DNA from: Methylophaga thalassica MP
GTDB taxonomy: Bacteria; Pseudomonadota; Gammaproteobacteria; Nitrosococcales; Methylophagaceae
Reading direction: 5' to 3'
Assembly: GCF_000214595.1 (NCBI RefSeq)
Contig: NZ_AFIG01000001.1
Span: 248,001-312,000, forward strand
DNA length: 64,000 bases
Position numbers and translations under genes: made by a program. The notes under the pieces were generated by a model. The model had not been told where the DNA came from. It ran no database searches and worked only from the letters and a program-made list of their open reading frames with translations. Below, one piece after another: positions 1 to 64,000 of this stretch; the first letter of the stretch is position 1, and the number at the start of each line of letters is the position of its first letter.

Positions 1-40
1 AGCGCTGCGAAAATACGCTTAAAACTGCATCTGCATACAT
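1..40 (-). CDS. 5' end of an unidentified gene cut by the window edge
   Basis: Reading leftward, an ATG at 40-38 is preceded by a perfect AGGAGG (55-50) with 9-nt spacing, and the frame stays open to the window edge (MYADAVLSVFSQR...). The ribosome binding site is the best evidence that a real gene begins here. Thirteen residues are too few to name a product. It would be divergent from the RimK-like gene that starts at 206. Confidence 0.5.
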   Translation of the reverse strand, partial: MYADAVLSVFSQR

Positions 41-112
41 TTTAACGGGCCTCCTGTGCAAAATTTTCGCGAAGGATATGTGAGTTTTGCCATTTTGACC
101 AGCAAATAAAAA

Positions 113-139
113 GGGATGCAAAATTTTTTATCACATCCC
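113..139. promoter_or_regulatory. Inverted repeat upstream of the RimK-like gene
   Basis: GGGATG and CATCCC flank a 15-nt AT-rich spacer in the divergent intergenic region between the left-edge gene and the RimK-like gene. It could be an operator or a leader hairpin. No protein can be assigned. Confidence 0.3.
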
Positions 140-205
140 CTGTCTATTCACTTTATGATTCGCTTTTAAAAAGCACCACTATGCGACCAACAGTAAGGAC
201 AAGCC

Positions 206-1681
206 ATGACTAAGCACTTGATAATAGTTGAAAATATTGACGATTGGAGTCCTTACTTCCCCAGCGAGCAAGTAATTGATGTCGATACCTATCTACAATC
301 CCTGTCGCAAAATACACACTCACCTGCGCAAATCCTTAATTTATGCCGAAGTCTGGATTATCTCAGCCGCGGCTATTATTGCTCGATGGTGGCTGAAGCA
401 CGCGGTCATCGTGTATTACCCGGTCTACGGACGATTAACGACCTGTCCCGTAAAAGTCTTTACGCCTATGATCTGTCGGACTTATCCACACAATTGGATA
501 AGCAGCTCAGTACCACCTCAGCCGAAAGTTTTGTATTAAAAATCTGTTTTGGACAAACGCCCGTCACCTCATTACAAAAACTAGCCCGACAAATATTTGA
601 ACAATTCCCTTGCCCGATTCTGGAAGTCGAGTTTAGTTTTAACGCCCACTGGATTATCAGCCAGATCAAAGCCGGTGCGATTAATAAACTGACTGAAACA
701 GAGCAAGACTTCTTTGCTGAAGCGCTGGATAGCTTTAGTCATCGCTTATGGCGAAAACCAGCCAAACGCCGTCAATTTCGTTACGACATGGCCATTTTAC
801 ATAACCCTAAAGAAACGATGCCACCGAGCGATATGGCAGCTTTGAAGAAGTTCATTAGCAGCGGTCGCCGTATTGGTATTGATGTGGAACTGATCACGCC
901 GAAAGATTACATCCGTCTCGCTGAATATGATGCCTTGTTTATTCGTGAAACCACGGCCACACATAATCACACCTATAAGTTTGCCCGTCGCGCAGAAAGT
1001 GAAGGCTTGGTGGTCATTGATGATCCAACCTCGATCATTCGCTGTACCAATAAAATTTATTTAAAAGAACTGCTATCCGCTAACAATCTACCAATGCCGG
1101 ATTCACACCTGCTATATCGCAATGATACGGCTGGTTTAGACAAACTCTGTGAGACAGCGACCTTCCCATTGGTAATGAAAATCCCTGACGGCGCTTTTTC
1201 AAAAGGTGTGATTAAGGTGAACAACGCGGACGAACTTCGCGAGCAAGCGCCCGCCTTCTTTCAGCAGTCGGCTATTATTCTGTTACAGGAATTTATGTAT
1301 ACCGATTATGATTGGCGTATCGGTATGTTTAATAACAAACCTATCTACGCCTGCCAGTACTTTATGAGTAAAGGACATTGGCAAATCTACAATCACAACA
1401 CCAAGAAAGGCACATCCAGTGGTAAATCTTCCGCTATCCCTATGAGCGAAGTTCCTGAAAAAGTACTGAAAATTGCGACAAAAGCCGCGAAGTTGATAGG
1501 AAATGGTCTGTATGGCCTCGATATCAAACAAAGTGGTAATCGTATTGTGATTATTGAAATCAATGACAACCCCAGTATCGATAGTGGTGTTGAAGATAAT
1601 TATCTCGGTATGGCGTTATACGATGACATTATGCGAGAGTTTTTAAGGCGGCTGGAAGAACGCCGGGCTGCCAGCCATTAA
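206..1681 (+). CDS. RimK-family ATP-grasp ligase
   Basis: A 491-residue cytosolic protein. The C-terminal ~200 residues are an ATP-grasp fold of the RimK type: FPLVMKIPDGAFSKGVIKV for ATP binding, LLQEFMYTDYDWRIGMFNN, and the Mg-binding IVIIEINDNPSID near the end. The N-terminal ~200 residues resemble the RimK-like N-terminal (RLAN) extension found in this subgroup. RimK enzymes add amino acids such as glutamate to a protein or peptide carboxylate using ATP; the substrate of this subgroup is not known to me. The start has AGGA ('aaggacaagcc') just upstream. The gene stands alone and is followed by a strong bidirectional terminator. Confidence 0.85.
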   Translation: MTKHLIIVENIDDWSPYFPSEQVIDVDTYLQSLSQNTHSPAQILNLCRSLDYLSRGYYCSMVAEARGHRVLPGLRTINDLSRKSLYAYDLSDLSTQLDKQLSTTSAESFVLKICFGQTPVTSLQKLARQIFEQFPCPILEVEFSFNAHWIISQIKAGAINKLTETEQDFFAEALDSFSHRLWRKPAKRRQFRYDMAILHNPKETMPPSDMAALKKFISSGRRIGIDVELITPKDYIRLAEYDALFIRETTATHNHTYKFARRAESEGLVVIDDPTSIIRCTNKIYLKELLSANNLPMPDSHLLYRNDTAGLDKLCETATFPLVMKIPDGAFSKGVIKVNNADELREQAPAFFQQSAIILLQEFMYTDYDWRIGMFNNKPIYACQYFMSKGHWQIYNHNTKKGTSSGKSSAIPMSEVPEKVLKIATKAAKLIGNGLYGLDIKQSGNRIVIIEINDNPSIDSGVEDNYLGMALYDDIMREFLRRLEERRAASH

Positions 1682-1692
1682 CCTGCTGTTAC

Positions 1693-1731
1693 AAACAAAA
1701 AAGGCGCTGAAATTCAGCGCCTTTTTTGTTT
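1693..1731. terminator. Bidirectional rho-independent terminator
   Basis: A near-perfect hairpin (GGCGCTGA / TCAGCGCC) is flanked by AAAAAA and TTTTTT, so it can end both the RimK-like gene (+) and the convergent TonB receptor gene (-). Confidence 0.92.
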
Positions 1732-1748
1732 AACAAGCCCTTTCTAGC

Positions 1749-3818
1749 TTAGAAGCTATAACTTGCCCCGACATGAAGGTAACGTTTTTCACCAACGAAG
1801 TAGCGATAGCCATCAGGGTTTACACCAGGAATTGGTCTGAAGTCAGCACGTTCGGCATATTCAGTATTAAATAAGTTTTGAACTCTTCCATATAGTTTTA
1901 GGTTTTCAGTTAATTGATGCGAGGCATGAAGATTAAACACATCATGTCCATCATACTTAGCAGTATTCCCATCATTAATGTAATACTCACCCATATGTTC
2001 CCACTCTAACTCAGCACGACTTTTTGGCGTGAAATTCCAACCCAATCTGACATTCGCCATCTGTTTAGGTGCTGTTACCAGATAGTTGCCGCTCTCAATG
2101 TTACTGTAGTCATCTGAGCTTGCTCTGTTGAAATCATATTCATGTTTAGCAAAGGTTAGATTAGCCGCCACATCGAACTGACTGTTAAAGGGATAGAACA
2201 TACCGAGTTCGAGACCAGTATGTTTTGTCTTGCCATCATTGACGTTGATATCGTTGCTATCCGTAAAGAAATAATCTTTCTTTCTCATATGATAGGCAGT
2301 GATTTCATACTGGAACCCTTCCCCAACTTTTCTGACACCGACTTCGATACTGTCGATTTGTTCAGAGTCTGCTCGATCACCATTATTGTTCTGAATTCGA
2401 TATAGATCGGTTGTCTGAGGAGCACGGTTACCTCGAGCATAGTTAATAAATGCAGAAGTATCATCCGTTAACTCTTGTACTAACCCTAATTTAGGACTCA
2501 GATTATTAAACGAGTCATCACGTGATTCAGGGCGATAATATCGACTTGTTATCACACCAGATGTTGTATTGTTAGTGTAATCGTATTTGGTGTATTCATA
2601 ACGTACACCTGCAATTAGGCGTGTTTTATCTAAGATTTGCCATTCAGTATGGGCGTATGGCGCAATAACTGTTGCATCAACGTCATAATCATAATGCACG
2701 CCTGGAATGAAGCCTCTGACTGTGGTTGAATTATTTTGGACTTCTTTTAATTGCCCTTCTGTGTACTCAAAGTCAGTACCCAAAATGATTTTATGACCAC
2801 CATCCAGCTCTTTTGTATAGGAGCTTAACAAGCCAACACTACTGTGTTTATTGCTCTCAACTGGCTTACCCGGAGAGAGGAAATGCATCAAGAAATTCAT
2901 CTCAGTATGTCGAACATAAGGTGTCAGCGTGAATGAAGATGTATCACTTAATTCATGAATCCACTCAGTAGATAAACGATACGACTTGGCGTCACGATAA
3001 GCTTCAGGATTGGGATTTTGACGAGACAAGCTTTCATCTTCATAGACCTTATATCCCGTAATATAACCAGCAGTTTCTTGATTCAGGTTGGTATAGCTGA
3101 ATAAGGTTTTAAAACTATCCACATCACCCAGATAATCATGCCGGAATGAGACTTTCTGCTGGTCGTAACCGGAGTCACTGACATAACCACCATCAGTGGT
3201 GCCATTCACGCTCAAACGGTAACCATGTCTACCAACGGTGTCACTTATCGTGGCTTTAGTTTGATATAAGTCATGTGGACCGATTGAAAAATCAATCTGA
3301 CGCTCTAAATCCAAAGATGGCGCTCGGCTTAATACGTTTACCAAGCCATGAACCGCATTAGAACCATATAACGCACTACCCGGTCCGCGAACGACTTCAA
3401 TACCACCCGCCTGTTCGTAGTTCACTTCAAATAAGCCATTCACATTAGCAAAACCAGCAGCACGAAGCGGGATACCATCTTCAAGAAACAGGAATGACCC
3501 CGCGCCAGCACCACCCGTTAATACTGGTGAGCGGATGGAAGTTAAATGCTCTTGTCCATTACCATGTTGGATATTGACACCACTTACGCGATTAAGAATT
3601 TCGCTGATGTGATCGGGGCGCACAAGATCAATTTCTTCTTCTGATATCTTGCCAGTATTCCCGGCTTGCTCCAGCAATGGTGTCTCTGAACGTGTTCCTG
3701 TCACTACCATGCCACCAAGCGATACTTCATTATCACTCGTTTCTTCGGCAAAGGCGGGTTGCCACATTGTCGTGGCTGCTGCAGCCACCATTAATGTCAG
3801 TTGTTTTTTTGAAAACAT
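1749..3818 (-). CDS. TonB-dependent outer-membrane receptor
   Basis: A 689-residue outer-membrane transporter. A Sec signal peptide (MFSKKQLTLMVAAAATTMWQPAFA) precedes a plug domain (~35-160) with the TonB-box-like VVTGTRSE and the typical VVRGPGSALYGSNAVHGLVNV. A beta-barrel follows and ends in GASYSF, the aromatic C-terminus needed for barrel assembly. The family imports iron chelates, haem, cobalamin or similar ligands using TonB energy; the ligand cannot be told from sequence. It resembles the CirA/BtuB-like group more than the hydroxamate group. There is no clear Fur box upstream, but a perfect GGGAAAATTTTCCC palindrome lies 43 bp before the start. Confidence 0.88.
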   Translation of the reverse strand: MFSKKQLTLMVAAAATTMWQPAFAEETSDNEVSLGGMVVTGTRSETPLLEQAGNTGKISEEEIDLVRPDHISEILNRVSGVNIQHGNGQEHLTSIRSPVLTGGAGAGSFLFLEDGIPLRAAGFANVNGLFEVNYEQAGGIEVVRGPGSALYGSNAVHGLVNVLSRAPSLDLERQIDFSIGPHDLYQTKATISDTVGRHGYRLSVNGTTDGGYVSDSGYDQQKVSFRHDYLGDVDSFKTLFSYTNLNQETAGYITGYKVYEDESLSRQNPNPEAYRDAKSYRLSTEWIHELSDTSSFTLTPYVRHTEMNFLMHFLSPGKPVESNKHSSVGLLSSYTKELDGGHKIILGTDFEYTEGQLKEVQNNSTTVRGFIPGVHYDYDVDATVIAPYAHTEWQILDKTRLIAGVRYEYTKYDYTNNTTSGVITSRYYRPESRDDSFNNLSPKLGLVQELTDDTSAFINYARGNRAPQTTDLYRIQNNNGDRADSEQIDSIEVGVRKVGEGFQYEITAYHMRKKDYFFTDSNDINVNDGKTKHTGLELGMFYPFNSQFDVAANLTFAKHEYDFNRASSDDYSNIESGNYLVTAPKQMANVRLGWNFTPKSRAELEWEHMGEYYINDGNTAKYDGHDVFNLHASHQLTENLKLYGRVQNLFNTEYAERADFRPIPGVNPDGYRYFVGEKRYLHVGASYSF

Positions 3819-3860
3819 AATCCAATTCTCTCTTGTAAATATTTATTAATCCCGTGATTG

Positions 3861-3874
3861 GGGAAAATTTTCCC
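3861..3874. promoter_or_regulatory. Perfect 14-bp palindrome upstream of the TonB receptor
   Basis: GGGAAAATTTTCCC is self-complementary and lies 43 bp upstream of the receptor ATG, where an operator would overlap the promoter. No regulator in the window can be tied to it. Confidence 0.4.
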
Positions 3875-3945
3875 ATACAGGCTGTTTTAATTCATCAGAA
3901 AAATCCCTAAACCCATTGAAAACAGACATTCAAATCCCCAATTAC

Positions 3946-3959
3946 ATGATCAAGATCAA
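3946..3959. promoter_or_regulatory. FNR/CRP-family-like site between TonB receptor and cbpA
   Basis: ATGATCAAGATCAA matches the FNR/Anr consensus TTGAT-N4-ATCAA at 9 of 10 informative bases. Its centre is only 28 bp before the cbpA ATG, so for cbpA it would act as a repressor site or not at all. Read leftward, it would sit about 40-45 bp from a possible start for the receptor promoter. Confidence 0.35.
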
Positions 3960-3980
3960 TTTCAGGTACATAATCCATTT

Positions 3981-4871
3981 ATGGAATACAAAGACTATTA
4001 CAAAATTTTGGGTGTCGGCCGCGATGCTTCTCAGGACGAGATAAAGAAGGCCTACCGGAAGCTGGCCAGAAAATATCACCCCGATGTCAGTAAAGAAGCG
4101 AACGCTGAAGACAAATTTAAAGAAGTAGGTGAAGCCTACGAAGTCTTACGTGACGAACAAAAACGAGCTCAATACGACCAATTCGGCAGTAATTACCGTC
4201 ACGGCCAATCATTCAATCCGCCCCCAGGCTGGGATGATCATGCCGGTTTTGGTGGTGGCAACTTTAGCAGCTTCTTTGAAAACATGTTTGGCGGCATGGG
4301 AGGAATGGGCGGCGGCATGGGAGATAACTTCTTTGCCCGTGGTGAAGATGTAAATGCCAAAATTACTATTTCTCTGGAAGATGCATTTAACGGTGCCACC
4401 AAAACAATTCGTCGTCCTGCCGGCGCCAGTCAGTCAGGCACGATTAATGTAAAAATCCCGGCAGGCATTGCCTCCGGTAAGAAAATACGCCTTTCAGGCC
4501 AGGGTAAATCAGGCGGTGGCGGCAAGTCCGGTGACTTGTATCTTGAAGTAAACATTGCACCACATCGTCATTTCCGTCTGGAAGACAAAGATGTGTATCT
4601 GGATTTACCTATTGCGCCATGGGAAGCGGCTTTAGGTGCCAAAGTTACCGTACCCACCTTAGCAGGAAAAATTAATCTGACCATTCCGGCTGGTGCTCGT
4701 AGCGGTCAAAAAATGCGGCTGAAAGGACGTGGATTACCGGGCAAAGAACCTGGCGACGAATTTGTGGTCTTGCAAATAATGGTGCCGCCTGCTGACAGTG
4801 ATAAAGCGAAAAAGCTTTACCAGCAGATGGCAGAAGAAATGGCTTTTAACCCGCGAGAGTCGCTGGAATAA
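3981..4871 (+). CDS. cbpA: Curved-DNA-binding-type DnaJ co-chaperone (CbpA)
   Basis: 296 residues. An N-terminal J domain (~4-69) carries the HPD signature at 33-35, which stimulates DnaK ATPase. A Gly/Phe-rich linker follows (~75-115, [15 protein letters not shown]), then the two beta-sandwich C-terminal substrate-binding domains. There is no zinc-finger CxxCxGxG repeat, so this is a class II J protein of the CbpA type rather than DnaJ. It ends 18 bp before degQ, and the two are probably co-transcribed as a protein-quality-control pair. Confidence 0.9.
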
Positions 4872-4889
4872 TTTTTATCGGGAGGCGTT

Positions 4890-6269
4890 GTGAAGTTCAG
4901 CTTTAAATCATCCGTTGTTTGGTTAGCCGCATTTGTTTTAATTGCCCAGGTCGCATCTGCAGCACTTCCACTTAACTGGTTTTCTGATAAAGGCGAGATG
5001 CCCTCTTTGGCGCCAATGCTTGATCGCACCAAACCAGCTGTGGTCAATATTGCCACGAAAAGTGAAGTCAGAGTTCAAGACAACCCTTTTATGAATGACC
5101 CTTTTTTCAGGCACTTTTTTAATGTGCCTGATCAACCCAGAGTCAGACAACGCCAAAGTTTAGGTTCTGGGGTCATTATTGATGCCAAAGAAGGCCTGGT
5201 CATCACCAATAATCATGTGATTCGTGGTGCTGATGAAGTCACAGTGTCATTAAATGATGGACGGACCTTCCAAGCTGAGATCGTTGGTAGTGATCCTGCC
5301 ACCGATGTAGCACTTATCAAAATTCCTGCTGAAAACTTATCTGCCTTGCCACTGGCCGACTCAGACTCGCTTCGTGTGGGTGACTTTGTTGTGGCGATCG
5401 GCAATCCTTTTGGTCTGGGGCAAACGGTGACCTCTGGTATCGTCAGTGCACTAGGCAGAAGTGGCCTCGGCATTGAAGGTTATGAAAACTTTATTCAAAC
5501 TGATGCTTCAATTAATCCCGGAAACTCAGGTGGTGCCTTAGTTAACTTGCGTGGCGAGCTGGTGGGTATTAATACCGCTATTTTCTCACCGGGCGGTGCC
5601 TCATCAGGCAATATCGGTATCGGCTTTGCCATTCCCAGTAATCTGGTCAAACAGATCACTGATCAACTGTTAGAGCACGGTGAAGTTCAGCGTGCCTATT
5701 TGGGTGTGCAGATGCAGGATATTACACATGAGCTGGCTCAAGCCTTTAATATCCAATCTCAACAAGGTGCCGTTGTCAGTCATGTTATACCTGACTCAGC
5801 TGCTGCTGATGCTGGCTTAAAAGTGGGTGATGTGATCACCGCCGTTGATGGTACGCCACTAATGAACGCTGACAGCCTGAGAAATACCATTGGCTTGATG
5901 GTTGTCGGTCAAACAGTCAAGCTCGATATTATTCGAAATGGTAAAGCAAAAACCATTAAGGCAACGGTCAAACAGACACGTAAAACCGCTGCTGATGGGC
6001 TAGTACATCCGAAACTATCTGGTGCGACCTTTGGTGATATTGAGCAAGACTCACCTTATTACGGGCAAGTAGCAGGTGTGGTGGTTTATTCAGTAAAACG
6101 TGGTAGCCCAGCCTGGCAAGCTGGTTTAAGACCTGATGACATTATCACTTCAGTGAATCGCCAGCCGGTATCATCACTGGAGCAGTTCAAACCGATGGTC
6201 AGCGACGCTAAGGAATTATTATTTAATATCATCCGCGGCCGACGTGCGATGTTCTTATTACTGAAGTAA
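4890..6269 (+). CDS. degQ: DegQ/HtrA-family periplasmic serine protease
   Basis: 459 residues from a GTG start, chosen because GGAGG lies 4 nt upstream. A signal peptide ends near VASAALP. The trypsin-like domain shows the triad: His in VITNNHVI, Asp in DPATDVALIKI and Ser in GNSGGALVN. Two PDZ domains follow (~265-350 and ~370-459). HtrA proteases degrade or refold damaged envelope proteins as oligomers. The gene follows cbpA closely and ends at a strong terminator. The symbol could equally be degP or mucD; the family is certain, the paralogue is not. Confidence 0.92.
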   Translation: MKFSFKSSVVWLAAFVLIAQVASAALPLNWFSDKGEMPSLAPMLDRTKPAVVNIATKSEVRVQDNPFMNDPFFRHFFNVPDQPRVRQRQSLGSGVIIDAKEGLVITNNHVIRGADEVTVSLNDGRTFQAEIVGSDPATDVALIKIPAENLSALPLADSDSLRVGDFVVAIGNPFGLGQTVTSGIVSALGRSGLGIEGYENFIQTDASINPGNSGGALVNLRGELVGINTAIFSPGGASSGNIGIGFAIPSNLVKQITDQLLEHGEVQRAYLGVQMQDITHELAQAFNIQSQQGAVVSHVIPDSAAADAGLKVGDVITAVDGTPLMNADSLRNTIGLMVVGQTVKLDIIRNGKAKTIKATVKQTRKTAADGLVHPKLSGATFGDIEQDSPYYGQVAGVVVYSVKRGSPAWQAGLRPDDIITSVNRQPVSSLEQFKPMVSDAKELLFNIIRGRRAMFLLLK

Positions 6270-6282
6270 GCCAAATCATTAA

Positions 6283-6311
6283 GGAGCCTGAACACTTCAG
6301 GCTCCTTTTTT
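6283..6311 (+). terminator. Terminator of cbpA-degQ
   Basis: The hairpin GGAGCCTGAA / TTCAGGCTCC has a CAC loop and is followed by TTTTTT. It touches the last codon of the convergent minus-strand gene. Confidence 0.93.
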
Positions 6312-6897
6312 AATCTCTGGTCAAATTAAGCTTTTGGGTGAAAACATAGACACCATTCGTAAATAATGACCACTCTACATGTATTTCATCATCACTCGGT
6401 GCATCGATTGAAATCATATATTCCTGATAACGCACACCCGCGTCAGGACCATTAGACGCATACTCTCGCTGATTGGCTTCAATATGACGCCCGTTCACAC
6501 TTAGGGCATATAAACTTTCCGTATTAATCAGCCCCAGAGTATCTGAACGACTGATTCGTTCAGCAGGAAACTCTTTTTCTAAGCGGGCTTTGAACAAAAC
6601 AACGCTGCTTTCCTCTACATCCGCTTCAACATTCATGTTTTTATGAAGTTTTTCAGGGTTAGCATCTGAGCCTTTACAGGAAATTTCCTCGCCAGTCCCT
6701 TTCCATTTCCCTTTAAGTTGTTTCAAGAACTGTAGCTCTTCAGCGTTCTTATCCACAAGCAGACTCTTGTCATTATTACGATACTCATCCTCCAGTGACT
6801 CAGATGTCGGTGAAGCTTGATAACACTCATAGGCGGCCGCTACTGGCGAATGTAAACACCAGCCCAAAATCAACATCAGAAGACAATATTTTTTCAT
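6310..6897 (-). CDS. Exported protein of unknown function
   Basis: 195 residues from the ATG at 6897, preferred over the upstream in-frame ATG because it has GGAAG 7 nt before it and begins directly with a signal peptide (MKKYCLLMLILGWCLHSPVAAA). The mature part has two Cys (YECYQ, ISCKG) that might form a disulphide, and an acidic middle. The rest looks like a beta-rich lipocalin-like or calycin-like sheet (KGKWKGTGEE, YQEYMISI, EIHVEWSLF), which is a guess from pattern only. I do not recognise the family. The gene is monocistronic. Confidence 0.7.
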   Translation of the reverse strand: MKKYCLLMLILGWCLHSPVAAAYECYQASPTSESLEDEYRNNDKSLLVDKNAEELQFLKQLKGKWKGTGEEISCKGSDANPEKLHKNMNVEADVEESSVVLFKARLEKEFPAERISRSDTLGLINTESLYALSVNGRHIEANQREYASNGPDAGVRYQEYMISIDAPSDDEIHVEWSLFTNGVYVFTQKLNLTRD

Positions 6898-7049
6898 TGC
6901 TGAACTTCCATTTATCACGTTATGAACTAGGATCAAATGCTTTTCAGTGGGGGTTGTCAAACTAAACTGACACATTGATGGCGTTTAAAGTGAATTTGCT
7001 AAAGTAGAAAACTCATCCGTATATTGGGTGTCATTAGCAGAAGACTCAC

Positions 7050-8436
<1,387 letters not shown>

Positions 8437-8467
8437 AAAAATGGGCCAGTCCAAATTAGGCTGGCCC
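8437..8467. terminator. Terminator between gdhA and the DUF808 gene
   Basis: The hairpin GGGCCAG / CTGGCCC has an 11-nt loop. Leftward it is followed by ATTTTT; rightward the T-run is weak (GTTTATTT). It probably works best for the minus-strand gene. Confidence 0.75.
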
Positions 8468-8473
8468 GTTTAT

Positions 8474-9394
8474 TTAAAACAATTTCTTAATGCCTGTCAC
8501 AATGGATAACACAATCACTCCAGCAATTAGGCCAACACCACCGTTAAATAACATGGGCATCATAACCTTCATCACTGCGCCCAACGATGTATTCAATACC
8601 TCTAATAAGTGGTGTAAGAAAGGTAATCCATGCACCAAAATACCACCACCGACTAAGAACATGGCGATCATGCCTACTACTGATAGAAACTTCATCAACT
8701 TCGGTGCAAGAAATAGAATGACCTGACCCAGCTTGCGCTGGAAACCATCAAACTTGCTACCGCCCTGACCATACTTAATTAAGGCCAGACCAGCATCATC
8801 GAATTTGACTATGCCAGCTACCAGGCCATATACGCCTGAGGTCATCACAATGGCTATCAAAGACACGACGACTGCTTGCGTTAGAAAAGTCTCCCCCTGC
8901 ACAACACCAAGAGCAATCACAATAATCTCAGCAGACAGAATAAAGTCTGTTCTGATCGCCCCTTTTATTTTTTTGCGTTCATAGGCTTTGATGTCGACGT
9001 TTTCATCTGTGGTAGCTGCGGCCAGTTTTTTCTTATGCTCGTTATCACTTTCTTCATGTGGTAACCATTTATGGGCCAGCTTTTCCATACCTTCATAACA
9101 AAGAAACAAACCACCGAGCATTAATAAGATGGTTACACCAATGGGGAAAACGGCACTAATAACTAAAGCCAATGGCACTAAAATTAATTTATTTAAATAG
9201 GAGCCTTTGGCGACGGCCCACACCACGGGCAACTCGCGTTTGGGGTCTACCCCAGTTACTTGTTGTGCATTGAGAGCGAGATCATCACCTAACACACCAG
9301 CTGTCTTCTTGGCAGCAACTTTTGTCATCAATGAGACATCATCAAGTAACGATGCTATGTCATCCACCAGCGCTAATAAACCGACACTTGCCAT
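8474..9394 (-). CDS. DUF808-family inner-membrane protein (YedI-like)
   Basis: 306 residues from the ATG at 9394, where the family signature begins (MASVGLLALVDDIASLL, then MTKVAAKKTAGVLGDDLALNA). Several hydrophobic helices follow (for example LILVPLALVISAVFPIGVTILLM and the C-terminal GVGLIAGVIVLSIVTGI). An in-frame ATG ten codons upstream is less likely; GGGATA precedes the chosen one. DUF808 proteins are conserved inner-membrane proteins without an established function. The gene is monocistronic and convergent with gdhA. Confidence 0.85.
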   Translation of the reverse strand: MASVGLLALVDDIASLLDDVSLMTKVAAKKTAGVLGDDLALNAQQVTGVDPKRELPVVWAVAKGSYLNKLILVPLALVISAVFPIGVTILLMLGGLFLCYEGMEKLAHKWLPHEESDNEHKKKLAAATTDENVDIKAYERKKIKGAIRTDFILSAEIIVIALGVVQGETFLTQAVVVSLIAIVMTSGVYGLVAGIVKFDDAGLALIKYGQGGSKFDGFQRKLGQVILFLAPKLMKFLSVVGMIAMFLVGGGILVHGLPFLHHLLEVLNTSLGAVMKVMMPMLFNGGVGLIAGVIVLSIVTGIKKLF

Positions 9395-9474
9395 CTTGTA
9401 TATCCCAATAAAATTTTGTTGCAATAGCCTATGTGTTTAGCGGACAGCTGTCTATGAGCTGCTAAATTGCGAGC

Positions 9475-9504
9475 AAAAAAAGCCACGACTTTCATCATGG
9501 CTTT
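9475..9504 (-). terminator. Terminator of the PEP-CTERM-like gene
   Basis: Leftward the RNA folds as AAAGCCATGA / TCGTGGCTTT (one G-U pair, 6-nt loop), followed by a run of T. Confidence 0.9.
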
Positions 9505-9524
9505 CATGTTATGAACAGGGGTTA

Positions 9525-9848
9525 TTAGGCTTCGACTTTACGTCTCACTAAAGCAAACAGGCCTAATGCTGGGGCCAATAACCACACGGCCGCAGGAGCC
9601 GGTACTGAAGATAGGCTTGGGGCTGGAGCGTCAAAAAGCTGAATGATCAGGTTCGAAGGCATCGTACCTTGATTCAATCGACCACCGAAATTTTCAATAA
9701 TTGATGCAAGCCTTGTTGAGTCATTGGCAAAACTTGCCGAATTTGTAAGTGATAAATCAAAACGTTGCATGGGAATTTCTACCGACGCAGCTTGAGCTGT
9801 ACCGATATTCATCAACAAAAATGTTGTCGCTAAAAGTATTTTTCTCAT
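9525..9848 (-). CDS. Small secreted protein with PEP-CTERM-like sorting signal
   Basis: 107 residues from the ATG at 9848, preferred because AGGAACT lies upstream and a signal peptide follows at once (MRKILLATTFLLMNIGTAQA). The upstream in-frame extension is not membrane- or signal-like. The C-terminus is a sorting signal of the VPEP/PEP-CTERM type: VPAPAAVWLLAPALGLFALV followed by RRK. Such tails are normally recognised by an exosortase (EpsH family). The mature region is only ~55 residues and has no recognised domain. No exosortase or exopolysaccharide genes occur in this window. The gene is monocistronic. Confidence 0.8.
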   Translation of the reverse strand: MRKILLATTFLLMNIGTAQAASVEIPMQRFDLSLTNSASFANDSTRLASIIENFGGRLNQGTMPSNLIIQLFDAPAPSLSSVPAPAAVWLLAPALGLFALVRRKVEA

Positions 9849-10080
9849 TATTTTAGTTCCTTCTTCTTGCAGCCCAGCCCTCTTATTTTTGGTAAGAACT
9901 GTGGCCTCCGTAATCTGGCTCACACCAGACTTGGTGTATTTCAAAATCACTTTGGCATTGTTTTCGAGGAGAAACCTCAGATAAATTTCTGCAAACATTA
10001 AAGTCGGTTTAATCAAATAAATGCTGAGTCAGCGTGCACAGAGCTGACTTTTTGCAAAACAAAAAACAGACCTAGGCTAG

Positions 10081-10950
10081 CTATAAAAGTTCATGAATAA
10101 GTGACATAAACGCTTGCGCAGCTGGACTCGGCCCTTTAGACCAGATCATGTATAAAGCGCGTTTTGGTGCCTCTTTTATCGGTATCGCTTTTATACCAGA
10201 AAAGTTTGCTGCAACAGGCTCCGGTACAATGCCATAAGCAAGGCCGCGAGCTACTAACTGTTCGATCAAACTGACGTGATCAACCACAAACTTTACATTT
10301 GAAGACAGTCCCGCGCTGAGAAATGCCTCATCGGTCTGACGTCGGGCACTGCTATCTTTAGGGTAATTCACCATCGGCTCTGAGGCCAATTGATGAAGAG
10401 ATAATTCTTTATGCTGACAAAGGGAGTGACTCATTGGCAAAACGGTAACAAGCGCTTCTTCGGCTATACGAATATATTCGTAACCTGATAGCACTTCATC
10501 CAGCCAAAGCCCGATAAAGGCGACATCCAAGCGATGATTCAACACATCGGCAATTAGTCGTTCACTGCCTGCGGTTTTTAAGCCAACCTCGACATTAGGA
10601 TAACGCTGATGGAACTGGGCTAATGAGGAAACGATATCCACCGCTGTCATCGCTGAAATCATGCCAACATTCAAACGACCTGAGACAAGCCCGGAAGTCG
10701 CAGTTACGTCCACATAGATTTTCTGTACAGCGTCTAAAGTCCGTTTTGCCTGCTCAACAAACGCCTGCCCGGCTAGAGTTAAAGAGACTTTTCTTGATGT
10801 TCGCTCAAATAAGACAACGCCCAGTTCTTCTTCCAGTTTTGCAATCTGATGGCTTAACGCTGACTGAACCGTATGACACCGCTGTGCCGCCAGAGTAAAG
10901 CTGGACTCTTCAGCGATAGCGACAACATATTCAATTTGCCTGAGATTCAT
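10081..10950 (-). CDS. LysR-family transcriptional regulator
   Basis: 289 residues. The N-terminal winged helix is typical (MNLRQIEYVVAIAEESSFT, AAQRCHTVQSALSHQIAKLE, GVVLFERTSRKVSLT), followed by a two-lobed effector-binding domain (~90-289). It is divergent from the MFS transporter, separated by 92 bp. By the usual LysR arrangement it probably controls that transporter. The effector is unknown. Confidence 0.9.
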   Translation of the reverse strand: MNLRQIEYVVAIAEESSFTLAAQRCHTVQSALSHQIAKLEEELGVVLFERTSRKVSLTLAGQAFVEQAKRTLDAVQKIYVDVTATSGLVSGRLNVGMISAMTAVDIVSSLAQFHQRYPNVEVGLKTAGSERLIADVLNHRLDVAFIGLWLDEVLSGYEYIRIAEEALVTVLPMSHSLCQHKELSLHQLASEPMVNYPKDSSARRQTDEAFLSAGLSSNVKFVVDHVSLIEQLVARGLAYGIVPEPVAANFSGIKAIPIKEAPKRALYMIWSKGPSPAAQAFMSLIHELL

Positions 10951-11042
10951 TTATCTATCTCTTTTTAAGATGACTCTTATGATAACAATACATTTGAATC
11001 ATCAATATGAACACCGCATAGTATGCCTAACTGACTTAGTAA

Positions 11043-12230
11043 ATGATCTTTATGACAAAGCAACAAACCGTATTAACTCAAGGTCTGGTTTTACTCATGG
11101 CAACGGCTACCGGTATTGCCGTAGCAAGTAATTACTACGCCCAACCACTACTAGATACAATCGCTTCTGAGTTTGGGCTAAGCCACTCATCAGCCGGCAA
11201 TATCGTAACTACGGCACAGCTCAGTTATGGCATTGGCTTACTATTTCTGGTGCCTTTGGCGGACAGGTTAGAGCGCCGCAAGCTCATCATCGTGATGAGT
11301 CTATTTGCCACTATCGGCTTGCTTATCAGTGGCTTTTCAACCAATCTGCCATGGTTATTACTTGGTACTGCGATAACCGGTCTCAGCTCCGTTGTTGCTC
11401 AAGTTTTACTTCCATTGGGAGCAACGCTGGCCTCTGACCAACAGCGTGGCAAAGTGATTGGCACCATTATGGGTGGATTATTATTAGGCATACTGCTAGC
11501 TCGGGTCGTTTCCGGCGGTTTGTCCAGTATGGGTAGCTGGCGTTATATCTATTGGTTTGCATCTGTAGCTATGTTCATCACAACATTAGCTTTAGCTCGC
11601 TTTCTACCGTCTTATCACAATAACAATGATATGAGCTATCGGCAGATATTGGTGTCTGTGTTTGGTTTATTTGTGAAAGAACCTATACTCCGTTATCGCT
11701 CAATTCTCGGCATGTTGTCATTCGCTCTTTTTAGTATGTTCTGGACGCCTCTTGCCTTCTTATTAGCCAAGCCACCTTATGAATATAGCGATGCCACCAT
11801 CGGTTTATTTGGGCTTGTCGGCGTAGCAGGAGTATTTGCTGCCACATGGGCCGGAAAGTTAGCAGATGCTGGTAAAGGTGATCTGGGTACACGGCTGGGT
11901 TTACTGAGTTTATTAGTGAGTTGGGTAATTCTTTTCAATGCACCAATCTCACTTGTTGCTCTTTTAATCGGCGTATTACTTCTGGATTTAGCAGTACAGC
12001 TAGTCCACGTGAGTAATCAAAATAAGATTTATGCTCTACATCCAGACATTCGCAACAGACTTACCTCTGCATATATGACTTGTTATTTTATTGGTGGTGC
12101 ATTTGGTTCCTGGTTTTCTGTGATGCTGTATCAACATTATGAATGGACGGGTGTAGTGATGGGTGCAACGGGGATCGCACTGATTGCCTGTATTCTGGAT
12201 TTCACGGTGCGAAAGCATACCCCGAAGTAA
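11043..12230 (+). CDS. Major facilitator superfamily transporter
   Basis: 395 residues with about 12 hydrophobic helices and the MFS loop 2-3 motif region LADRLERRKLIIVMS. It resembles the drug/sugar efflux branch (YbcL/NepI/AraJ-like): QQRGKVIGTIMGGLLLGILLAR follows helix 4. Two possible starts (11043, 11052) both lack a good ribosome site, so the exact start is uncertain. It is probably regulated by the divergent LysR gene and may export a drug or metabolite; the substrate is not known. Confidence 0.85.
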   Translation: MIFMTKQQTVLTQGLVLLMATATGIAVASNYYAQPLLDTIASEFGLSHSSAGNIVTTAQLSYGIGLLFLVPLADRLERRKLIIVMSLFATIGLLISGFSTNLPWLLLGTAITGLSSVVAQVLLPLGATLASDQQRGKVIGTIMGGLLLGILLARVVSGGLSSMGSWRYIYWFASVAMFITTLALARFLPSYHNNNDMSYRQILVSVFGLFVKEPILRYRSILGMLSFALFSMFWTPLAFLLAKPPYEYSDATIGLFGLVGVAGVFAATWAGKLADAGKGDLGTRLGLLSLLVSWVILFNAPISLVALLIGVLLLDLAVQLVHVSNQNKIYALHPDIRNRLTSAYMTCYFIGGAFGSWFSVMLYQHYEWTGVVMGATGIALIACILDFTVRKHTPK

Positions 12231-12260
12231 GCACTTACAATGAATTTAATACTTGGTTGT

Positions 12261-13061
12261 TTAGATATTAGATGACCATAAATACAGACTCGCTTGCTTA
12301 CCCAGTATCGAGAGCGAGTAAACAGAATCACAGGCTCTGGCAGCCGCGCCATAACAAACATGTAGCGGTAATAAATGTTCTTCTCTGGGGTGACAGTAGC
12401 GTGCATGAGGCGCCTCTTGCCATTGTTGGAAACGTGCCCTTCTCTCTTCTTCAGTCATATTCTGGCTGGAGCATGTTTCCATCAGCCAATCTTCAAAAGA
12501 TTGATTCATTTGTTGATGCGCTAGATCCTCTTTTGTGAAAAATGCGCGCATATTGTGGAATGAAAAACCGGAGCCAATAATTAATACATCTTCATCTACA
12601 CAATCAGCAATAATCTCACCGATCCTTATATGTAGATCTGGATCCAACCCTTTCACTAAAGAGACTTGAATACAAGGAATATCCGCTTCGGGATACATAA
12701 TCATCAAAGGTACAAACACCCCGTGATCGAGACCTCTTTCATCCTCTAACTCTGTAGTTATATCCGCTTTTTGTAGTGTACCCACTATTTTTTCTGCTAA
12801 CTCAGGTAGGCCATTACAAGGATATTTGAAAGTATAGGACTCATCAGGAAAACCATAATAATCATAGAGTAAGCCAGGATGTTCTTGATGCGTTAGGCTG
12901 ACATGGTGGGCTTCCCAATGTGCACTGACCACAATAATCGCTTTTGGCTTTTTGAGCCGTTTAGTAATCTGAGTGAGCGTCTCCACCAACTGATGATGCG
13001 TTGGATCACCTAATAAAGGTAAAGGACCACCGCCGTGTGAAATAAAAACAATATCCGCCAT
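12261..13061 (-). CDS. 4,5-DOPA dioxygenase extradiol-like protein (YgiD family)
   Basis: 266 residues from an ATG at 13061 that overlaps the upstream stop (TGATG), implying translational coupling. It is a class III extradiol ring-cleavage dioxygenase of the LigB/DODA type: metal-ligand candidates are His in VFISHGGGP and in IIVVSAHWEAHHV, with DHGVFVPL and the GSGFSFHNMR loop near the catalytic site. The family cleaves catecholic rings such as DOPA in vitro; the natural substrate in bacteria is unclear. It is the last gene of a three-gene operon. Confidence 0.88.
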   Translation of the reverse strand: MADIVFISHGGGPLPLLGDPTHHQLVETLTQITKRLKKPKAIIVVSAHWEAHHVSLTHQEHPGLLYDYYGFPDESYTFKYPCNGLPELAEKIVGTLQKADITTELEDERGLDHGVFVPLMIMYPEADIPCIQVSLVKGLDPDLHIRIGEIIADCVDEDVLIIGSGFSFHNMRAFFTKEDLAHQQMNQSFEDWLMETCSSQNMTEEERRARFQQWQEAPHARYCHPREEHLLPLHVCYGAAARACDSVYSLSILGKQASLYLWSSNI

Positions 13062-13486
13062 CACTCAACCTCAATAAACCATTTTGGCTTCATTCTGCCA
13101 AAGTCTGTTCTGATGGGTGATTTCAAACGTTGAGCTGAATCAATCACAATAGCATCGTTGCCTTGGCGTATAAAAACGGCCCAATGCCAGAAGGCATTTC
13201 CCGATTTTTCACGCCATTTTAACGCAATTAGTGCTTTTTCAGGTAATTTATCCCATGAATCAAAAGCTGTTTGTTTCTTGCTGGCAGCGATATTTAACGC
13301 TGATAATAACTGTCTGATATGAGCAGTCTCTGACCATAATCTTTTATCCTCAGCATAAATGCCGAGCGAATTTGCAAGTTGCTTAGCCTCGGCATAGCTT
13401 ATCTGAGCAAGATTAGCGCAGGCGGCGATACCACAGCCCGTAGTCTCTTCCTGCACTATTGCCCAGTAGTTTGACTGTGAATTCAT
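13061..13486 (-). CDS. C39-peptidase-like small protein
   Basis: 141 residues with no signal peptide. The pattern TTGCGIAACANLAQISYAEA near the N-terminus and WHWAVFIRQGNDAIVIDS near the C-terminus resembles papain-fold C39 peptidases: a nucleophilic Cys at the start of a helix, then His and Asp on strands. It is a stand-alone fold with no ABC transporter or bacteriocin precursor nearby, so a processing role is not supported. It overlaps the dioxygenase gene and sits 12 bp after the NTF2-like gene. Function unknown. Confidence 0.65.
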   Translation of the reverse strand: MNSQSNYWAIVQEETTGCGIAACANLAQISYAEAKQLANSLGIYAEDKRLWSETAHIRQLLSALNIAASKKQTAFDSWDKLPEKALIALKWREKSGNAFWHWAVFIRQGNDAIVIDSAQRLKSPIRTDFGRMKPKWFIEVE

Positions 13487-13498
13487 GTCGTTGTCTTA

Positions 13499-13861
13499 TC
13501 AGTCTTCATCAGGGAGATAATGAGCATAAGATCGGCACACCTTACCTGACGGACCAAAGTGTAGAACCTCAGCTGAAATACCACTGATACCATCGTAAAT
13601 AAGTGTCAGACTGCCTGCGCCACATAAAATATGCTGAAGCTTAAAATGTAATGACGGATATTTTTCCAGGCCTTTCGCCCAGTAATCACCTATCACTTTT
13701 TTCCCCTTAAGCTTACCCGAGGGTTCCCCTATTAATTTCACAATCAACGGTGACGTCATTTCAAAATCGTCATCATAATGCGATAAAATTTGCGTCAGAT
13801 CGTGACTATTCCATGCCGCAATCCACTCATATGCAAATTGCTCAGCAGCGTTTTTATCCAT
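13499..13861 (-). CDS. SnoaL/NTF2-like domain protein
   Basis: 120 residues, one NTF2-like alpha+beta barrel: the N-terminal helix AEQFAYEWIAAWNSHDLTQIL, then SHYDDDFEMTSP, GKKVIGDYWAKGLEKYP and the final strands LTLIYDGISG and CRSYAHYLPDED. The fold serves small-molecule isomerases, cyclases and binding proteins, so no reaction can be assigned. First gene of the operon with the C39-like and dioxygenase-like genes. Confidence 0.8.
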   Translation of the reverse strand: MDKNAAEQFAYEWIAAWNSHDLTQILSHYDDDFEMTSPLIVKLIGEPSGKLKGKKVIGDYWAKGLEKYPSLHFKLQHILCGAGSLTLIYDGISGISAEVLHFGPSGKVCRSYAHYLPDED

Positions 13862-13912
13862 CAGCTATTCCTAAATTGACCTGTGAAGCAGCTTGGACAA
13901 AAAGGATAGAAG

Positions 13913-13944
13913 AAAAATTGCCCTGTCAGAATAAACAGGGCAAT
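13913..13944 (-). terminator. Terminator of yjdM
   Basis: Leftward the hairpin ATTGCCCTGT / ACAGGGCAAT (8-nt loop) is followed by TTTTTC. It separates yjdM from the NTF2-like operon. Confidence 0.9.
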
Positions 13945-13955
13945 AAATGTATGAA

Positions 13956-14294
13956 TTAGGCTTTTTTAACAAACTCAGATTTGAGTTTCATCGCGCCGAT
14001 ACCATCAATTTTACAATCGATATCGTGATCACCACCTACCAGACGGATATTTTTCACTTTGGTACCCACCTTCACCACCGCAGAAGATCCTTTTACTTTC
14101 AGATCTTTAATGACCGTGACGGTATCGCCATCCTGCAGAACATTACCGTTTGAATCACGAATGACACCTTCATCAGCAGAAGCACTACTCTCGGCTTCCT
14201 GCCACTCATGGGCACACTCAGGGCAGACAAACATGGCTTGATCCTGATAGGTGTATTCAGAACCACAGGCAGGACAATTAGGCAGATCGCTCAT
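13956..14294 (-). CDS. yjdM: YjdM/PhnA-family zinc-ribbon protein
   Basis: 112 residues. An N-terminal zinc ribbon ([10 protein letters not shown] ... CPECAHEW) is joined to the conserved PhnA C-terminal domain ([51 protein letters not shown]). Despite the old name PhnA, family members have no demonstrated role in phosphonate use. The gene is monocistronic, between two terminators. Confidence 0.92.
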
Positions 14295-14361
14295 AAAATT
14301 TCCAGATAAACAAAAGGGTTATTCTAACCGATATGAGATCAAAAACCTGATTTATCTGTAT

Positions 14362-14387
14362 AAAAAAGGCCCCTTTCGGAGCCTTTT
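14362..14387 (-). terminator. Terminator of the siderophore receptor gene
   Basis: Leftward the RNA folds as AAAAGGCTCC / GGGGCCTTTT (one G-U pair) with a GAAA tetraloop, followed by TTTT. Confidence 0.92.
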
Positions 14388-14405
14388 ATTTCTAAAAAAT
14401 TATGA

Positions 14406-16508
14406 TTAGAAGTGGTAACGAACGTTTGCTGTTACGTTTCTACGTTCGCCAAAGCCGCAGTCGAAGCCTTCTGCACGGCACCATGCAATATACTCGTTAT
14501 CTGATAGGTTCTTAGCATCAAGTGATAAGTCCCAATTTTTATAACTATAACCAATCATTGCGTCATATAACGTCACTGATGGTACTTCTGGTGCACCACC
14601 TGAGCCTACATTCGTACCGATATAACGAACACCAGCACCAACGCGCCAATTAGTGTCAAAGTAATATTTATTCCACCATGAGGCTACCTTTTCAGCAACA
14701 AAAGCTAGGCGTTCGCCTGTTTCAGCATCATCAGCATTCATATCTGTATAAGAAAACTGGGTCTCATATTTATTCCAGCGTTTATTAACTTGTAACTCCC
14801 AGCCATCAATCGTTGCTCCAGTTTGAGAAACACCTCCAGGAGTGCTACCTTGCTTGATACGCTTATTCTGAGTGATATCAAAATAAGCGGCAGTGATAGC
14901 TAGGGTTTTATCTTCAGATAGATATTTAAAACCATATTCTCTTTGTACACCTGTTGTTGGATCAAGTGTATTAGCTGCTGCGGTACCGTCAGTCCCCAAA
15001 TTCATAGTGAATGCTTCAGCATAACTGGCATAAGGCGAAAAGCCATTGTCGAACCGATACATGATTCCAGCTCTGCCAGTTGTCTCTTTTTCATCACTTT
15101 TTGTATTTGGCCCAGATACTGCCAATAAAGTATTTTTTGCCCAATCACGTCTTAAAGCAGCTGAGAGCACAACTGGACCAATTTCCATGTGATCAGCAAT
15201 ATAAAAACCTGTTTGTCTGATCTGATTATCAGGTCTGTCAGATGGATTTGCCAAAGCTGCAGTGTTTAAATTGCCATAGACTGGATTATATAAATTAATA
15301 GATGTTCCGCCATTAGAAGCACTTATATAGTTATCCTCTTCCCAAAGAGCATCTTGGTGATCGATACCAATTAATACATTATGCTTTGTGACACCTATGT
15401 CAAAGAGACCTTCCAGTCGTGTATCAATGTTAAAAATACGAGTCTCTTTGTCTGCCATGTAAATACTTCTCGTAATATCCCCTGTTGGACTTACCGTTGC
15501 ACCAACTCTGGCCCAATGCTCCCTTGTAGCTGTTTTTGACTCAGTATAACGAGCAACTGACGAGAATTTCCATGCATCGTTCAAATTATGATCCAGCATC
15601 AATGTAATTTCTGTCTTGTCGCGATCATATCTATCCCAACCAGGCTCACCGACAAAAGTATCCGAAGAAACTCTACCCAAGACTCCGGAATCCAAAGTAA
15701 CGGACTGAGGCAAAAACTGTGCAGAGACTTGACCTGAGTTTTGTTGACGATTAAATAAAACTGTAAAGCTTGTGTCATCCGAAGGGCGCCAGGTAAATGA
15801 TGGCGATATAAAAAATCCATCATCATCTACATGATCGACCTGTGTCTCACTATCTCGCTGCAAACCCACTACTCGGTATAGAAGTTTGCCATCTTCTGTT
15901 GCTGGCCCAGTTACATCAAAAGCTAATTGCTTACGATTAAACGAACCATATTGTGCCCATATTTCGCCCTGTTGCTCATCTTTAGGCAACTTAGATACTG
16001 AGTTCACTATGCCACCTAATTCACCCTGTCCATACAAAACAGAGGAGGGGCCTTTTAAAACTTCTATGCTCTCTAATGCATACGGATTTGTTCTCACACT
16101 ATTATACGAACCATAAAGCTGGCGTAATCCATCTAGGTAAAGTGATGGTGAAATCCCTCTGATATTTGCTGCATCGACTCGAGTATCAAGACCATAGGCA
16201 CCAGAATAAACACCTGATGTATACAACAATGCATCTTGTATTGTTTTAGCCCCGGTATCCTGAATAAAACTCTGGTCGATGACTGCAATCGAATAGGGAC
16301 TATCTTCGATTGGCACACTCATCTTGCCTACCTTGGGCTCTTTTTCCAGTGGGATATAGCTGTTTTCCGCTACGCCACCTGACGTCACTTCCACGCGAGG
16401 CAGCTCAACACTATCTTCAGATTGAACAGGTAAACTGGCCAAGATCAGGCTGCTTAACAATAGAAAAGAGGAGCCAGGCCGAAGAGCCGTGCTATTGACT
16501 TGTTTCAT
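14406..16508 (-). CDS. TonB-dependent siderophore receptor
   Basis: 700 residues. A signal peptide (ending LPVQSED) precedes the plug domain (~55-170), which has DSPYSIAVIDQSFIQD, NIRGISPSLYLDGL and VLKGPSSVLYGQGELGGIVN, all typical of the siderophore-receptor branch (FhuA/FoxA/FcuA-like). The barrel ends in NVTANVRYHF. Two Cys near the C-terminus (WCRAEGFDCGFGERRN) may be disulphide-bonded. It has no STN signalling domain, unlike its divergent neighbour at 18451. A Fur-like box lies 22-42 bp upstream, so iron repression is likely. The ligand is probably a ferric siderophore. Confidence 0.92.
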   Translation of the reverse strand: MKQVNSTALRPGSSFLLLSSLILASLPVQSEDSVELPRVEVTSGGVAENSYIPLEKEPKVGKMSVPIEDSPYSIAVIDQSFIQDTGAKTIQDALLYTSGVYSGAYGLDTRVDAANIRGISPSLYLDGLRQLYGSYNSVRTNPYALESIEVLKGPSSVLYGQGELGGIVNSVSKLPKDEQQGEIWAQYGSFNRKQLAFDVTGPATEDGKLLYRVVGLQRDSETQVDHVDDDGFFISPSFTWRPSDDTSFTVLFNRQQNSGQVSAQFLPQSVTLDSGVLGRVSSDTFVGEPGWDRYDRDKTEITLMLDHNLNDAWKFSSVARYTESKTATREHWARVGATVSPTGDITRSIYMADKETRIFNIDTRLEGLFDIGVTKHNVLIGIDHQDALWEEDNYISASNGGTSINLYNPVYGNLNTAALANPSDRPDNQIRQTGFYIADHMEIGPVVLSAALRRDWAKNTLLAVSGPNTKSDEKETTGRAGIMYRFDNGFSPYASYAEAFTMNLGTDGTAAANTLDPTTGVQREYGFKYLSEDKTLAITAAYFDITQNKRIKQGSTPGGVSQTGATIDGWELQVNKRWNKYETQFSYTDMNADDAETGERLAFVAEKVASWWNKYYFDTNWRVGAGVRYIGTNVGSGGAPEVPSVTLYDAMIGYSYKNWDLSLDAKNLSDNEYIAWCRAEGFDCGFGERRNVTANVRYHF

Positions 16509-16530
16509 ATTAATTTTCCGTAAACTAAAT

Positions 16531-16550
16531 AAAAATGATTATTATTTATA
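16531..16550. promoter_or_regulatory. Fur-like box before the siderophore receptor
   Basis: The stretch aaaaatgattattatttata contains ATAATCATT (complement strand), the core of the Fur consensus GATAATGATAATCATTATC, 22-42 bp before the receptor ATG. Confidence 0.65.
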
Positions 16551-16763
16551 TTAATTTACGGAATTTAACGTTTTCTGTCAAAGTGAAATATGACTATTAC
16601 AAAGTTGAGCTCAGTTTTGTTAAGTGATGATTGCTCACCTCCGATCTATTTAGGACCTCTATAGCTGAGGCTGTCCCTTCTATTTTTCAGCCTTGCCTGC
16701 AAACACCTTGTCCTGTCCTATTCAGCCAACTGAGGTCTTTGCTCAAGGACGGTAGCACTGACT

Positions 16764-16778
16764 ACCATAATTTATGGT
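16764..16778. promoter_or_regulatory. Palindrome upstream of fecI-like gene
   Basis: ACCATAA-T-TTATGGT is perfect and lies 15 bp upstream of the Fur-like box. It may be a second operator. Confidence 0.4.
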
Positions 16779-16792
16779 GTATTTTACCTGCA

Positions 16793-16816
16793 AATAAAAA
16801 TAGTTCTCATTATAAT
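16793..16816 (+). promoter_or_regulatory. Fur-like box overlapping the fecI promoter -10
   Basis: On the complement, ATAATGAGAACTATTTTTATT resembles Fur boxes of the AATGAGAA-TATTCTCATT type. It overlaps a perfect TATAAT at 16811-16816, as expected for iron-dependent repression of the sigma-factor operon. Confidence 0.7.
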
Positions 16817-16863
16817 GTAGACTGTCTGTAAATTTATGATCTGAGTCGCAGGTGAAAGACACT

Positions 16864-17379
16864 ATGAATCATCCAAGCTCTGCCATTGACTATTTATATG
16901 TAGATAATCTCAGCTGGCTGAGACAATTGATATATCGGCGCATGGGCTGTAACGAATTGGCTGCTGATTTAGCACAAGACACCTTTCTACGGCTATTACG
17001 CAAGCCCCAAGAGTTCGATAGTCAGGAAGGTATTCGCGCTTGGCTGAGTCGGGTTGCTCAGGGTTTATGTGTGGATCATTGGCGCCACCAGGAAGTGGAA
17101 AGAACCTGGTTGGAAACCCTTGCCGCGCAGCCCGAAGATCATGCTTTATCTGCCGAACAACAGGCCATCCTCGTTGAGACGATATATGAACTTGATTCCA
17201 TGCTGAGCAGGCTGCCAGAAAAAATTATGCAGACCTTTCTGTTATCGCAGTTGCACGGCAAAACCTACCGCGAAATTTCTTCCGAAATGGGCATCTCAGA
17301 ACGAACCGTAAAAAATTATATGGCAAAGGCAATGTCACTTTGCTTACGTGTTCAACTTGAATTAGAAACCACCCAATAA
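16864..17379 (+). CDS. FecI-like ECF sigma factor
   Basis: 171 residues from the ATG at 16864, chosen because AGGTGA lies 8 nt upstream; a GTG four codons earlier is the alternative. Region 2 (LSWLRQLIYRRMGC..AADLAQDTFLRLL) and region 4 (LPEKIMQTFLLSQLHGKTYREISSEMGISERTVKNYMAKA) are clear. The family is released by its FecR partner when an outer-membrane receptor binds its siderophore, and then transcribes that receptor gene. Here fecR-like and receptor genes follow directly. Confidence 0.93.
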   Translation: MNHPSSAIDYLYVDNLSWLRQLIYRRMGCNELAADLAQDTFLRLLRKPQEFDSQEGIRAWLSRVAQGLCVDHWRHQEVERTWLETLAAQPEDHALSAEQQAILVETIYELDSMLSRLPEKIMQTFLLSQLHGKTYREISSEMGISERTVKNYMAKAMSLCLRVQLELETTQ

Positions 17380-17385
17380 ACTAAA

Positions 17386-18378
17386 ATGAGCCAGTTCAAC
17401 GTTGAAAATGAATTACCAGACTTCGACATACTGGAACAAGCTGCCAGTTGGTTTGCACATCTGGAATCAGCAGAAGCCACTGAAGAGGATCACCAGCGTT
17501 TGAAAGCATGGCTGTCAGAAAATCCTGCTCATCAACATGCTTGGCGTTATGTTGAAAAAATTAGTCAACGCTTTTCCATTATTCATCAAGAGAATCAAGT
17601 AAATAACACTTCTAACACGCTCTCAAAATTACAGCAGCATACACTTAGAAGACGTGCCCTGCTTCGCAGCCTGTTATTTGCCGCTGTAGTGGGTGGCACC
17701 GGCTTAGTCAGCTGGCAATATCCACCGCTGTCTTCTATGGCTCGGGCAATGCGTGCCGATTTCCGTACTGGCATTGGCGAGCAAAAAGACATTGTTTTAG
17801 CCGATGGTAGTCATATTTGGCTCAATACTGATACTGCCATCAATATCGACTATAACCAGCAGCAACGACATATCGAACTTGTTCAAGGTGAAATCCTGAT
17901 AGAAACAGCCCCGGATCGTCAGCAGCGTTCTTTTTGGGTTAGTAGCCAACAAGGTCAAATGCAGGCGCTTGGCACACGTTTCAATGTCTATCAACAAGCA
18001 ACAGAAACCCAATTAACGGTTTATGAAGGCCGCGTTGCAGTGAAGACTAAAACACAGCAGCACATTCTGGCTGCAGGCAAACAAGTTACCTTCGCTGATA
18101 CCGGTGAACTTCGGCTATCAAACGCGAACATTCAGCAAAGTGCCTGGATTAAAGGGGTGATTGTTGCTGATCAAATGACGCTGGCTGAACTCGTCGACCA
18201 GCTCGGTCGATACCATCGTGGTCATATTGGGGTTTCCCCGGATGTCGCCACTTTAGCCGTTGTTGGCAGCTTTCCTACCCAGGATCAGGCACGTGTTTTA
18301 TCGATGCTAACAGCCTCTTTACCCATAAAAGTTCGCTCACTCTCACCATGGTGGGTCAGTATAGTGCCTGCAAATTAA
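17386..18378 (+). CDS. FecR-like anti-sigma factor/sigma regulator
   Basis: 330 residues. The cytoplasmic N-terminal domain (DUF4880 type: ASWFAHLESAEATEEDHQRLKAWL..NPAHQHAW) binds the sigma factor. One transmembrane segment follows (~90-110, LLRSLLFAAVVGGTGLVSW), then the periplasmic FecR domain (IVLADGSHIWLNTDTAI, IELVQGEILIETAPD, ALGTRFNVYQ) and a C-terminal STN-like lobe that contacts the receptor. It begins 6 bp after the sigma gene and passes the receptor's iron signal to the sigma factor. Confidence 0.93.
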   Translation: MSQFNVENELPDFDILEQAASWFAHLESAEATEEDHQRLKAWLSENPAHQHAWRYVEKISQRFSIIHQENQVNNTSNTLSKLQQHTLRRRALLRSLLFAAVVGGTGLVSWQYPPLSSMARAMRADFRTGIGEQKDIVLADGSHIWLNTDTAINIDYNQQQRHIELVQGEILIETAPDRQQRSFWVSSQQGQMQALGTRFNVYQQATETQLTVYEGRVAVKTKTQQHILAAGKQVTFADTGELRLSNANIQQSAWIKGVIVADQMTLAELVDQLGRYHRGHIGVSPDVATLAVVGSFPTQDQARVLSMLTASLPIKVRSLSPWWVSIVPAN

Positions 18379-18450
18379 TTATTAAAAAATTTGCCCTTTT
18401 TTCAGACTCATTCGTTTCCTCTGTTAATAACAACCTTAAAGAGGAACACT

Positions 18451-21048
18451 ATGTCTGCTAAACAACGTTTCATATCATCAAGCCTCAAGGCTTTACCGCT
18501 ACTCATCATGCTGGCATCTGCTTCTGTTATGCCTTCAACAGCTATAGCTGATGATGTAGCCGAACAACAAACAACCCCAGCAAAATTAATTCATTTTAAT
18601 ATCCCGGCAGATAATTTAAGTAAGAGCCTGAACCTTTTTTCAGCTCAGTCAGGTATTTTCCTGAGTAGTGATGGTGCTCTCACAAAAAGCAAAACAAGTG
18701 CGCCGGTTAATGGTCAATATACGGCTGAACAAGCCTTGCAAGCGCTTCTTGCGGGTACACAGTTATCTTATCGTTTTATTGATGCTAACACTGTCACGCT
18801 GCTTGAACAGCAACAACAAGAACAGGCTGTACATGATTTAGCCCCGCTTGTTGTTATGGGAACGGACCTTAATCGTTATGAATTCGATATCGCCGGCTCT
18901 GCGACTGGCTTTGATACGGACGTGAATGAGTTGCCTCGTTCAGTACAGGTGTTACCAGAGCAGCTTATTCTGGATCAAAACGCCACTCATCTGGATGATG
19001 TGTTACAAAATGTGGCGGGCATTACTCGTGCTCATGGTTTTGGTGGCGTTGAGACTCAGGTCAATATTCGTGGATTTACCAATAACCGTCTATTTGTTGA
19101 TGGAAACCCGGTGAGTAACCGCCATAACGTCGATGTAGCCACCATTGACCGTGTGGAAGCCATTCTCGGGCCTGCATCTGTTTTGCATGGTCAGGTCAGT
19201 CCCGGTGGTTTAATTAATATCATTACTAAAAAGCCACAAACCATTAAAAGCAACAGCCTTCAAGCTGATTTTGATGAACATGGCCGCCGTAAACTGACCA
19301 TGGACAGCACCGGACCACTGAATGATGTTCTCCAATATCGCTTGATTGTGGCAGGTGAAGACTCAGAAAGTTTCCGTGAAACACAAACTGTAACCGGAGA
19401 TCATCGTGCGGATATCAGAGGCCTGACTATCGCACCTTCATTTAGTTATACCCCGGATGCAAACAATACCTTTACCTTGAGTTTATTACACGTTGATCAA
19501 ACATTACCGATTGACCGTGGCACGGTTGCCGTCGCCGATGCCAGTGGTGAATTGCACATTGCGAATCTTCCAGAAGAGCGACGACTGGGAAGTCAGTTTG
19601 ATGAGCGTGACAGCACAGAAAAACAAATTCAGTTTGATTTTGACCATGAGTTTGATAATGGCTGGAAAAACCAATTAAAGCTGGGTTATTACCAGAAAAA
19701 GTTTGATGATTACCAGGCACGACCATTACGTGGACTGAATGATAGCTGGACTTTAGGTACTGGGCCAGTTGATATAAGTAATCTATCTGCAATTAGAACT
19801 TCCGCTAATGGCTCGGCTGTACAAGCAAACGGCCTGCTGATTCGTACGGCTGATTCCAATCTGAATGTCACAGAAGATGACTTCTTTATTTCTAATAGTC
19901 TGACCGGTGATTATCGTTTTGGCGATATTGATAATACACTTTATATCGGTGCAAACCTGCACAAACGCAATATCCGTCATACTGATGGGTTTGCCATGCA
20001 AAATATATCCGGTAGCCTGTATGCACCCTATCTTGATGTGATTGATATCTATAGCTCAAATAACCCAGCCTATACTAAACAATCACAGACTAGCGTCAGT
20101 AAAAATGATGCGGAATATACCGAGTACGGACTGTCTATTCAAAACCTGGCTTATTTGACTGACCGCCTGAATCTACTAGCAGGGCTTCGTTATGATCGGT
20201 TTGAAATTGAACGTAATGACAAAATTTATTACCAACAAGGCACCAACCTACTCTTCACTAAACTCGATGATCCTTTAGCAGTAAATATCAAAGGCGATAA
20301 TCATAATGTGAGTGGTCAAGTAGGCCTGTTATACCATCTCACCGATGCCTTTTCTGTATATGGTTCCTGGTCTGAGTCATTTACCCCTAACTACCCTGAT
20401 GTCACCGCAGGTCAGATCAGTGGTGAAAATAGCATGGCACCGGAAGAAGCCACGCAATATGAAGTGGGTATTAAATCGAGCTTTTTGGATGACAAAGTGC
20501 GAGTTACGGCTTCGCTGTATCAATTAACACGTGAAAACGTAATGACATTCGAGAACCTGCAAGCCAGACTCAACGGGGAAGAAGAAACCAAAGGCGTCGA
20601 ATTAACCACGACCATGCAATTTATACCTGGTCTGAATATTCTCGCCTCTTATACTCATATGGATAGTGAAATTATCAACGATAATGATGATACAAAAACG
20701 TTAGAGGGTAATAGCCCATACGGTATTCCTCAAAACAAAGCCCGAGTTTGGGGCTCTTATGAGTTTCAACAAGGCATATTAAAAAGTTTCGGTTTAGGCT
20801 TAGGTGCAGAATACGTCGGAGCTCGTTATGGTGATGATGAAAACAGCTTTAAAATACCGAGCTATACCATCCTCGATACTGCAGCCTGGTATTACATTCC
20901 GATGGGTAAAGACAAGCAGTTACGCTTACAGGCAGGCATCAAGAACCTCACCGATAAAACCTATTACCCGGCAAACTTAGGCAGCCCATATCGCATCAAT
21001 GTTGGTGCTCCCAGAACCGCCTACATCTCAGCACGACTGGAATTTTAA
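18451..21048 (+). CDS. TonB-dependent siderophore receptor with signalling domain (FecA/FpvA type)
   Basis: 865 residues from the ATG at 18451, supported by AGAGGAAC upstream; a longer in-frame extension to 18391 lacks a ribosome site. After the signal peptide (ending STAIADD) comes a periplasmic secretin/TonB short N-terminal domain (~35-120: FNIPADNLSKSLNLFSAQSG...VNGQYTAEQALQALLAGT), the hallmark of signalling transducers. Next are the plug (ELPRSVQVLPEQLILDQNA, NIRGFTNNRLFVDG, VLHGQVSPGGLINIIT) and the barrel, ending AYISARLEF. With the preceding sigma and FecR genes it forms a self-inducing ferric-siderophore uptake system. Confidence 0.94.
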   Translation: MSAKQRFISSSLKALPLLIMLASASVMPSTAIADDVAEQQTTPAKLIHFNIPADNLSKSLNLFSAQSGIFLSSDGALTKSKTSAPVNGQYTAEQALQALLAGTQLSYRFIDANTVTLLEQQQQEQAVHDLAPLVVMGTDLNRYEFDIAGSATGFDTDVNELPRSVQVLPEQLILDQNATHLDDVLQNVAGITRAHGFGGVETQVNIRGFTNNRLFVDGNPVSNRHNVDVATIDRVEAILGPASVLHGQVSPGGLINIITKKPQTIKSNSLQADFDEHGRRKLTMDSTGPLNDVLQYRLIVAGEDSESFRETQTVTGDHRADIRGLTIAPSFSYTPDANNTFTLSLLHVDQTLPIDRGTVAVADASGELHIANLPEERRLGSQFDERDSTEKQIQFDFDHEFDNGWKNQLKLGYYQKKFDDYQARPLRGLNDSWTLGTGPVDISNLSAIRTSANGSAVQANGLLIRTADSNLNVTEDDFFISNSLTGDYRFGDIDNTLYIGANLHKRNIRHTDGFAMQNISGSLYAPYLDVIDIYSSNNPAYTKQSQTSVSKNDAEYTEYGLSIQNLAYLTDRLNLLAGLRYDRFEIERNDKIYYQQGTNLLFTKLDDPLAVNIKGDNHNVSGQVGLLYHLTDAFSVYGSWSESFTPNYPDVTAGQISGENSMAPEEATQYEVGIKSSFLDDKVRVTASLYQLTRENVMTFENLQARLNGEEETKGVELTTTMQFIPGLNILASYTHMDSEIINDNDDTKTLEGNSPYGIPQNKARVWGSYEFQQGILKSFGLGLGAEYVGARYGDDENSFKIPSYTILDTAAWYYIPMGKDKQLRLQAGIKNLTDKTYYPANLGSPYRINVGAPRTAYISARLEF

Positions 21049-21080
21049 AAAGTCTTGGGTGAAAACGAGATAAACTAATC

Positions 21081-21132
21081 AAAACGGCAGGCAGGCTCCC
21101 TCCGAAAAAAGGAAGCGTGCCTGCCGTTTTTT
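21081..21132. terminator. Terminator after the fecIRA-type operon
   Basis: A long stem (AACGGCAGGCA / TGCCTGCCGTT) with an interior loop is followed by TTTTTT on the plus strand and TTTT on the minus strand. Confidence 0.9.
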
Positions 21133-21162
21133 ATGGTTTCAAACAGCCGTCAGTTCTATTCA

Positions 21163-21807
21163 CTATGCCATGGCATCCGTTAACTTGTTATAAAAGCTCA
21201 TATTCTTTTGATACTGCTCAAATGAAATCATACTGTGGTTATATTGATACTCCACACTCTCAATAATCTCTGAAACCGCCGCACCATAATCATAGTCGGG
21301 GCTGGCATAAGGGTTAACCCAATTAGGGTCACTTGGTTCACGGCCAATATTTGCTAACCCTACGGCAAAAATCATGTGAGTTGGAATGTCCATAATTGAT
21401 AGCCCATCAGAGGCTTCTTCCCAAGCGGCTTTAAATGAAGCGGGGGCATTGTCCGGAGGGAAAGTAAGCATATTACCCTCACCAATTGTGGTTAGGCCGT
21501 CATTATTTAAATCTCGTGTATGGCCGGGAGCAGTCAATAGATTAGCCGCCCCTTCATCAGATAACACCGAAATGTTAATAGGCTCAGCCAAGCTATGAGC
21601 CTGCCTGACTATATCCAGTTCATCAGCAGATAAACTTCTCAATGCCGCTTTCGGATCATTGGTCTGCTGCACTTTTTGCAGAATACTCTGGAAGGTTTCT
21701 ACGGCATCATCCGACATTTTTCGTTGATGCATTAGGGCAACCGACTTATCTGATAAGGTGGCAATATTTGCCGTTACATCTCGTGATGATTGGCTTGAAA
21801 TGGTCAT
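21163..21807 (-). CDS. Hypothetical protein with an EF-hand-like loop
   Basis: 214 residues with no signal peptide or membrane segment. The N-terminal third is helical and Ser/Thr-rich (MTISSQSSRDVTANIATLSDKS). The middle has DLNNDGLTTIGEGN, which has the D-x-N-x-D-G spacing of a calcium-binding EF-hand or dockerin loop. The C-terminal half (NWVNPYASPDYDYGAAVSEIIESVEYQYNH) has no motif I recognise. It is probably a cytoplasmic or non-classically secreted protein. It is separate from its neighbours, with convergent iron genes on one side and the glutaredoxin gene on the other. Confidence 0.75.
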   Translation of the reverse strand: MTISSQSSRDVTANIATLSDKSVALMHQRKMSDDAVETFQSILQKVQQTNDPKAALRSLSADELDIVRQAHSLAEPINISVLSDEGAANLLTAPGHTRDLNNDGLTTIGEGNMLTFPPDNAPASFKAAWEEASDGLSIMDIPTHMIFAVGLANIGREPSDPNWVNPYASPDYDYGAAVSEIIESVEYQYNHSMISFEQYQKNMSFYNKLTDAMA

Positions 21808-21864
21808 TTTATGTCCTCGTCCTGGAGTTCAATGACAAATTTGCAATCTCAGTGCCAACCCTCT

Positions 21865-22224
21865 TCAGTTTATGTCGGCAGACTTGGCAGGGATGGCGTC
21901 CAGATACTTTAAAACAAGATCGGGGTTATAGCTGCGGATTACATGCTTATTCACTACTAATAGTGGTACGCCTCTCCCACCTAGCGCTTCAAAACTACGT
22001 TTGGCTTGTGCTGACTTTTCAATATCCAGATCATCATAAGCAATATTTCTTCGTGCCATAAATGCACGCATTTTTGCACAGTAACCACACCATTCTGTGG
22101 AATACATCGTCACATAAGTGGCGGGTAAATAAGAGTAATCTTTAGGCGGATAAAGGACATCTTTTATCGTAGGCCACTGCTGGAAGAGTAGAAAAACAGC
22201 TACAAACAGCAGAAACTTTTTCAT
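21865..22224 (-). CDS. Membrane-anchored glutaredoxin-like protein
   Basis: 119 residues. An N-terminal signal anchor (KKFLLFVAVFLLFQQWPTI) precedes a thioredoxin fold with the redox-active CGYC (TEWCGYCAKMRAFM) and the cis-Pro loop (GRGVPLLVV). The domain probably faces the periplasm, where it would reduce or transfer thiols. Its start overlaps the stop of the upstream DUF2157-like gene by 4 bp, so the two are translated together. Confidence 0.88.
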   Translation of the reverse strand: MKKFLLFVAVFLLFQQWPTIKDVLYPPKDYSYLPATYVTMYSTEWCGYCAKMRAFMARRNIAYDDLDIEKSAQAKRSFEALGGRGVPLLVVNKHVIRSYNPDLVLKYLDAIPAKSADIN

Positions 22225-23216
22225 TGAATCACTGGCACTTTAGCCTGCCAGCTCGCAGGTAAACGTATCACTAGCTGGTAACGGACTTTGTGCCAAAAAC
22301 CAGATAAAAGTAATAAAGAAAAACCAATAAAAACACCGACATAAGCAAAACTGTCGCCGGCCAGACCATAGGTATCTAATAGTTTCGTTAATGCCACCAG
22401 CACATAGACTAACGCAGATACCATAAATGCCCGGCGATCGATCACCAATGACACCAATGTCAGCAAAATATATAAGCCCATAATCAATGCCAGAGTAGCA
22501 GTGCTGTGTTGACCATCAAAAATACCCAAAGTAGAGAATATCGGATGAACAATCAGTGGGGCCGCGGTCAGATGTAACCAAAAGGCGACATCGGATTTAC
22601 CGGTCACGCGTTTTAAATCTGCCGAGTCCCATTTCATAGCCACCATAAATACCACCAGGCCACCGCCGAACATTAACCAGCTTAAATAATTCTTCAATAT
22701 CGGGAAAAGAGAAACCAATAGCGAGACGATAAAGACAACTGCGGATGCTGTGCCAGCAGCGACCGTTATCGGCACTTTAAACCGCTTCCAATGACACCAT
22801 GCTGCAATAGCGGCAATCGAGCCCGCCAGCATAAAACCATTCTCTGAGGGTAATCCCAGTGCTAAAACAACGGCAGCAAATATACTGCCGACAAAGCTCA
22901 CTAACAAAAAGATGCCGGGCAGCGCCATTTTTCGTTTTAATACAAAAAACTCAGCCAATCCCCAAGACAACACCGCCACCACCACCGCAGCTAATGGCGC
23001 ACTAATGCCTTGTAAGACCCAGCCCGTCGACAGCAATAATAAAGCACAGGCCATCAATACAAAGATATCGTTAAAACTCGACACTAGTTTGAAATCTTCT
23101 TCATCTGCAAAGTGGGTATTACGCCGTTGCAGTGCATCTACGCGGAATTGTTCAACAGCTGAAGCAGTAAATATTCCTTTCTCTACCGCTTGTTCCAGAT
23201 CATTATCGGTGTACAT
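22221..23216 (-). CDS. DUF2157-like multi-spanning membrane protein
   Basis: 331 residues. A soluble N-terminal ~45-residue helix pair (LEQAVEKGIFTASAVEQFRVDALQRRNTHFAD) is followed by about 9-10 hydrophobic helices. The layout resembles the DUF2157/DUF4401 families of bacterial membrane proteins with no known function. It overlaps the glutaredoxin-like gene by four bases; the pair may act together in the envelope. The family assignment is tentative. Confidence 0.75.
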   Translation of the reverse strand: MYTDNDLEQAVEKGIFTASAVEQFRVDALQRRNTHFADEEDFKLVSSFNDIFVLMACALLLLSTGWVLQGISAPLAAVVVAVLSWGLAEFFVLKRKMALPGIFLLVSFVGSIFAAVVLALGLPSENGFMLAGSIAAIAAWCHWKRFKVPITVAAGTASAVVFIVSLLVSLFPILKNYLSWLMFGGGLVVFMVAMKWDSADLKRVTGKSDVAFWLHLTAAPLIVHPIFSTLGIFDGQHSTATLALIMGLYILLTLVSLVIDRRAFMVSALVYVLVALTKLLDTYGLAGDSFAYVGVFIGFSLLLLSGFWHKVRYQLVIRLPASWQAKVPVIQ

Positions 23217-23278
23217 TGTTTTCCTTCATTGTCGCGCTGGGTTCTGCTCTAAAGCTGAAAATAGACTACTCAAATCGA

Positions 23279-23644
23279 TTACTGAGTGGCTTGTTCATCA
23301 TAGGCTTGCTGGGCTTCGATAACATGCTCGATATTGCCTTCCGACCAATTTCTTATGCCCTCCAGCAATTCAATCAACGTTTTTCCAAGTGAGGTTAATG
23401 AATATTCCACTTTCGGAGGCACTGTCGGATATACCTGACGACTCACCAAACCATCTCGCTCAAGTCCACGTAATGTCTGGGTCAGCATTTTCTGAGAAAT
23501 ACCGTCCAGTTCGCGCCGTAACTCACCAAAGCGTTTTGTTTCTTCAGCAAGTGCACCAACAGTGAGCACTGTCCACTTATCAGCAATACGATCGAGTACT
23601 AAACGGGTCGGGCAGTGTTGATTATAAACATTCCATTCAATCAT
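23279..23644 (-). CDS. HxlR-family transcriptional regulator
   Basis: 121 residues, a winged-helix HxlR domain: CPTRLVLDRIADKWTVLTVGAL, KRFGELRRELDGISQKMLTQTLRGLERDGLVSRQVY, and the wing PPKVEYSLTSLGK. The Cys near the N-terminus (HCPTR) is at the position used by thiol-sensing members such as YodB and HypR. It is divergent from a secreted SnoaL-like gene, with a perfect palindrome between them. Confidence 0.9.
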   Translation of the reverse strand: MIEWNVYNQHCPTRLVLDRIADKWTVLTVGALAEETKRFGELRRELDGISQKMLTQTLRGLERDGLVSRQVYPTVPPKVEYSLTSLGKTLIELLEGIRNWSEGNIEHVIEAQQAYDEQATQ

Positions 23645-23675
23645 AAACCATTGTTTCTCTTAATTAGTTACTTTT

Positions 23676-23689
23676 TTGTATGTATACAA
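23676..23689. promoter_or_regulatory. HxlR operator candidate
   Basis: TTGTAT-GT-ATACAA is a perfect inverted repeat, 31 bp before the HxlR-type start and 82 bp before the divergent gene. Position and symmetry suit a dimeric regulator that controls both genes. Confidence 0.6.
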
Positions 23690-23771
23690 CTATAAAGTGC
23701 CTTCTTGCGGAAAGATACTGTCAAACATAATATTTGTCCTGTCAATGAAAAGCAACTAAGAGGACATCATT

Positions 23772-24248
23772 ATGCAACGCTATTTCTTACACATTCTCAT
23801 ACTAACAACCTTACTTTTTAATGGAGCAAGTGCCATGGCTGACACAGCAACTAAAGCAAACTTAACCTTACTGAGCAATTTTGCTGGCGAGGTTTTTGTT
23901 AATAAAGATCTATCAAACCTTAATAAATACATGAAAAAAGATTATATTCAGCATAATGCAGCGGTATCACAGGGCAGTGAAGGATTTAAAACGTTTTTCA
24001 GTAACTGGTTCACAGCTATTCCGGACTTTAACTACGAGTTAAAAAACATCATTGCAAATGATGAGTATGTTTGGGTATACGGCACATATTCTGGAACACA
24101 TGATAATGAATGGTTAGGTATTGCAGCGACACATGCCAAGTATAAGTTTGATGCGATTGATATTTTCAGAGTCGAAGATGGTCAATTAGCAGAGCATTGG
24201 GATGTTATGGACTTACATACCTTATTCACTCAGTTACAAGTTAAGTAG
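23772..24248 (+). CDS. Exported SnoaL-like protein
   Basis: 158 residues. A signal peptide (MQRYFLHILILTTLLFNGASAMA) precedes an NTF2-like/SnoaL domain: LSNFAGEVFVNKDLSNLNKYM, DYIQHNAAVSQGSEGFKTFF, DEYVWVYGTYSGTHDNEWLG and DIFRVEDGQLAEHWDVMDLHTLF. This is the usual aldol-cyclase-like pattern in which the His/Asp pair near the C-terminus lies in the pocket. Its periplasmic location and control by an HxlR regulator suggest a response to a reactive compound, but no substrate is known. Confidence 0.85.
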   Translation: MQRYFLHILILTTLLFNGASAMADTATKANLTLLSNFAGEVFVNKDLSNLNKYMKKDYIQHNAAVSQGSEGFKTFFSNWFTAIPDFNYELKNIIANDEYVWVYGTYSGTHDNEWLGIAATHAKYKFDAIDIFRVEDGQLAEHWDVMDLHTLFTQLQVK

Positions 24249-24254
24249 TCTTAT

Positions 24255-24289
24255 AAAAAAGCAGGGCCTGGGCTCTGCTTTTTTCTTTT
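24255..24289. terminator. Bidirectional terminator
   Basis: AAAAAAGCAGGGC / GCTCTGCTTTTTT pairs along 13 positions with one G-U, on a 4-nt loop. It serves the SnoaL-like gene (+) and the GGDEF gene (-). Confidence 0.92.
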
Positions 24290-24290
24290 T

Positions 24291-25208
24291 TTAATTGAGC
24301 TTATGAGCGACTAATCTATTTCGGCCTTGCTGTTTCGCCTCATAAAGTAACTCATCGGCTTTGGCTAAAATTTCTAGCTCATTCATTCCCTGGGGATGTA
24401 GGCTGACCAGGCCAATACTGGTAGTTAAGATCGGCTTGGTAGGTGAGTGTTCATTTACAATCTGTAATCTCTCTATTTGTATGAGCAATTCTTCTGCTAA
24501 TTTTACCGCTTCCGTATGCTCGATATCTGTCCATATCAATGCAAATTCCTCACCGCCATAACGTGCGCACAGATCACCTGGTCTTCGGCAAAAATCACTC
24601 AACACGGCAGAAAACTCGACTAATACATCATCTCCCTTTTGGTGACCATAGGTATCGTTAAGTAATTTGAAATGGTCAATGTCCACCATGGCTAGGGTAA
24701 AAGGTGTTTGAGATCGTCTACAACGACGCCACTCTGTTTTCAGAAAGGTATTGAAATATCGGCGATTGGCTATTTGTGTTAACGCATCTGTTCGAGATAA
24801 TGAGCGCGCCAGATCTTCTGAGCGTTTTCTCTCTGTAATATTGTGGTGTGTGAGTAGTAAGAAGTCCGCATTTTGAAAATGGAACATGACAACACGTAAC
24901 ATAAACCAGCGTTTTTCAGTCGGGCTGTGGCAAGGATATTCATAATAAAACGTCGGCTCCTCACCATGAAGAACAGAATAAATCCCCTTACTGACGTCTT
25001 GTCCCATCTTGTCGCCATTTCGGCCTGAGGTATTACAAACGTCTAAGTAGTTCAACCCTACCCAGTCGGTGATTTCTGAGCCATTCTGTTCAGCAAATGT
25101 ATTCCAGTATTGATTACAAAATACAATCTCTCCCTGCCTGTCGAGCACCACAATTTGCTCAGGCAATGAATCTAGAACCGTTTTAAAAAAATCAGAGTTT
25201 TCAATCAC
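24291..25208 (-). CDS. PAS-domain diguanylate cyclase
   Basis: 305 residues. An N-terminal PAS sensor (~5-125: LDSLPEQIVVLDRQGEIVFCN, ending in the PAC segment LLLTHHNITERKRSEDL) leads into a GGDEF domain (~138-300). The active site is GGEEF at 218-222, intact for catalysis, and an RPGD at 209-212 forms the RxxD product-inhibition site. It would make cyclic di-GMP in the cytosol in response to an unknown PAS ligand. There is no transmembrane segment. The gene is monocistronic. Confidence 0.93.
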   Translation of the reverse strand: MIENSDFFKTVLDSLPEQIVVLDRQGEIVFCNQYWNTFAEQNGSEITDWVGLNYLDVCNTSGRNGDKMGQDVSKGIYSVLHGEEPTFYYEYPCHSPTEKRWFMLRVVMFHFQNADFLLLTHHNITERKRSEDLARSLSRTDALTQIANRRYFNTFLKTEWRRCRRSQTPFTLAMVDIDHFKLLNDTYGHQKGDDVLVEFSAVLSDFCRRPGDLCARYGGEEFALIWTDIEHTEAVKLAEELLIQIERLQIVNEHSPTKPILTTSIGLVSLHPQGMNELEILAKADELLYEAKQQGRNRLVAHKLN

Positions 25209-25349
25209 TCATATTGCCCTCAATACTAGCTCAGGGTTGTACCGAGACACACATGGCAGTTACCTATCAGCAAGATAATGAGATAGTAGTCTTAGCTTTA
25301 CGAACGCACAACGCCTCTGGGATATTAGGGGCGTCTTTATTAGCATGAA

Positions 25350-26303
25350 TTACAACCAACCTTTACGTTTGAAATACAGGTAAGGTGCCATACCCGCAGC
25401 AACCATCAGACCAATCGCCATGGGATATCCATAGTGCCAATCCAGCTCTGGCATCACATGAAAGTTCATGCCGTAAATACTGGCCACCAGCGTTGGTGGT
25501 AAAAACACCACAGCCGCAATAGAGAAGATTTTAATAATCTGGGCTTGTTGAATATTGATAAAGCCCTGTGTCGAGTCCATCAGGAAGTTGATTTTATCGA
25601 ACAGGAAGGTGGTATGAGACATCAAGGTCTCTAAGTCGCGTAAAATTTCATACAAGGTTTCGCGTGACTCTGTCGCCTCGCGTAGATTTCTGAGCAGGAA
25701 GGAAATATCACGCTGGGTATCCATCAAGCACAGACGAATCTTTCCATTACTGTCTTCCAGCCTGGCCAGTTGGCTGATGCAGTCTTCCAGATCGGCCGCT
25801 TCATCTTCCAGCACTAAATGACTGACCCGTTCCAATTCACGATGAATATCTTCCAGATTATCGGCATGGTTTTCGACTTTCTGCTCCATCAGGGTAATCA
25901 ATAACTCACGTGGTGTTTTACAGCTAATTTGCCCGCGACGCGCTCGCATCCGTAACAGACGGAAGTCACTCAGCTCACCATCACGAATCGCCACCAGCCG
26001 ATCTTCCTGCAAAATGAAGGCAACAGAAACCGTGTGATGTCGCCCTTCTGAATACCCCAGAAATAAAGAATGCACATGCAGGCCATCCTGATCGGTAAAA
26101 CAGCGGGCTGAAGCTTCGATTTCTTCAACATCATCCACATCCGGCACTTCATCACTAAACAATGTGCCAAGCAAAGCACGTTCATCATCGTCCGGTTCAA
26201 GCGCATCAATCCAATCAGCCTCTCGTAATTGCGCAGCAGAAATATCTCCTTCCACAGGGATTTCTTTGATCAGACCTTGTGCGATTTTGTACAGACGAAG
26301 CAT
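25350..26303 (-). CDS. corA: CorA-family magnesium/cobalt channel
   Basis: 317 residues. A long cytosolic funnel domain rich in charged helices is followed by two C-terminal transmembrane helices, with the signature YGMNFHVMPELDW between them. The GMN motif is the ion-selectivity filter. Homopentameric CorA admits Mg2+ and also Co2+ or Ni2+. The gene ends in the usual basic tail (KRKGWL). It is monocistronic; a weak GC-rich inverted repeat after it (25310-25345) lacks a U-run. Confidence 0.93.
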   Translation of the reverse strand: MLRLYKIAQGLIKEIPVEGDISAAQLREADWIDALEPDDDERALLGTLFSDEVPDVDDVEEIEASARCFTDQDGLHVHSLFLGYSEGRHHTVSVAFILQEDRLVAIRDGELSDFRLLRMRARRGQISCKTPRELLITLMEQKVENHADNLEDIHRELERVSHLVLEDEAADLEDCISQLARLEDSNGKIRLCLMDTQRDISFLLRNLREATESRETLYEILRDLETLMSHTTFLFDKINFLMDSTQGFINIQQAQIIKIFSIAAVVFLPPTLVASIYGMNFHVMPELDWHYGYPMAIGLMVAAGMAPYLYFKRKGWL

Positions 26304-26381
26304 GCATACTCCTCATTGCTTGTATTAAGGCGGGCGAGAGGAGCATTGTAACGTAATGCATGCGGAATGCCGATGACTTAT

Positions 26382-27719
26382 CTATCGCAGTTTGAATAAC
26401 TCCTGGTGAAACTGCTCTGGTCGAAAACCATGTTTGATAAAGTCTTTACGGATAGCCTCACCCAATGCCGGCGGTCCACAAAACCAGATGCTGGCAATAC
26501 GCCAATCAGGCACCGTTTCACGGATACGCTCGGCATCCAGTAAGCCATCTTTTTCATCAATCAGTAAATGTAAGTTCACCTTTGACGCTTCTACATCAGC
26601 TGATAGCTTGTCTTTGATGGTATCGTTGATATGCATCGTAGGATGAAAGAAATCGATAACTTTACCGTCAGGCTGGTCTGCCAGTCGTTTCATGCGGGCA
26701 ATAAACGGCGTCATGCCAATACCAGCTCCCACCCAGATTTGACGTTGCTGTTCATCATTAAAATCAAACTCACCATACGGCCCTTCCATGGTGATCGGCA
26801 TGCCAATAGTTAAACGTTCACTCAAGCGACTGGTGTGATCACCCAAAGCTTTGATAACAAATCGTATCAATCGGGTATCAGGATCCCAGGCAGAAGCAAT
26901 GGTATAAGGATGCGGCCCTTCTTTTTTATCCGACATTGCAAAGGCAAACTGCCCTGCTTTATGCCCAGGCCACCCTTCATCCATTTTCACCGTTACTTCC
27001 ATCAAACGCATATCTTCATGATGTTCAAGAGAAGTGATCTCACCGTTAACTTTACGTTTGGCTCCAACCCGACCCAATAACACCCATATCGCAGAAAATG
27101 TTCCACTTGCCAGCAATACCGCCGTTAACCAACCAATCGGTTGAGACCAGTAATCGAAATTGAGCAAAATAATGGCATGAAAGACAAACAATAAATACGT
27201 GGCAGCCAACAATGTATGTGTTTTAGCAAACCAGCGATAAGGGAAGCGCTTAATTAATGCTAAAACGATCAGCAATGCAGCCGCGTAAAAAGCCCACTCA
27301 CCAATGGTTTCCGCCAGCCCTCGCTGTGAACGAAATAACCCTTCCCAAAAACCCAAGTCCGGACCATTTCCTCGAGGTCGACGCTCTGGTCGTTCAAGCC
27401 AACCCCAGCCGACCATCCACTTGGTACCTTTTGCGAACCACCAATGCGATACCGCAAACACTAATGCACTAATCCCCAACCATTTGTGCAGGCGGTACAT
27501 TTTATCCAGACCATTAAAATACGGCTCAATCCATTTCGGCCTGAGAGCAAGCAACATGGCCACACTCATGACCGTGATGGCAATTACACCGCTATATTGA
27601 ACAAATACCCTGCGAAAAGAAAAATAGCTGAAGGGATCAGGTAATAAGGTATCAGCCAATAACCACAACCCTGTGGGCACCAACAAAATTATCAGTAAGG
27701 CGTATTTAATCTTTTTCAT
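26382..27719 (-). CDS. Ferric-reductase-like flavocytochrome
   Basis: 445 residues from the ATG at 27719 (the longer reading starts at TTG). An N-terminal 6-helix ferric reductase-like membrane domain has paired haem-ligand candidates (His in YRLHKWLG, VSHWW, KTHTLLA and VFHAII). The C-terminal half is a ferredoxin-NADP-reductase-type module: FAD motif HPYTIASAW, NAD(P) motif GAGIGMTPF and WFCGPPALGEAI. Such proteins move electrons from NAD(P)H across the membrane to Fe(III) or another acceptor. It is divergent from the bacterioferritin-family gene, which fits an iron role. Confidence 0.85.
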   Translation of the reverse strand: MKKIKYALLIILLVPTGLWLLADTLLPDPFSYFSFRRVFVQYSGVIAITVMSVAMLLALRPKWIEPYFNGLDKMYRLHKWLGISALVFAVSHWWFAKGTKWMVGWGWLERPERRPRGNGPDLGFWEGLFRSQRGLAETIGEWAFYAAALLIVLALIKRFPYRWFAKTHTLLAATYLLFVFHAIILLNFDYWSQPIGWLTAVLLASGTFSAIWVLLGRVGAKRKVNGEITSLEHHEDMRLMEVTVKMDEGWPGHKAGQFAFAMSDKKEGPHPYTIASAWDPDTRLIRFVIKALGDHTSRLSERLTIGMPITMEGPYGEFDFNDEQQRQIWVGAGIGMTPFIARMKRLADQPDGKVIDFFHPTMHINDTIKDKLSADVEASKVNLHLLIDEKDGLLDAERIRETVPDWRIASIWFCGPPALGEAIRKDFIKHGFRPEQFHQELFKLR

Positions 27720-27819
27720 AAAACTCAATCATCGTTAAATCAATCGCGCGAATATAAACGAGGCAAGGTTAAGGGAACGTTAACAAGAACCATTATTATT
27801 TATAGATTATGTAAATGCA

Positions 27820-27833
27820 TTGATCTAAATCAG
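27820..27833. promoter_or_regulatory. FNR-like site between the reductase and bfr genes
   Basis: TTGATCTAAATCAG matches TTGAT-N4-ATCAA at 9 of 10 informative bases. It lies 92 bp before the bacterioferritin ATG and 100 bp before the divergent reductase. A TTTATT at 27862-27867 could be the -10 of a bfr promoter about 47 bp downstream of the site centre. Confidence 0.45.
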
Positions 27834-27924
27834 ACGATTCACTCAGCAAAATAGCGTCAGCTTTATTACAATGGTTGAATTCACGCAACAGCGTGCTCAA
27901 TAGAAAACAACATAGGATCGACAC

Positions 27925-28407
27925 ATGAAAGGCAGCCCAAAAGTTATTGAGTTACTCAATACTCTACTCGCAGGCGAACTGACGGCTATGGATCAATACT
28001 TCATTCATTCACGCATGTATGAAGACTGGGGCCTGACTCGCCTCTATAACCGCATCGCCCATGAAATGCAGGATGAAACCGAACACGCCGATCAAATGAT
28101 CAAACGTATCCTGTTTCTTGAAGGCATGCCCGACCTGACTCACCGCGAGCCACTTCATGTTGGTCATACCGTAAAAGAGATGCTGCAAAATGACCTCGAC
28201 TTGGAATACGCCGTCGTTAAAAACCTGCGTGATGGTATTGCCTTATGTGAAACCGAAAAAGACTTTGAGACTCGTAAAATGCTCAAACAACAGCTAGAAG
28301 ATACCGAGCTGGATCATACCCACTGGTTAGAGCAACAACTTGGCCTGATTGAAAAAATGGGACTGGAAAATTATCTACAAGCCATGACACTGGCAGAAGC
28401 GGAGTAA
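27925..28407 (+). CDS. bfr: Bacterioferritin-family ferritin lacking the haem Met (FtnA/BfrA type)
   Basis: 160 residues, a four-helix ferritin subunit. Ferroxidase-site residues are in place: Glu18, Glu51, His54, Glu94 and the Glu-His pair in the LEDTELDH segment (128/131, one residue later than E. coli Bfr). Position 52, the Met that ligates haem between subunits in E. coli Bfr, is Thr here (DETEHAD). The sequence is closest to the Pseudomonas FtnA (formerly BfrA) branch. It should still oxidise and store iron, but would need a Met-bearing partner to bind haem. An FNR-like site lies upstream. Confidence 0.9.
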
Positions 28408-28504
28408 TTCTCGGCAGATTGAGTAAGTTTCTAATTTGAAGCTATGTTCTTTTTATCAGCGAAAACAGGTAGTTTAAAAATAAGCTTTTGCTGAGAGAAT
28501 CGAA

Positions 28505-28709
28505 GTGCCCTTTGCGCAGCCGAGCATCGGAAATCAGTTTGGATCAAACACGACGAGTGTCTGAGCGCAGCGAGTTTTCGTCGTATTCCAAACTGATTGA
28601 GAAGCGCAGGGAACCCGATAGGGCAAGCTTTGGGCTGGCCTTTTTTGGTTCGTTTTTTGGCCACGCAAAAAATGAACGCCCCAGCGGCAGCGCCTGAAAG
28701 AAAGTAAAC
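28505..28709 (+). repeat. Repeat A, copy 1
   Basis: About 205 bp, nearly identical to copy 2 (28980-29184), 475 bp away. It holds two hairpins. HP1 (28532-28598): lower stem AATCAGTTTGGA / TCCAAACTGATT, 5' bulge TCAA, upper stem ACACGACGA / TCGTCGTAT with one mismatch, then a 21-nt loop beginning GTGTCTGAGCG and ending GCGAGTTT. HP2 (28648-28677): GTTCGTTTTTTG / CAAAAAATGAAC. Confidence 0.9.
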
Positions 28710-28744
28710 GATCATCAATACACGAAGATTTATCTTAGCTCTAA

Positions 28745-28946
28745 AGCCATTAGTTTCGTATTAATGACGAGTCAGGGAAATGCGTGCCCATTTCCCTAAC
28801 CACCCTAGGGTACCCCACCGTGCTGGCCTGCGGCTCCACTGCGTTGCTCACTTTATCTGGTGATTGGTCAAAACTCCCTTCGGTCAGACACTGACCAATC
28901 ATGATCCAGATAAACCTCCGCTACTCGTCAGCACAAACGGGGGATT
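28745..28946 (-). repeat. Repeat B, copy 1
   Basis: Constant 5' part with the hairpin AGGGAAATG / CATTTCCCT, the constant box CTAGGGTACCCCACCGTGCTG, a variable hairpin at 28852-28914, and the constant end CGTCAGCACAAACGGGG. Read leftward, the variable hairpin has a TTTATCTGG / CCAGATAAA lower stem, a 5' ATCA bulge, a perfect 10-bp upper stem (TGATTGGTCA / TGACCAATCA) and the 21-nt loop GTGTCTGACCG...GGAGTTT. That is the loop of repeat A in opposite orientation. Outer segments CCCC..GTGCTG and CAGCAC..GGGG can close the structure. Confidence 0.85.
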
Positions 28947-28979
28947 TTGGGAACAATATCGAGTCTGGAAAGTATTGAG

Positions 28980-29184
28980 GTGCCCTTTGCGCAGCCGAGC
29001 ATCGGAAATCAGTTTGGATCAAACACGACGAGTGTCTGAGCGCAGCGAGTTTTCGTCGTGTTCCAAACTGATTGAGAAGCGCAGGGAACCCGATAGGGCA
29101 AGCTTTGGGCTGGCCTTTTTTGGTTCGTTTTTTGGCCACGCAAAAAATGAACGCCCCAGCGGCAGCGTGTGAAAGAAAGTAAAA
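28980..29184 (+). repeat. Repeat A, copy 2
   Basis: Differs from copy 1 at only a few bases. One change (GTGTTCC in place of GTATTCC) restores full pairing of the upper stem: ACACGACGA / TCGTCGTGT is perfect in this copy, with the 4-nt TCAA bulge retained. Confidence 0.9.
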
Positions 29185-29220
29185 CATCATCAATATAAGA
29201 AGGATTGTTTTAGATTTATA

Positions 29221-29423
29221 AGCCATTAGTTTCGCCTTGATGGCGAGTCAGGGAAATGTTTGCCCATTTCCCTAACAACCCTAGGGCACCCCACCGTGCT
29301 GGCCTGCGGCTACACTCGTCATAACATTGATTCAGGCGGTCGGCTAAAACTCGCTTCGCTCAAACACTAGCCTCCCTCAGACCTGAATAAATGTCATTCC
29401 TCATCAGCACAAACGGGGATTTG
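29221..29423 (-). repeat. Repeat B, copy 2
   Basis: Same constant flanks as B1 but an unrelated stem. Read leftward, ACATTTATTCAGG pairs with CCTGAATCAATGT (one mismatch) and GGCTA with TAGCC, around the 21-nt loop GTGTTTGAGCG...GCGAGTTT (29347-29367). Confidence 0.82.
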
Positions 29424-29454
29424 AAAAGCTCCCAACCTTCCCGTGTTATTGCCG

Positions 29455-29630
29455 CCAAAAATTGAGCTTGGTTGATGGATTGAGTGGTCGAGTGTTTGAC
29501 CGAAAGGAGTTGTCCACCACGACATCAATCAAGTTTAATTTTTGGATTAAAGGCAATATCGGGCGCCCTTTTGTTTGGTTCGTTTATTTTGGGCATGCAA
29601 AATAAATGAACGCCCCGCGGCAGCGTGTGA
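29455..29630 (+). repeat. Repeat A, copy 3 (divergent)
   Basis: HP1 (29455-29545) has a 23-bp lower stem in which every position pairs if three G-U wobbles are allowed (arms 29455-29477 and 29523-29545). An internal loop GATTGA / GA, an upper stem GTGGTCGA / TCCACCAC (one mismatch) and the 21-nt loop GTGTTTGACCG...GGAGTTG follow. HP2 (29578-29611) is GTTCGTTTATTTTG / CAAAATAAATGAAC. The stem sequences are unrelated to copies 1-2; the architecture is the same. Confidence 0.85.
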
Positions 29631-29701
29631 AGTTGAATAAGATGAAGGTTCTAATAATTTTTACACTGACTCTAAATATTGAGGTTTATCTTAAGTCTAA
29701 A

Positions 29702-29904
29702 AGCCATTAGTTTCGTCTTAGTGGCGAGTCAGGGAAATGCGTGCCCATTTCCCTAACAACCCTAGGGCACCCCACCGTGCTGGCCTAAGGCTCCACTGCG
29801 TTGCTCGCTTTATCTGGTGATTGGTCAAAACTCCCTTCGGTCAGACACTAACCAATCATGATCCAGATAAACCTCCGCTACTCGTCAGCACAAACGGGGA
29901 TTTG
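29702..29904 (-). repeat. Repeat B, copy 3
   Basis: Stem type as in B1 (TTTATCTGG, TGATTGGTCA). One base change turns a pair into a G-U wobble only when read on the minus strand, in agreement with the loop orientation. The variable hairpin is at 29809-29871 with its loop at 29828-29848. Confidence 0.85.
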
Positions 29905-30074
29905 AAAAACTCCCCTTCTTACTATTGATCGCCGCTCACAATTAGAGCCTTATTAGGTTTCCCCAACCACACTTGAAAACCTCATCATTAACCCCATTTA
30001 ACTCTCACCCAACTGAAACAAACACTTTCCACTAATATCAGTAAATAATAGCCACAAAGCTAAACGAAGAAACC

Positions 30075-30401
30075 ATGAGCAAACAAGAACTCTTATATCG
30101 TGTCGAATTTATTCAAGCCGGCCAACGTTACGAACTCTACGCACGCGAACTCAGCCAAGGCGGTTTATTTGGTTTTATCGAGATAGGTGACTTCGTGTGG
30201 GATACCCACACCTCGGTAGTATTAGATCCCAGCCACGAAAAACTCAAAGACGAATTTGCTGATGTGACTCGTACCTATATTCCCATGCATGCGGTATTAA
30301 GAATTGATTCGGTGACAAAAAAAGGTTTAGCCAAGATCACCGAATTTGATGGCAAAGTGACTCACTTTCCCAGTCCGATTTATACGCCAACCAATAAATA
30401 G
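30075..30401 (+). CDS. DUF1820-family protein
   Basis: 108 residues, a small soluble beta-rich protein: LYRVEFIQAGQRYELYARELSQGGLFGFIEIGDFVW, then DVTRTYIPMHAVLRIDSVTKKG and a Pro-rich tail. It matches the short DUF1820 proteins conserved in gammaproteobacteria. Their role is unknown. It stands alone between repeat DNA blocks; 'aaacgaagaaacc' upstream gives only a weak ribosome site. Confidence 0.85.
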   Translation: MSKQELLYRVEFIQAGQRYELYARELSQGGLFGFIEIGDFVWDTHTSVVLDPSHEKLKDEFADVTRTYIPMHAVLRIDSVTKKGLAKITEFDGKVTHFPSPIYTPTNK

Positions 30402-30414
30402 AATGACTTAAAAA

Positions 30415-30494
30415 GTAGGTTGGGTTGAACCTATGAAACCCAACAAACCCTGCGTCTTGATATATGTTGGGTTTCGTACCTCTTCCCCACCTAC
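30415..30494. repeat. Palindromic mini-element, copy 1
   Basis: About 80 bp. Left arm GTAGGTTGGGTTGAACC...GAAACCCAACA, short centre, right arm TGTTGGGTTTCGTAC...CCACCTAC (partly decayed). It is an inverted copy of the element at 31488: the centre 'ctgcgtcttgat' matches the reverse complement of 'atcaagacacag' there. Confidence 0.85.
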
Positions 30495-30557
30495 AAGGGG
30501 CATGAACGGGGAAGAAGATTCGATTTTTCTCCCCGTCTATTACCGTTAAAAATGCCT

Positions 30558-31409
30558 TTATTTCAAAGGTAAATAAATATCCGTAATCAACTCATGCTCA
30601 TCTACTTCTGGGAACATATTGATATAGTGAAAAAACACTGGGAAATCACGTAGCTCTTCATCTGTTTCCGGTAACCACTGACCATAGAGATAATAAATCG
30701 GTGTATCAATATCATCCCGTGATCCCAAATGTCTGACTCTGGCACATCGCCCAGCCGGAATCGTTTTTGTTATTAGACCTTGTTCATTTTCTGGAATATC
30801 AGCCAGTACAGAACCACAAAGGTCAAACTCAAATTCATCAGCACTGACAACATTGGGATCGTTATATGGCACACCATATGTGTCACTGGTCTTTACCGGT
30901 GATAAACCACTCTGCTTACGCCAATCAATAAACGTTTTAATCGACTCATTCAGCAGATTAGGAGAACCACGGTGCTCCAATACTGCTACTTTTATTTCCA
31001 CAAACTCTACCACTTCAACATTCATCATCATTTGCCTCTCAATTCTGGTTAATTTAATCAGTTCATTCCAAATGTCCCACTTGGGCATTTGTTTGAATTG
31101 AGAAGGACTCTGCTGGCAGTAGTTTTTGAATGCACGCGAAAATGATTCTGGACTTTCAAAACCGGCTTGTAAGGCGATATCAATCACACGTAACTTGGGC
31201 TCAAACACTAACTGATAAGCCGCACGCTTTAATCGTGAAATCTGAATGTATTTAGCGACATTAATGCCCACAAAATCAGCAAACTGACGGTGAAAGTGAT
31301 ACCTAGAGAAATATGTAACCTGACTGAGCTTATCAAGAGATAAATCATCATCAAGATGTGACTGAATATAATCACACACCTTTATCATTCTGTTTGCATA
31401 CACACTCAT
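30558..31409 (-). CDS. AraC-family regulator with GyrI-like effector domain
   Basis: 283 residues. The N-terminal AraC/XylS DNA-binding domain has two helix-turn-helix units (LSLDKLSQVTYFSRYHFHRQF; VIDIALQAGFESPESFSRAFK). The C-terminal ~155 residues are a GyrI-like/SOUL-type small-molecule binding domain (VEIKVAVLEHRGSPNLL ... TIPAGRCARVRHLGS ... ITDIYLPLK). The layout matches SbmC/BmrR-like multidrug sensors of the Rob type. No target gene is adjacent; palindromic mini-elements flank it on both sides. Confidence 0.9.
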   Translation of the reverse strand: MSVYANRMIKVCDYIQSHLDDDLSLDKLSQVTYFSRYHFHRQFADFVGINVAKYIQISRLKRAAYQLVFEPKLRVIDIALQAGFESPESFSRAFKNYCQQSPSQFKQMPKWDIWNELIKLTRIERQMMMNVEVVEFVEIKVAVLEHRGSPNLLNESIKTFIDWRKQSGLSPVKTSDTYGVPYNDPNVVSADEFEFDLCGSVLADIPENEQGLITKTIPAGRCARVRHLGSRDDIDTPIYYLYGQWLPETDEELRDFPVFFHYINMFPEVDEHELITDIYLPLK

Positions 31410-31487
31410 GCTTTACCGGCCTCCCCAATTCGAGAGACAGTATCGTGTTTTTTTAGATGCATAACCTGACCATAATTGCTCTTTTAT

Positions 31488-31567
31488 GTAGGTTGGGTTG
31501 AGGAACGAAACCCAACATAGATCAAGACACAGGATTTGTTGGGTTTCTCAGGTTCAACCCAACCTAC
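31488..31567. repeat. Palindromic mini-element, copy 2
   Basis: An 80-bp near-palindrome: GTAGGTTGGGTTGAGG...GAAACCCAACA on the left, TGTTGGGTTTC...TCAACCCAACCTAC on the right, with a 19-bp centre. Each arm also folds by itself (GTTGGGTT / AACCCAAC). Confidence 0.88.
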
Positions 31568-31586
31568 GCGAGTTAATGCTGTCATT

Positions 31587-31920
31587 ATTTCGCCTTGATG
31601 GCGAGTCAGGGAAATATTCGCCATTCCCTGTGACTCAACTGCAAGCAGGTTGCTTCGCAATTCAAAATCGTTCCCGAAGATTTTGTGCATGCCCATTTCC
31701 CTAACAACCCTAGGGCACCCCACAGTGCTGGCCTGCGGCTCCACTCGTCATAACATTGATTCAGGCGGTCGGCTAAAACTCGCTTCGCTCACAAATTTGT
31801 CTGGAACAAATTTGGACGCCGAAGGCGCCCAAAGGGTGAGTGGCATGGATGCCACGAATCAAACACTAACCAGCCGTTACCCAGACAAAGCTGCGCTACT
31901 CGTCAGCACAAACGGGGAAA
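31587..31920 (-). repeat. Repeat B, copy 4 (mosaic with two insertions)
   Basis: Carries B flanks (CGCCTTGATGGCGAGTCAGG; end CGTCAGCACAAACGGGG). One insertion (~31615-31690) splits the AGGGAAAT hairpin. A second of ~68 bp (~31792-31859), with its own inverted repeats (CAAATTTGT/ACAAATTTG, GTGGCAT/ATGCCAC), lies inside the conserved loop. The left arm is of the B2 type, the right arm is of a third type (TAACCAGCCGTTACC), so the copy looks recombinant. Confidence 0.75.
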
Positions 31921-31954
31921 TAGGGATCGCTTTTCGTCCCGTCTATTGCCGCTG

Positions 31955-32128
31955 AAAATTCGCTGTATTTTATGGATTAAGTGGACACGTGTTTGAGCGT
32001 AGCGAGTTGGTGTCCACGCCATAAAATACAGTGAATTTTTAGAGATAAGGCAATATCGGGTGCCTTTTTCTTTGGTTCGTTTCTTTTGGGCAAACAAAAG
32101 AAATGAACGCCCTGCGGCAGCATGTGAT
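31955..32128 (+). repeat. Repeat A, copy 4
   Basis: HP1: 21-bp lower stem (arms 31955-31975 and 32019-32039, all paired with one G-U), internal loop ATTAA / G, perfect upper stem GTGGACAC / GTGTCCAC, and 21-nt loop GTGTTTGAGCG...GCGAGTTG. A short AAGGCA / TGCCTT hairpin with TTTTTC follows. HP2 is GTTCGTTTCTTTTG / CAAAAGAAATGAAC. Confidence 0.88.
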
Positions 32129-32148
32129 TTTAAATCAAGAAACTACCC

Positions 32149-32177
32149 GTTGGGTTTCGTTCCTCAACCCAACCTAC
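32149..32177. repeat. Palindromic mini-element, half copy
   Basis: Only one arm is present: GTTGGGTTTCGTTCC then TCAACCCAACCTAC, folding as GTTGGGTT / AACCCAAC. It lies 29 bp from the 3' end of the FRG gene. Confidence 0.8.
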
Positions 32178-32205
32178 CGTGCTAAATATTTAACTTTGAG
32201 GAAGA

Positions 32206-33045
32206 TTACTTTTGAAGAAACCTTTTATCTGCGAGAGTCTTGATCAAAGACTCTTCACTTTGAAAGAGTGTAAAGTGATTAATATTAAAATCATTTAGAT
32301 TCTTTAACATTTCACTCCTCAAACTGCCAGGAATAACGATCTTAATCAGTACATCCTGTTCAATAATGCTCGGTCGCTGAGTTTGATTATCAAAAACTGA
32401 TTCATGAGAGCAAAAATAATGTCTTTCTCTCTCATAATCCCATTGCGTTGCGACTGTATACCAAGCCTTTTGAGCGAAATGCCTTTTATGAGTTCTAACA
32501 AATGGGCCTTGTAACGTTATTTTTGGTTTACTTCCCAATCCACCCTTTACACCATGCGGCCTCTCTATATAACAATATATTGCTGCTGGCTCAGTACATC
32601 GTTCAATCAATGCAAAGTATGCCGCAATGAATGGTGATTCTGACCAATCTAAAAGAGGCGATGGGTAACCATGATGTCTTAGATATACCAGATACTCATA
32701 TGCTGGTATATCTACTTTAAAATGATCAATATTGTCATTTAGGTCTTTTTGGAGTTCTTCATGAGTCGGCAACTTCCAATTTTTTTCTGTAAATGCTTCT
32801 ATTTCATGTGACTGCTGAATAGCACCAAAAACATAATCAAATACATGAAACTGTTTTTTCGTGGCTCTTTCGAGAGTTGTTTCTAACTTCCAGTTAGTGT
32901 TTGCCTGACCTCGAAACAAAATAAGATTATTACGTTCGTATCTTTTTCCGTTATCTAGTTCTTTTATTGTCTTCGAATAAATACTACGAACTTCATCTAT
33001 AGCTTTTAGAAAGCCTTTCCATGTTCGTATATGTTTAGTAATCAT
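32206..33045 (-). CDS. FRG-domain protein coupled to glmU
   Basis: 279 residues from an ATG at 33045 whose A is the last base of the glmU stop (TAATG). An FRG domain is evident: LILFRGQANTNWKLETTLERA near residue 40 gives the name motif, followed by YLVYLRHHGYPSPLLDWSESPFIAAYFALI (~120-150). FRG domains are accessory, sporadically distributed and often occur in mobile or defence-linked contexts; the activity is not established. No other domain or signal peptide is visible. It is flanked by repeat DNA downstream, which suggests insertion next to glmU. Confidence 0.88.
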   Translation of the reverse strand: MITKHIRTWKGFLKAIDEVRSIYSKTIKELDNGKRYERNNLILFRGQANTNWKLETTLERATKKQFHVFDYVFGAIQQSHEIEAFTEKNWKLPTHEELQKDLNDNIDHFKVDIPAYEYLVYLRHHGYPSPLLDWSESPFIAAYFALIERCTEPAAIYCYIERPHGVKGGLGSKPKITLQGPFVRTHKRHFAQKAWYTVATQWDYERERHYFCSHESVFDNQTQRPSIIEQDVLIKIVIPGSLRSEMLKNLNDFNINHFTLFQSEESLIKTLADKRFLQK

Positions 33046-34412
33046 TATGATTTCTTCTTCACCGGCCTCTGCCACCCACTAACCGTCTTCTGCTTAGACA
33101 CCGTCAAAGTTAAAGCCTCCGAAGGAGCATCCTTCCGAATCGTAGACCCAGCCCCAATAGTCGCCCCATCCTCAACAACAACAGGCGCTACCAACTGCGT
33201 ATCCGACCCCACAAACACCCGATCCCCAATCACTGTACGGTGTTTATTTGCTCCATCATAATTACAAGTAATGGTACCGGCACCGATATTCACATCGGCG
33301 CCCATATCGGTATCACCAATATAACTTAAATGATTGATTTTAGAACCTAATCCGATATTAGCGTTTTTAATTTCAACAAAGTTGCCGACTTTGGCTTTAG
33401 CAGCTAAACGGCTACCCGGACGTAAACGGGCATAAGGACCTACCGAACAGTTAGCCCCCACTTCGGCATTCTCAATAATGCTATTAGGCAGAATTTCAGC
33501 CCCTTCATGAATGATGCTGTTGATGATGATGCAGTTGGCGCCGATAGTGACATCATTTGCCAGCGTATTATTGCCTTCGAAAATCACATTCACATCAACG
33601 GTAATATCTTGTCCAACCGTCAGTTCACCACGAATATCAACACGAGCGGGATCACGCATGGTGACACCTGCCATCATTAGTTCTGTGGCTTTTTTCTGCT
33701 GGTAATAACTTTCCAGTTCGGCCAGTTGTACACGGTTGTTTACACCAGCCACTTCCTGCTCGTCTTCACAGGTGATGGAGTCGATCTCCATGCCTTGTTC
33801 TACCGCTTTAGCAATCAGGTCGGTAAGGTAATATTCGCCTTGAGCGTTATTGTTATCGAGTTGAGATAAAGCCCCGTTTAACCATTTTGCTGGAATACAC
33901 ATAATGCCGGTATTCACTTCGTTGATTTCACGCGTTTCTTCGTTGGCGTCTTTTTCTTCGGTGATCATCAGCATACGTCCGGTGACATCACGCACGATGC
34001 GGCCGTATCCTGTTGGATCATCCAATACCGTGGTCAACACTTTGAGTGTATTAGCATCACCTTCATGAATTAGTGCCTCAAGGGTGTCTTTTTCAATGAG
34101 AGGTACATCACCATATAACACCAGGACTTGGTCACTCTCCTGATAAAAGGCTTTGGCCTGCTCAACAGCATGGCCTGTTCCCTTTTGCTCTAGCTGCATA
34201 GCGGTATCAATACCTTGTTGCTGCAGATAAGGCACGACGTCATCTGCACCACTGCCACAGACCACAGCAAGTTGGCTGGGATTGAGTTGTTTGGCGGTAT
34301 CAATCACATGTTGGAGTAAAGGTTTGTTAGCGAGTGTGTGCATGACTTTCGGTTTAGCCGATTTCATGCGAGTGCCTTTACCGGCAGCGAGGATGATAAT
34401 GCTCAGGCTCAT
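33045..34412 (-). CDS. glmU: Bifunctional GlmU (UDP-GlcNAc synthesis)
   Basis: 455 residues from the ATG at 34412, where homology begins (MSLSIIILAAGKGTRM); upstream in-frame ATGs give an atypical N-terminal tail. The N-terminal pyrophosphorylase (~1-230) has the LAAGKGTRM uridylyl-transfer motif. The C-terminal half is a left-handed beta-helix of hexapeptide repeats that carries acetyltransferase activity (ending GAGTITCNYDGANKH, VGSDTQLVAPV). It makes UDP-GlcNAc for peptidoglycan and LPS. A terminator separates it from atpC; the FRG gene follows with overlap. Confidence 0.95.
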   Translation of the reverse strand: MSLSIIILAAGKGTRMKSAKPKVMHTLANKPLLQHVIDTAKQLNPSQLAVVCGSGADDVVPYLQQQGIDTAMQLEQKGTGHAVEQAKAFYQESDQVLVLYGDVPLIEKDTLEALIHEGDANTLKVLTTVLDDPTGYGRIVRDVTGRMLMITEEKDANEETREINEVNTGIMCIPAKWLNGALSQLDNNNAQGEYYLTDLIAKAVEQGMEIDSITCEDEQEVAGVNNRVQLAELESYYQQKKATELMMAGVTMRDPARVDIRGELTVGQDITVDVNVIFEGNNTLANDVTIGANCIIINSIIHEGAEILPNSIIENAEVGANCSVGPYARLRPGSRLAAKAKVGNFVEIKNANIGLGSKINHLSYIGDTDMGADVNIGAGTITCNYDGANKHRTVIGDRVFVGSDTQLVAPVVVEDGATIGAGSTIRKDAPSEALTLTVSKQKTVSGWQRPVKKKS

Positions 34413-34462
34413 AGGGTGTTCCATATTGGTGATAATGGGGTTAAGTTTAGCAGACAATAGAT

Positions 34463-34495
34463 AAAAAAAAGGCCGTCACGAAGACAGCCTTTTTT
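34463..34495 (-). terminator. Terminator of the atp operon
   Basis: Leftward AAAAAAGGCTGTC / GACGGCCTTTTTT (one G-U, loop TTCGT) with a long T-run. It sits between atpC and glmU, so glmU needs its own promoter or read-through. Confidence 0.92.
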
Positions 34496-34513
34496 ATTTT
34501 TTACAGTGAAAGA

Positions 34514-34942
34514 CTAACGTCCTTTACTGTTCGATCTCAATCGTTCGATTGCACGCAGTTGCGCCATTGCTTCAGCCAGTTCTTTCTGAGCTTCTGCAAA
34601 GTCACGTTTCGCTGAGCCGTCATTGATGGCTTTTTCTGCATCAGCTTTCGCTTGTAATGCAGCGGCTTCATCAACGTCAGCCGCACGTAATGCGGAGTCA
34701 GCCAACACAGTTACAACGTGTGGTTGAACTTCCAGCATGCCGCCAGAAACGTAGTACTGCTCTTCTTCGCCGTTGTCTTTTAAGACACGAACTTCACCTG
34801 GTTTAAGGCGAGTCAGCATAGGTGTGTGACGTGGGTAAATACCCACTTCACCCAACACAGCTGATGCAAAGACAGCTTGTGCCAGACCTGAAAAGATCTG
34901 TTTCTCTGCGCTTACGATATCAACATGGATAGTCATAGCCAT
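34514..34942 (-). CDS. atpC: ATP synthase epsilon subunit
   Basis: 142 residues from the ATG preceded by GGGAGG at 7-nt spacing. An N-terminal beta-sandwich ([34 protein letters not shown]) is joined to a C-terminal helical hairpin ([15 protein letters not shown]...[15 protein letters not shown]). It is part of the central stalk and can inhibit ATP hydrolysis. Last gene of the nine-gene operon. Confidence 0.97.
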
Positions 34943-34959
34943 GTTTACCTCCCAGGGGA

Positions 34960-36357
<1,398 letters not shown>

Positions 36358-36366
36358 CTATATCAG

Positions 36367-37233
36367 TTATACCGCAGCGGCACCTGCAACAATCTCGGAG
36401 ATCTCTTGCGTAATCGCAGCTTGTCGAGCTTTGTTGTAAACCAATTGCAAGTCATCAATAAGATCACCTGCATTGTCGCTCGCATTTTTCATTGCGATCA
36501 TTCGAGAGGCTTGCTCACAGGCAATATTCTCGACAACACCTTGGTAAACTAATGATTCGATGTAACGAACGAGCAGGTCGTCAAGTACATCTTTTGCATC
36601 AGGTTCGTAAATGTAATCCCAGTGATGGGAAAGCTCTTCGCTCGGCTTCTCAGGCTTGGCCGGTAACAACCGTACAATTTTGTTGTCCTGAGTCATGGTG
36701 TTCACGAACTCATTGTATACAAAATACAGGCTGTCGATCTGGCCTTCGTTATAAGCATCCAGCATTACCTTAACAGTACCAATCAGCTCATGCGCTTGTG
36801 GCGCATCACCTAATTGCACTTTCTGACTGACAAGGTTGACGGGCAGTCTTTTAAAGAACGTCGATGCTTTCTGGCCAATAGCACAGACATCGACTTCCAT
36901 ACCTGCATCTAACTTCGCTTTGATATCTTTCAAAACGGATTTAAACAGGTTGTTATTCAGACCGCCACATAGCCCGCGATCAGACGAAACCACAATATAT
37001 CCAACACGTTTCGTTTCTGCACGGTCCTGTAAGTACGGATGTTTGTACTCTGGATGTGCAAACGCTAAATGCTGAATAACGTTGTAAATCTTGTCTGCAT
37101 AGGGACGTGTCGCTGCCATGCGATCTTGAGCCTTACGCATTTTACTCGCAGCAACCATCTCCATTGCAGAAGTAATTTTCTGCGTATTTTTGATGCTGCC
37201 AATTTGAGTCCGTATCTCTTTACCGCTAGCCAT
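36367..37233 (-). CDS. atpG: ATP synthase gamma subunit
   Basis: 288 residues. N- and C-terminal helices form the rotor coiled coil ([60 protein letters not shown]), around a Rossmann-like middle domain. It turns inside the alpha3beta3 ring and carries torque from Fo. Confidence 0.97.
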
Positions 37234-37247
37234 GACTTATGCTCCGA

Positions 37248-38789
37248 TTACCAGCTACCAGTTTTTTTAAAGCTCTCAATTGCAGTTTTCATTTGCGCTG
37301 CAATATCGTCATTAAAGTTACCGGTTTCGTTAATAGTTGCCATCAAGTCAGCTTGGTTTGAATGCATATTAGCTAATAAAGCAGCTTCGAAATCGCCAAC
37401 TTTATTCACTTCAACGTCATCCAGGAAACCTTCGTTAGCTGCGAACAGCGATACCGCCATTTCAGCCACTGACAGAGGTTGATATTGTTTCTGTTTCATC
37501 AGTTCAGTAACACGTTGACCACGATTGATTTGTGAACGTGTTGCTTCATCAAGATCAGATGCGAACTGAGCAAACGCTGCCAATTCACGATACTGAGCTA
37601 AGTCAAGACGGATACCGCCACCCAGCTTCTTGATGATTTTAGTCTGAGCTGCACCACCAACACGAGATACCGACAGACCCGCGTTAATCGCAGGACGGAT
37701 ACCTGAGTTGAACAAGTCAGTTTCAAGGAAGATCTGACCGTCAGTAATCGAAATAACGTTAGTCGGTACGAACGCAGATACGTCACCCGCTTGTGTTTCG
37801 ATGATAGGCAATGCAGTTAATGAACCTGTTTTACCTTTAACAGCACCGTTAGTTTCTTTTTCAACGTAGTCTGCGTTAACACGAGCAGCACGTTCTAACA
37901 GGCGTGAGTGAAGGTAGAAAACGTCACCAGGATAAGCTTCACGACCAGGTGGACGACGTAACAACAGAGATACCTGACGGTATGCCCATGCTTGTTTAGT
38001 TAAGTCATCATAAATGATCAGAGCATCTTCACCTTTATCACGGAAGTACTCACCCATCGAGCAACCGGCATAAGGTGCAATAAATTGCAACGCAGCAGAG
38101 TCTGATGCAGAGGCAGCAACGATGATGGTGTGATCTAAGGCACCGTGTTCTTCTAATTTACGAACAACGTTAGCAATAGAAGACGCTTTTTGACCAACAG
38201 CCACGTAGATACATTTAACGCCTGTACCTTTTTGGTTGATGATGGTGTCGATAGCAATCGCTGTTTTACCAGTTTGACGGTCACCGATAATCAGCTCACG
38301 CTGGCCACGACCGACTGGAATCATAGAGTCAACTGATTTCAAACCAGTTTGGATGGGTTGATCAACCGATTGACGAGCGATAACGCCAGGCGCTACTTTC
38401 TCAATTGGAGAAGAGCTTTCTGCGTTGATATCACCTTTACCATCAATTGGTTTACCTAGTGAGTCAACAACACGACCTAACAGTGCTTCGCCTGTTGGTA
38501 CTTCAAGAATACGACCAGTACATTTAACTTTGTCGCCTTCTGAAATGTGTTGGTAAGCACCCAGAATAACGGCACCTACTGAGTCACGCTCAAGGTTAAG
38601 GGCCATACCAAACGTGTTACCTGGGAATTCAAGCATTTCCCCTGACATCACATCTGCTAAGCCATGAATACGAACGATACCGTCGGTAACACCGACTACG
38701 GTACCTTCTGTACGCGCTTCAGTGGCCCCTTCAAAGCTTTCGATACGCTTTTTGATCAGGTCACTGATTTCTGCTGAATTCAGTTGCAT
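37248..38789 (-). CDS. atpA: ATP synthase alpha subunit
   Basis: 513 residues, the usual length. It has the non-catalytic nucleotide-binding P-loop [14 protein letters not shown], and the arginine finger and DELSEED-equivalent regions are in normal order ([28 protein letters not shown]). The N-terminal [16 protein letters not shown] binds the delta subunit. Confidence 0.98.
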
Positions 38790-38815
38790 CTCTGTTTCCT
38801 CTATAAACGGGCCGC

Positions 38816-39349
38816 TTATGTAATAGCGTTGGCCAGTCTGTTCAGTTTACCCACGGCAGAACCGTCGATTACCATATCGCCTGCTCGAATAATTGCACCA
38901 CCCAGTAAGCTTTCATCAATGGTTGTGTTTAATGTAATGTCACGGCCTAGACGTGCTTTCAGAGCGGCAGAAATTTTAGCGGCCTGCTCTTCCGTCAAAG
39001 GACGTGCTGAAATTACATCAGCGGTCATTAATTTTTCAGCTTCTTCACGTAATGCTTCGAAGAGAACGGTAATATCTGTCAGTAATAACAGACGGTTATT
39101 TTCTGCCAACAACAACAGAAAGTTGCGTGCATCGGCTGTCATTGCATCGCCAGCAATCTCTGCCAACAAATCAACAGCCTGCTCGTCACTTACTGCAGGG
39201 CTAGTGATAATGGATTGCATTTCTGGTTCTAAAACACATTGTGCTAAAACCGCAAGCAGGTCAGACCACGCCTTCAACTCGCCTTTTTCCTGCGCGATAG
39301 AAAATACCGCGTTGGCATAGGGACGAGCGATGGTTATTGCTTCTGCCAT
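38816..39349 (-). CDS. atpH: ATP synthase delta subunit
   Basis: 177 residues. The N-terminal helical bundle begins [22 protein letters not shown]; the C-terminal domain has the family pattern [33 protein letters not shown]. It clamps the F1 head to the peripheral stalk made of b subunits. Confidence 0.97.
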
Positions 39350-39361
39350 CCTAACATTCCT

Positions 39362-39832
39362 CTAGATTTGGCTAACCAATTCGTCAAGCAAATCGGTGTG
39401 TGCCTTTTCATCAATTTCACGGCCGACAATTTTACTGGCACCAGCCAGCGCAATACTGCCAACTTGTGACTTCAACTCGTCACGAGCACGGTTTGCTTCC
39501 TGTTCAATCTCAGCTTTCGCCGCCGTCAGGATTCGCTCACCTTCAACACGGGCATTGTCTTTTGACTCGTCCACGATTTGATTACCACGTTTAGTTGCTT
39601 GAGCAACGATTTCATTCGCTTGCTCTTTCGCTTCGTGGATCACTTGCTGTGCACGTTTTTCAGCCAACTCTTGCTCATGTCTACCACGCTCTGCAGCTGC
39701 CAGACCGTCAGCAATTTTCTTTTTACGCTCTTCAAGCGCTTGCATGATAGGTGGCCATACATACTTCATGCAGAAGGCAATGAAGATCGCAAAAGCGATC
39801 ATCTGGCCTATGATGGTTGCATTGATATTCAT
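39362..39832 (-). CDS. atpF: ATP synthase b subunit
   Basis: 156 residues. One N-terminal membrane helix (GQMIAFAIFIAFCMKYVWPPI) is followed by a long charged coiled coil rich in Ala, Glu and Lys (ALEERKKKIADGLAAAERGRHEQELAEKR) that forms the peripheral stalk. Confidence 0.97.
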   Translation of the reverse strand: MNINATIIGQMIAFAIFIAFCMKYVWPPIMQALEERKKKIADGLAAAERGRHEQELAEKRAQQVIHEAKEQANEIVAQATKRGNQIVDESKDNARVEGERILTAAKAEIEQEANRARDELKSQVGSIALAGASKIVGREIDEKAHTDLLDELVSQI

Positions 39833-39872
39833 GCCTGTACCTCTAATTTATCGCTAATGGGAAGTTATAATC

Positions 39873-40115
<243 letters not shown>

Positions 40116-40163
40116 CTACAAAAAGTAAAGACTAAAAACAAAAAGTTAAAAACCCAACAAACA

Positions 40164-41448
<1,285 letters not shown>

Positions 41449-41491
41449 TTTTTCCACTTGGATTTAGTCTTTGCGTTAAGCAAATCATGGC

Positions 41492-41521
41492 ATTATATAG
41501 ACGTATACTTAGCCGGGTCAA
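41492..41521 (-). promoter_or_regulatory. Promoter of the atp operon
   Basis: On the minus strand TTGACC-N18-TATAAT, a good sigma-70 promoter, gives a start near 41485, about 30 bp upstream of atpI. Confidence 0.75.
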
Positions 41522-41559
41522 CGACAATTATCGACTTCAATACGATATTCACTACTCAT

Positions 41560-41647
41560 GTCAGGATACAGAATCCTGACTATTGGAACTAAGTTCTCAA
41601 CTTAGATCATCGGCTATCCTAGCTATATCTTAATCTGTACTCAGATT
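41560..41647. repeat. Three successive small inverted repeats
   Basis: GTCAGGAT-ACAGA-ATCCTGAC (41560-41580), CTAAGTT-CTC-AACTTAG (41589-41605) and AATCTG-TACT-CAGATT (41632-41647) are all perfect. They lie between the 3' end of the chemoreceptor gene and the atp promoter. None has a T-run; they could be RNA-stabilising hairpins or operators. Confidence 0.65.
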
Positions 41648-41657
41648 GATCCATTCT

Positions 41658-43517
41658 CTAGGCAACTTCCTGTGTTAGTCTCGTTGGTAAAGCCAGTCCT
41701 TTCGGGGACAGTTTAAATTTCTCACAATGTGCCAGATAAAGTTTTTTCAGTTCTTCTTCACCCATCAGATTGCCAGCTTCATCACGATAACTGATATTCC
41801 CAGCCACGGGCTCACCCTGCCATCTTTTTTCAATGGCTGTACGCTCACTTTGTGTTTTGAACCAAGTAATAAACTCATTGGCTTTTGCCAGTAAACGATA
41901 GCTTGATGCCCAGGCATTAACTGCCATCGTATAGTAATAAGGCTGTTCCGCAATATTGCCAGGAATAATTTCAATCTTGTTATACCATGGACTGGCCGGG
42001 TTTTTACTGGCCCAGTGATAAATTGGCAGATCGACGCCAAACGCATCTACAACACCATCAGCAAGACAGTGATGTATTCTGGACTGATCGGAATAAGCGA
42101 TTAAATTCTCCAACATCACCTTTCCATCAGGTTTATTTTCATTACTGCTCCAACGCACTCCTCTATGCTCTAATAAATCGAATGCCGCCGGGTCATTAAT
42201 GATGCCTAATACTTTACCGTCTAAGTCATTAACACCATTGATTCGCTTATCCCCTTTTCTTCTTGCTAACACCCAGTGAAGATAAGTATAGGCTTCTGAA
42301 TAAGCCACATTGTCGTACTCGGCTGATGGCGGCAATGCACTAATAACAATATCTGCCGGCGGTTCACCAAATTTCTTACCTGCTGTGAGTAATTCGGTGC
42401 ACATGTCCCACGGTGCTTCGATAAATTCGCACTCTACCCCGAGATAACTAGCAAATGCTTTAGCATAATCTATATCCAAGCCCTCAAGTGGTCCGCCTAA
42501 TTTCTCGCGAAAAGATAAACCAACAAAATTGGGTTCAACAGCAACGCGTAATTTTCCACGATTCAAAATATCATCCAGCTGATCGTGGGCGGCATCAGGC
42601 ACCAGATACAATTTTTTTAAGGTATTATCAAAAGCCCCTATCGCTTTGTCGATATTGGCATTCTGAATATCGATCTCATCCAAACCAGAACTCATCTCTT
42701 CCACAACATCATTAATGATGCGGTTTTTACCCTTTATACGCTCCATGGAACCCGAGCTTAAATCCAGCGTTTCAAAAATGACGGCCGTGTTATTCATGAC
42801 AAGTCGGAGTTGATCACTGATCGATTGGAATAGCTGCGTTAATTGTGCCGTAGCAGCTTGTATGACCTCGACGAAATTGTCGAGCCGTTGCTTATTGGTC
42901 TGGCTGATATTTTGTAATTCATCGTTGACCACTGTGAAATCAAGCTGTTTAGCTGCTTGCTGAGCCTGTTCCATGGTCACAGAAGCAAGTCGTCTTACTT
43001 CATCGGCCACAACCGCAAACCCCCTGCCATGTTCTCCCGCCCTGGCAGCTTCAATCGCTGCGTTTAAGGCTAGCAAATTAACGCCTTTTCCGATTTCTAA
43101 AATACCGTCTAACACGTCGGTAACATTATGAGATTTTTCGGCAAGCGTCTGACTGATCTGCTCCATCGCTTCACTAACCGAGGTGTTTACCTCTTTTACT
43201 TCAACATCAATTTGTGACTGTAAAGCACCTACCGTTGAATTTGAGCTGTTTAGATAATCATTTGCCATATTCAGTTCAGCATCGAGCTTGCTTGTTCGCT
43301 GACTGATTTCAGATAAAAAGTTGTCTTGTACTTCCAAAGCACGAAAAATCTGGCGTGATAATTGGGATGTTTGGGAGCTGACTAACTGCAAAGCTCGGTA
43401 GAACCGTTTTTCATCTTCACTAAAAGCCACCTCTTCAACAGGGACTTCCATCACTTGTGTATCATATAGTGACTGTTTAGAAACAGGATTGCTAAGAATT
43501 CTTCTTAATAAACTCAT
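41658..43517 (-). CDS. Soluble chemoreceptor-like signalling protein fused to a solute-binding domain
   Basis: 619 residues with no signal peptide and no membrane segment. Residues ~45-310 are an MCP cytoplasmic signalling hairpin; its tip is [34 protein letters not shown] (~145-178). Residues ~325-600 resemble a type 3 periplasmic solute-binding protein ([56 protein letters not shown]), normally found outside the membrane. In the usual design the sensor is N-terminal and the MCP part C-terminal; here the order is reversed and the whole is cytosolic. It probably reports an internal amino-acid-like ligand to CheA. No che genes are in the window. Confidence 0.85.
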
Positions 43518-43811
43518 TGGCTAAAATTCCAAATACATAGGCATATATTTGGTTTATGCAATAGCCAGTCCAATCTCTGGTTATATTTTCTAGACTTTGA
43601 AAATAGCTAATAACGATCAGTTAAACCATAAAAAGTAAGCGCACACTCACATTTAAGCCTCTACGATTCAATGGATTTATATATGAATCTTTTTTTGAGG
43701 ATGAAGTTGTATTTAACAAGACTTATTGCTCGTCAACCGTGGTTAACGCACCACAGGAATGCAAAGTTTCATTTTTGTGCATTTATTCTGTAAATTCTGA
43801 AAACAAATCCA
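43518..43811. other. 294-bp intergenic region between the chemoreceptor gene and parB
   Basis: AT-rich, without a gene, terminator or clear promoter that I can defend; a 5-bp GTGGT/ACCAC inverted repeat near 43740 is the only structure. It should contain the chemoreceptor promoter. Confidence 0.5.
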
Positions 43812-44672
43812 TTATGCCCCAATCTGCTTCATCAGATTTTTTAACTCATCAATGTTGGCATAATCAAAGACAAGCTTACCTTTACCATTAGCTCGATGTT
43901 TTATGCTAATTCCTTTGCCTAACTTATTGACAATTCGCTTTTCTAGCTCTTCGATATCCGCTTGCACGACAGCTGGCTCAGCTTTTTTCTCTGGTGAAGG
44001 CTTTAGAATGCGTCTGATCAGCTGTTCTGTTTCTCTGACAGACAGTACCTTTTCCACAATTTGCTTAGCCGCTTCTGATTGAACAGTACCTTCAAGCCCT
44101 AGCAAGGCTCGGGCATGGCCCATCTCAATATCGCCATTTTCCAGCATACGTTTAACATCATCATTCAGATTACGTAGTCGCAATAAATTAGTCACCGTAG
44201 CACGAGACTTACCAACCGCTTCAGCCGCCTGCTGATGGGTCATTTCAAACTCTTCACGTAAACGGAATAAGGCATTAGCTTCTTCCATCGGGTTGAGGTT
44301 TTCACGCTGAATATTTTCAATCAAGGCCATGGCAATGGCACTTCTGTCAGAAACGTCACGAATTAATACCGGTACTTCCACAAGCCCCGCCATTCTGGAT
44401 GCTCGCCAACGGCGTTCACCAGCCACTATTTCATATTTACCTTCACCGATAGGGCGAACAACAATTGGCTGAACCAGTCCTTGGGCACGGATAGAGTCGG
44501 CCAGTTCTTCCAGAGACTCTTGAGACATATCAATACGTGGCTGATATTTGCCCGGCTGAATCATATCAAGAGGAAAATGTTGCAAACTATCATCTAGATT
44601 TGCGTTTTCTTCCTGATGAACATCCGCAAGCAAGGCATCTAGCCCTCGTCCCAAACCTCTTTTTTTACTCAT
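43812..44672 (-). CDS. parB: Chromosome-partitioning protein ParB
   Basis: 286 residues. The CTPase/N-engagement domain contains GERRWRASRMAG; the helix-turn-helix is QQAAEAVGKSRATVTNLLRL; a C-terminal dimerisation domain ends the protein. It loads on parS near the origin and segregates the chromosome with ParA. I saw no palindromic parS (TTTCACGTGAAA-like) in this window. Confidence 0.95.
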   Translation of the reverse strand: MSKKRGLGRGLDALLADVHQEENANLDDSLQHFPLDMIQPGKYQPRIDMSQESLEELADSIRAQGLVQPIVVRPIGEGKYEIVAGERRWRASRMAGLVEVPVLIRDVSDRSAIAMALIENIQRENLNPMEEANALFRLREEFEMTHQQAAEAVGKSRATVTNLLRLRNLNDDVKRMLENGDIEMGHARALLGLEGTVQSEAAKQIVEKVLSVRETEQLIRRILKPSPEKKAEPAVVQADIEELEKRIVNKLGKGISIKHRANGKGKLVFDYANIDELKNLMKQIGA

Positions 44673-44687
44673 TCTCTATCAACCTTG

Positions 44688-45464
44688 TCATTTAGCACTT
44701 TGCTTTTGTCGTCGCATAAATTCACTGGCTAGCGCCATGTAAGCAATCGACCCTCTAGAGGCCCGGTCATAATTCAATACAGGTAATCCATAACTCGGCG
44801 CTTCAGCTAACCTGACGTTTCTTGGAATAATCGAGTGAAAAACCTTTGCGTCAAAATGGCTAATCAATTGCCGAGAAACCTCATTGGCAAGATTATTCCG
44901 AGCATCAAACATGGTTCTTAATAATCCGGTGACTTCCAGATTGGGGTTGGCTCGCTGTTTTACCCGTTCAATCGTTTTCAGTAATGACGATAAACCTTCA
45001 AGTGCATAATATTCGCATTGAATCGGAATCAAAACACCCTGTGCTGCAACCAACGCATTGACGGTAAGCATACTCAATGAGGGCGGACAGTCAATCAGAA
45101 TGTAATCATATTTATCACGTGTTGACTCAAGCGCAAGACGTAAACGATGCTCTCGCAGCTTAATCTCCAGTAACTCGACCTCAGCCGCCGTTAAATCAGC
45201 GTTGGTTGGCATGACATCAAAGCCAATCTCATCGGGTCGAATAATGGCATCAACTGCCCGCGCCTCAGCCATAATCACTTCATAACTGCTGTTTTCTATC
45301 TGATTTTTATCCAGCCCGCATCCTGTTGTCGCATTTCCCTGCGGGTCAAGATCAATGAGCAAGACTTTTTTACCATAATCGGCCAGTGACGCTGCCAGAT
45401 TAACTGTTGTGGTCGTTTTACCCACTCCCCCTTTCTGGTTGGTCACCGCAAAGATATCGCCCAT
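44688..45464 (-). CDS. parA: Chromosome-partitioning ATPase ParA (Soj)
   Basis: 258 residues, with the deviant Walker A KGGVGKTTTTVNLA at the N-terminus and the Walker B DYILIDCPPSLSMLT. It forms ATP-bound dimers on DNA that move ParB-parS complexes. Sixteen bp before parB, nine bp after rsmG. Confidence 0.96.
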   Translation of the reverse strand: MGDIFAVTNQKGGVGKTTTTVNLAASLADYGKKVLLIDLDPQGNATTGCGLDKNQIENSSYEVIMAEARAVDAIIRPDEIGFDVMPTNADLTAAEVELLEIKLREHRLRLALESTRDKYDYILIDCPPSLSMLTVNALVAAQGVLIPIQCEYYALEGLSSLLKTIERVKQRANPNLEVTGLLRTMFDARNNLANEVSRQLISHFDAKVFHSIIPRNVRLAEAPSYGLPVLNYDRASRGSIAYMALASEFMRRQKQSAK

Positions 45465-45472
45465 ACTTAGTC

Positions 45473-46102
45473 TTAGTCCTTGATAAGTCTTACTAAATGT
45501 CTTTCACCATCACACTCAGGCACGTTTAAAGATATGACATCGTGCAAATGAAAGTCTGTAGATTCAAATGCTAATTCTTCTTCTGGGTAAGTGCCTTTCA
45601 TCAGCACTAATTTGCCACCCTCCTCACAATGACAACCGGCAAGCTGAATGATGTCATCAATACTGGCAAATGCCCGAGCCGTGATAATAGCAAATTTAGG
45701 TAAAGATACCTGTTCTACACGCCCATGCACAACCGTGACATTATCTAAGGCAAGTTCTGCTTTGACTTGTTGTAAAAAACGCGTTTTTTTTGAGTTACTA
45801 TCAAGTAAGGTGACCCGCGTTTGCGGTTGGCAGATAGCAACGGGCACACCAGGTAAGCCTCCACCGGTACCTACATCTAATAATGATATTGATGTGATAT
45901 AGGGCAATACTGAGAGACTATCGATAATATGACGGGCCATCATTTGCTCAGGCTCGCGAATGGATGTCAGGTTGTATACCTTGTTCCATTTATGTAACAA
46001 CATCACGTAAGCGACAAGTTTCTGGCATTGTTCGTCGGCTAACGTTAGCCCAAGTAACTCACATCCACGCTTTAACTGGTTTAATAGACTTTGCTCAAGC
46101 AT
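45473..46102 (-). CDS. rsmG: 16S rRNA m7G527 methyltransferase
   Basis: 209 residues, class I methyltransferase with the SAM motif SLLDVGTGGGLPGVPVAI. It methylates G527 of 16S rRNA; loss gives low-level streptomycin resistance in other bacteria. Its start overlaps the mnmG stop by one base (TAATG). Confidence 0.95.
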   Translation of the reverse strand: MLEQSLLNQLKRGCELLGLTLADEQCQKLVAYVMLLHKWNKVYNLTSIREPEQMMARHIIDSLSVLPYITSISLLDVGTGGGLPGVPVAICQPQTRVTLLDSNSKKTRFLQQVKAELALDNVTVVHGRVEQVSLPKFAIITARAFASIDDIIQLAGCHCEEGGKLVLMKGTYPEEELAFESTDFHLHDVISLNVPECDGERHLVRLIKD

Positions 46103-47985
46103 TAACTCGCTTCGCTCATTCCGCTACGCTTTAAATGCACTAATAATAGTGAGACGGCGGCGGGCGTCACACCTGAAATTCGTGCAGCCTGACCTAAATT
46201 TCCTGGCCTTGCCTGTTCTAGTTTCTCACGAACTTCATTAGACAAACCACGAACGTTTTTATAGTCCATATCCAGTGGCAATTCTGTGTTCTCATGGCGT
46301 TGCAAACGTTCGATCTCATTTTGCTGACGATCAATGTAACCCGAATATTTAGCCTGAATCACCACCTGCTCAGCCACATCATCAGCAATATCTTGCTCTT
46401 CACCCATCAAATCAAGCAGTCCTGCATAATCAACTTTCGGGCGTCGCAGTAATTCTTTTGCTGAAGCAACTTTATTCAGTTTCTCACCTAAGACTTGTTC
46501 AGCTCTTTCTTGATCCACTTTTTCCGGTACAAACTTGTAACTGTCCAGACGGGCATTTTCTTTGGCGACAGCATCCTGCTTCTCATTGAATACCGCCCAG
46601 CGCTCGTCATCTACCAACCCAAGTTGACGGGCAATTGGTGTCAGGCGAATATCCGCATTGTCTTCGCGAAGCATTAAACGATATTCAGCGCGGCTGGTGA
46701 ACATGCGATATGGCTCGCGGGTACCAGAGGTAATTAAATCATCAATAAGTACGCCCATATAGGCTTCATCACGACGCGGATACCACTGTTCTTCACCACG
46801 CGCTTGTAAACCCGCATTGAGACCAGCAATCAGACCTTGTGCCCCAGCTTCTTCATAACCCGTTGTACCATTAATCTGACCAGCAAAAAATAATCCAGCC
46901 ATGTGTTTGGTTTCTAACCAGGGATGCAGATCACGTGGATCAAAAAAGTCATACTCAATCGCATAACCTGGTCTGGTAATGTGCGCATTTTCCAAACCTT
47001 TCATAGAACGGACAATTTCATATTGCACATCAAACGGCAGGCTTGTTGATATGCCGTTGGGATAGACTTCACCACATTCCAGACCTTCTGGCTCCAGGAA
47101 AATCTGATGGGACTGACGATCAGCAAAACGAACGACTTTATCTTCAATTGAAGGACAGTAACGTGGACCAATACCTTCAATTTCACCGCTATACATCGGG
47201 GAGCGGTCCAGATTATTTCTGATCACATCATGAGTTCGCTCATTGGTGTGAGTAATAAAGCACGAGATTTGGCGAGGATGATGCTCAGTTTTACCTAAGA
47301 AAGAAAAAACAGGGGTCGGTGTATCACCGGGTTGCTCGGTCAGTTCTGAGAAATTAATACTGTTGATATCAATACGTGGTGGTGTACCGGTTTTTAAGCG
47401 ATCAACTCTAAAAGGTAAAGCACGCAGGCGTTGGGATAAAGCAATAGAAGCAGGATCGCCAGCGCGACCACCTTGATGATGTTGTAAGCCAATATGAATT
47501 AAACCGCCAAGGAAGGTACCCACCGTTAACACAACGGCTTTAGCTGAGAAACGTAAACCCGCTTGTGTCACGACACCAACAACTCGATCATTTTCCACAA
47601 CAAGATCATCGACTGGTTGCTGGAATATATATAGGTTGGGTTGATTTTCCAGGTAAGCCCGCACTGCCGCTTTATAACGAATACGATCGGCCTGAGCACG
47701 TGTCGCTCTTACTGCTGGCCCCTTGCTGGAGTTCAATGTACGAAATTGAATACCCGCTCTGTCAGCGGCTTTTGCCATAATCCCGCCCATGGCATCAATT
47801 TCTTTGACCAGATGACCTTTACCAATGCCACCGATTGCTGGATTACAACTCATTTGCCCCAGTGTCTCGATGTTTTGCGTCAATAGTAGTGTCTTCACAC
47901 CTTGACGTGCAGACGCTAAAGCCGCTTCAGTCCCGGCATGACCACCGCCAACAACGATGACCTCGTAATGATCCTGGAAACTCAT
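46102..47985 (-). CDS. mnmG: tRNA uridine 5-carboxymethylaminomethyl enzyme MnmG (GidA)
   Basis: 627 residues. The FAD-binding [19 protein letters not shown] opens the protein, followed by the conserved [17 protein letters not shown], and the C-terminal helical GidA domain ends near [16 protein letters not shown]. With MnmE it modifies the wobble U34 of several tRNAs. First gene of the mnmG-rsmG-parAB group, often near oriC in gammaproteobacteria, though no DnaA-box cluster was seen here. Confidence 0.96.
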
Positions 47986-48087
47986 ATCACACCAACAATC
48001 TAAAAAATAAAGAGGGTAATTTTAACATGCTGTTAATAATGTTTGCCTATAATTCAAACGTTTATCTTACAAACCACTGAGGACATT

Positions 48088-48441
48088 ATGGAAAAAAACC
48101 GTGGCATTAAGCGCTTACTCTTCGCTCTGGTCTACTCATGGCAAGGTCTCATCTCAGCCTTGAAACACGAAGAGGCCTTTCGTCAGGAGTTTTTTGCGTT
48201 TGTTTTTTTAACCGCTATCAGCTTTTATCTTGATGTCACAGCGGTCGAACGGTTACTGATGATTTCCAGTGTTGTTTTAGTGATGATCGTTGAAGTATTG
48301 AACTCGGCCATTGAAACTGTTGTTGATCGTGTCAGTACAGATAAACACAAATTATCTGGCCGAGCTAAAGACTATGGTTCTTTTGCTGTGTTAATGACCA
48401 TCTTGATTGCTACTGCTACCTGGCTGACTATTTTGCTTTAG
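48088..48441 (+). CDS. dgkA: Diacylglycerol kinase
   Basis: 117 residues from the ATG at 48088, supported by TGAGGAC upstream. It is a small three-helix membrane kinase of the DgkA type, with the conserved [14 protein letters not shown] active-site segment. It phosphorylates diacylglycerol to recycle it into phospholipid synthesis. The last 14 bp overlap the convergent lgt gene. Confidence 0.92.
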
Positions 48442-49219
48442 CACCCATTCTATAAGATGCCACCATTAATAAGATGCCAAACACAATCATCGGTAAACAG
48501 AGAATTTGGCCCATCGTTAACCAGTCAAACGCTAAATAGCCATACTGAGCATCAGGAATACGAACAAACTCGATGATAAAGCGGAAAAATCCATATCCCA
48601 GCAAGAACAAACCAGAAACCGCCGCTTTCGGTCTCGGTTTAGAAGAGAACCACCATAAAATGATAAACAACAAGACACCTTCTAATGCCGCTTCATAAAG
48701 CTGTGAAGGATGTCTTGGTAATGGCCCTGCACCTGGAAAAATCATGGCCCAGGGTACATCACTGACTTTTCCCCATAATTCACCATTAATAAAGTTACCA
48801 ATGCGACCGAACATCAAACCGATCGGTACCATCGGTGCAATAAAATCACTGATCTCAAAAAAAGATTTCCCGGTTTTTCTACCAAACCACCAAAAAGCTG
48901 TCAGCACACCCAGTAAACCACCATGGAACGACATACCGCCCTGCCAGATTTTGAATAGATTCAGTGGGTTTTCCAGGTTAGTCTGCAAGTCATAAAAAAT
49001 GGCATAGCCTAAACGACCACCAATAATGACACCGACCGCACCATAAAAAAGTAAGTCTTCTAATTGTTGTCGGGTCCAGTCTGTTTTATTTACACGGTAA
49101 AGACCTAGCAACCACACAAACAAAAAACCAAATAGATACATCAACCCATACCAATGAATGTGCAGAGGGCCAATGCTTAAGGCGATAGGATCAATTTGGG
49201 GATACGTCATCTGTGTCAC
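48428..49219 (-). CDS. lgt: Prolipoprotein diacylglyceryl transferase
   Basis: 263 residues, seven hydrophobic helices, with the Lgt signature [13 protein letters not shown] and the conserved RHPSQLYEA. It attaches diacylglycerol from phosphatidylglycerol to the lipobox Cys of lipoproteins. Convergent with dgkA, whose product uses the other lipid product of envelope metabolism. Confidence 0.95.
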
Positions 49220-49282
49220 TCTATATAAAGTACAGCAATCATACCAATTCAGTGCATTTAACGCGAAAGATAAAATCTTATC

Positions 49283-49330
49283 TGCACCATTTTGGACAAA
49301 GCGTCAAATTTATCGCACCAAATTGATCAC
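49283..49330 (+). promoter_or_regulatory. Two NtrC-like sites upstream of the TorF porin
   Basis: TGCACCATTTTGGACA at 49283 and CGCACCAAATTGATCA at 49314 both contain the GCACCA half-site of the NtrC consensus TGCACCA-N3-TGGTGCA; the second half is imperfect in each. The 31-bp spacing is three helical turns. They lie about 80-130 bp upstream of the sigma-54 start. The second one overlaps an FNR-like TTGATCACAATCAT at 49323-49336. Confidence 0.5.
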
Positions 49331-49394
49331 AATCATCTGGTTAATGCTATCCGTTGACCATCTATATCTCTGTTTTATATAAAATTTGTAAAGT

Positions 49395-49410
49395 TGGCAC
49401 ACATTCTGCT
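49395..49410 (+). promoter_or_regulatory. Sigma-54 promoter of torF-family/glnK/amtB genes
   Basis: TGGCAC-ACATT-CTGCT fits TGGCAC-N5-TTGC(A/T) with one mismatch and exactly 10 bases between the GG and GC elements. The start would be near 49420. A possible sigma-70 promoter (TTGACC-N18-TATAAA, 49354-49383) lies just upstream. Confidence 0.8.
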
Positions 49411-49507
49411 CTTGTTGTTGTAGTCTGAATACAAAGTGTTGCAAAAGACCAACGCATGGATTCAAAAAAGACTAATAAACATTTTAAAACCGAGGAGTAA
49501 CACCATA

Positions 49508-50248
49508 ATGAAATTACGTACAATTTCGGCTCTTACACTAGCAGCGACATCATTATTTGCTGCATCATCAGCAATGGCTTGGGAAAGTGAAGACGGTCAG
49601 CACTCAACCAGTGCTAGCGTTACATTAACAACAGACTACATTTTCCGTGGTATTTCATTAACAGACGAAGATCCAGCTATCCAAGGTAGTTTTGATTACG
49701 CACACTCATCAGGTCTGTATGCTGGTACTTGGGCATCAAATATCAGTGACAGTGCTGATAGCAATATTGAAATTGACCTTTATGCTGGTTTCGCTAATGA
49801 GTTTGGTGACACTGGTATTGGCTACGATGTATCAGTTCTTCGTTACACTTATCCTGGTCAAAATAGTAATGACGAACTTGATTACACAGAATACTTAGGT
49901 TCTCTTTCATACAGCTACTTCACTGCAATGATTGGTTACACAAACAATATTCAAGGTGGTGATGGTAAAGATGCTGATGAAATCTACTACAACCTTGCGT
50001 TTGATTATGAACTTCCATACGGCTTCGGCTTAAATGCTGCAATTGGTTACACTGACTCTGATCGTAATGATTATGACAGCACTTTATCTGACAGCTACAT
50101 GGACTACACAATCGGATTATCAAAATCATTTATTGGTCTTGACTGGTCTGTAGCTTATGTTGGTACAAACAGCGATGGTGAAGACTTTGAATTAGGTGAT
50201 GGAACATCTGACGATCGCTTCGTAGCTAGCGTTAGCGCATCATTCTAA
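49508..50248 (+). CDS. TorF-family putative outer-membrane porin
   Basis: 246 residues from the ATG at 49508, with GAGGAG upstream; a longer frame to 49436 has no ribosome site. The signal peptide ends SAMAWE. The mature protein has the alternating beta-barrel pattern of this porin-like family (LTTDYIFRGISLTDEDPAIQG near the start, ending RFVASVSASF). The family is tied to nitrogen-regulated operons elsewhere by context; function as a pore is inferred. The gene is the first of the glnK-amtB operon and lies behind a sigma-54 promoter. Confidence 0.85.
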   Translation: MKLRTISALTLAATSLFAASSAMAWESEDGQHSTSASVTLTTDYIFRGISLTDEDPAIQGSFDYAHSSGLYAGTWASNISDSADSNIEIDLYAGFANEFGDTGIGYDVSVLRYTYPGQNSNDELDYTEYLGSLSYSYFTAMIGYTNNIQGGDGKDADEIYYNLAFDYELPYGFGLNAAIGYTDSDRNDYDSTLSDSYMDYTIGLSKSFIGLDWSVAYVGTNSDGEDFELGDGTSDDRFVASVSASF

Positions 50249-50259
50249 ACTTCTCACAG

Positions 50260-50649
<390 letters not shown>

Positions 50650-50667
50650 GCTTGGGGAGAAAATAAT

Positions 50668-51939
50668 ATGGAAAATCAAATTTTCGAACTCCAATATGCC
50701 ATGGATACCTTTTACTTCTTAGTAATGGGTGCTCTTGTCATGTGGATGGCCGCTGGTTTCTCAATGTTAGAAGCCGGTCTGGTTCGCGCAAAAAATACGA
50801 CTGAAATCTTAACCAAAAACGTGATGTTGTTTGCTATTGCCTGCACAGCTTATCTGGTTATTGGTTATGACATCATGTACGGCGGCGGTATCTTCCTTGC
50901 TGGGATTGATGGCGGTGACACATTAGTTGCAGATGCCTTGGCATCTTCTGCTGAAAATGGTTTTGATGGTGGTTCTGTTTACTCAGCTGCTTCAGACTTT
51001 TTCTTCCAAGTTGTTTTCGTTGCAACTGCGATGTCTATCGTCTCTGGTGCGGTTGCTGAACGTATGAAGCTGTGGGCATTTGCTGGCTTTGCGATCGTCA
51101 TGACTGCGTTTATCTACCCAATGGAAGGTTCTTGGACATGGGGTGGTAACGATGTCTTAGGTATGTACAACCTTGGTGACCTTGGTTTCTTAGACTTTGC
51201 CGGTTCAGGTATCGTGCATATGGCTGGTGCTGCTGCAGCTCTTGCAGGTGTATTGTTACTTGGTGCTCGTAAAGGCAAATACGGCCCTAACGGCGAAATT
51301 AACCCAATTCCAGGTGCTAACTTACCAATGGCAACATTAGGTACATTCATTTTATGGATGGGTTGGTTCGGCTTTAACGGTGGTTCAGTTTTAAAACTAG
51401 GTGATATTGCCAGTGCCAACTCTGTTGCCATGGTATTCCTGAATACCAATGCTGCTGCAGCTGGTGGTGTTATCGCTGCCCTTATTGTGGCTAAAATCAT
51501 GTTCGGTAAAGCCGACTTAACTATGATTCTTAATGGTGCATTAGCAGGTCTTGTTGCTATCACTGCAGGTCCTGATACTCCATCACCATTAATGGCGACT
51601 ATCATCGGTGCTATCGGCGGTATCATCGTTGTCTTCTCAATCGTCTTCTTAGACAAACTGAAAATCGACGATCCTGTTGGTGCGATCTCTGTTCACGGTA
51701 CCGTTGGTCTGTGGGGTCTGTTAGCAGTGCCTTTAACAAACAGTGATGCTTCATTCTCTGGTCAGTTGATTGGTGCAGCAACTATCTTTGTCTGGGTATT
51801 TGTTACCAGCTTGATCGTCTGGGGTATCCTAAAAGCTGTGATGGGTCTGCGTGTCTCTGAAGAAGAAGAGTACGAAGGCGTTGACTACGTTGAATGTGGT
51901 ATGGAAGCGTACCCAGAGTTTACTAACACTGGCAAATAA
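50668..51939 (+). CDS. amtB: Ammonium transporter AmtB
   Basis: 423 residues with about 11 membrane helices and no obvious cleavable signal. The twin-His pore is present (VHMAGAAAALAG and SVHGTVGLWGLL). AmtB moves NH4+ into the cell as a trimer and is plugged by GlnK. It is expected to be induced with glnK under nitrogen limitation by the sigma-54 promoter upstream. Confidence 0.96.
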   Translation: MENQIFELQYAMDTFYFLVMGALVMWMAAGFSMLEAGLVRAKNTTEILTKNVMLFAIACTAYLVIGYDIMYGGGIFLAGIDGGDTLVADALASSAENGFDGGSVYSAASDFFFQVVFVATAMSIVSGAVAERMKLWAFAGFAIVMTAFIYPMEGSWTWGGNDVLGMYNLGDLGFLDFAGSGIVHMAGAAAALAGVLLLGARKGKYGPNGEINPIPGANLPMATLGTFILWMGWFGFNGGSVLKLGDIASANSVAMVFLNTNAAAAGGVIAALIVAKIMFGKADLTMILNGALAGLVAITAGPDTPSPLMATIIGAIGGIIVVFSIVFLDKLKIDDPVGAISVHGTVGLWGLLAVPLTNSDASFSGQLIGAATIFVWVFVTSLIVWGILKAVMGLRVSEEEEYEGVDYVECGMEAYPEFTNTGK

Positions 51940-51963
51940 GCCACTTAGGCAAACTCAATAAAT

Positions 51964-51997
51964 AAAAAGGGCAAGTATTCATTACTTGCCCTTTTTT
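51964..51997. terminator. Terminator between amtB and hemE
   Basis: AAAAAGGGCAAGTA / TACTTGCCCTTTTT with a 5-nt loop and T-runs in both directions. It ends the torF-family/glnK/amtB operon and hemE. Confidence 0.95.
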
Positions 51998-52019
51998 ATT
52001 TTTGTGATATCAATAATAG

Positions 52020-53084
52020 CTACTGATGGTACTTTTCACTTAATCGATGTACAGAATCAACGAGTCTTGCCATATTCTCTGGGTTCACCGATGGGTGAAT
52101 ACCATGACCAAGGTTAAATACATGGCCTGTTCCGTTACCATAAGCTTCAAGAATCGTACTCACTTCTTGTTCAACACGATCGGGTGATGCATATAAAACG
52201 CATGGGTCCATATTGCCTTGTAACGTCACCTTATCACCGACACGCTGTCTTGCTGAACGAATATCTGTCGTCCAATCCAGTCCTAATCCATTCACACCGG
52301 TCTCAGCCATCCATTCCAGCCATTGGCCACCACCTTTGGTAAACAGGGTCACAGGAACTTCTCGCCCTTCAGATTCTTTAATCAAACCATTAACGATTTT
52401 GTCCATATAAGCTAATGAGAATGCTTTGTAATTCTCAGGACTTAATGTGCCGCCCCAGGTATCAAATAACATAATAGCTTGAGCACCCGCTTTAATTTGA
52501 GCGTTTAAATAGTCAATAACCGACTCAGCCAATACATTTAGTAAAGCATGCATTTGATCTGGTGCATCAAACATCATGCCTTTTACTTTTGCAAAGTCTT
52601 TACTGCTTCCACCTTCCACCATATAACACGCCAGAGTCCAAGGGCTGCCACTAAAACCGATAAGTGGTACTTTGCCATCGAGTTCTTTTCTGGTCAGACG
52701 TATCGCATCCATCACATAGCCAAGAGAATCTTCCATATCAGGTACTGCAAGATTAGCTATATCCTGTGCATTTTGAATTGTTTTAGAAAACTTTGGCCCT
52801 TCACCCGTGACAAAATGCAGTCCTAGACCCATCGCGTCAGGTACAGTTAAGATATCTGAAAAGATGATAGCGGCATCAAGGTCATAGCGTCTAAGTGGTT
52901 GTAAGGTAACTTCACAAGCCAATTCAGGGGTAGAACAAAGCGTCATAAAATTGCCCGCTTTTTGTCTGACTTCACAGTATTCAGGCAAATAACGACCCGC
53001 CTGACGCATGACCCAGACCGGGGTTTTGTCTACCGGTTGCTTTAGTAATGCCCTGAGATAACGATCGTTTTTTAGACTGCTCAC
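52020..53084 (-). CDS. hemE: Uroporphyrinogen decarboxylase
   Basis: 354 residues from a GTG at 53084. AGGAG lies 7 nt upstream, and [35 protein letters not shown] begins immediately after, matching the E. coli N-terminus. The longer frame to 53147 would cover a terminator. It converts uroporphyrinogen III to coproporphyrinogen III in haem synthesis. Key loop residues ([17 protein letters not shown]) are intact. It follows gltD. Confidence 0.95.
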
Positions 53085-53130
53085 AATTGACTCCTGAATA
53101 GCTGGACCTGTTTTTAAGAATGATAGATAT

Positions 53131-53157
53131 AAAAAAGGCTTCATCATACAGGAAGCC
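53131..53157 (-). terminator. Terminator between gltD and hemE (possible attenuator)
   Basis: Leftward GGCTTC / GAAGCC with a 9-nt loop and TTTTTT. An alternative hairpin, CATACAGG / CCTGTATG (53145-53170), uses the terminator loop and traps its 5' arm, so the two cannot coexist. Confidence 0.8.
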
Positions 53158-53205
53158 CTATCCCTGTATGAAAAAGCTTTATTGTTTAATGATGTAGATC
53201 AGTGA

Positions 53206-59135
<5,930 letters not shown>

Positions 59136-59216
59136 TGCTCACCCGTCGGATAGCCCGGCGGTATTCGGAAATCATCTTCGAGGAGCGTTGACCAAATACG
59201 GCAGAAAGGATCATCT

Positions 59217-59245
59217 ATTATAACGATGGATACCTTGCCATTCAA
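59217..59245 (-). promoter_or_regulatory. Promoter of gltBD
   Basis: On the minus strand TTGAAT-N17-TATAAT, near-consensus sigma-70, about 75 bp upstream of the gltB start. Confidence 0.75.
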
Positions 59246-59346
59246 TTATTACGATACCTTCCTTGGCAAAATATGAGCGTTAAATTTTCCTATTTTCAAT
59301 AAAATAGCTAAAATGCACTGTTTTTGACGAGAACAACGGAACGATC

Positions 59347-59838
59347 ATGGACAAACCCTTAATCGGTGTCGTCATGGGCAGCAACAGTGACTGGCCCGTT
59401 ATGCAAAAAGCAGTTGAGCAACTAGAAGCATTTGGCATCAGCTATGAAGCCAAAGTTGTTTCGGCTCATCGCACGCCAGACTTATTGACGGAATACGCAG
59501 AAACGGCCCAACAGCGGGGACTTGCTTGCATTATAGCAGGTGCAGGTGGCGCAGCGCACTTACCTGGTATGCTTGCAGCTAGTACTATCGTTCCTGTTTT
59601 AGGTGTTCCAGTCCCATCCAAGTATCTTAAAGGTCAAGACTCACTGTTATCGATCGTACAGATGCCTAAAGGCGTTCCCGTCGCCACATTTGCGATTGGT
59701 GAAGCTGGCGCAGCTAACGCGGCATTGTTTGCTATCGCCCAACTCGCCGTGAATGATGCTCATCTGGCAGCGAAACTGGATGCGTTTCGCAAAAAACAAC
59801 ACCAAACCGTTGTTGAGATGACCCTACCCCCTCAATAG
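59347..59838 (+). CDS. purE: N5-CAIR mutase PurE
   Basis: 163 residues, the short class I PurE. It has the signature [16 protein letters not shown] and the SAHRTPD loop, which carries the active-site His. It converts N5-carboxyaminoimidazole ribonucleotide to CAIR in purine synthesis, using the product of PurK, the next gene. Confidence 0.96.
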
Positions 59839-59949
59839 TACATGGATAAACAAAGCCTGTTGATTATTTTTTAATCAATCTCAAGCGCTAATTACCGATA
59901 ATTAAATACAACGCTTATTTTCGACTCGCTAACATTAATATAGAGGTCA

Positions 59950-61092
59950 ATGATGAATACACAGATTTTACCCGGTTCAACATTAGGTATGCTGGGTGGA
60001 GGTCAACTTGGCCGCATGTTTACCTCTGCTGCTCAAATCATGGGGTATAAAGTTGTGGTTCTCGATCCTGATCCACAAAGTCCAGCTGGTGTTATTGCTG
60101 ATCAGCATATCTGTGCTGCTTACGATGATGAAAAAGCATTAGATGATATGGCAAAGCTGTGTGCTGCCATCACTACTGAATTTGAGAACATTCCTGCGCA
60201 GACATTAGCTTTTCTTGAGCAAAAAACTATTGTTCATCCATCATCCAAAGCCTTGGCTTCAACACAAAACCGTAATGTTGAGAAAAACTTCATCGCCTCT
60301 CTCGGCATTCAAACAGCGCCTTTTTTCGCTATCCGTCAGCAACAAGATATCGCAGAAGCTGAAAAAGTCATTGGTTTTCCAGCTATCCTTAAAGTAGCGA
60401 CCTTTGGTTACGATGGCAAAGGCCAAATCCCTTGCAAAACGATTGAAGATGTTTACGCCGGATTTGAAGCATTAGGTGAAAAAGAGTGTGTTTTAGAACA
60501 ACGAATTGATTTGGATAAAGAAATCTCCGTTGTTCTGGCCAGAAGTCAAACCGGCACCATTATTAATTTTCCTGTTGCAGAAAATATCCATGTGAATGGT
60601 ATTTTGCATACAACATCGGTCCCAACTTCAGTCCATGCGGAACAAGCGCAAAAGGCTATTCAAATGGCTAATGATATTGCTAAAGGGCTAGGTTACGTAG
60701 GCACGATGGCTGTAGAGTTTTTTGTCAGTCAATCAGGCGAAATCATTGCTAATGAAATAGCGCCCCGCCCTCATAATTCAGGGCATTACACACTTGATGC
60801 CTGCCACACATCACAATTTGAACAGCAAGTTCGTATGTTATGCGGCTTACCTGCTGGAGATTGTGATCTGATCACCCCGGTCGTTATGGTGAACTTATTA
60901 GGTGATGTATGGGGTAACAGTCAGCCTCACTGGGAAACCTTACTATCAGAAACAAATATCAAACTGCATTTATATGGTAAACAAGAAGCACGACCTGGTC
61001 GCAAAATGGGACACTTCAATGTTCTGGCTGAAACCGTTGATCAAGCGATGCAGCAAGCCGACACTTGTTTTGAAAATTTAAAAGCAGATTGA
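59950..61092 (+). CDS. purK: N5-CAIR synthetase PurK
   Basis: 380 residues, ATP-grasp fold, with an N-terminal LGMLGGGQLGRMFTSAAQIMG and the ATP-binding FPAILKVATFGYDGKGQIP, then the NEIAPRPHNSGHYTLDAC active-site segment. It carboxylates AIR with bicarbonate and ATP. AGAGGTC precedes the start. It is separated from purE by 111 bp, which is more than usual. Confidence 0.96.
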   Translation: MMNTQILPGSTLGMLGGGQLGRMFTSAAQIMGYKVVVLDPDPQSPAGVIADQHICAAYDDEKALDDMAKLCAAITTEFENIPAQTLAFLEQKTIVHPSSKALASTQNRNVEKNFIASLGIQTAPFFAIRQQQDIAEAEKVIGFPAILKVATFGYDGKGQIPCKTIEDVYAGFEALGEKECVLEQRIDLDKEISVVLARSQTGTIINFPVAENIHVNGILHTTSVPTSVHAEQAQKAIQMANDIAKGLGYVGTMAVEFFVSQSGEIIANEIAPRPHNSGHYTLDACHTSQFEQQVRMLCGLPAGDCDLITPVVMVNLLGDVWGNSQPHWETLLSETNIKLHLYGKQEARPGRKMGHFNVLAETVDQAMQQADTCFENLKAD

Positions 61093-61093
61093 T

Positions 61094-61399
61094 TTGACGA
61101 CTAAACATAATCATATTTCCATCAGTTACTGTACACAGTGCCGCTGGTTACTGAGAGCCAGCTGGATGGCACAAGAACTGTTGACAACATTTGATGATGA
61201 AATCACTTCACTGACGTTGATTCCGGCAACAGGTGGCCTTTTCGAAGTGCGAGCGAATGATGAACTACTATGGTCGCGAAAAGAACAAGGTCGTTTTCCT
61301 GAGATTACTGAGTTAAAGCAGCTGGTGCGTGATACCATCGCTCCTGACAGGTCTTTGGGCCATAGTGATAAGAAACCAAGCTCTGATAATCAATCTTAA
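61094..61399 (+). CDS. SelW/Rdx-family thioredoxin-like protein
   Basis: About 101 residues from a TTG one base after the purK stop; I see no ATG start in frame, so the start is uncertain. The redox motif is CTQC (ISYCTQCRWLLRASWMAQELL), where selenoprotein W has CxxU. The conserved LIPATGGLFEVRANDELLWSRKEQGRFPEITELKQLVRD matches the Rdx family of unknown substrate. Probably translated with purK, since the two stop and start codons nearly touch. Confidence 0.85.
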   Translation: MTTKHNHISISYCTQCRWLLRASWMAQELLTTFDDEITSLTLIPATGGLFEVRANDELLWSRKEQGRFPEITELKQLVRDTIAPDRSLGHSDKKPSSDNQS

Positions 61400-61414
61400 G
61401 TCGAGGTGAAGACT

Positions 61415-61930
61415 ATGCGTGCAGATAATACCTTTATGCACCTGCTTCTTAAAGCGGGCATTTCCATGCTGCTCACGCTTTTTTTGCTGGGCTGTGATAG
61501 TACAAATACAACAGCTCCACACTCACCCAAACAAAACAAAGCGACAGAATTAAGTAGTAAAAATATTAATGAATACGCCAATGAAATGGCCAACAGCTAC
61601 ATAAGCATTCAAGAACAACTACTTAAACACTATCAGCAAGCAAAACAGTCCAACAATACTTATGACTTTATTCAGTACCGTAACCATAAATGGACACCTG
61701 AATATATGTCAATGAAGATAAGATACAGTCGCGATTTTGAACACAATAAAGCGTTTTTAGAAAAACAGCCAAGTGCCCCTTTGTTTGCTATCTATGAGAA
61801 CCTGATTTACATCGGACTGGATCTGAAAAATGGTCTGCTGGAAAATGACGAGGCCCGCCAACAGAGAGCCTTAGAAGAAGCCGAAAAAGCCAAACAACTA
61901 GTGATTAGCATCCAGCAACAACTTAAATAA
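61415..61930 (+). CDS. Predicted outer-membrane lipoprotein
   Basis: 171 residues from the ATG at 61415, preferred over the GTG at 61406 because GAGGTGA precedes it. It has a type II signal peptide with a lipobox at LLGCDS. The mature part is hydrophilic, helical and coiled-coil-like (EYANEMANSYISIQEQLLKHYQQAKQS; ARQQRALEEAEKAKQLVISIQ). I do not recognise a family. No clear partner gene. Confidence 0.75.
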   Translation: MRADNTFMHLLLKAGISMLLTLFLLGCDSTNTTAPHSPKQNKATELSSKNINEYANEMANSYISIQEQLLKHYQQAKQSNNTYDFIQYRNHKWTPEYMSMKIRYSRDFEHNKAFLEKQPSAPLFAIYENLIYIGLDLKNGLLENDEARQQRALEEAEKAKQLVISIQQQLK

Positions 61931-61950
61931 GTTATCACCGGATGAGTGAT

Positions 61951-64000
61951 TTAGCTTTCAACTTTCTCTGAATAATCACAGTCTTTCTGTGGACAGACTT
62001 TCTCTGTACCACGACTTTTAGTCGTTTTTAGTGTCAGAATCGGCCAGCTACATTTCGGGCAAGGCTCTTTCAGTGGCTCATTCCATAAAGCGTAGTCGCA
62101 ATCAGGATACTCTGAACAAGAGTAAAAGACTTTTCCTCGACGTGATTTACGCGTCAGAATCTCGCCTTTATGGCATTGTGGGCATTCAACACCAGTATTG
62201 GCCGGCTGTTCCAAAGATTCGATATGTTTACACTTAGGATAGCTGGAGCAACCAATGAATTTCCCATAACGTCCAGTTCGTATCCATAAATCAGAGTCAC
62301 ATTTTGGACATTTCCTGCCCTCAACCACCTCAGGTTCATTATTAGTGGTTTCTTCACCATCAATATTACGGGTGTAATCACACTCTGGGTAACCAGTACA
62401 GCCAATAAAACGCCCACTCCGGCCAAGACGGCTGGAGAGTTTTTTACCGCATTTAGGACAGTCTTCATCTAGCAGTTCTTGTGTCACATCACTGCGTTGA
62501 ACTTCTTTATCCTTGGTTTCGACTTGTTCTTTAAACGGTCCCCAGAACTTTCTCAGTAATGGCACCCATTCTTCTTCGCCTCTGGCCACCGCATCAAGTT
62601 CATCTTCCAACTCAGCGGTAAAGTTATAGTCGACATACTTAGTAAAGTGATCGACAAGAAACTTACCCACCACACGACCCACGTCAGTCGGATGAAAACG
62701 TTTATTGATAATTTCAACGTATTCACGCTGAACAAGTGTAGAAATAATGCTCGCGTATGTTGATGGTCGGCCAATATCGTGCTCTTCCAGACTTCTGACC
62801 AGGCTGGCTTCACTATATCTGGGTGGTGGTTCAGTAAAGTGCCGCTCAGGCCTAATCGCTTTTAATTCAACAACTTGGCCGACCTCCATCGGAGGCAGCA
62901 GTTTTTCGTCTTTGTCGCTGGCGGCAGAATCATCTTTATCTTCCAGATACACACTCATAAAGCCTGGATTGACTACCGTCGAACCATTTGCACGGAAAGT
63001 ATTACCTTTACCACATGCCAAATCGACAGCAACCGTATTCAGGGTGGCATGAATCATTTGACTTGCCATAGTACGTTGCCAGACAAGTGTATAAAGCTTT
63101 AACTGATCGGCAGAAAGATAGGCTTTCATATCTTCTGGCGTTCTAAGCACAGAAGTCGGACGTATCGCTTCATGCGCCTCTTGCGCGTTTTTTGATTTCG
63201 TTTTGTATTCTTGTGGTTTTGCAGGAACCATTTTCTGGCCGTATTTTTCTGCAATGAATCCACGTATTTCATCTAAAGCTTCTTGAGCCAAGGTGACAGA
63301 GTCAGTACGCATATAGGTGATTAAACCAACCGCGCCCTCTCCGGTATCTACACCCTCGTATAACTGTTGAGCAATGCTCATGGTACGCTGGGCACCAAAA
63401 CCTAGTTTGCGTGATGCTTCTTGCTGTAATGTGGATGTGGTAAACGGTGCTGCAGGGTTACGTTTGCGTTGTTTTTTCTCAACATTGGAAACCAGCAACT
63501 TACCTTGTGCGGCTTTATCTAATGCCTTTACAACCTTTGCCGATTGCTTTTCATCCGTCACACTAAACTGACTGAGTTTTTCACCTTCGAAATAGGTCAG
63601 CTTGGCCTGGAAATCGTTTTTATCAGCACTCGCATCAGCTTCGATGCTCCAATACTCTTTCGCTACGAAAGCTTCTATTTCCAGCTCACGCTCTACGATC
63701 ATTCTCAACGCTGGACTTTGCACCCTTCCCGCCGAAAGTCCGCGTCGAACCTTTTTCCAAAGCAGCGGCGACAAGGTAAAACCAACTAGATAATCCAATG
63801 CACGTCTGGCCTGCTGTGCATTAACGAGCGACATGGATAATTCACGAGGGTGGGCAACGGCGTCATTTACCGCTTGTTTGGTAATTTCGTGGAAAACGAC
63901 ACGGTGAGTCTCTTTGTCTTTCAAAGCGCCACGCTTTTTCAATAACTCATACAGATGCCAGGAAATGGCTTCCCCTTCTCTATCAGGGTCAGTCGCGAGA
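61951..64000 (-). CDS. topA: DNA topoisomerase I, 5' end cut by the window edge
   Basis: 683 residues visible. The frame runs open to the right edge and continues the type IA fold upstream (LATDPDREGEAISWHLYEL), so the real start lies outside. The active-site Tyr is in LITYMRTDSVTLAQEAL. Four zinc-ribbon-like C-terminal units with two pairs of Cys each (CPKCGKKLSSRL..CTGYPECDY, and similar) bind single-stranded DNA. It relaxes negative supercoils. Convergent with the lipoprotein gene. Confidence 0.96.
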   Translation of the reverse strand, partial: LATDPDREGEAISWHLYELLKKRGALKDKETHRVVFHEITKQAVNDAVAHPRELSMSLVNAQQARRALDYLVGFTLSPLLWKKVRRGLSAGRVQSPALRMIVERELEIEAFVAKEYWSIEADASADKNDFQAKLTYFEGEKLSQFSVTDEKQSAKVVKALDKAAQGKLLVSNVEKKQRKRNPAAPFTTSTLQQEASRKLGFGAQRTMSIAQQLYEGVDTGEGAVGLITYMRTDSVTLAQEALDEIRGFIAEKYGQKMVPAKPQEYKTKSKNAQEAHEAIRPTSVLRTPEDMKAYLSADQLKLYTLVWQRTMASQMIHATLNTVAVDLACGKGNTFRANGSTVVNPGFMSVYLEDKDDSAASDKDEKLLPPMEVGQVVELKAIRPERHFTEPPPRYSEASLVRSLEEHDIGRPSTYASIISTLVQREYVEIINKRFHPTDVGRVVGKFLVDHFTKYVDYNFTAELEDELDAVARGEEEWVPLLRKFWGPFKEQVETKDKEVQRSDVTQELLDEDCPKCGKKLSSRLGRSGRFIGCTGYPECDYTRNIDGEETTNNEPEVVEGRKCPKCDSDLWIRTGRYGKFIGCSSYPKCKHIESLEQPANTGVECPQCHKGEILTRKSRRGKVFYSCSEYPDCDYALWNEPLKEPCPKCSWPILTLKTTKSRGTEKVCPQKDCDYSEKVES

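Follow-up and report, generated by a model that had tools for sequence, protein, structure and literature searches.

In integron gene cassettes, a single gene and a structured element are strung behind a fixed address. Element-free hotspots, as described in the part of PMC5635113 available to us, show high gene turnover between fixed core genes and are exchanged by recombination in the core flanks. The core defence hotspots of Pseudomonas aeruginosa, in the accessible portion of PMC10250203, have a core-gene address and varied, partly defence-type cargo; their median lengths are 26 and 6 kb, and they commonly include mobile genes and have a tRNA or tmRNA close by. The GTAG REP repeats associated with RAYT transposases consist, in the excerpt of PMC3733652 at hand, of a GTAG followed by a short palindrome and occur in inverted pairs. 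The site behind the essential gene glmU in Methylophaga thalassica MP, which lies in the 64,000-nucleotide stretch of DNA analysed here (the window), is taken by us to be one of the element-free hotspots that are exchanged by core-flank recombination. In our overall explanation, which we hold at a probability of roughly 0.7, an FRG-domain gene is the current occupant of a replacement hotspot at the glmU 3′ end, where short accessory genes would be swapped behind the stop codon, nearly always in the sense orientation and usually together with a structured REP-type repeat.

A preliminary description of this DNA had placed the FRG start on the glmU stop codon and palindromic repeat DNA beyond the gene, and both statements are borne out on the minus strand: the glmU TAA (33047-33045) overlaps the FRG ATG (33045-33043), and repeat DNA lies at 31486-32195 and again at about 28456-29950. 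The FRG ORF encodes 279 amino acids (33045-32206, minus strand) and matches the FRG domain PF08867 in Pfam with an E-value of 2.6e-19 and 70.3 bits, against a cut-off of 25. The gene is AT-rich, with a GC content of 0.33-0.39 in 300-base windows from 32150 to 33049; glmU and the atp genes are at about 0.43-0.50. An alternative in-frame GTG at 33075 lengthens the ORF, so that the exact FRG start is a matter of choice. The TAATG overlap suggests that FRG is translationally coupled to glmU, and the cargo of the slot would more generally be expressed together with glmU by such coupling. A terminator-like hairpin at 34465-34495 separates atpC from glmU, and glmU, possibly with FRG, may therefore be its own transcription unit. 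In another genome (G333, locus L165) glmU and glmS share a TAATG overlap, so that an ordinary gene, too, is coupled to glmU at its stop.

Table 1. Features at and around the slot behind glmU (window coordinates; a dot marks features given without a strand)
Feature	Position	Strand	Basis or remark
Presumed bacterioferritin-like core gene that bounds the slot on its other side in many congeners	27925..28407	+	tentative name
Three further repeat copies, spacing 476-481 bases, partial tandem structure	28456..29950	-	repeat DNA with palindromes
Short ORF	30075-30401	+	ORF list
REP-like arm, 89% complementary to its inverted counterpart at 31487-31567	30415..30495	.	inverted pair of arms
AraC/GyrI-type regulator, second variable gene; also at the matching place in G008	30558..31409	-	Pfam
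Structured REP-type repeat behind the cargo, common to congeners	31486..32195	-	sequence comparison, folding
FRG gene, slot cargo	32206..33045	-	PF08867, PDC-S15
TAATG overlap, glmU stop/FRG start	33043..33047	-	sequence reading
glmU	33045..34421	-	Pfam matches; 80-96% identity to congeners
GT-rich, C-poor glmU 3′ end	33048..33257	-	last 70 codons GT3 0.87, C3 0.01; last 50 codons 0.92, 0.00
Block divergent from same-species G038, about 9 kb, starting within glmU	25400..34200	.	edges estimated, 300-column windows

The repeat beyond FRG (Table 1) is strongly structured. Read as minus-strand RNA, 31570-32190 folds at -220 kcal/mol, compared with -181 kcal/mol (sd 7) for 20 shuffles (z -5.3). By reading, it carries a GTAG tag followed by a palindrome at 32177-32149, and arms at 30415-30495 and 31487-31567 are inverted relative to each other. 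These 81-base REP-like arms enclose the AraC/GyrI-type gene in the interval 30415-31567. A known RNA family was rejected as the identity of the repeat, the single Rfam match being sub-threshold and meaningless. A cassette border before the AraC gene, at about 31425, was likewise dismissed: the 13-base match to the glmU end found there is missing from the matching place in G008 and scores below the shuffle maximum, and is attributed to chance.

The genus search covered 24 genomes, of which 18 besides M. thalassica MP itself had a readable glmU end; the others were a genome with glmU cut by a contig end (G004), two with no match (G001, G011) and two with weak, non-orthologous matches (G003, G006). 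A glmU-FRG pair common to all close relatives, named at the outset as the sign of a conserved housekeeping link, is not what these genomes hold, as FRG stands behind glmU in 0 of the 18. Other ORFs lie directly behind glmU in 17 of them, the exception (G012) having the repeat only, and DNA matching the FRG-side repeat follows in 16, no such repeat being seen in G015 or in G018, the latter on a short contig. The first cargo ORF is in sense to glmU in 16 of 17 congeners, and with mechanically chosen starts the gap from the glmU stop is 4-143 bases in 15 and 195 in G021.

The cargo itself is varied. It includes an MTES_1575 nuclease beside a sub-threshold Sel1 match (G038), a T5orf172 GIY-YIG protein (G008), SocA/Panacea on the opposite strand (G013), HNH with SRA (G022), a sub-threshold DUF5677 match (G002), PDC-S31 (G014), RmrA (G005), a PemK-like protein (G007) and a weak, sub-threshold rve fragment (G019), and no Pfam family matched the scanned ORFs of G009, G010, G015, G016, G017, G018 and G021. 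In the sister genera, where Pfam was applied to 10 of 13 cargo ORFs, matches were to TIR (TIR-TM model), Panacea, DUF3644/PDC-S64, DUF3592 and, weakly, HNH. PADLOC models were matched at an E-value of 0.001 or better by 8 of the 21 cargo proteins scanned, FRG included, six of them below 1e-10, and 13 had no model match. When 34 cargo ORFs were compared all against all, there were two clear homologous pairs and one weak similarity (G038/G315). One pair, from G020 (whose cargo entered this comparison alone) and G022, is 85% identical; the other, from G021 and G323 (L051 4303-4806 and L164 1962-2450), is 40% identical across two genera, pointing to a shared gene pool that may supply the site.

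The preliminary description had advised a comparison with sister strains for an empty site; unfilled sites are present both in sister genera and among the outgroups. Seven genomes of the sister genera have glmU leading straight into degP or the next core gene, and in three more a very long sense frame lies behind glmU, the repeat being absent from all of these; glmS comes next in G333, which was counted with the outgroups, and in five outgroup genomes. The sister-genus set comprised 33 genomes, of which three (G312, G320, G332) had no glmU match passing the cut-off, one (G327) was not retrieved, one (G304) was excluded because its end did not align, and two of unclear state (G319 and G325, with a GT3 of 0.68 and 0.71) were left aside; the flank of G310 is 79 bases, and the outgroup G028 was not fetched. 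Given these unfilled sites, the filled state looks like an addition or replacement. The earlier idea of an insertion at the glmU end is thus supported insofar as none of 18 congeners shares FRG and unfilled sites exist; a single accident is not what is seen, as the slot is used in at least two genera. With high cargo turnover between fixed core flanks, the site is very probably a hotspot.

As to how cargo is exchanged, one strain pair is informative. M. thalassica MP and G038 are labelled one species and, in 300-column windows, are 98-100% identical over a 3.6-kb atp region; the next two windows are at 95 and 98%, and identity then falls to 85-89% over the rest of glmU. Downstream of glmU it is 66-95% where alignable, and it returns to 99-100% from near 25.4 kb. 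Because this divergent block of about 9 kb is bounded and lies between members of one species, homologous recombination is the best reading of the exchange. In this pair recombination at flanking core genes accounts for the pattern, and such recombination, with no dedicated integrase, is probably how cargo is swapped.

It is improbable, by comparison, that the gene and its repeat form a mobile unit moved by a recombinase that is supplied in trans and acts on a DNA site in the glmU end. Such a site would fit the conservation of the glmU end beyond coding need, where the commonest codon accounts for 0.94-1.0 of genomes at Q, K, T and V positions, its mean share across 324 conserved positions being 0.68, and the recovery of a 33-base glmU-end pattern from 3 of 274 genomes of the class, all in this family; gene and repeat also change together at a second locus, dnaQ. 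A Y1-type transposase match is present in 15 of the 24 genus genomes, 14 of them above the cut-off, and these enzymes may help in exchange. Against this reading, no convincing att-type repeat was found: matches to the glmU end beyond the cargo do not rise above the shuffle maximum in 18 of the 19 loci (that in G021 exceeds its own maximum by one point). In addition, no integrase was found among the cargo proteins scanned, the rve fragment in G019 being the nearest to one. The flanks of the divergent block are kilobases away, and biases like that of the glmU end are found at xerC, dnaQ and polA in unrelated sequences. IS-type genes are present in G306, by reading of its ORFs.

The glmU end is unusual in its codon usage. 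Third-position C in the last 180 bases is 0.02-0.03 in the genus, compared with 0.23-0.39 further upstream. Among 368 ORFs of M. thalassica MP, sampled from the window, 20 further stretches and four repeat loci, the third-position GT content (GT3) of the last 50 codons is highest in glmU, at 0.92 against a mean of 0.53 (sd 0.08), and no other ORF has a third-position C (C3) of 0.04 or less. Filled sister-genus genomes have the same codon shift and unfilled ones lack it. Over the last 70 codons, with G012 excluded for its broken glmU frame, median GT3 is 0.855 (range 0.58-0.96) at 32 filled sites and 0.543 (0.43-0.71) at 16 unfilled sites (p 3.7e-8, kinship ignored). In the sister genera alone, 14 filled and 10 unfilled genomes have non-overlapping GT3 (p 4.7e-5, kinship ignored); without the three long-frame genomes the comparison is 14 to 7 (p 0.0003, kinship ignored), and if those three are counted as filled they become exceptions and p is 0.013, again ignoring kinship. 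The rest of glmU has a slight difference in the opposite direction (p 0.02, kinship ignored). Mapped on a tree built from the remainder of glmU, occupancy has at least seven changes and the high-GT state eight, and of five independent supported pairs four agree, none opposes and one is a tie (p 0.125). The exceptions are G018, a filled genome with a GT3 of 0.58, and two unfilled genomes, G328 (0.68) and G330 (0.71). On the far side of the slot, the gene that we take to be bacterioferritin-like (bfr) has a weak GT trend only, and degP, where it stands beside the slot, goes in the opposite direction.

Weaker versions of this bias are seen in xerC and dnaQ ends that bear the repeat. In M. thalassica MP (L083 4211-5731), xerC and polA converge on the repeat and the 3′ coding end of each is GT-rich; a few congeners have extra ORFs in this interval. 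The xerC GT3 is 0.76 in 15 repeat-bearing genomes and 0.57 in 7 others (p 0.006); xerC ranks second among the 368 ORFs (0.76), with the third close at 0.75, in a locus that was chosen for carrying the repeat. On the other side of that repeat, polA, readable in 13 of the 15 and 3 of the 7 loci, has GT3 values of 0.69 and 0.49, respectively. A second slot, between dnaQ and grpE (L082 4680-6254), holds two small ORFs (134 and 129 aa) with no Pfam family above the cut-off, and the repeat. Here M. thalassica MP and G038 have near-identical flanks and differ in the interior, G038 having the repeat alone, and the repeat copies differ too; G008 has another ORF. Over the last 60 bases of dnaQ, C3 is 0.00 in five repeat-bearing genomes of one clade and 0.25 in 18 others; with G005, which bears the repeat and has a C3 of 0.26, the comparison becomes 6 to 18, 0.04 to 0.25 (p 0.003). 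The repeat-flanked genes of L081 and L084 have no GT bias. Since biases of a related kind occur at the xerC, dnaQ and polA ends, each in its own sequence, the tail is no longer read mainly as an attachment sequence brought by the insert.

Several explanations of the GT-rich tail have been weighed. The tail could be a recombination-prone arm of the kind favoured by RecA, which, in the part of PMC3763553 available, prefers TGG-type, Chi-like single strands; the glmU tail carries a strand that would suit this preference. Such an arm is the reading that we prefer, although we regard it as rather unlikely. Chi-like polarity at grpE gave a mixed result in four related genomes and was set aside. About as likely as the arm are a mutational origin and selection on the mRNA end. 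A mutation signature, itself a doubtful reading, would arise if the coding strand were often single-stranded near the slot, for example in R-loops ahead of the hairpin-rich repeat, and lost C and A. The loss of third-position C and A is indeed strand-specific and confined to the slot-facing gene end, the polA coding strand, across the repeat from xerC, is affected alike, and the affected stretch is shorter at dnaQ; the gain, however, is largely of G, beyond what loss of A supplies, so that simple deamination does not explain it, and two repeat-flanked genes and the dnaQ of G005 are without the bias. Selection on the RNA, which we consider unlikely, would act, for example, through a message end poor in C, which would escape Rho-dependent termination or unwanted base-pairing and thereby allow expression of the cargo. 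This would accord with cargo that is nearly always in sense and close to glmU, and with a tail within the coding sequence just upstream of it, but not with xerC ends that are biased in repeat-bearing genomes with no obvious cargo, nor with polA, which faces its slot and has no sense cargo. More speculative, and to be judged improbable, is the broader proposal that the family keeps landing slots at core-gene ends, at glmU and more weakly at xerC and dnaQ, with the 3′ end recoded as a GT-rich, C-poor arm through which single accessory genes would be exchanged by homologous recombination, which would amount to an integrase-free cassette system with its arm written in synonymous codons.

The Frg domain is placed in the ADP-ribosyltransferase (ART) superfamily and described as a likely effector in the portion of PMC9503650 available; by that placement, FRG would be an effector that consumes NAD or ADP-ribosylates its targets and brings infected cells to a halt. 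In PADLOC it has a match to the candidate family PDC-S15 (best E 4.9e-31), and its closest relative found, a 49% identical protein in an Anaerolineales genome (the one relative from a genome-contig search), has FRGQ and LRHHGYPSPLLDW in common with it. Among 38 genomes searched, M. thalassica MP included, three others have FRG matches, which are distant and not at this site, and plasmid records gave eight, each below 60% identity. No solved structure of an FRG relative was found, and the structure model, with a pLDDT of 34.6, is too low for use. A defence role had been called possible from the start and is still so, given the PDC-S15 match and PADLOC matches among 7 of the 20 other cargo proteins scanned; that FRG is a defence effector is a tentative conclusion that falls just short of an even chance. 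Slightly less probable is that it is a housekeeping partner or an addiction-type gene. The unsettled function of the family leaves room for such a role, and phage records contained a single distant match, a Salmonella sequence, and viral contigs none by pattern scan. The absence of FRG from the site in all 18 readable congeners, its PDC-S15 match, and the TIR-TM, RmrA and candidate-defence models among slot cargo elsewhere argue against it.

By layout alone, with a gene and a structured element behind a fixed address, the glmU slot resembles an integron cassette, and it differs in that its address is the coding end of glmU. As an address it is short and easy to recognise, and it can be used across a bacterial family to find accessory genes, of which some are defence-type and many have no known function. 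No report of glmU as an insertion hotspot or of GT-rich codons at insertion sites was found in the open-access literature, nor any description of an occupancy-linked, strand-specific recoding at the end of an essential gene. The repeat shares with GTAG REPs, as the available text of PMC3733652 presents them, the GTAG, the short palindrome and the inverted pairs; here, unlike there, the palindrome sits within a longer repeat of several hundred bases. With the P. aeruginosa hotspots, within what the accessible portion of PMC10250203 covers, the slot shares a core-gene address and varied, partly defence-type cargo, but it is about 1-2 kb long and lies behind a protein gene. It is closest to the element-free hotspots, to judge from the available part of PMC5635113, in its high turnover between fixed core genes, in cargo that was scanned without a mobility gene being identified, and in the recombination at flanking core genes of one strain pair. 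It departs from them in usually holding one or two short genes with a structured repeat alongside, and in a glmU end that is recoded in step with occupancy. The GT-rich tail sets the glmU slot apart from known hotspots, and whether the recoding causes or follows insertion bears on how element-free hotspots originate and persist.
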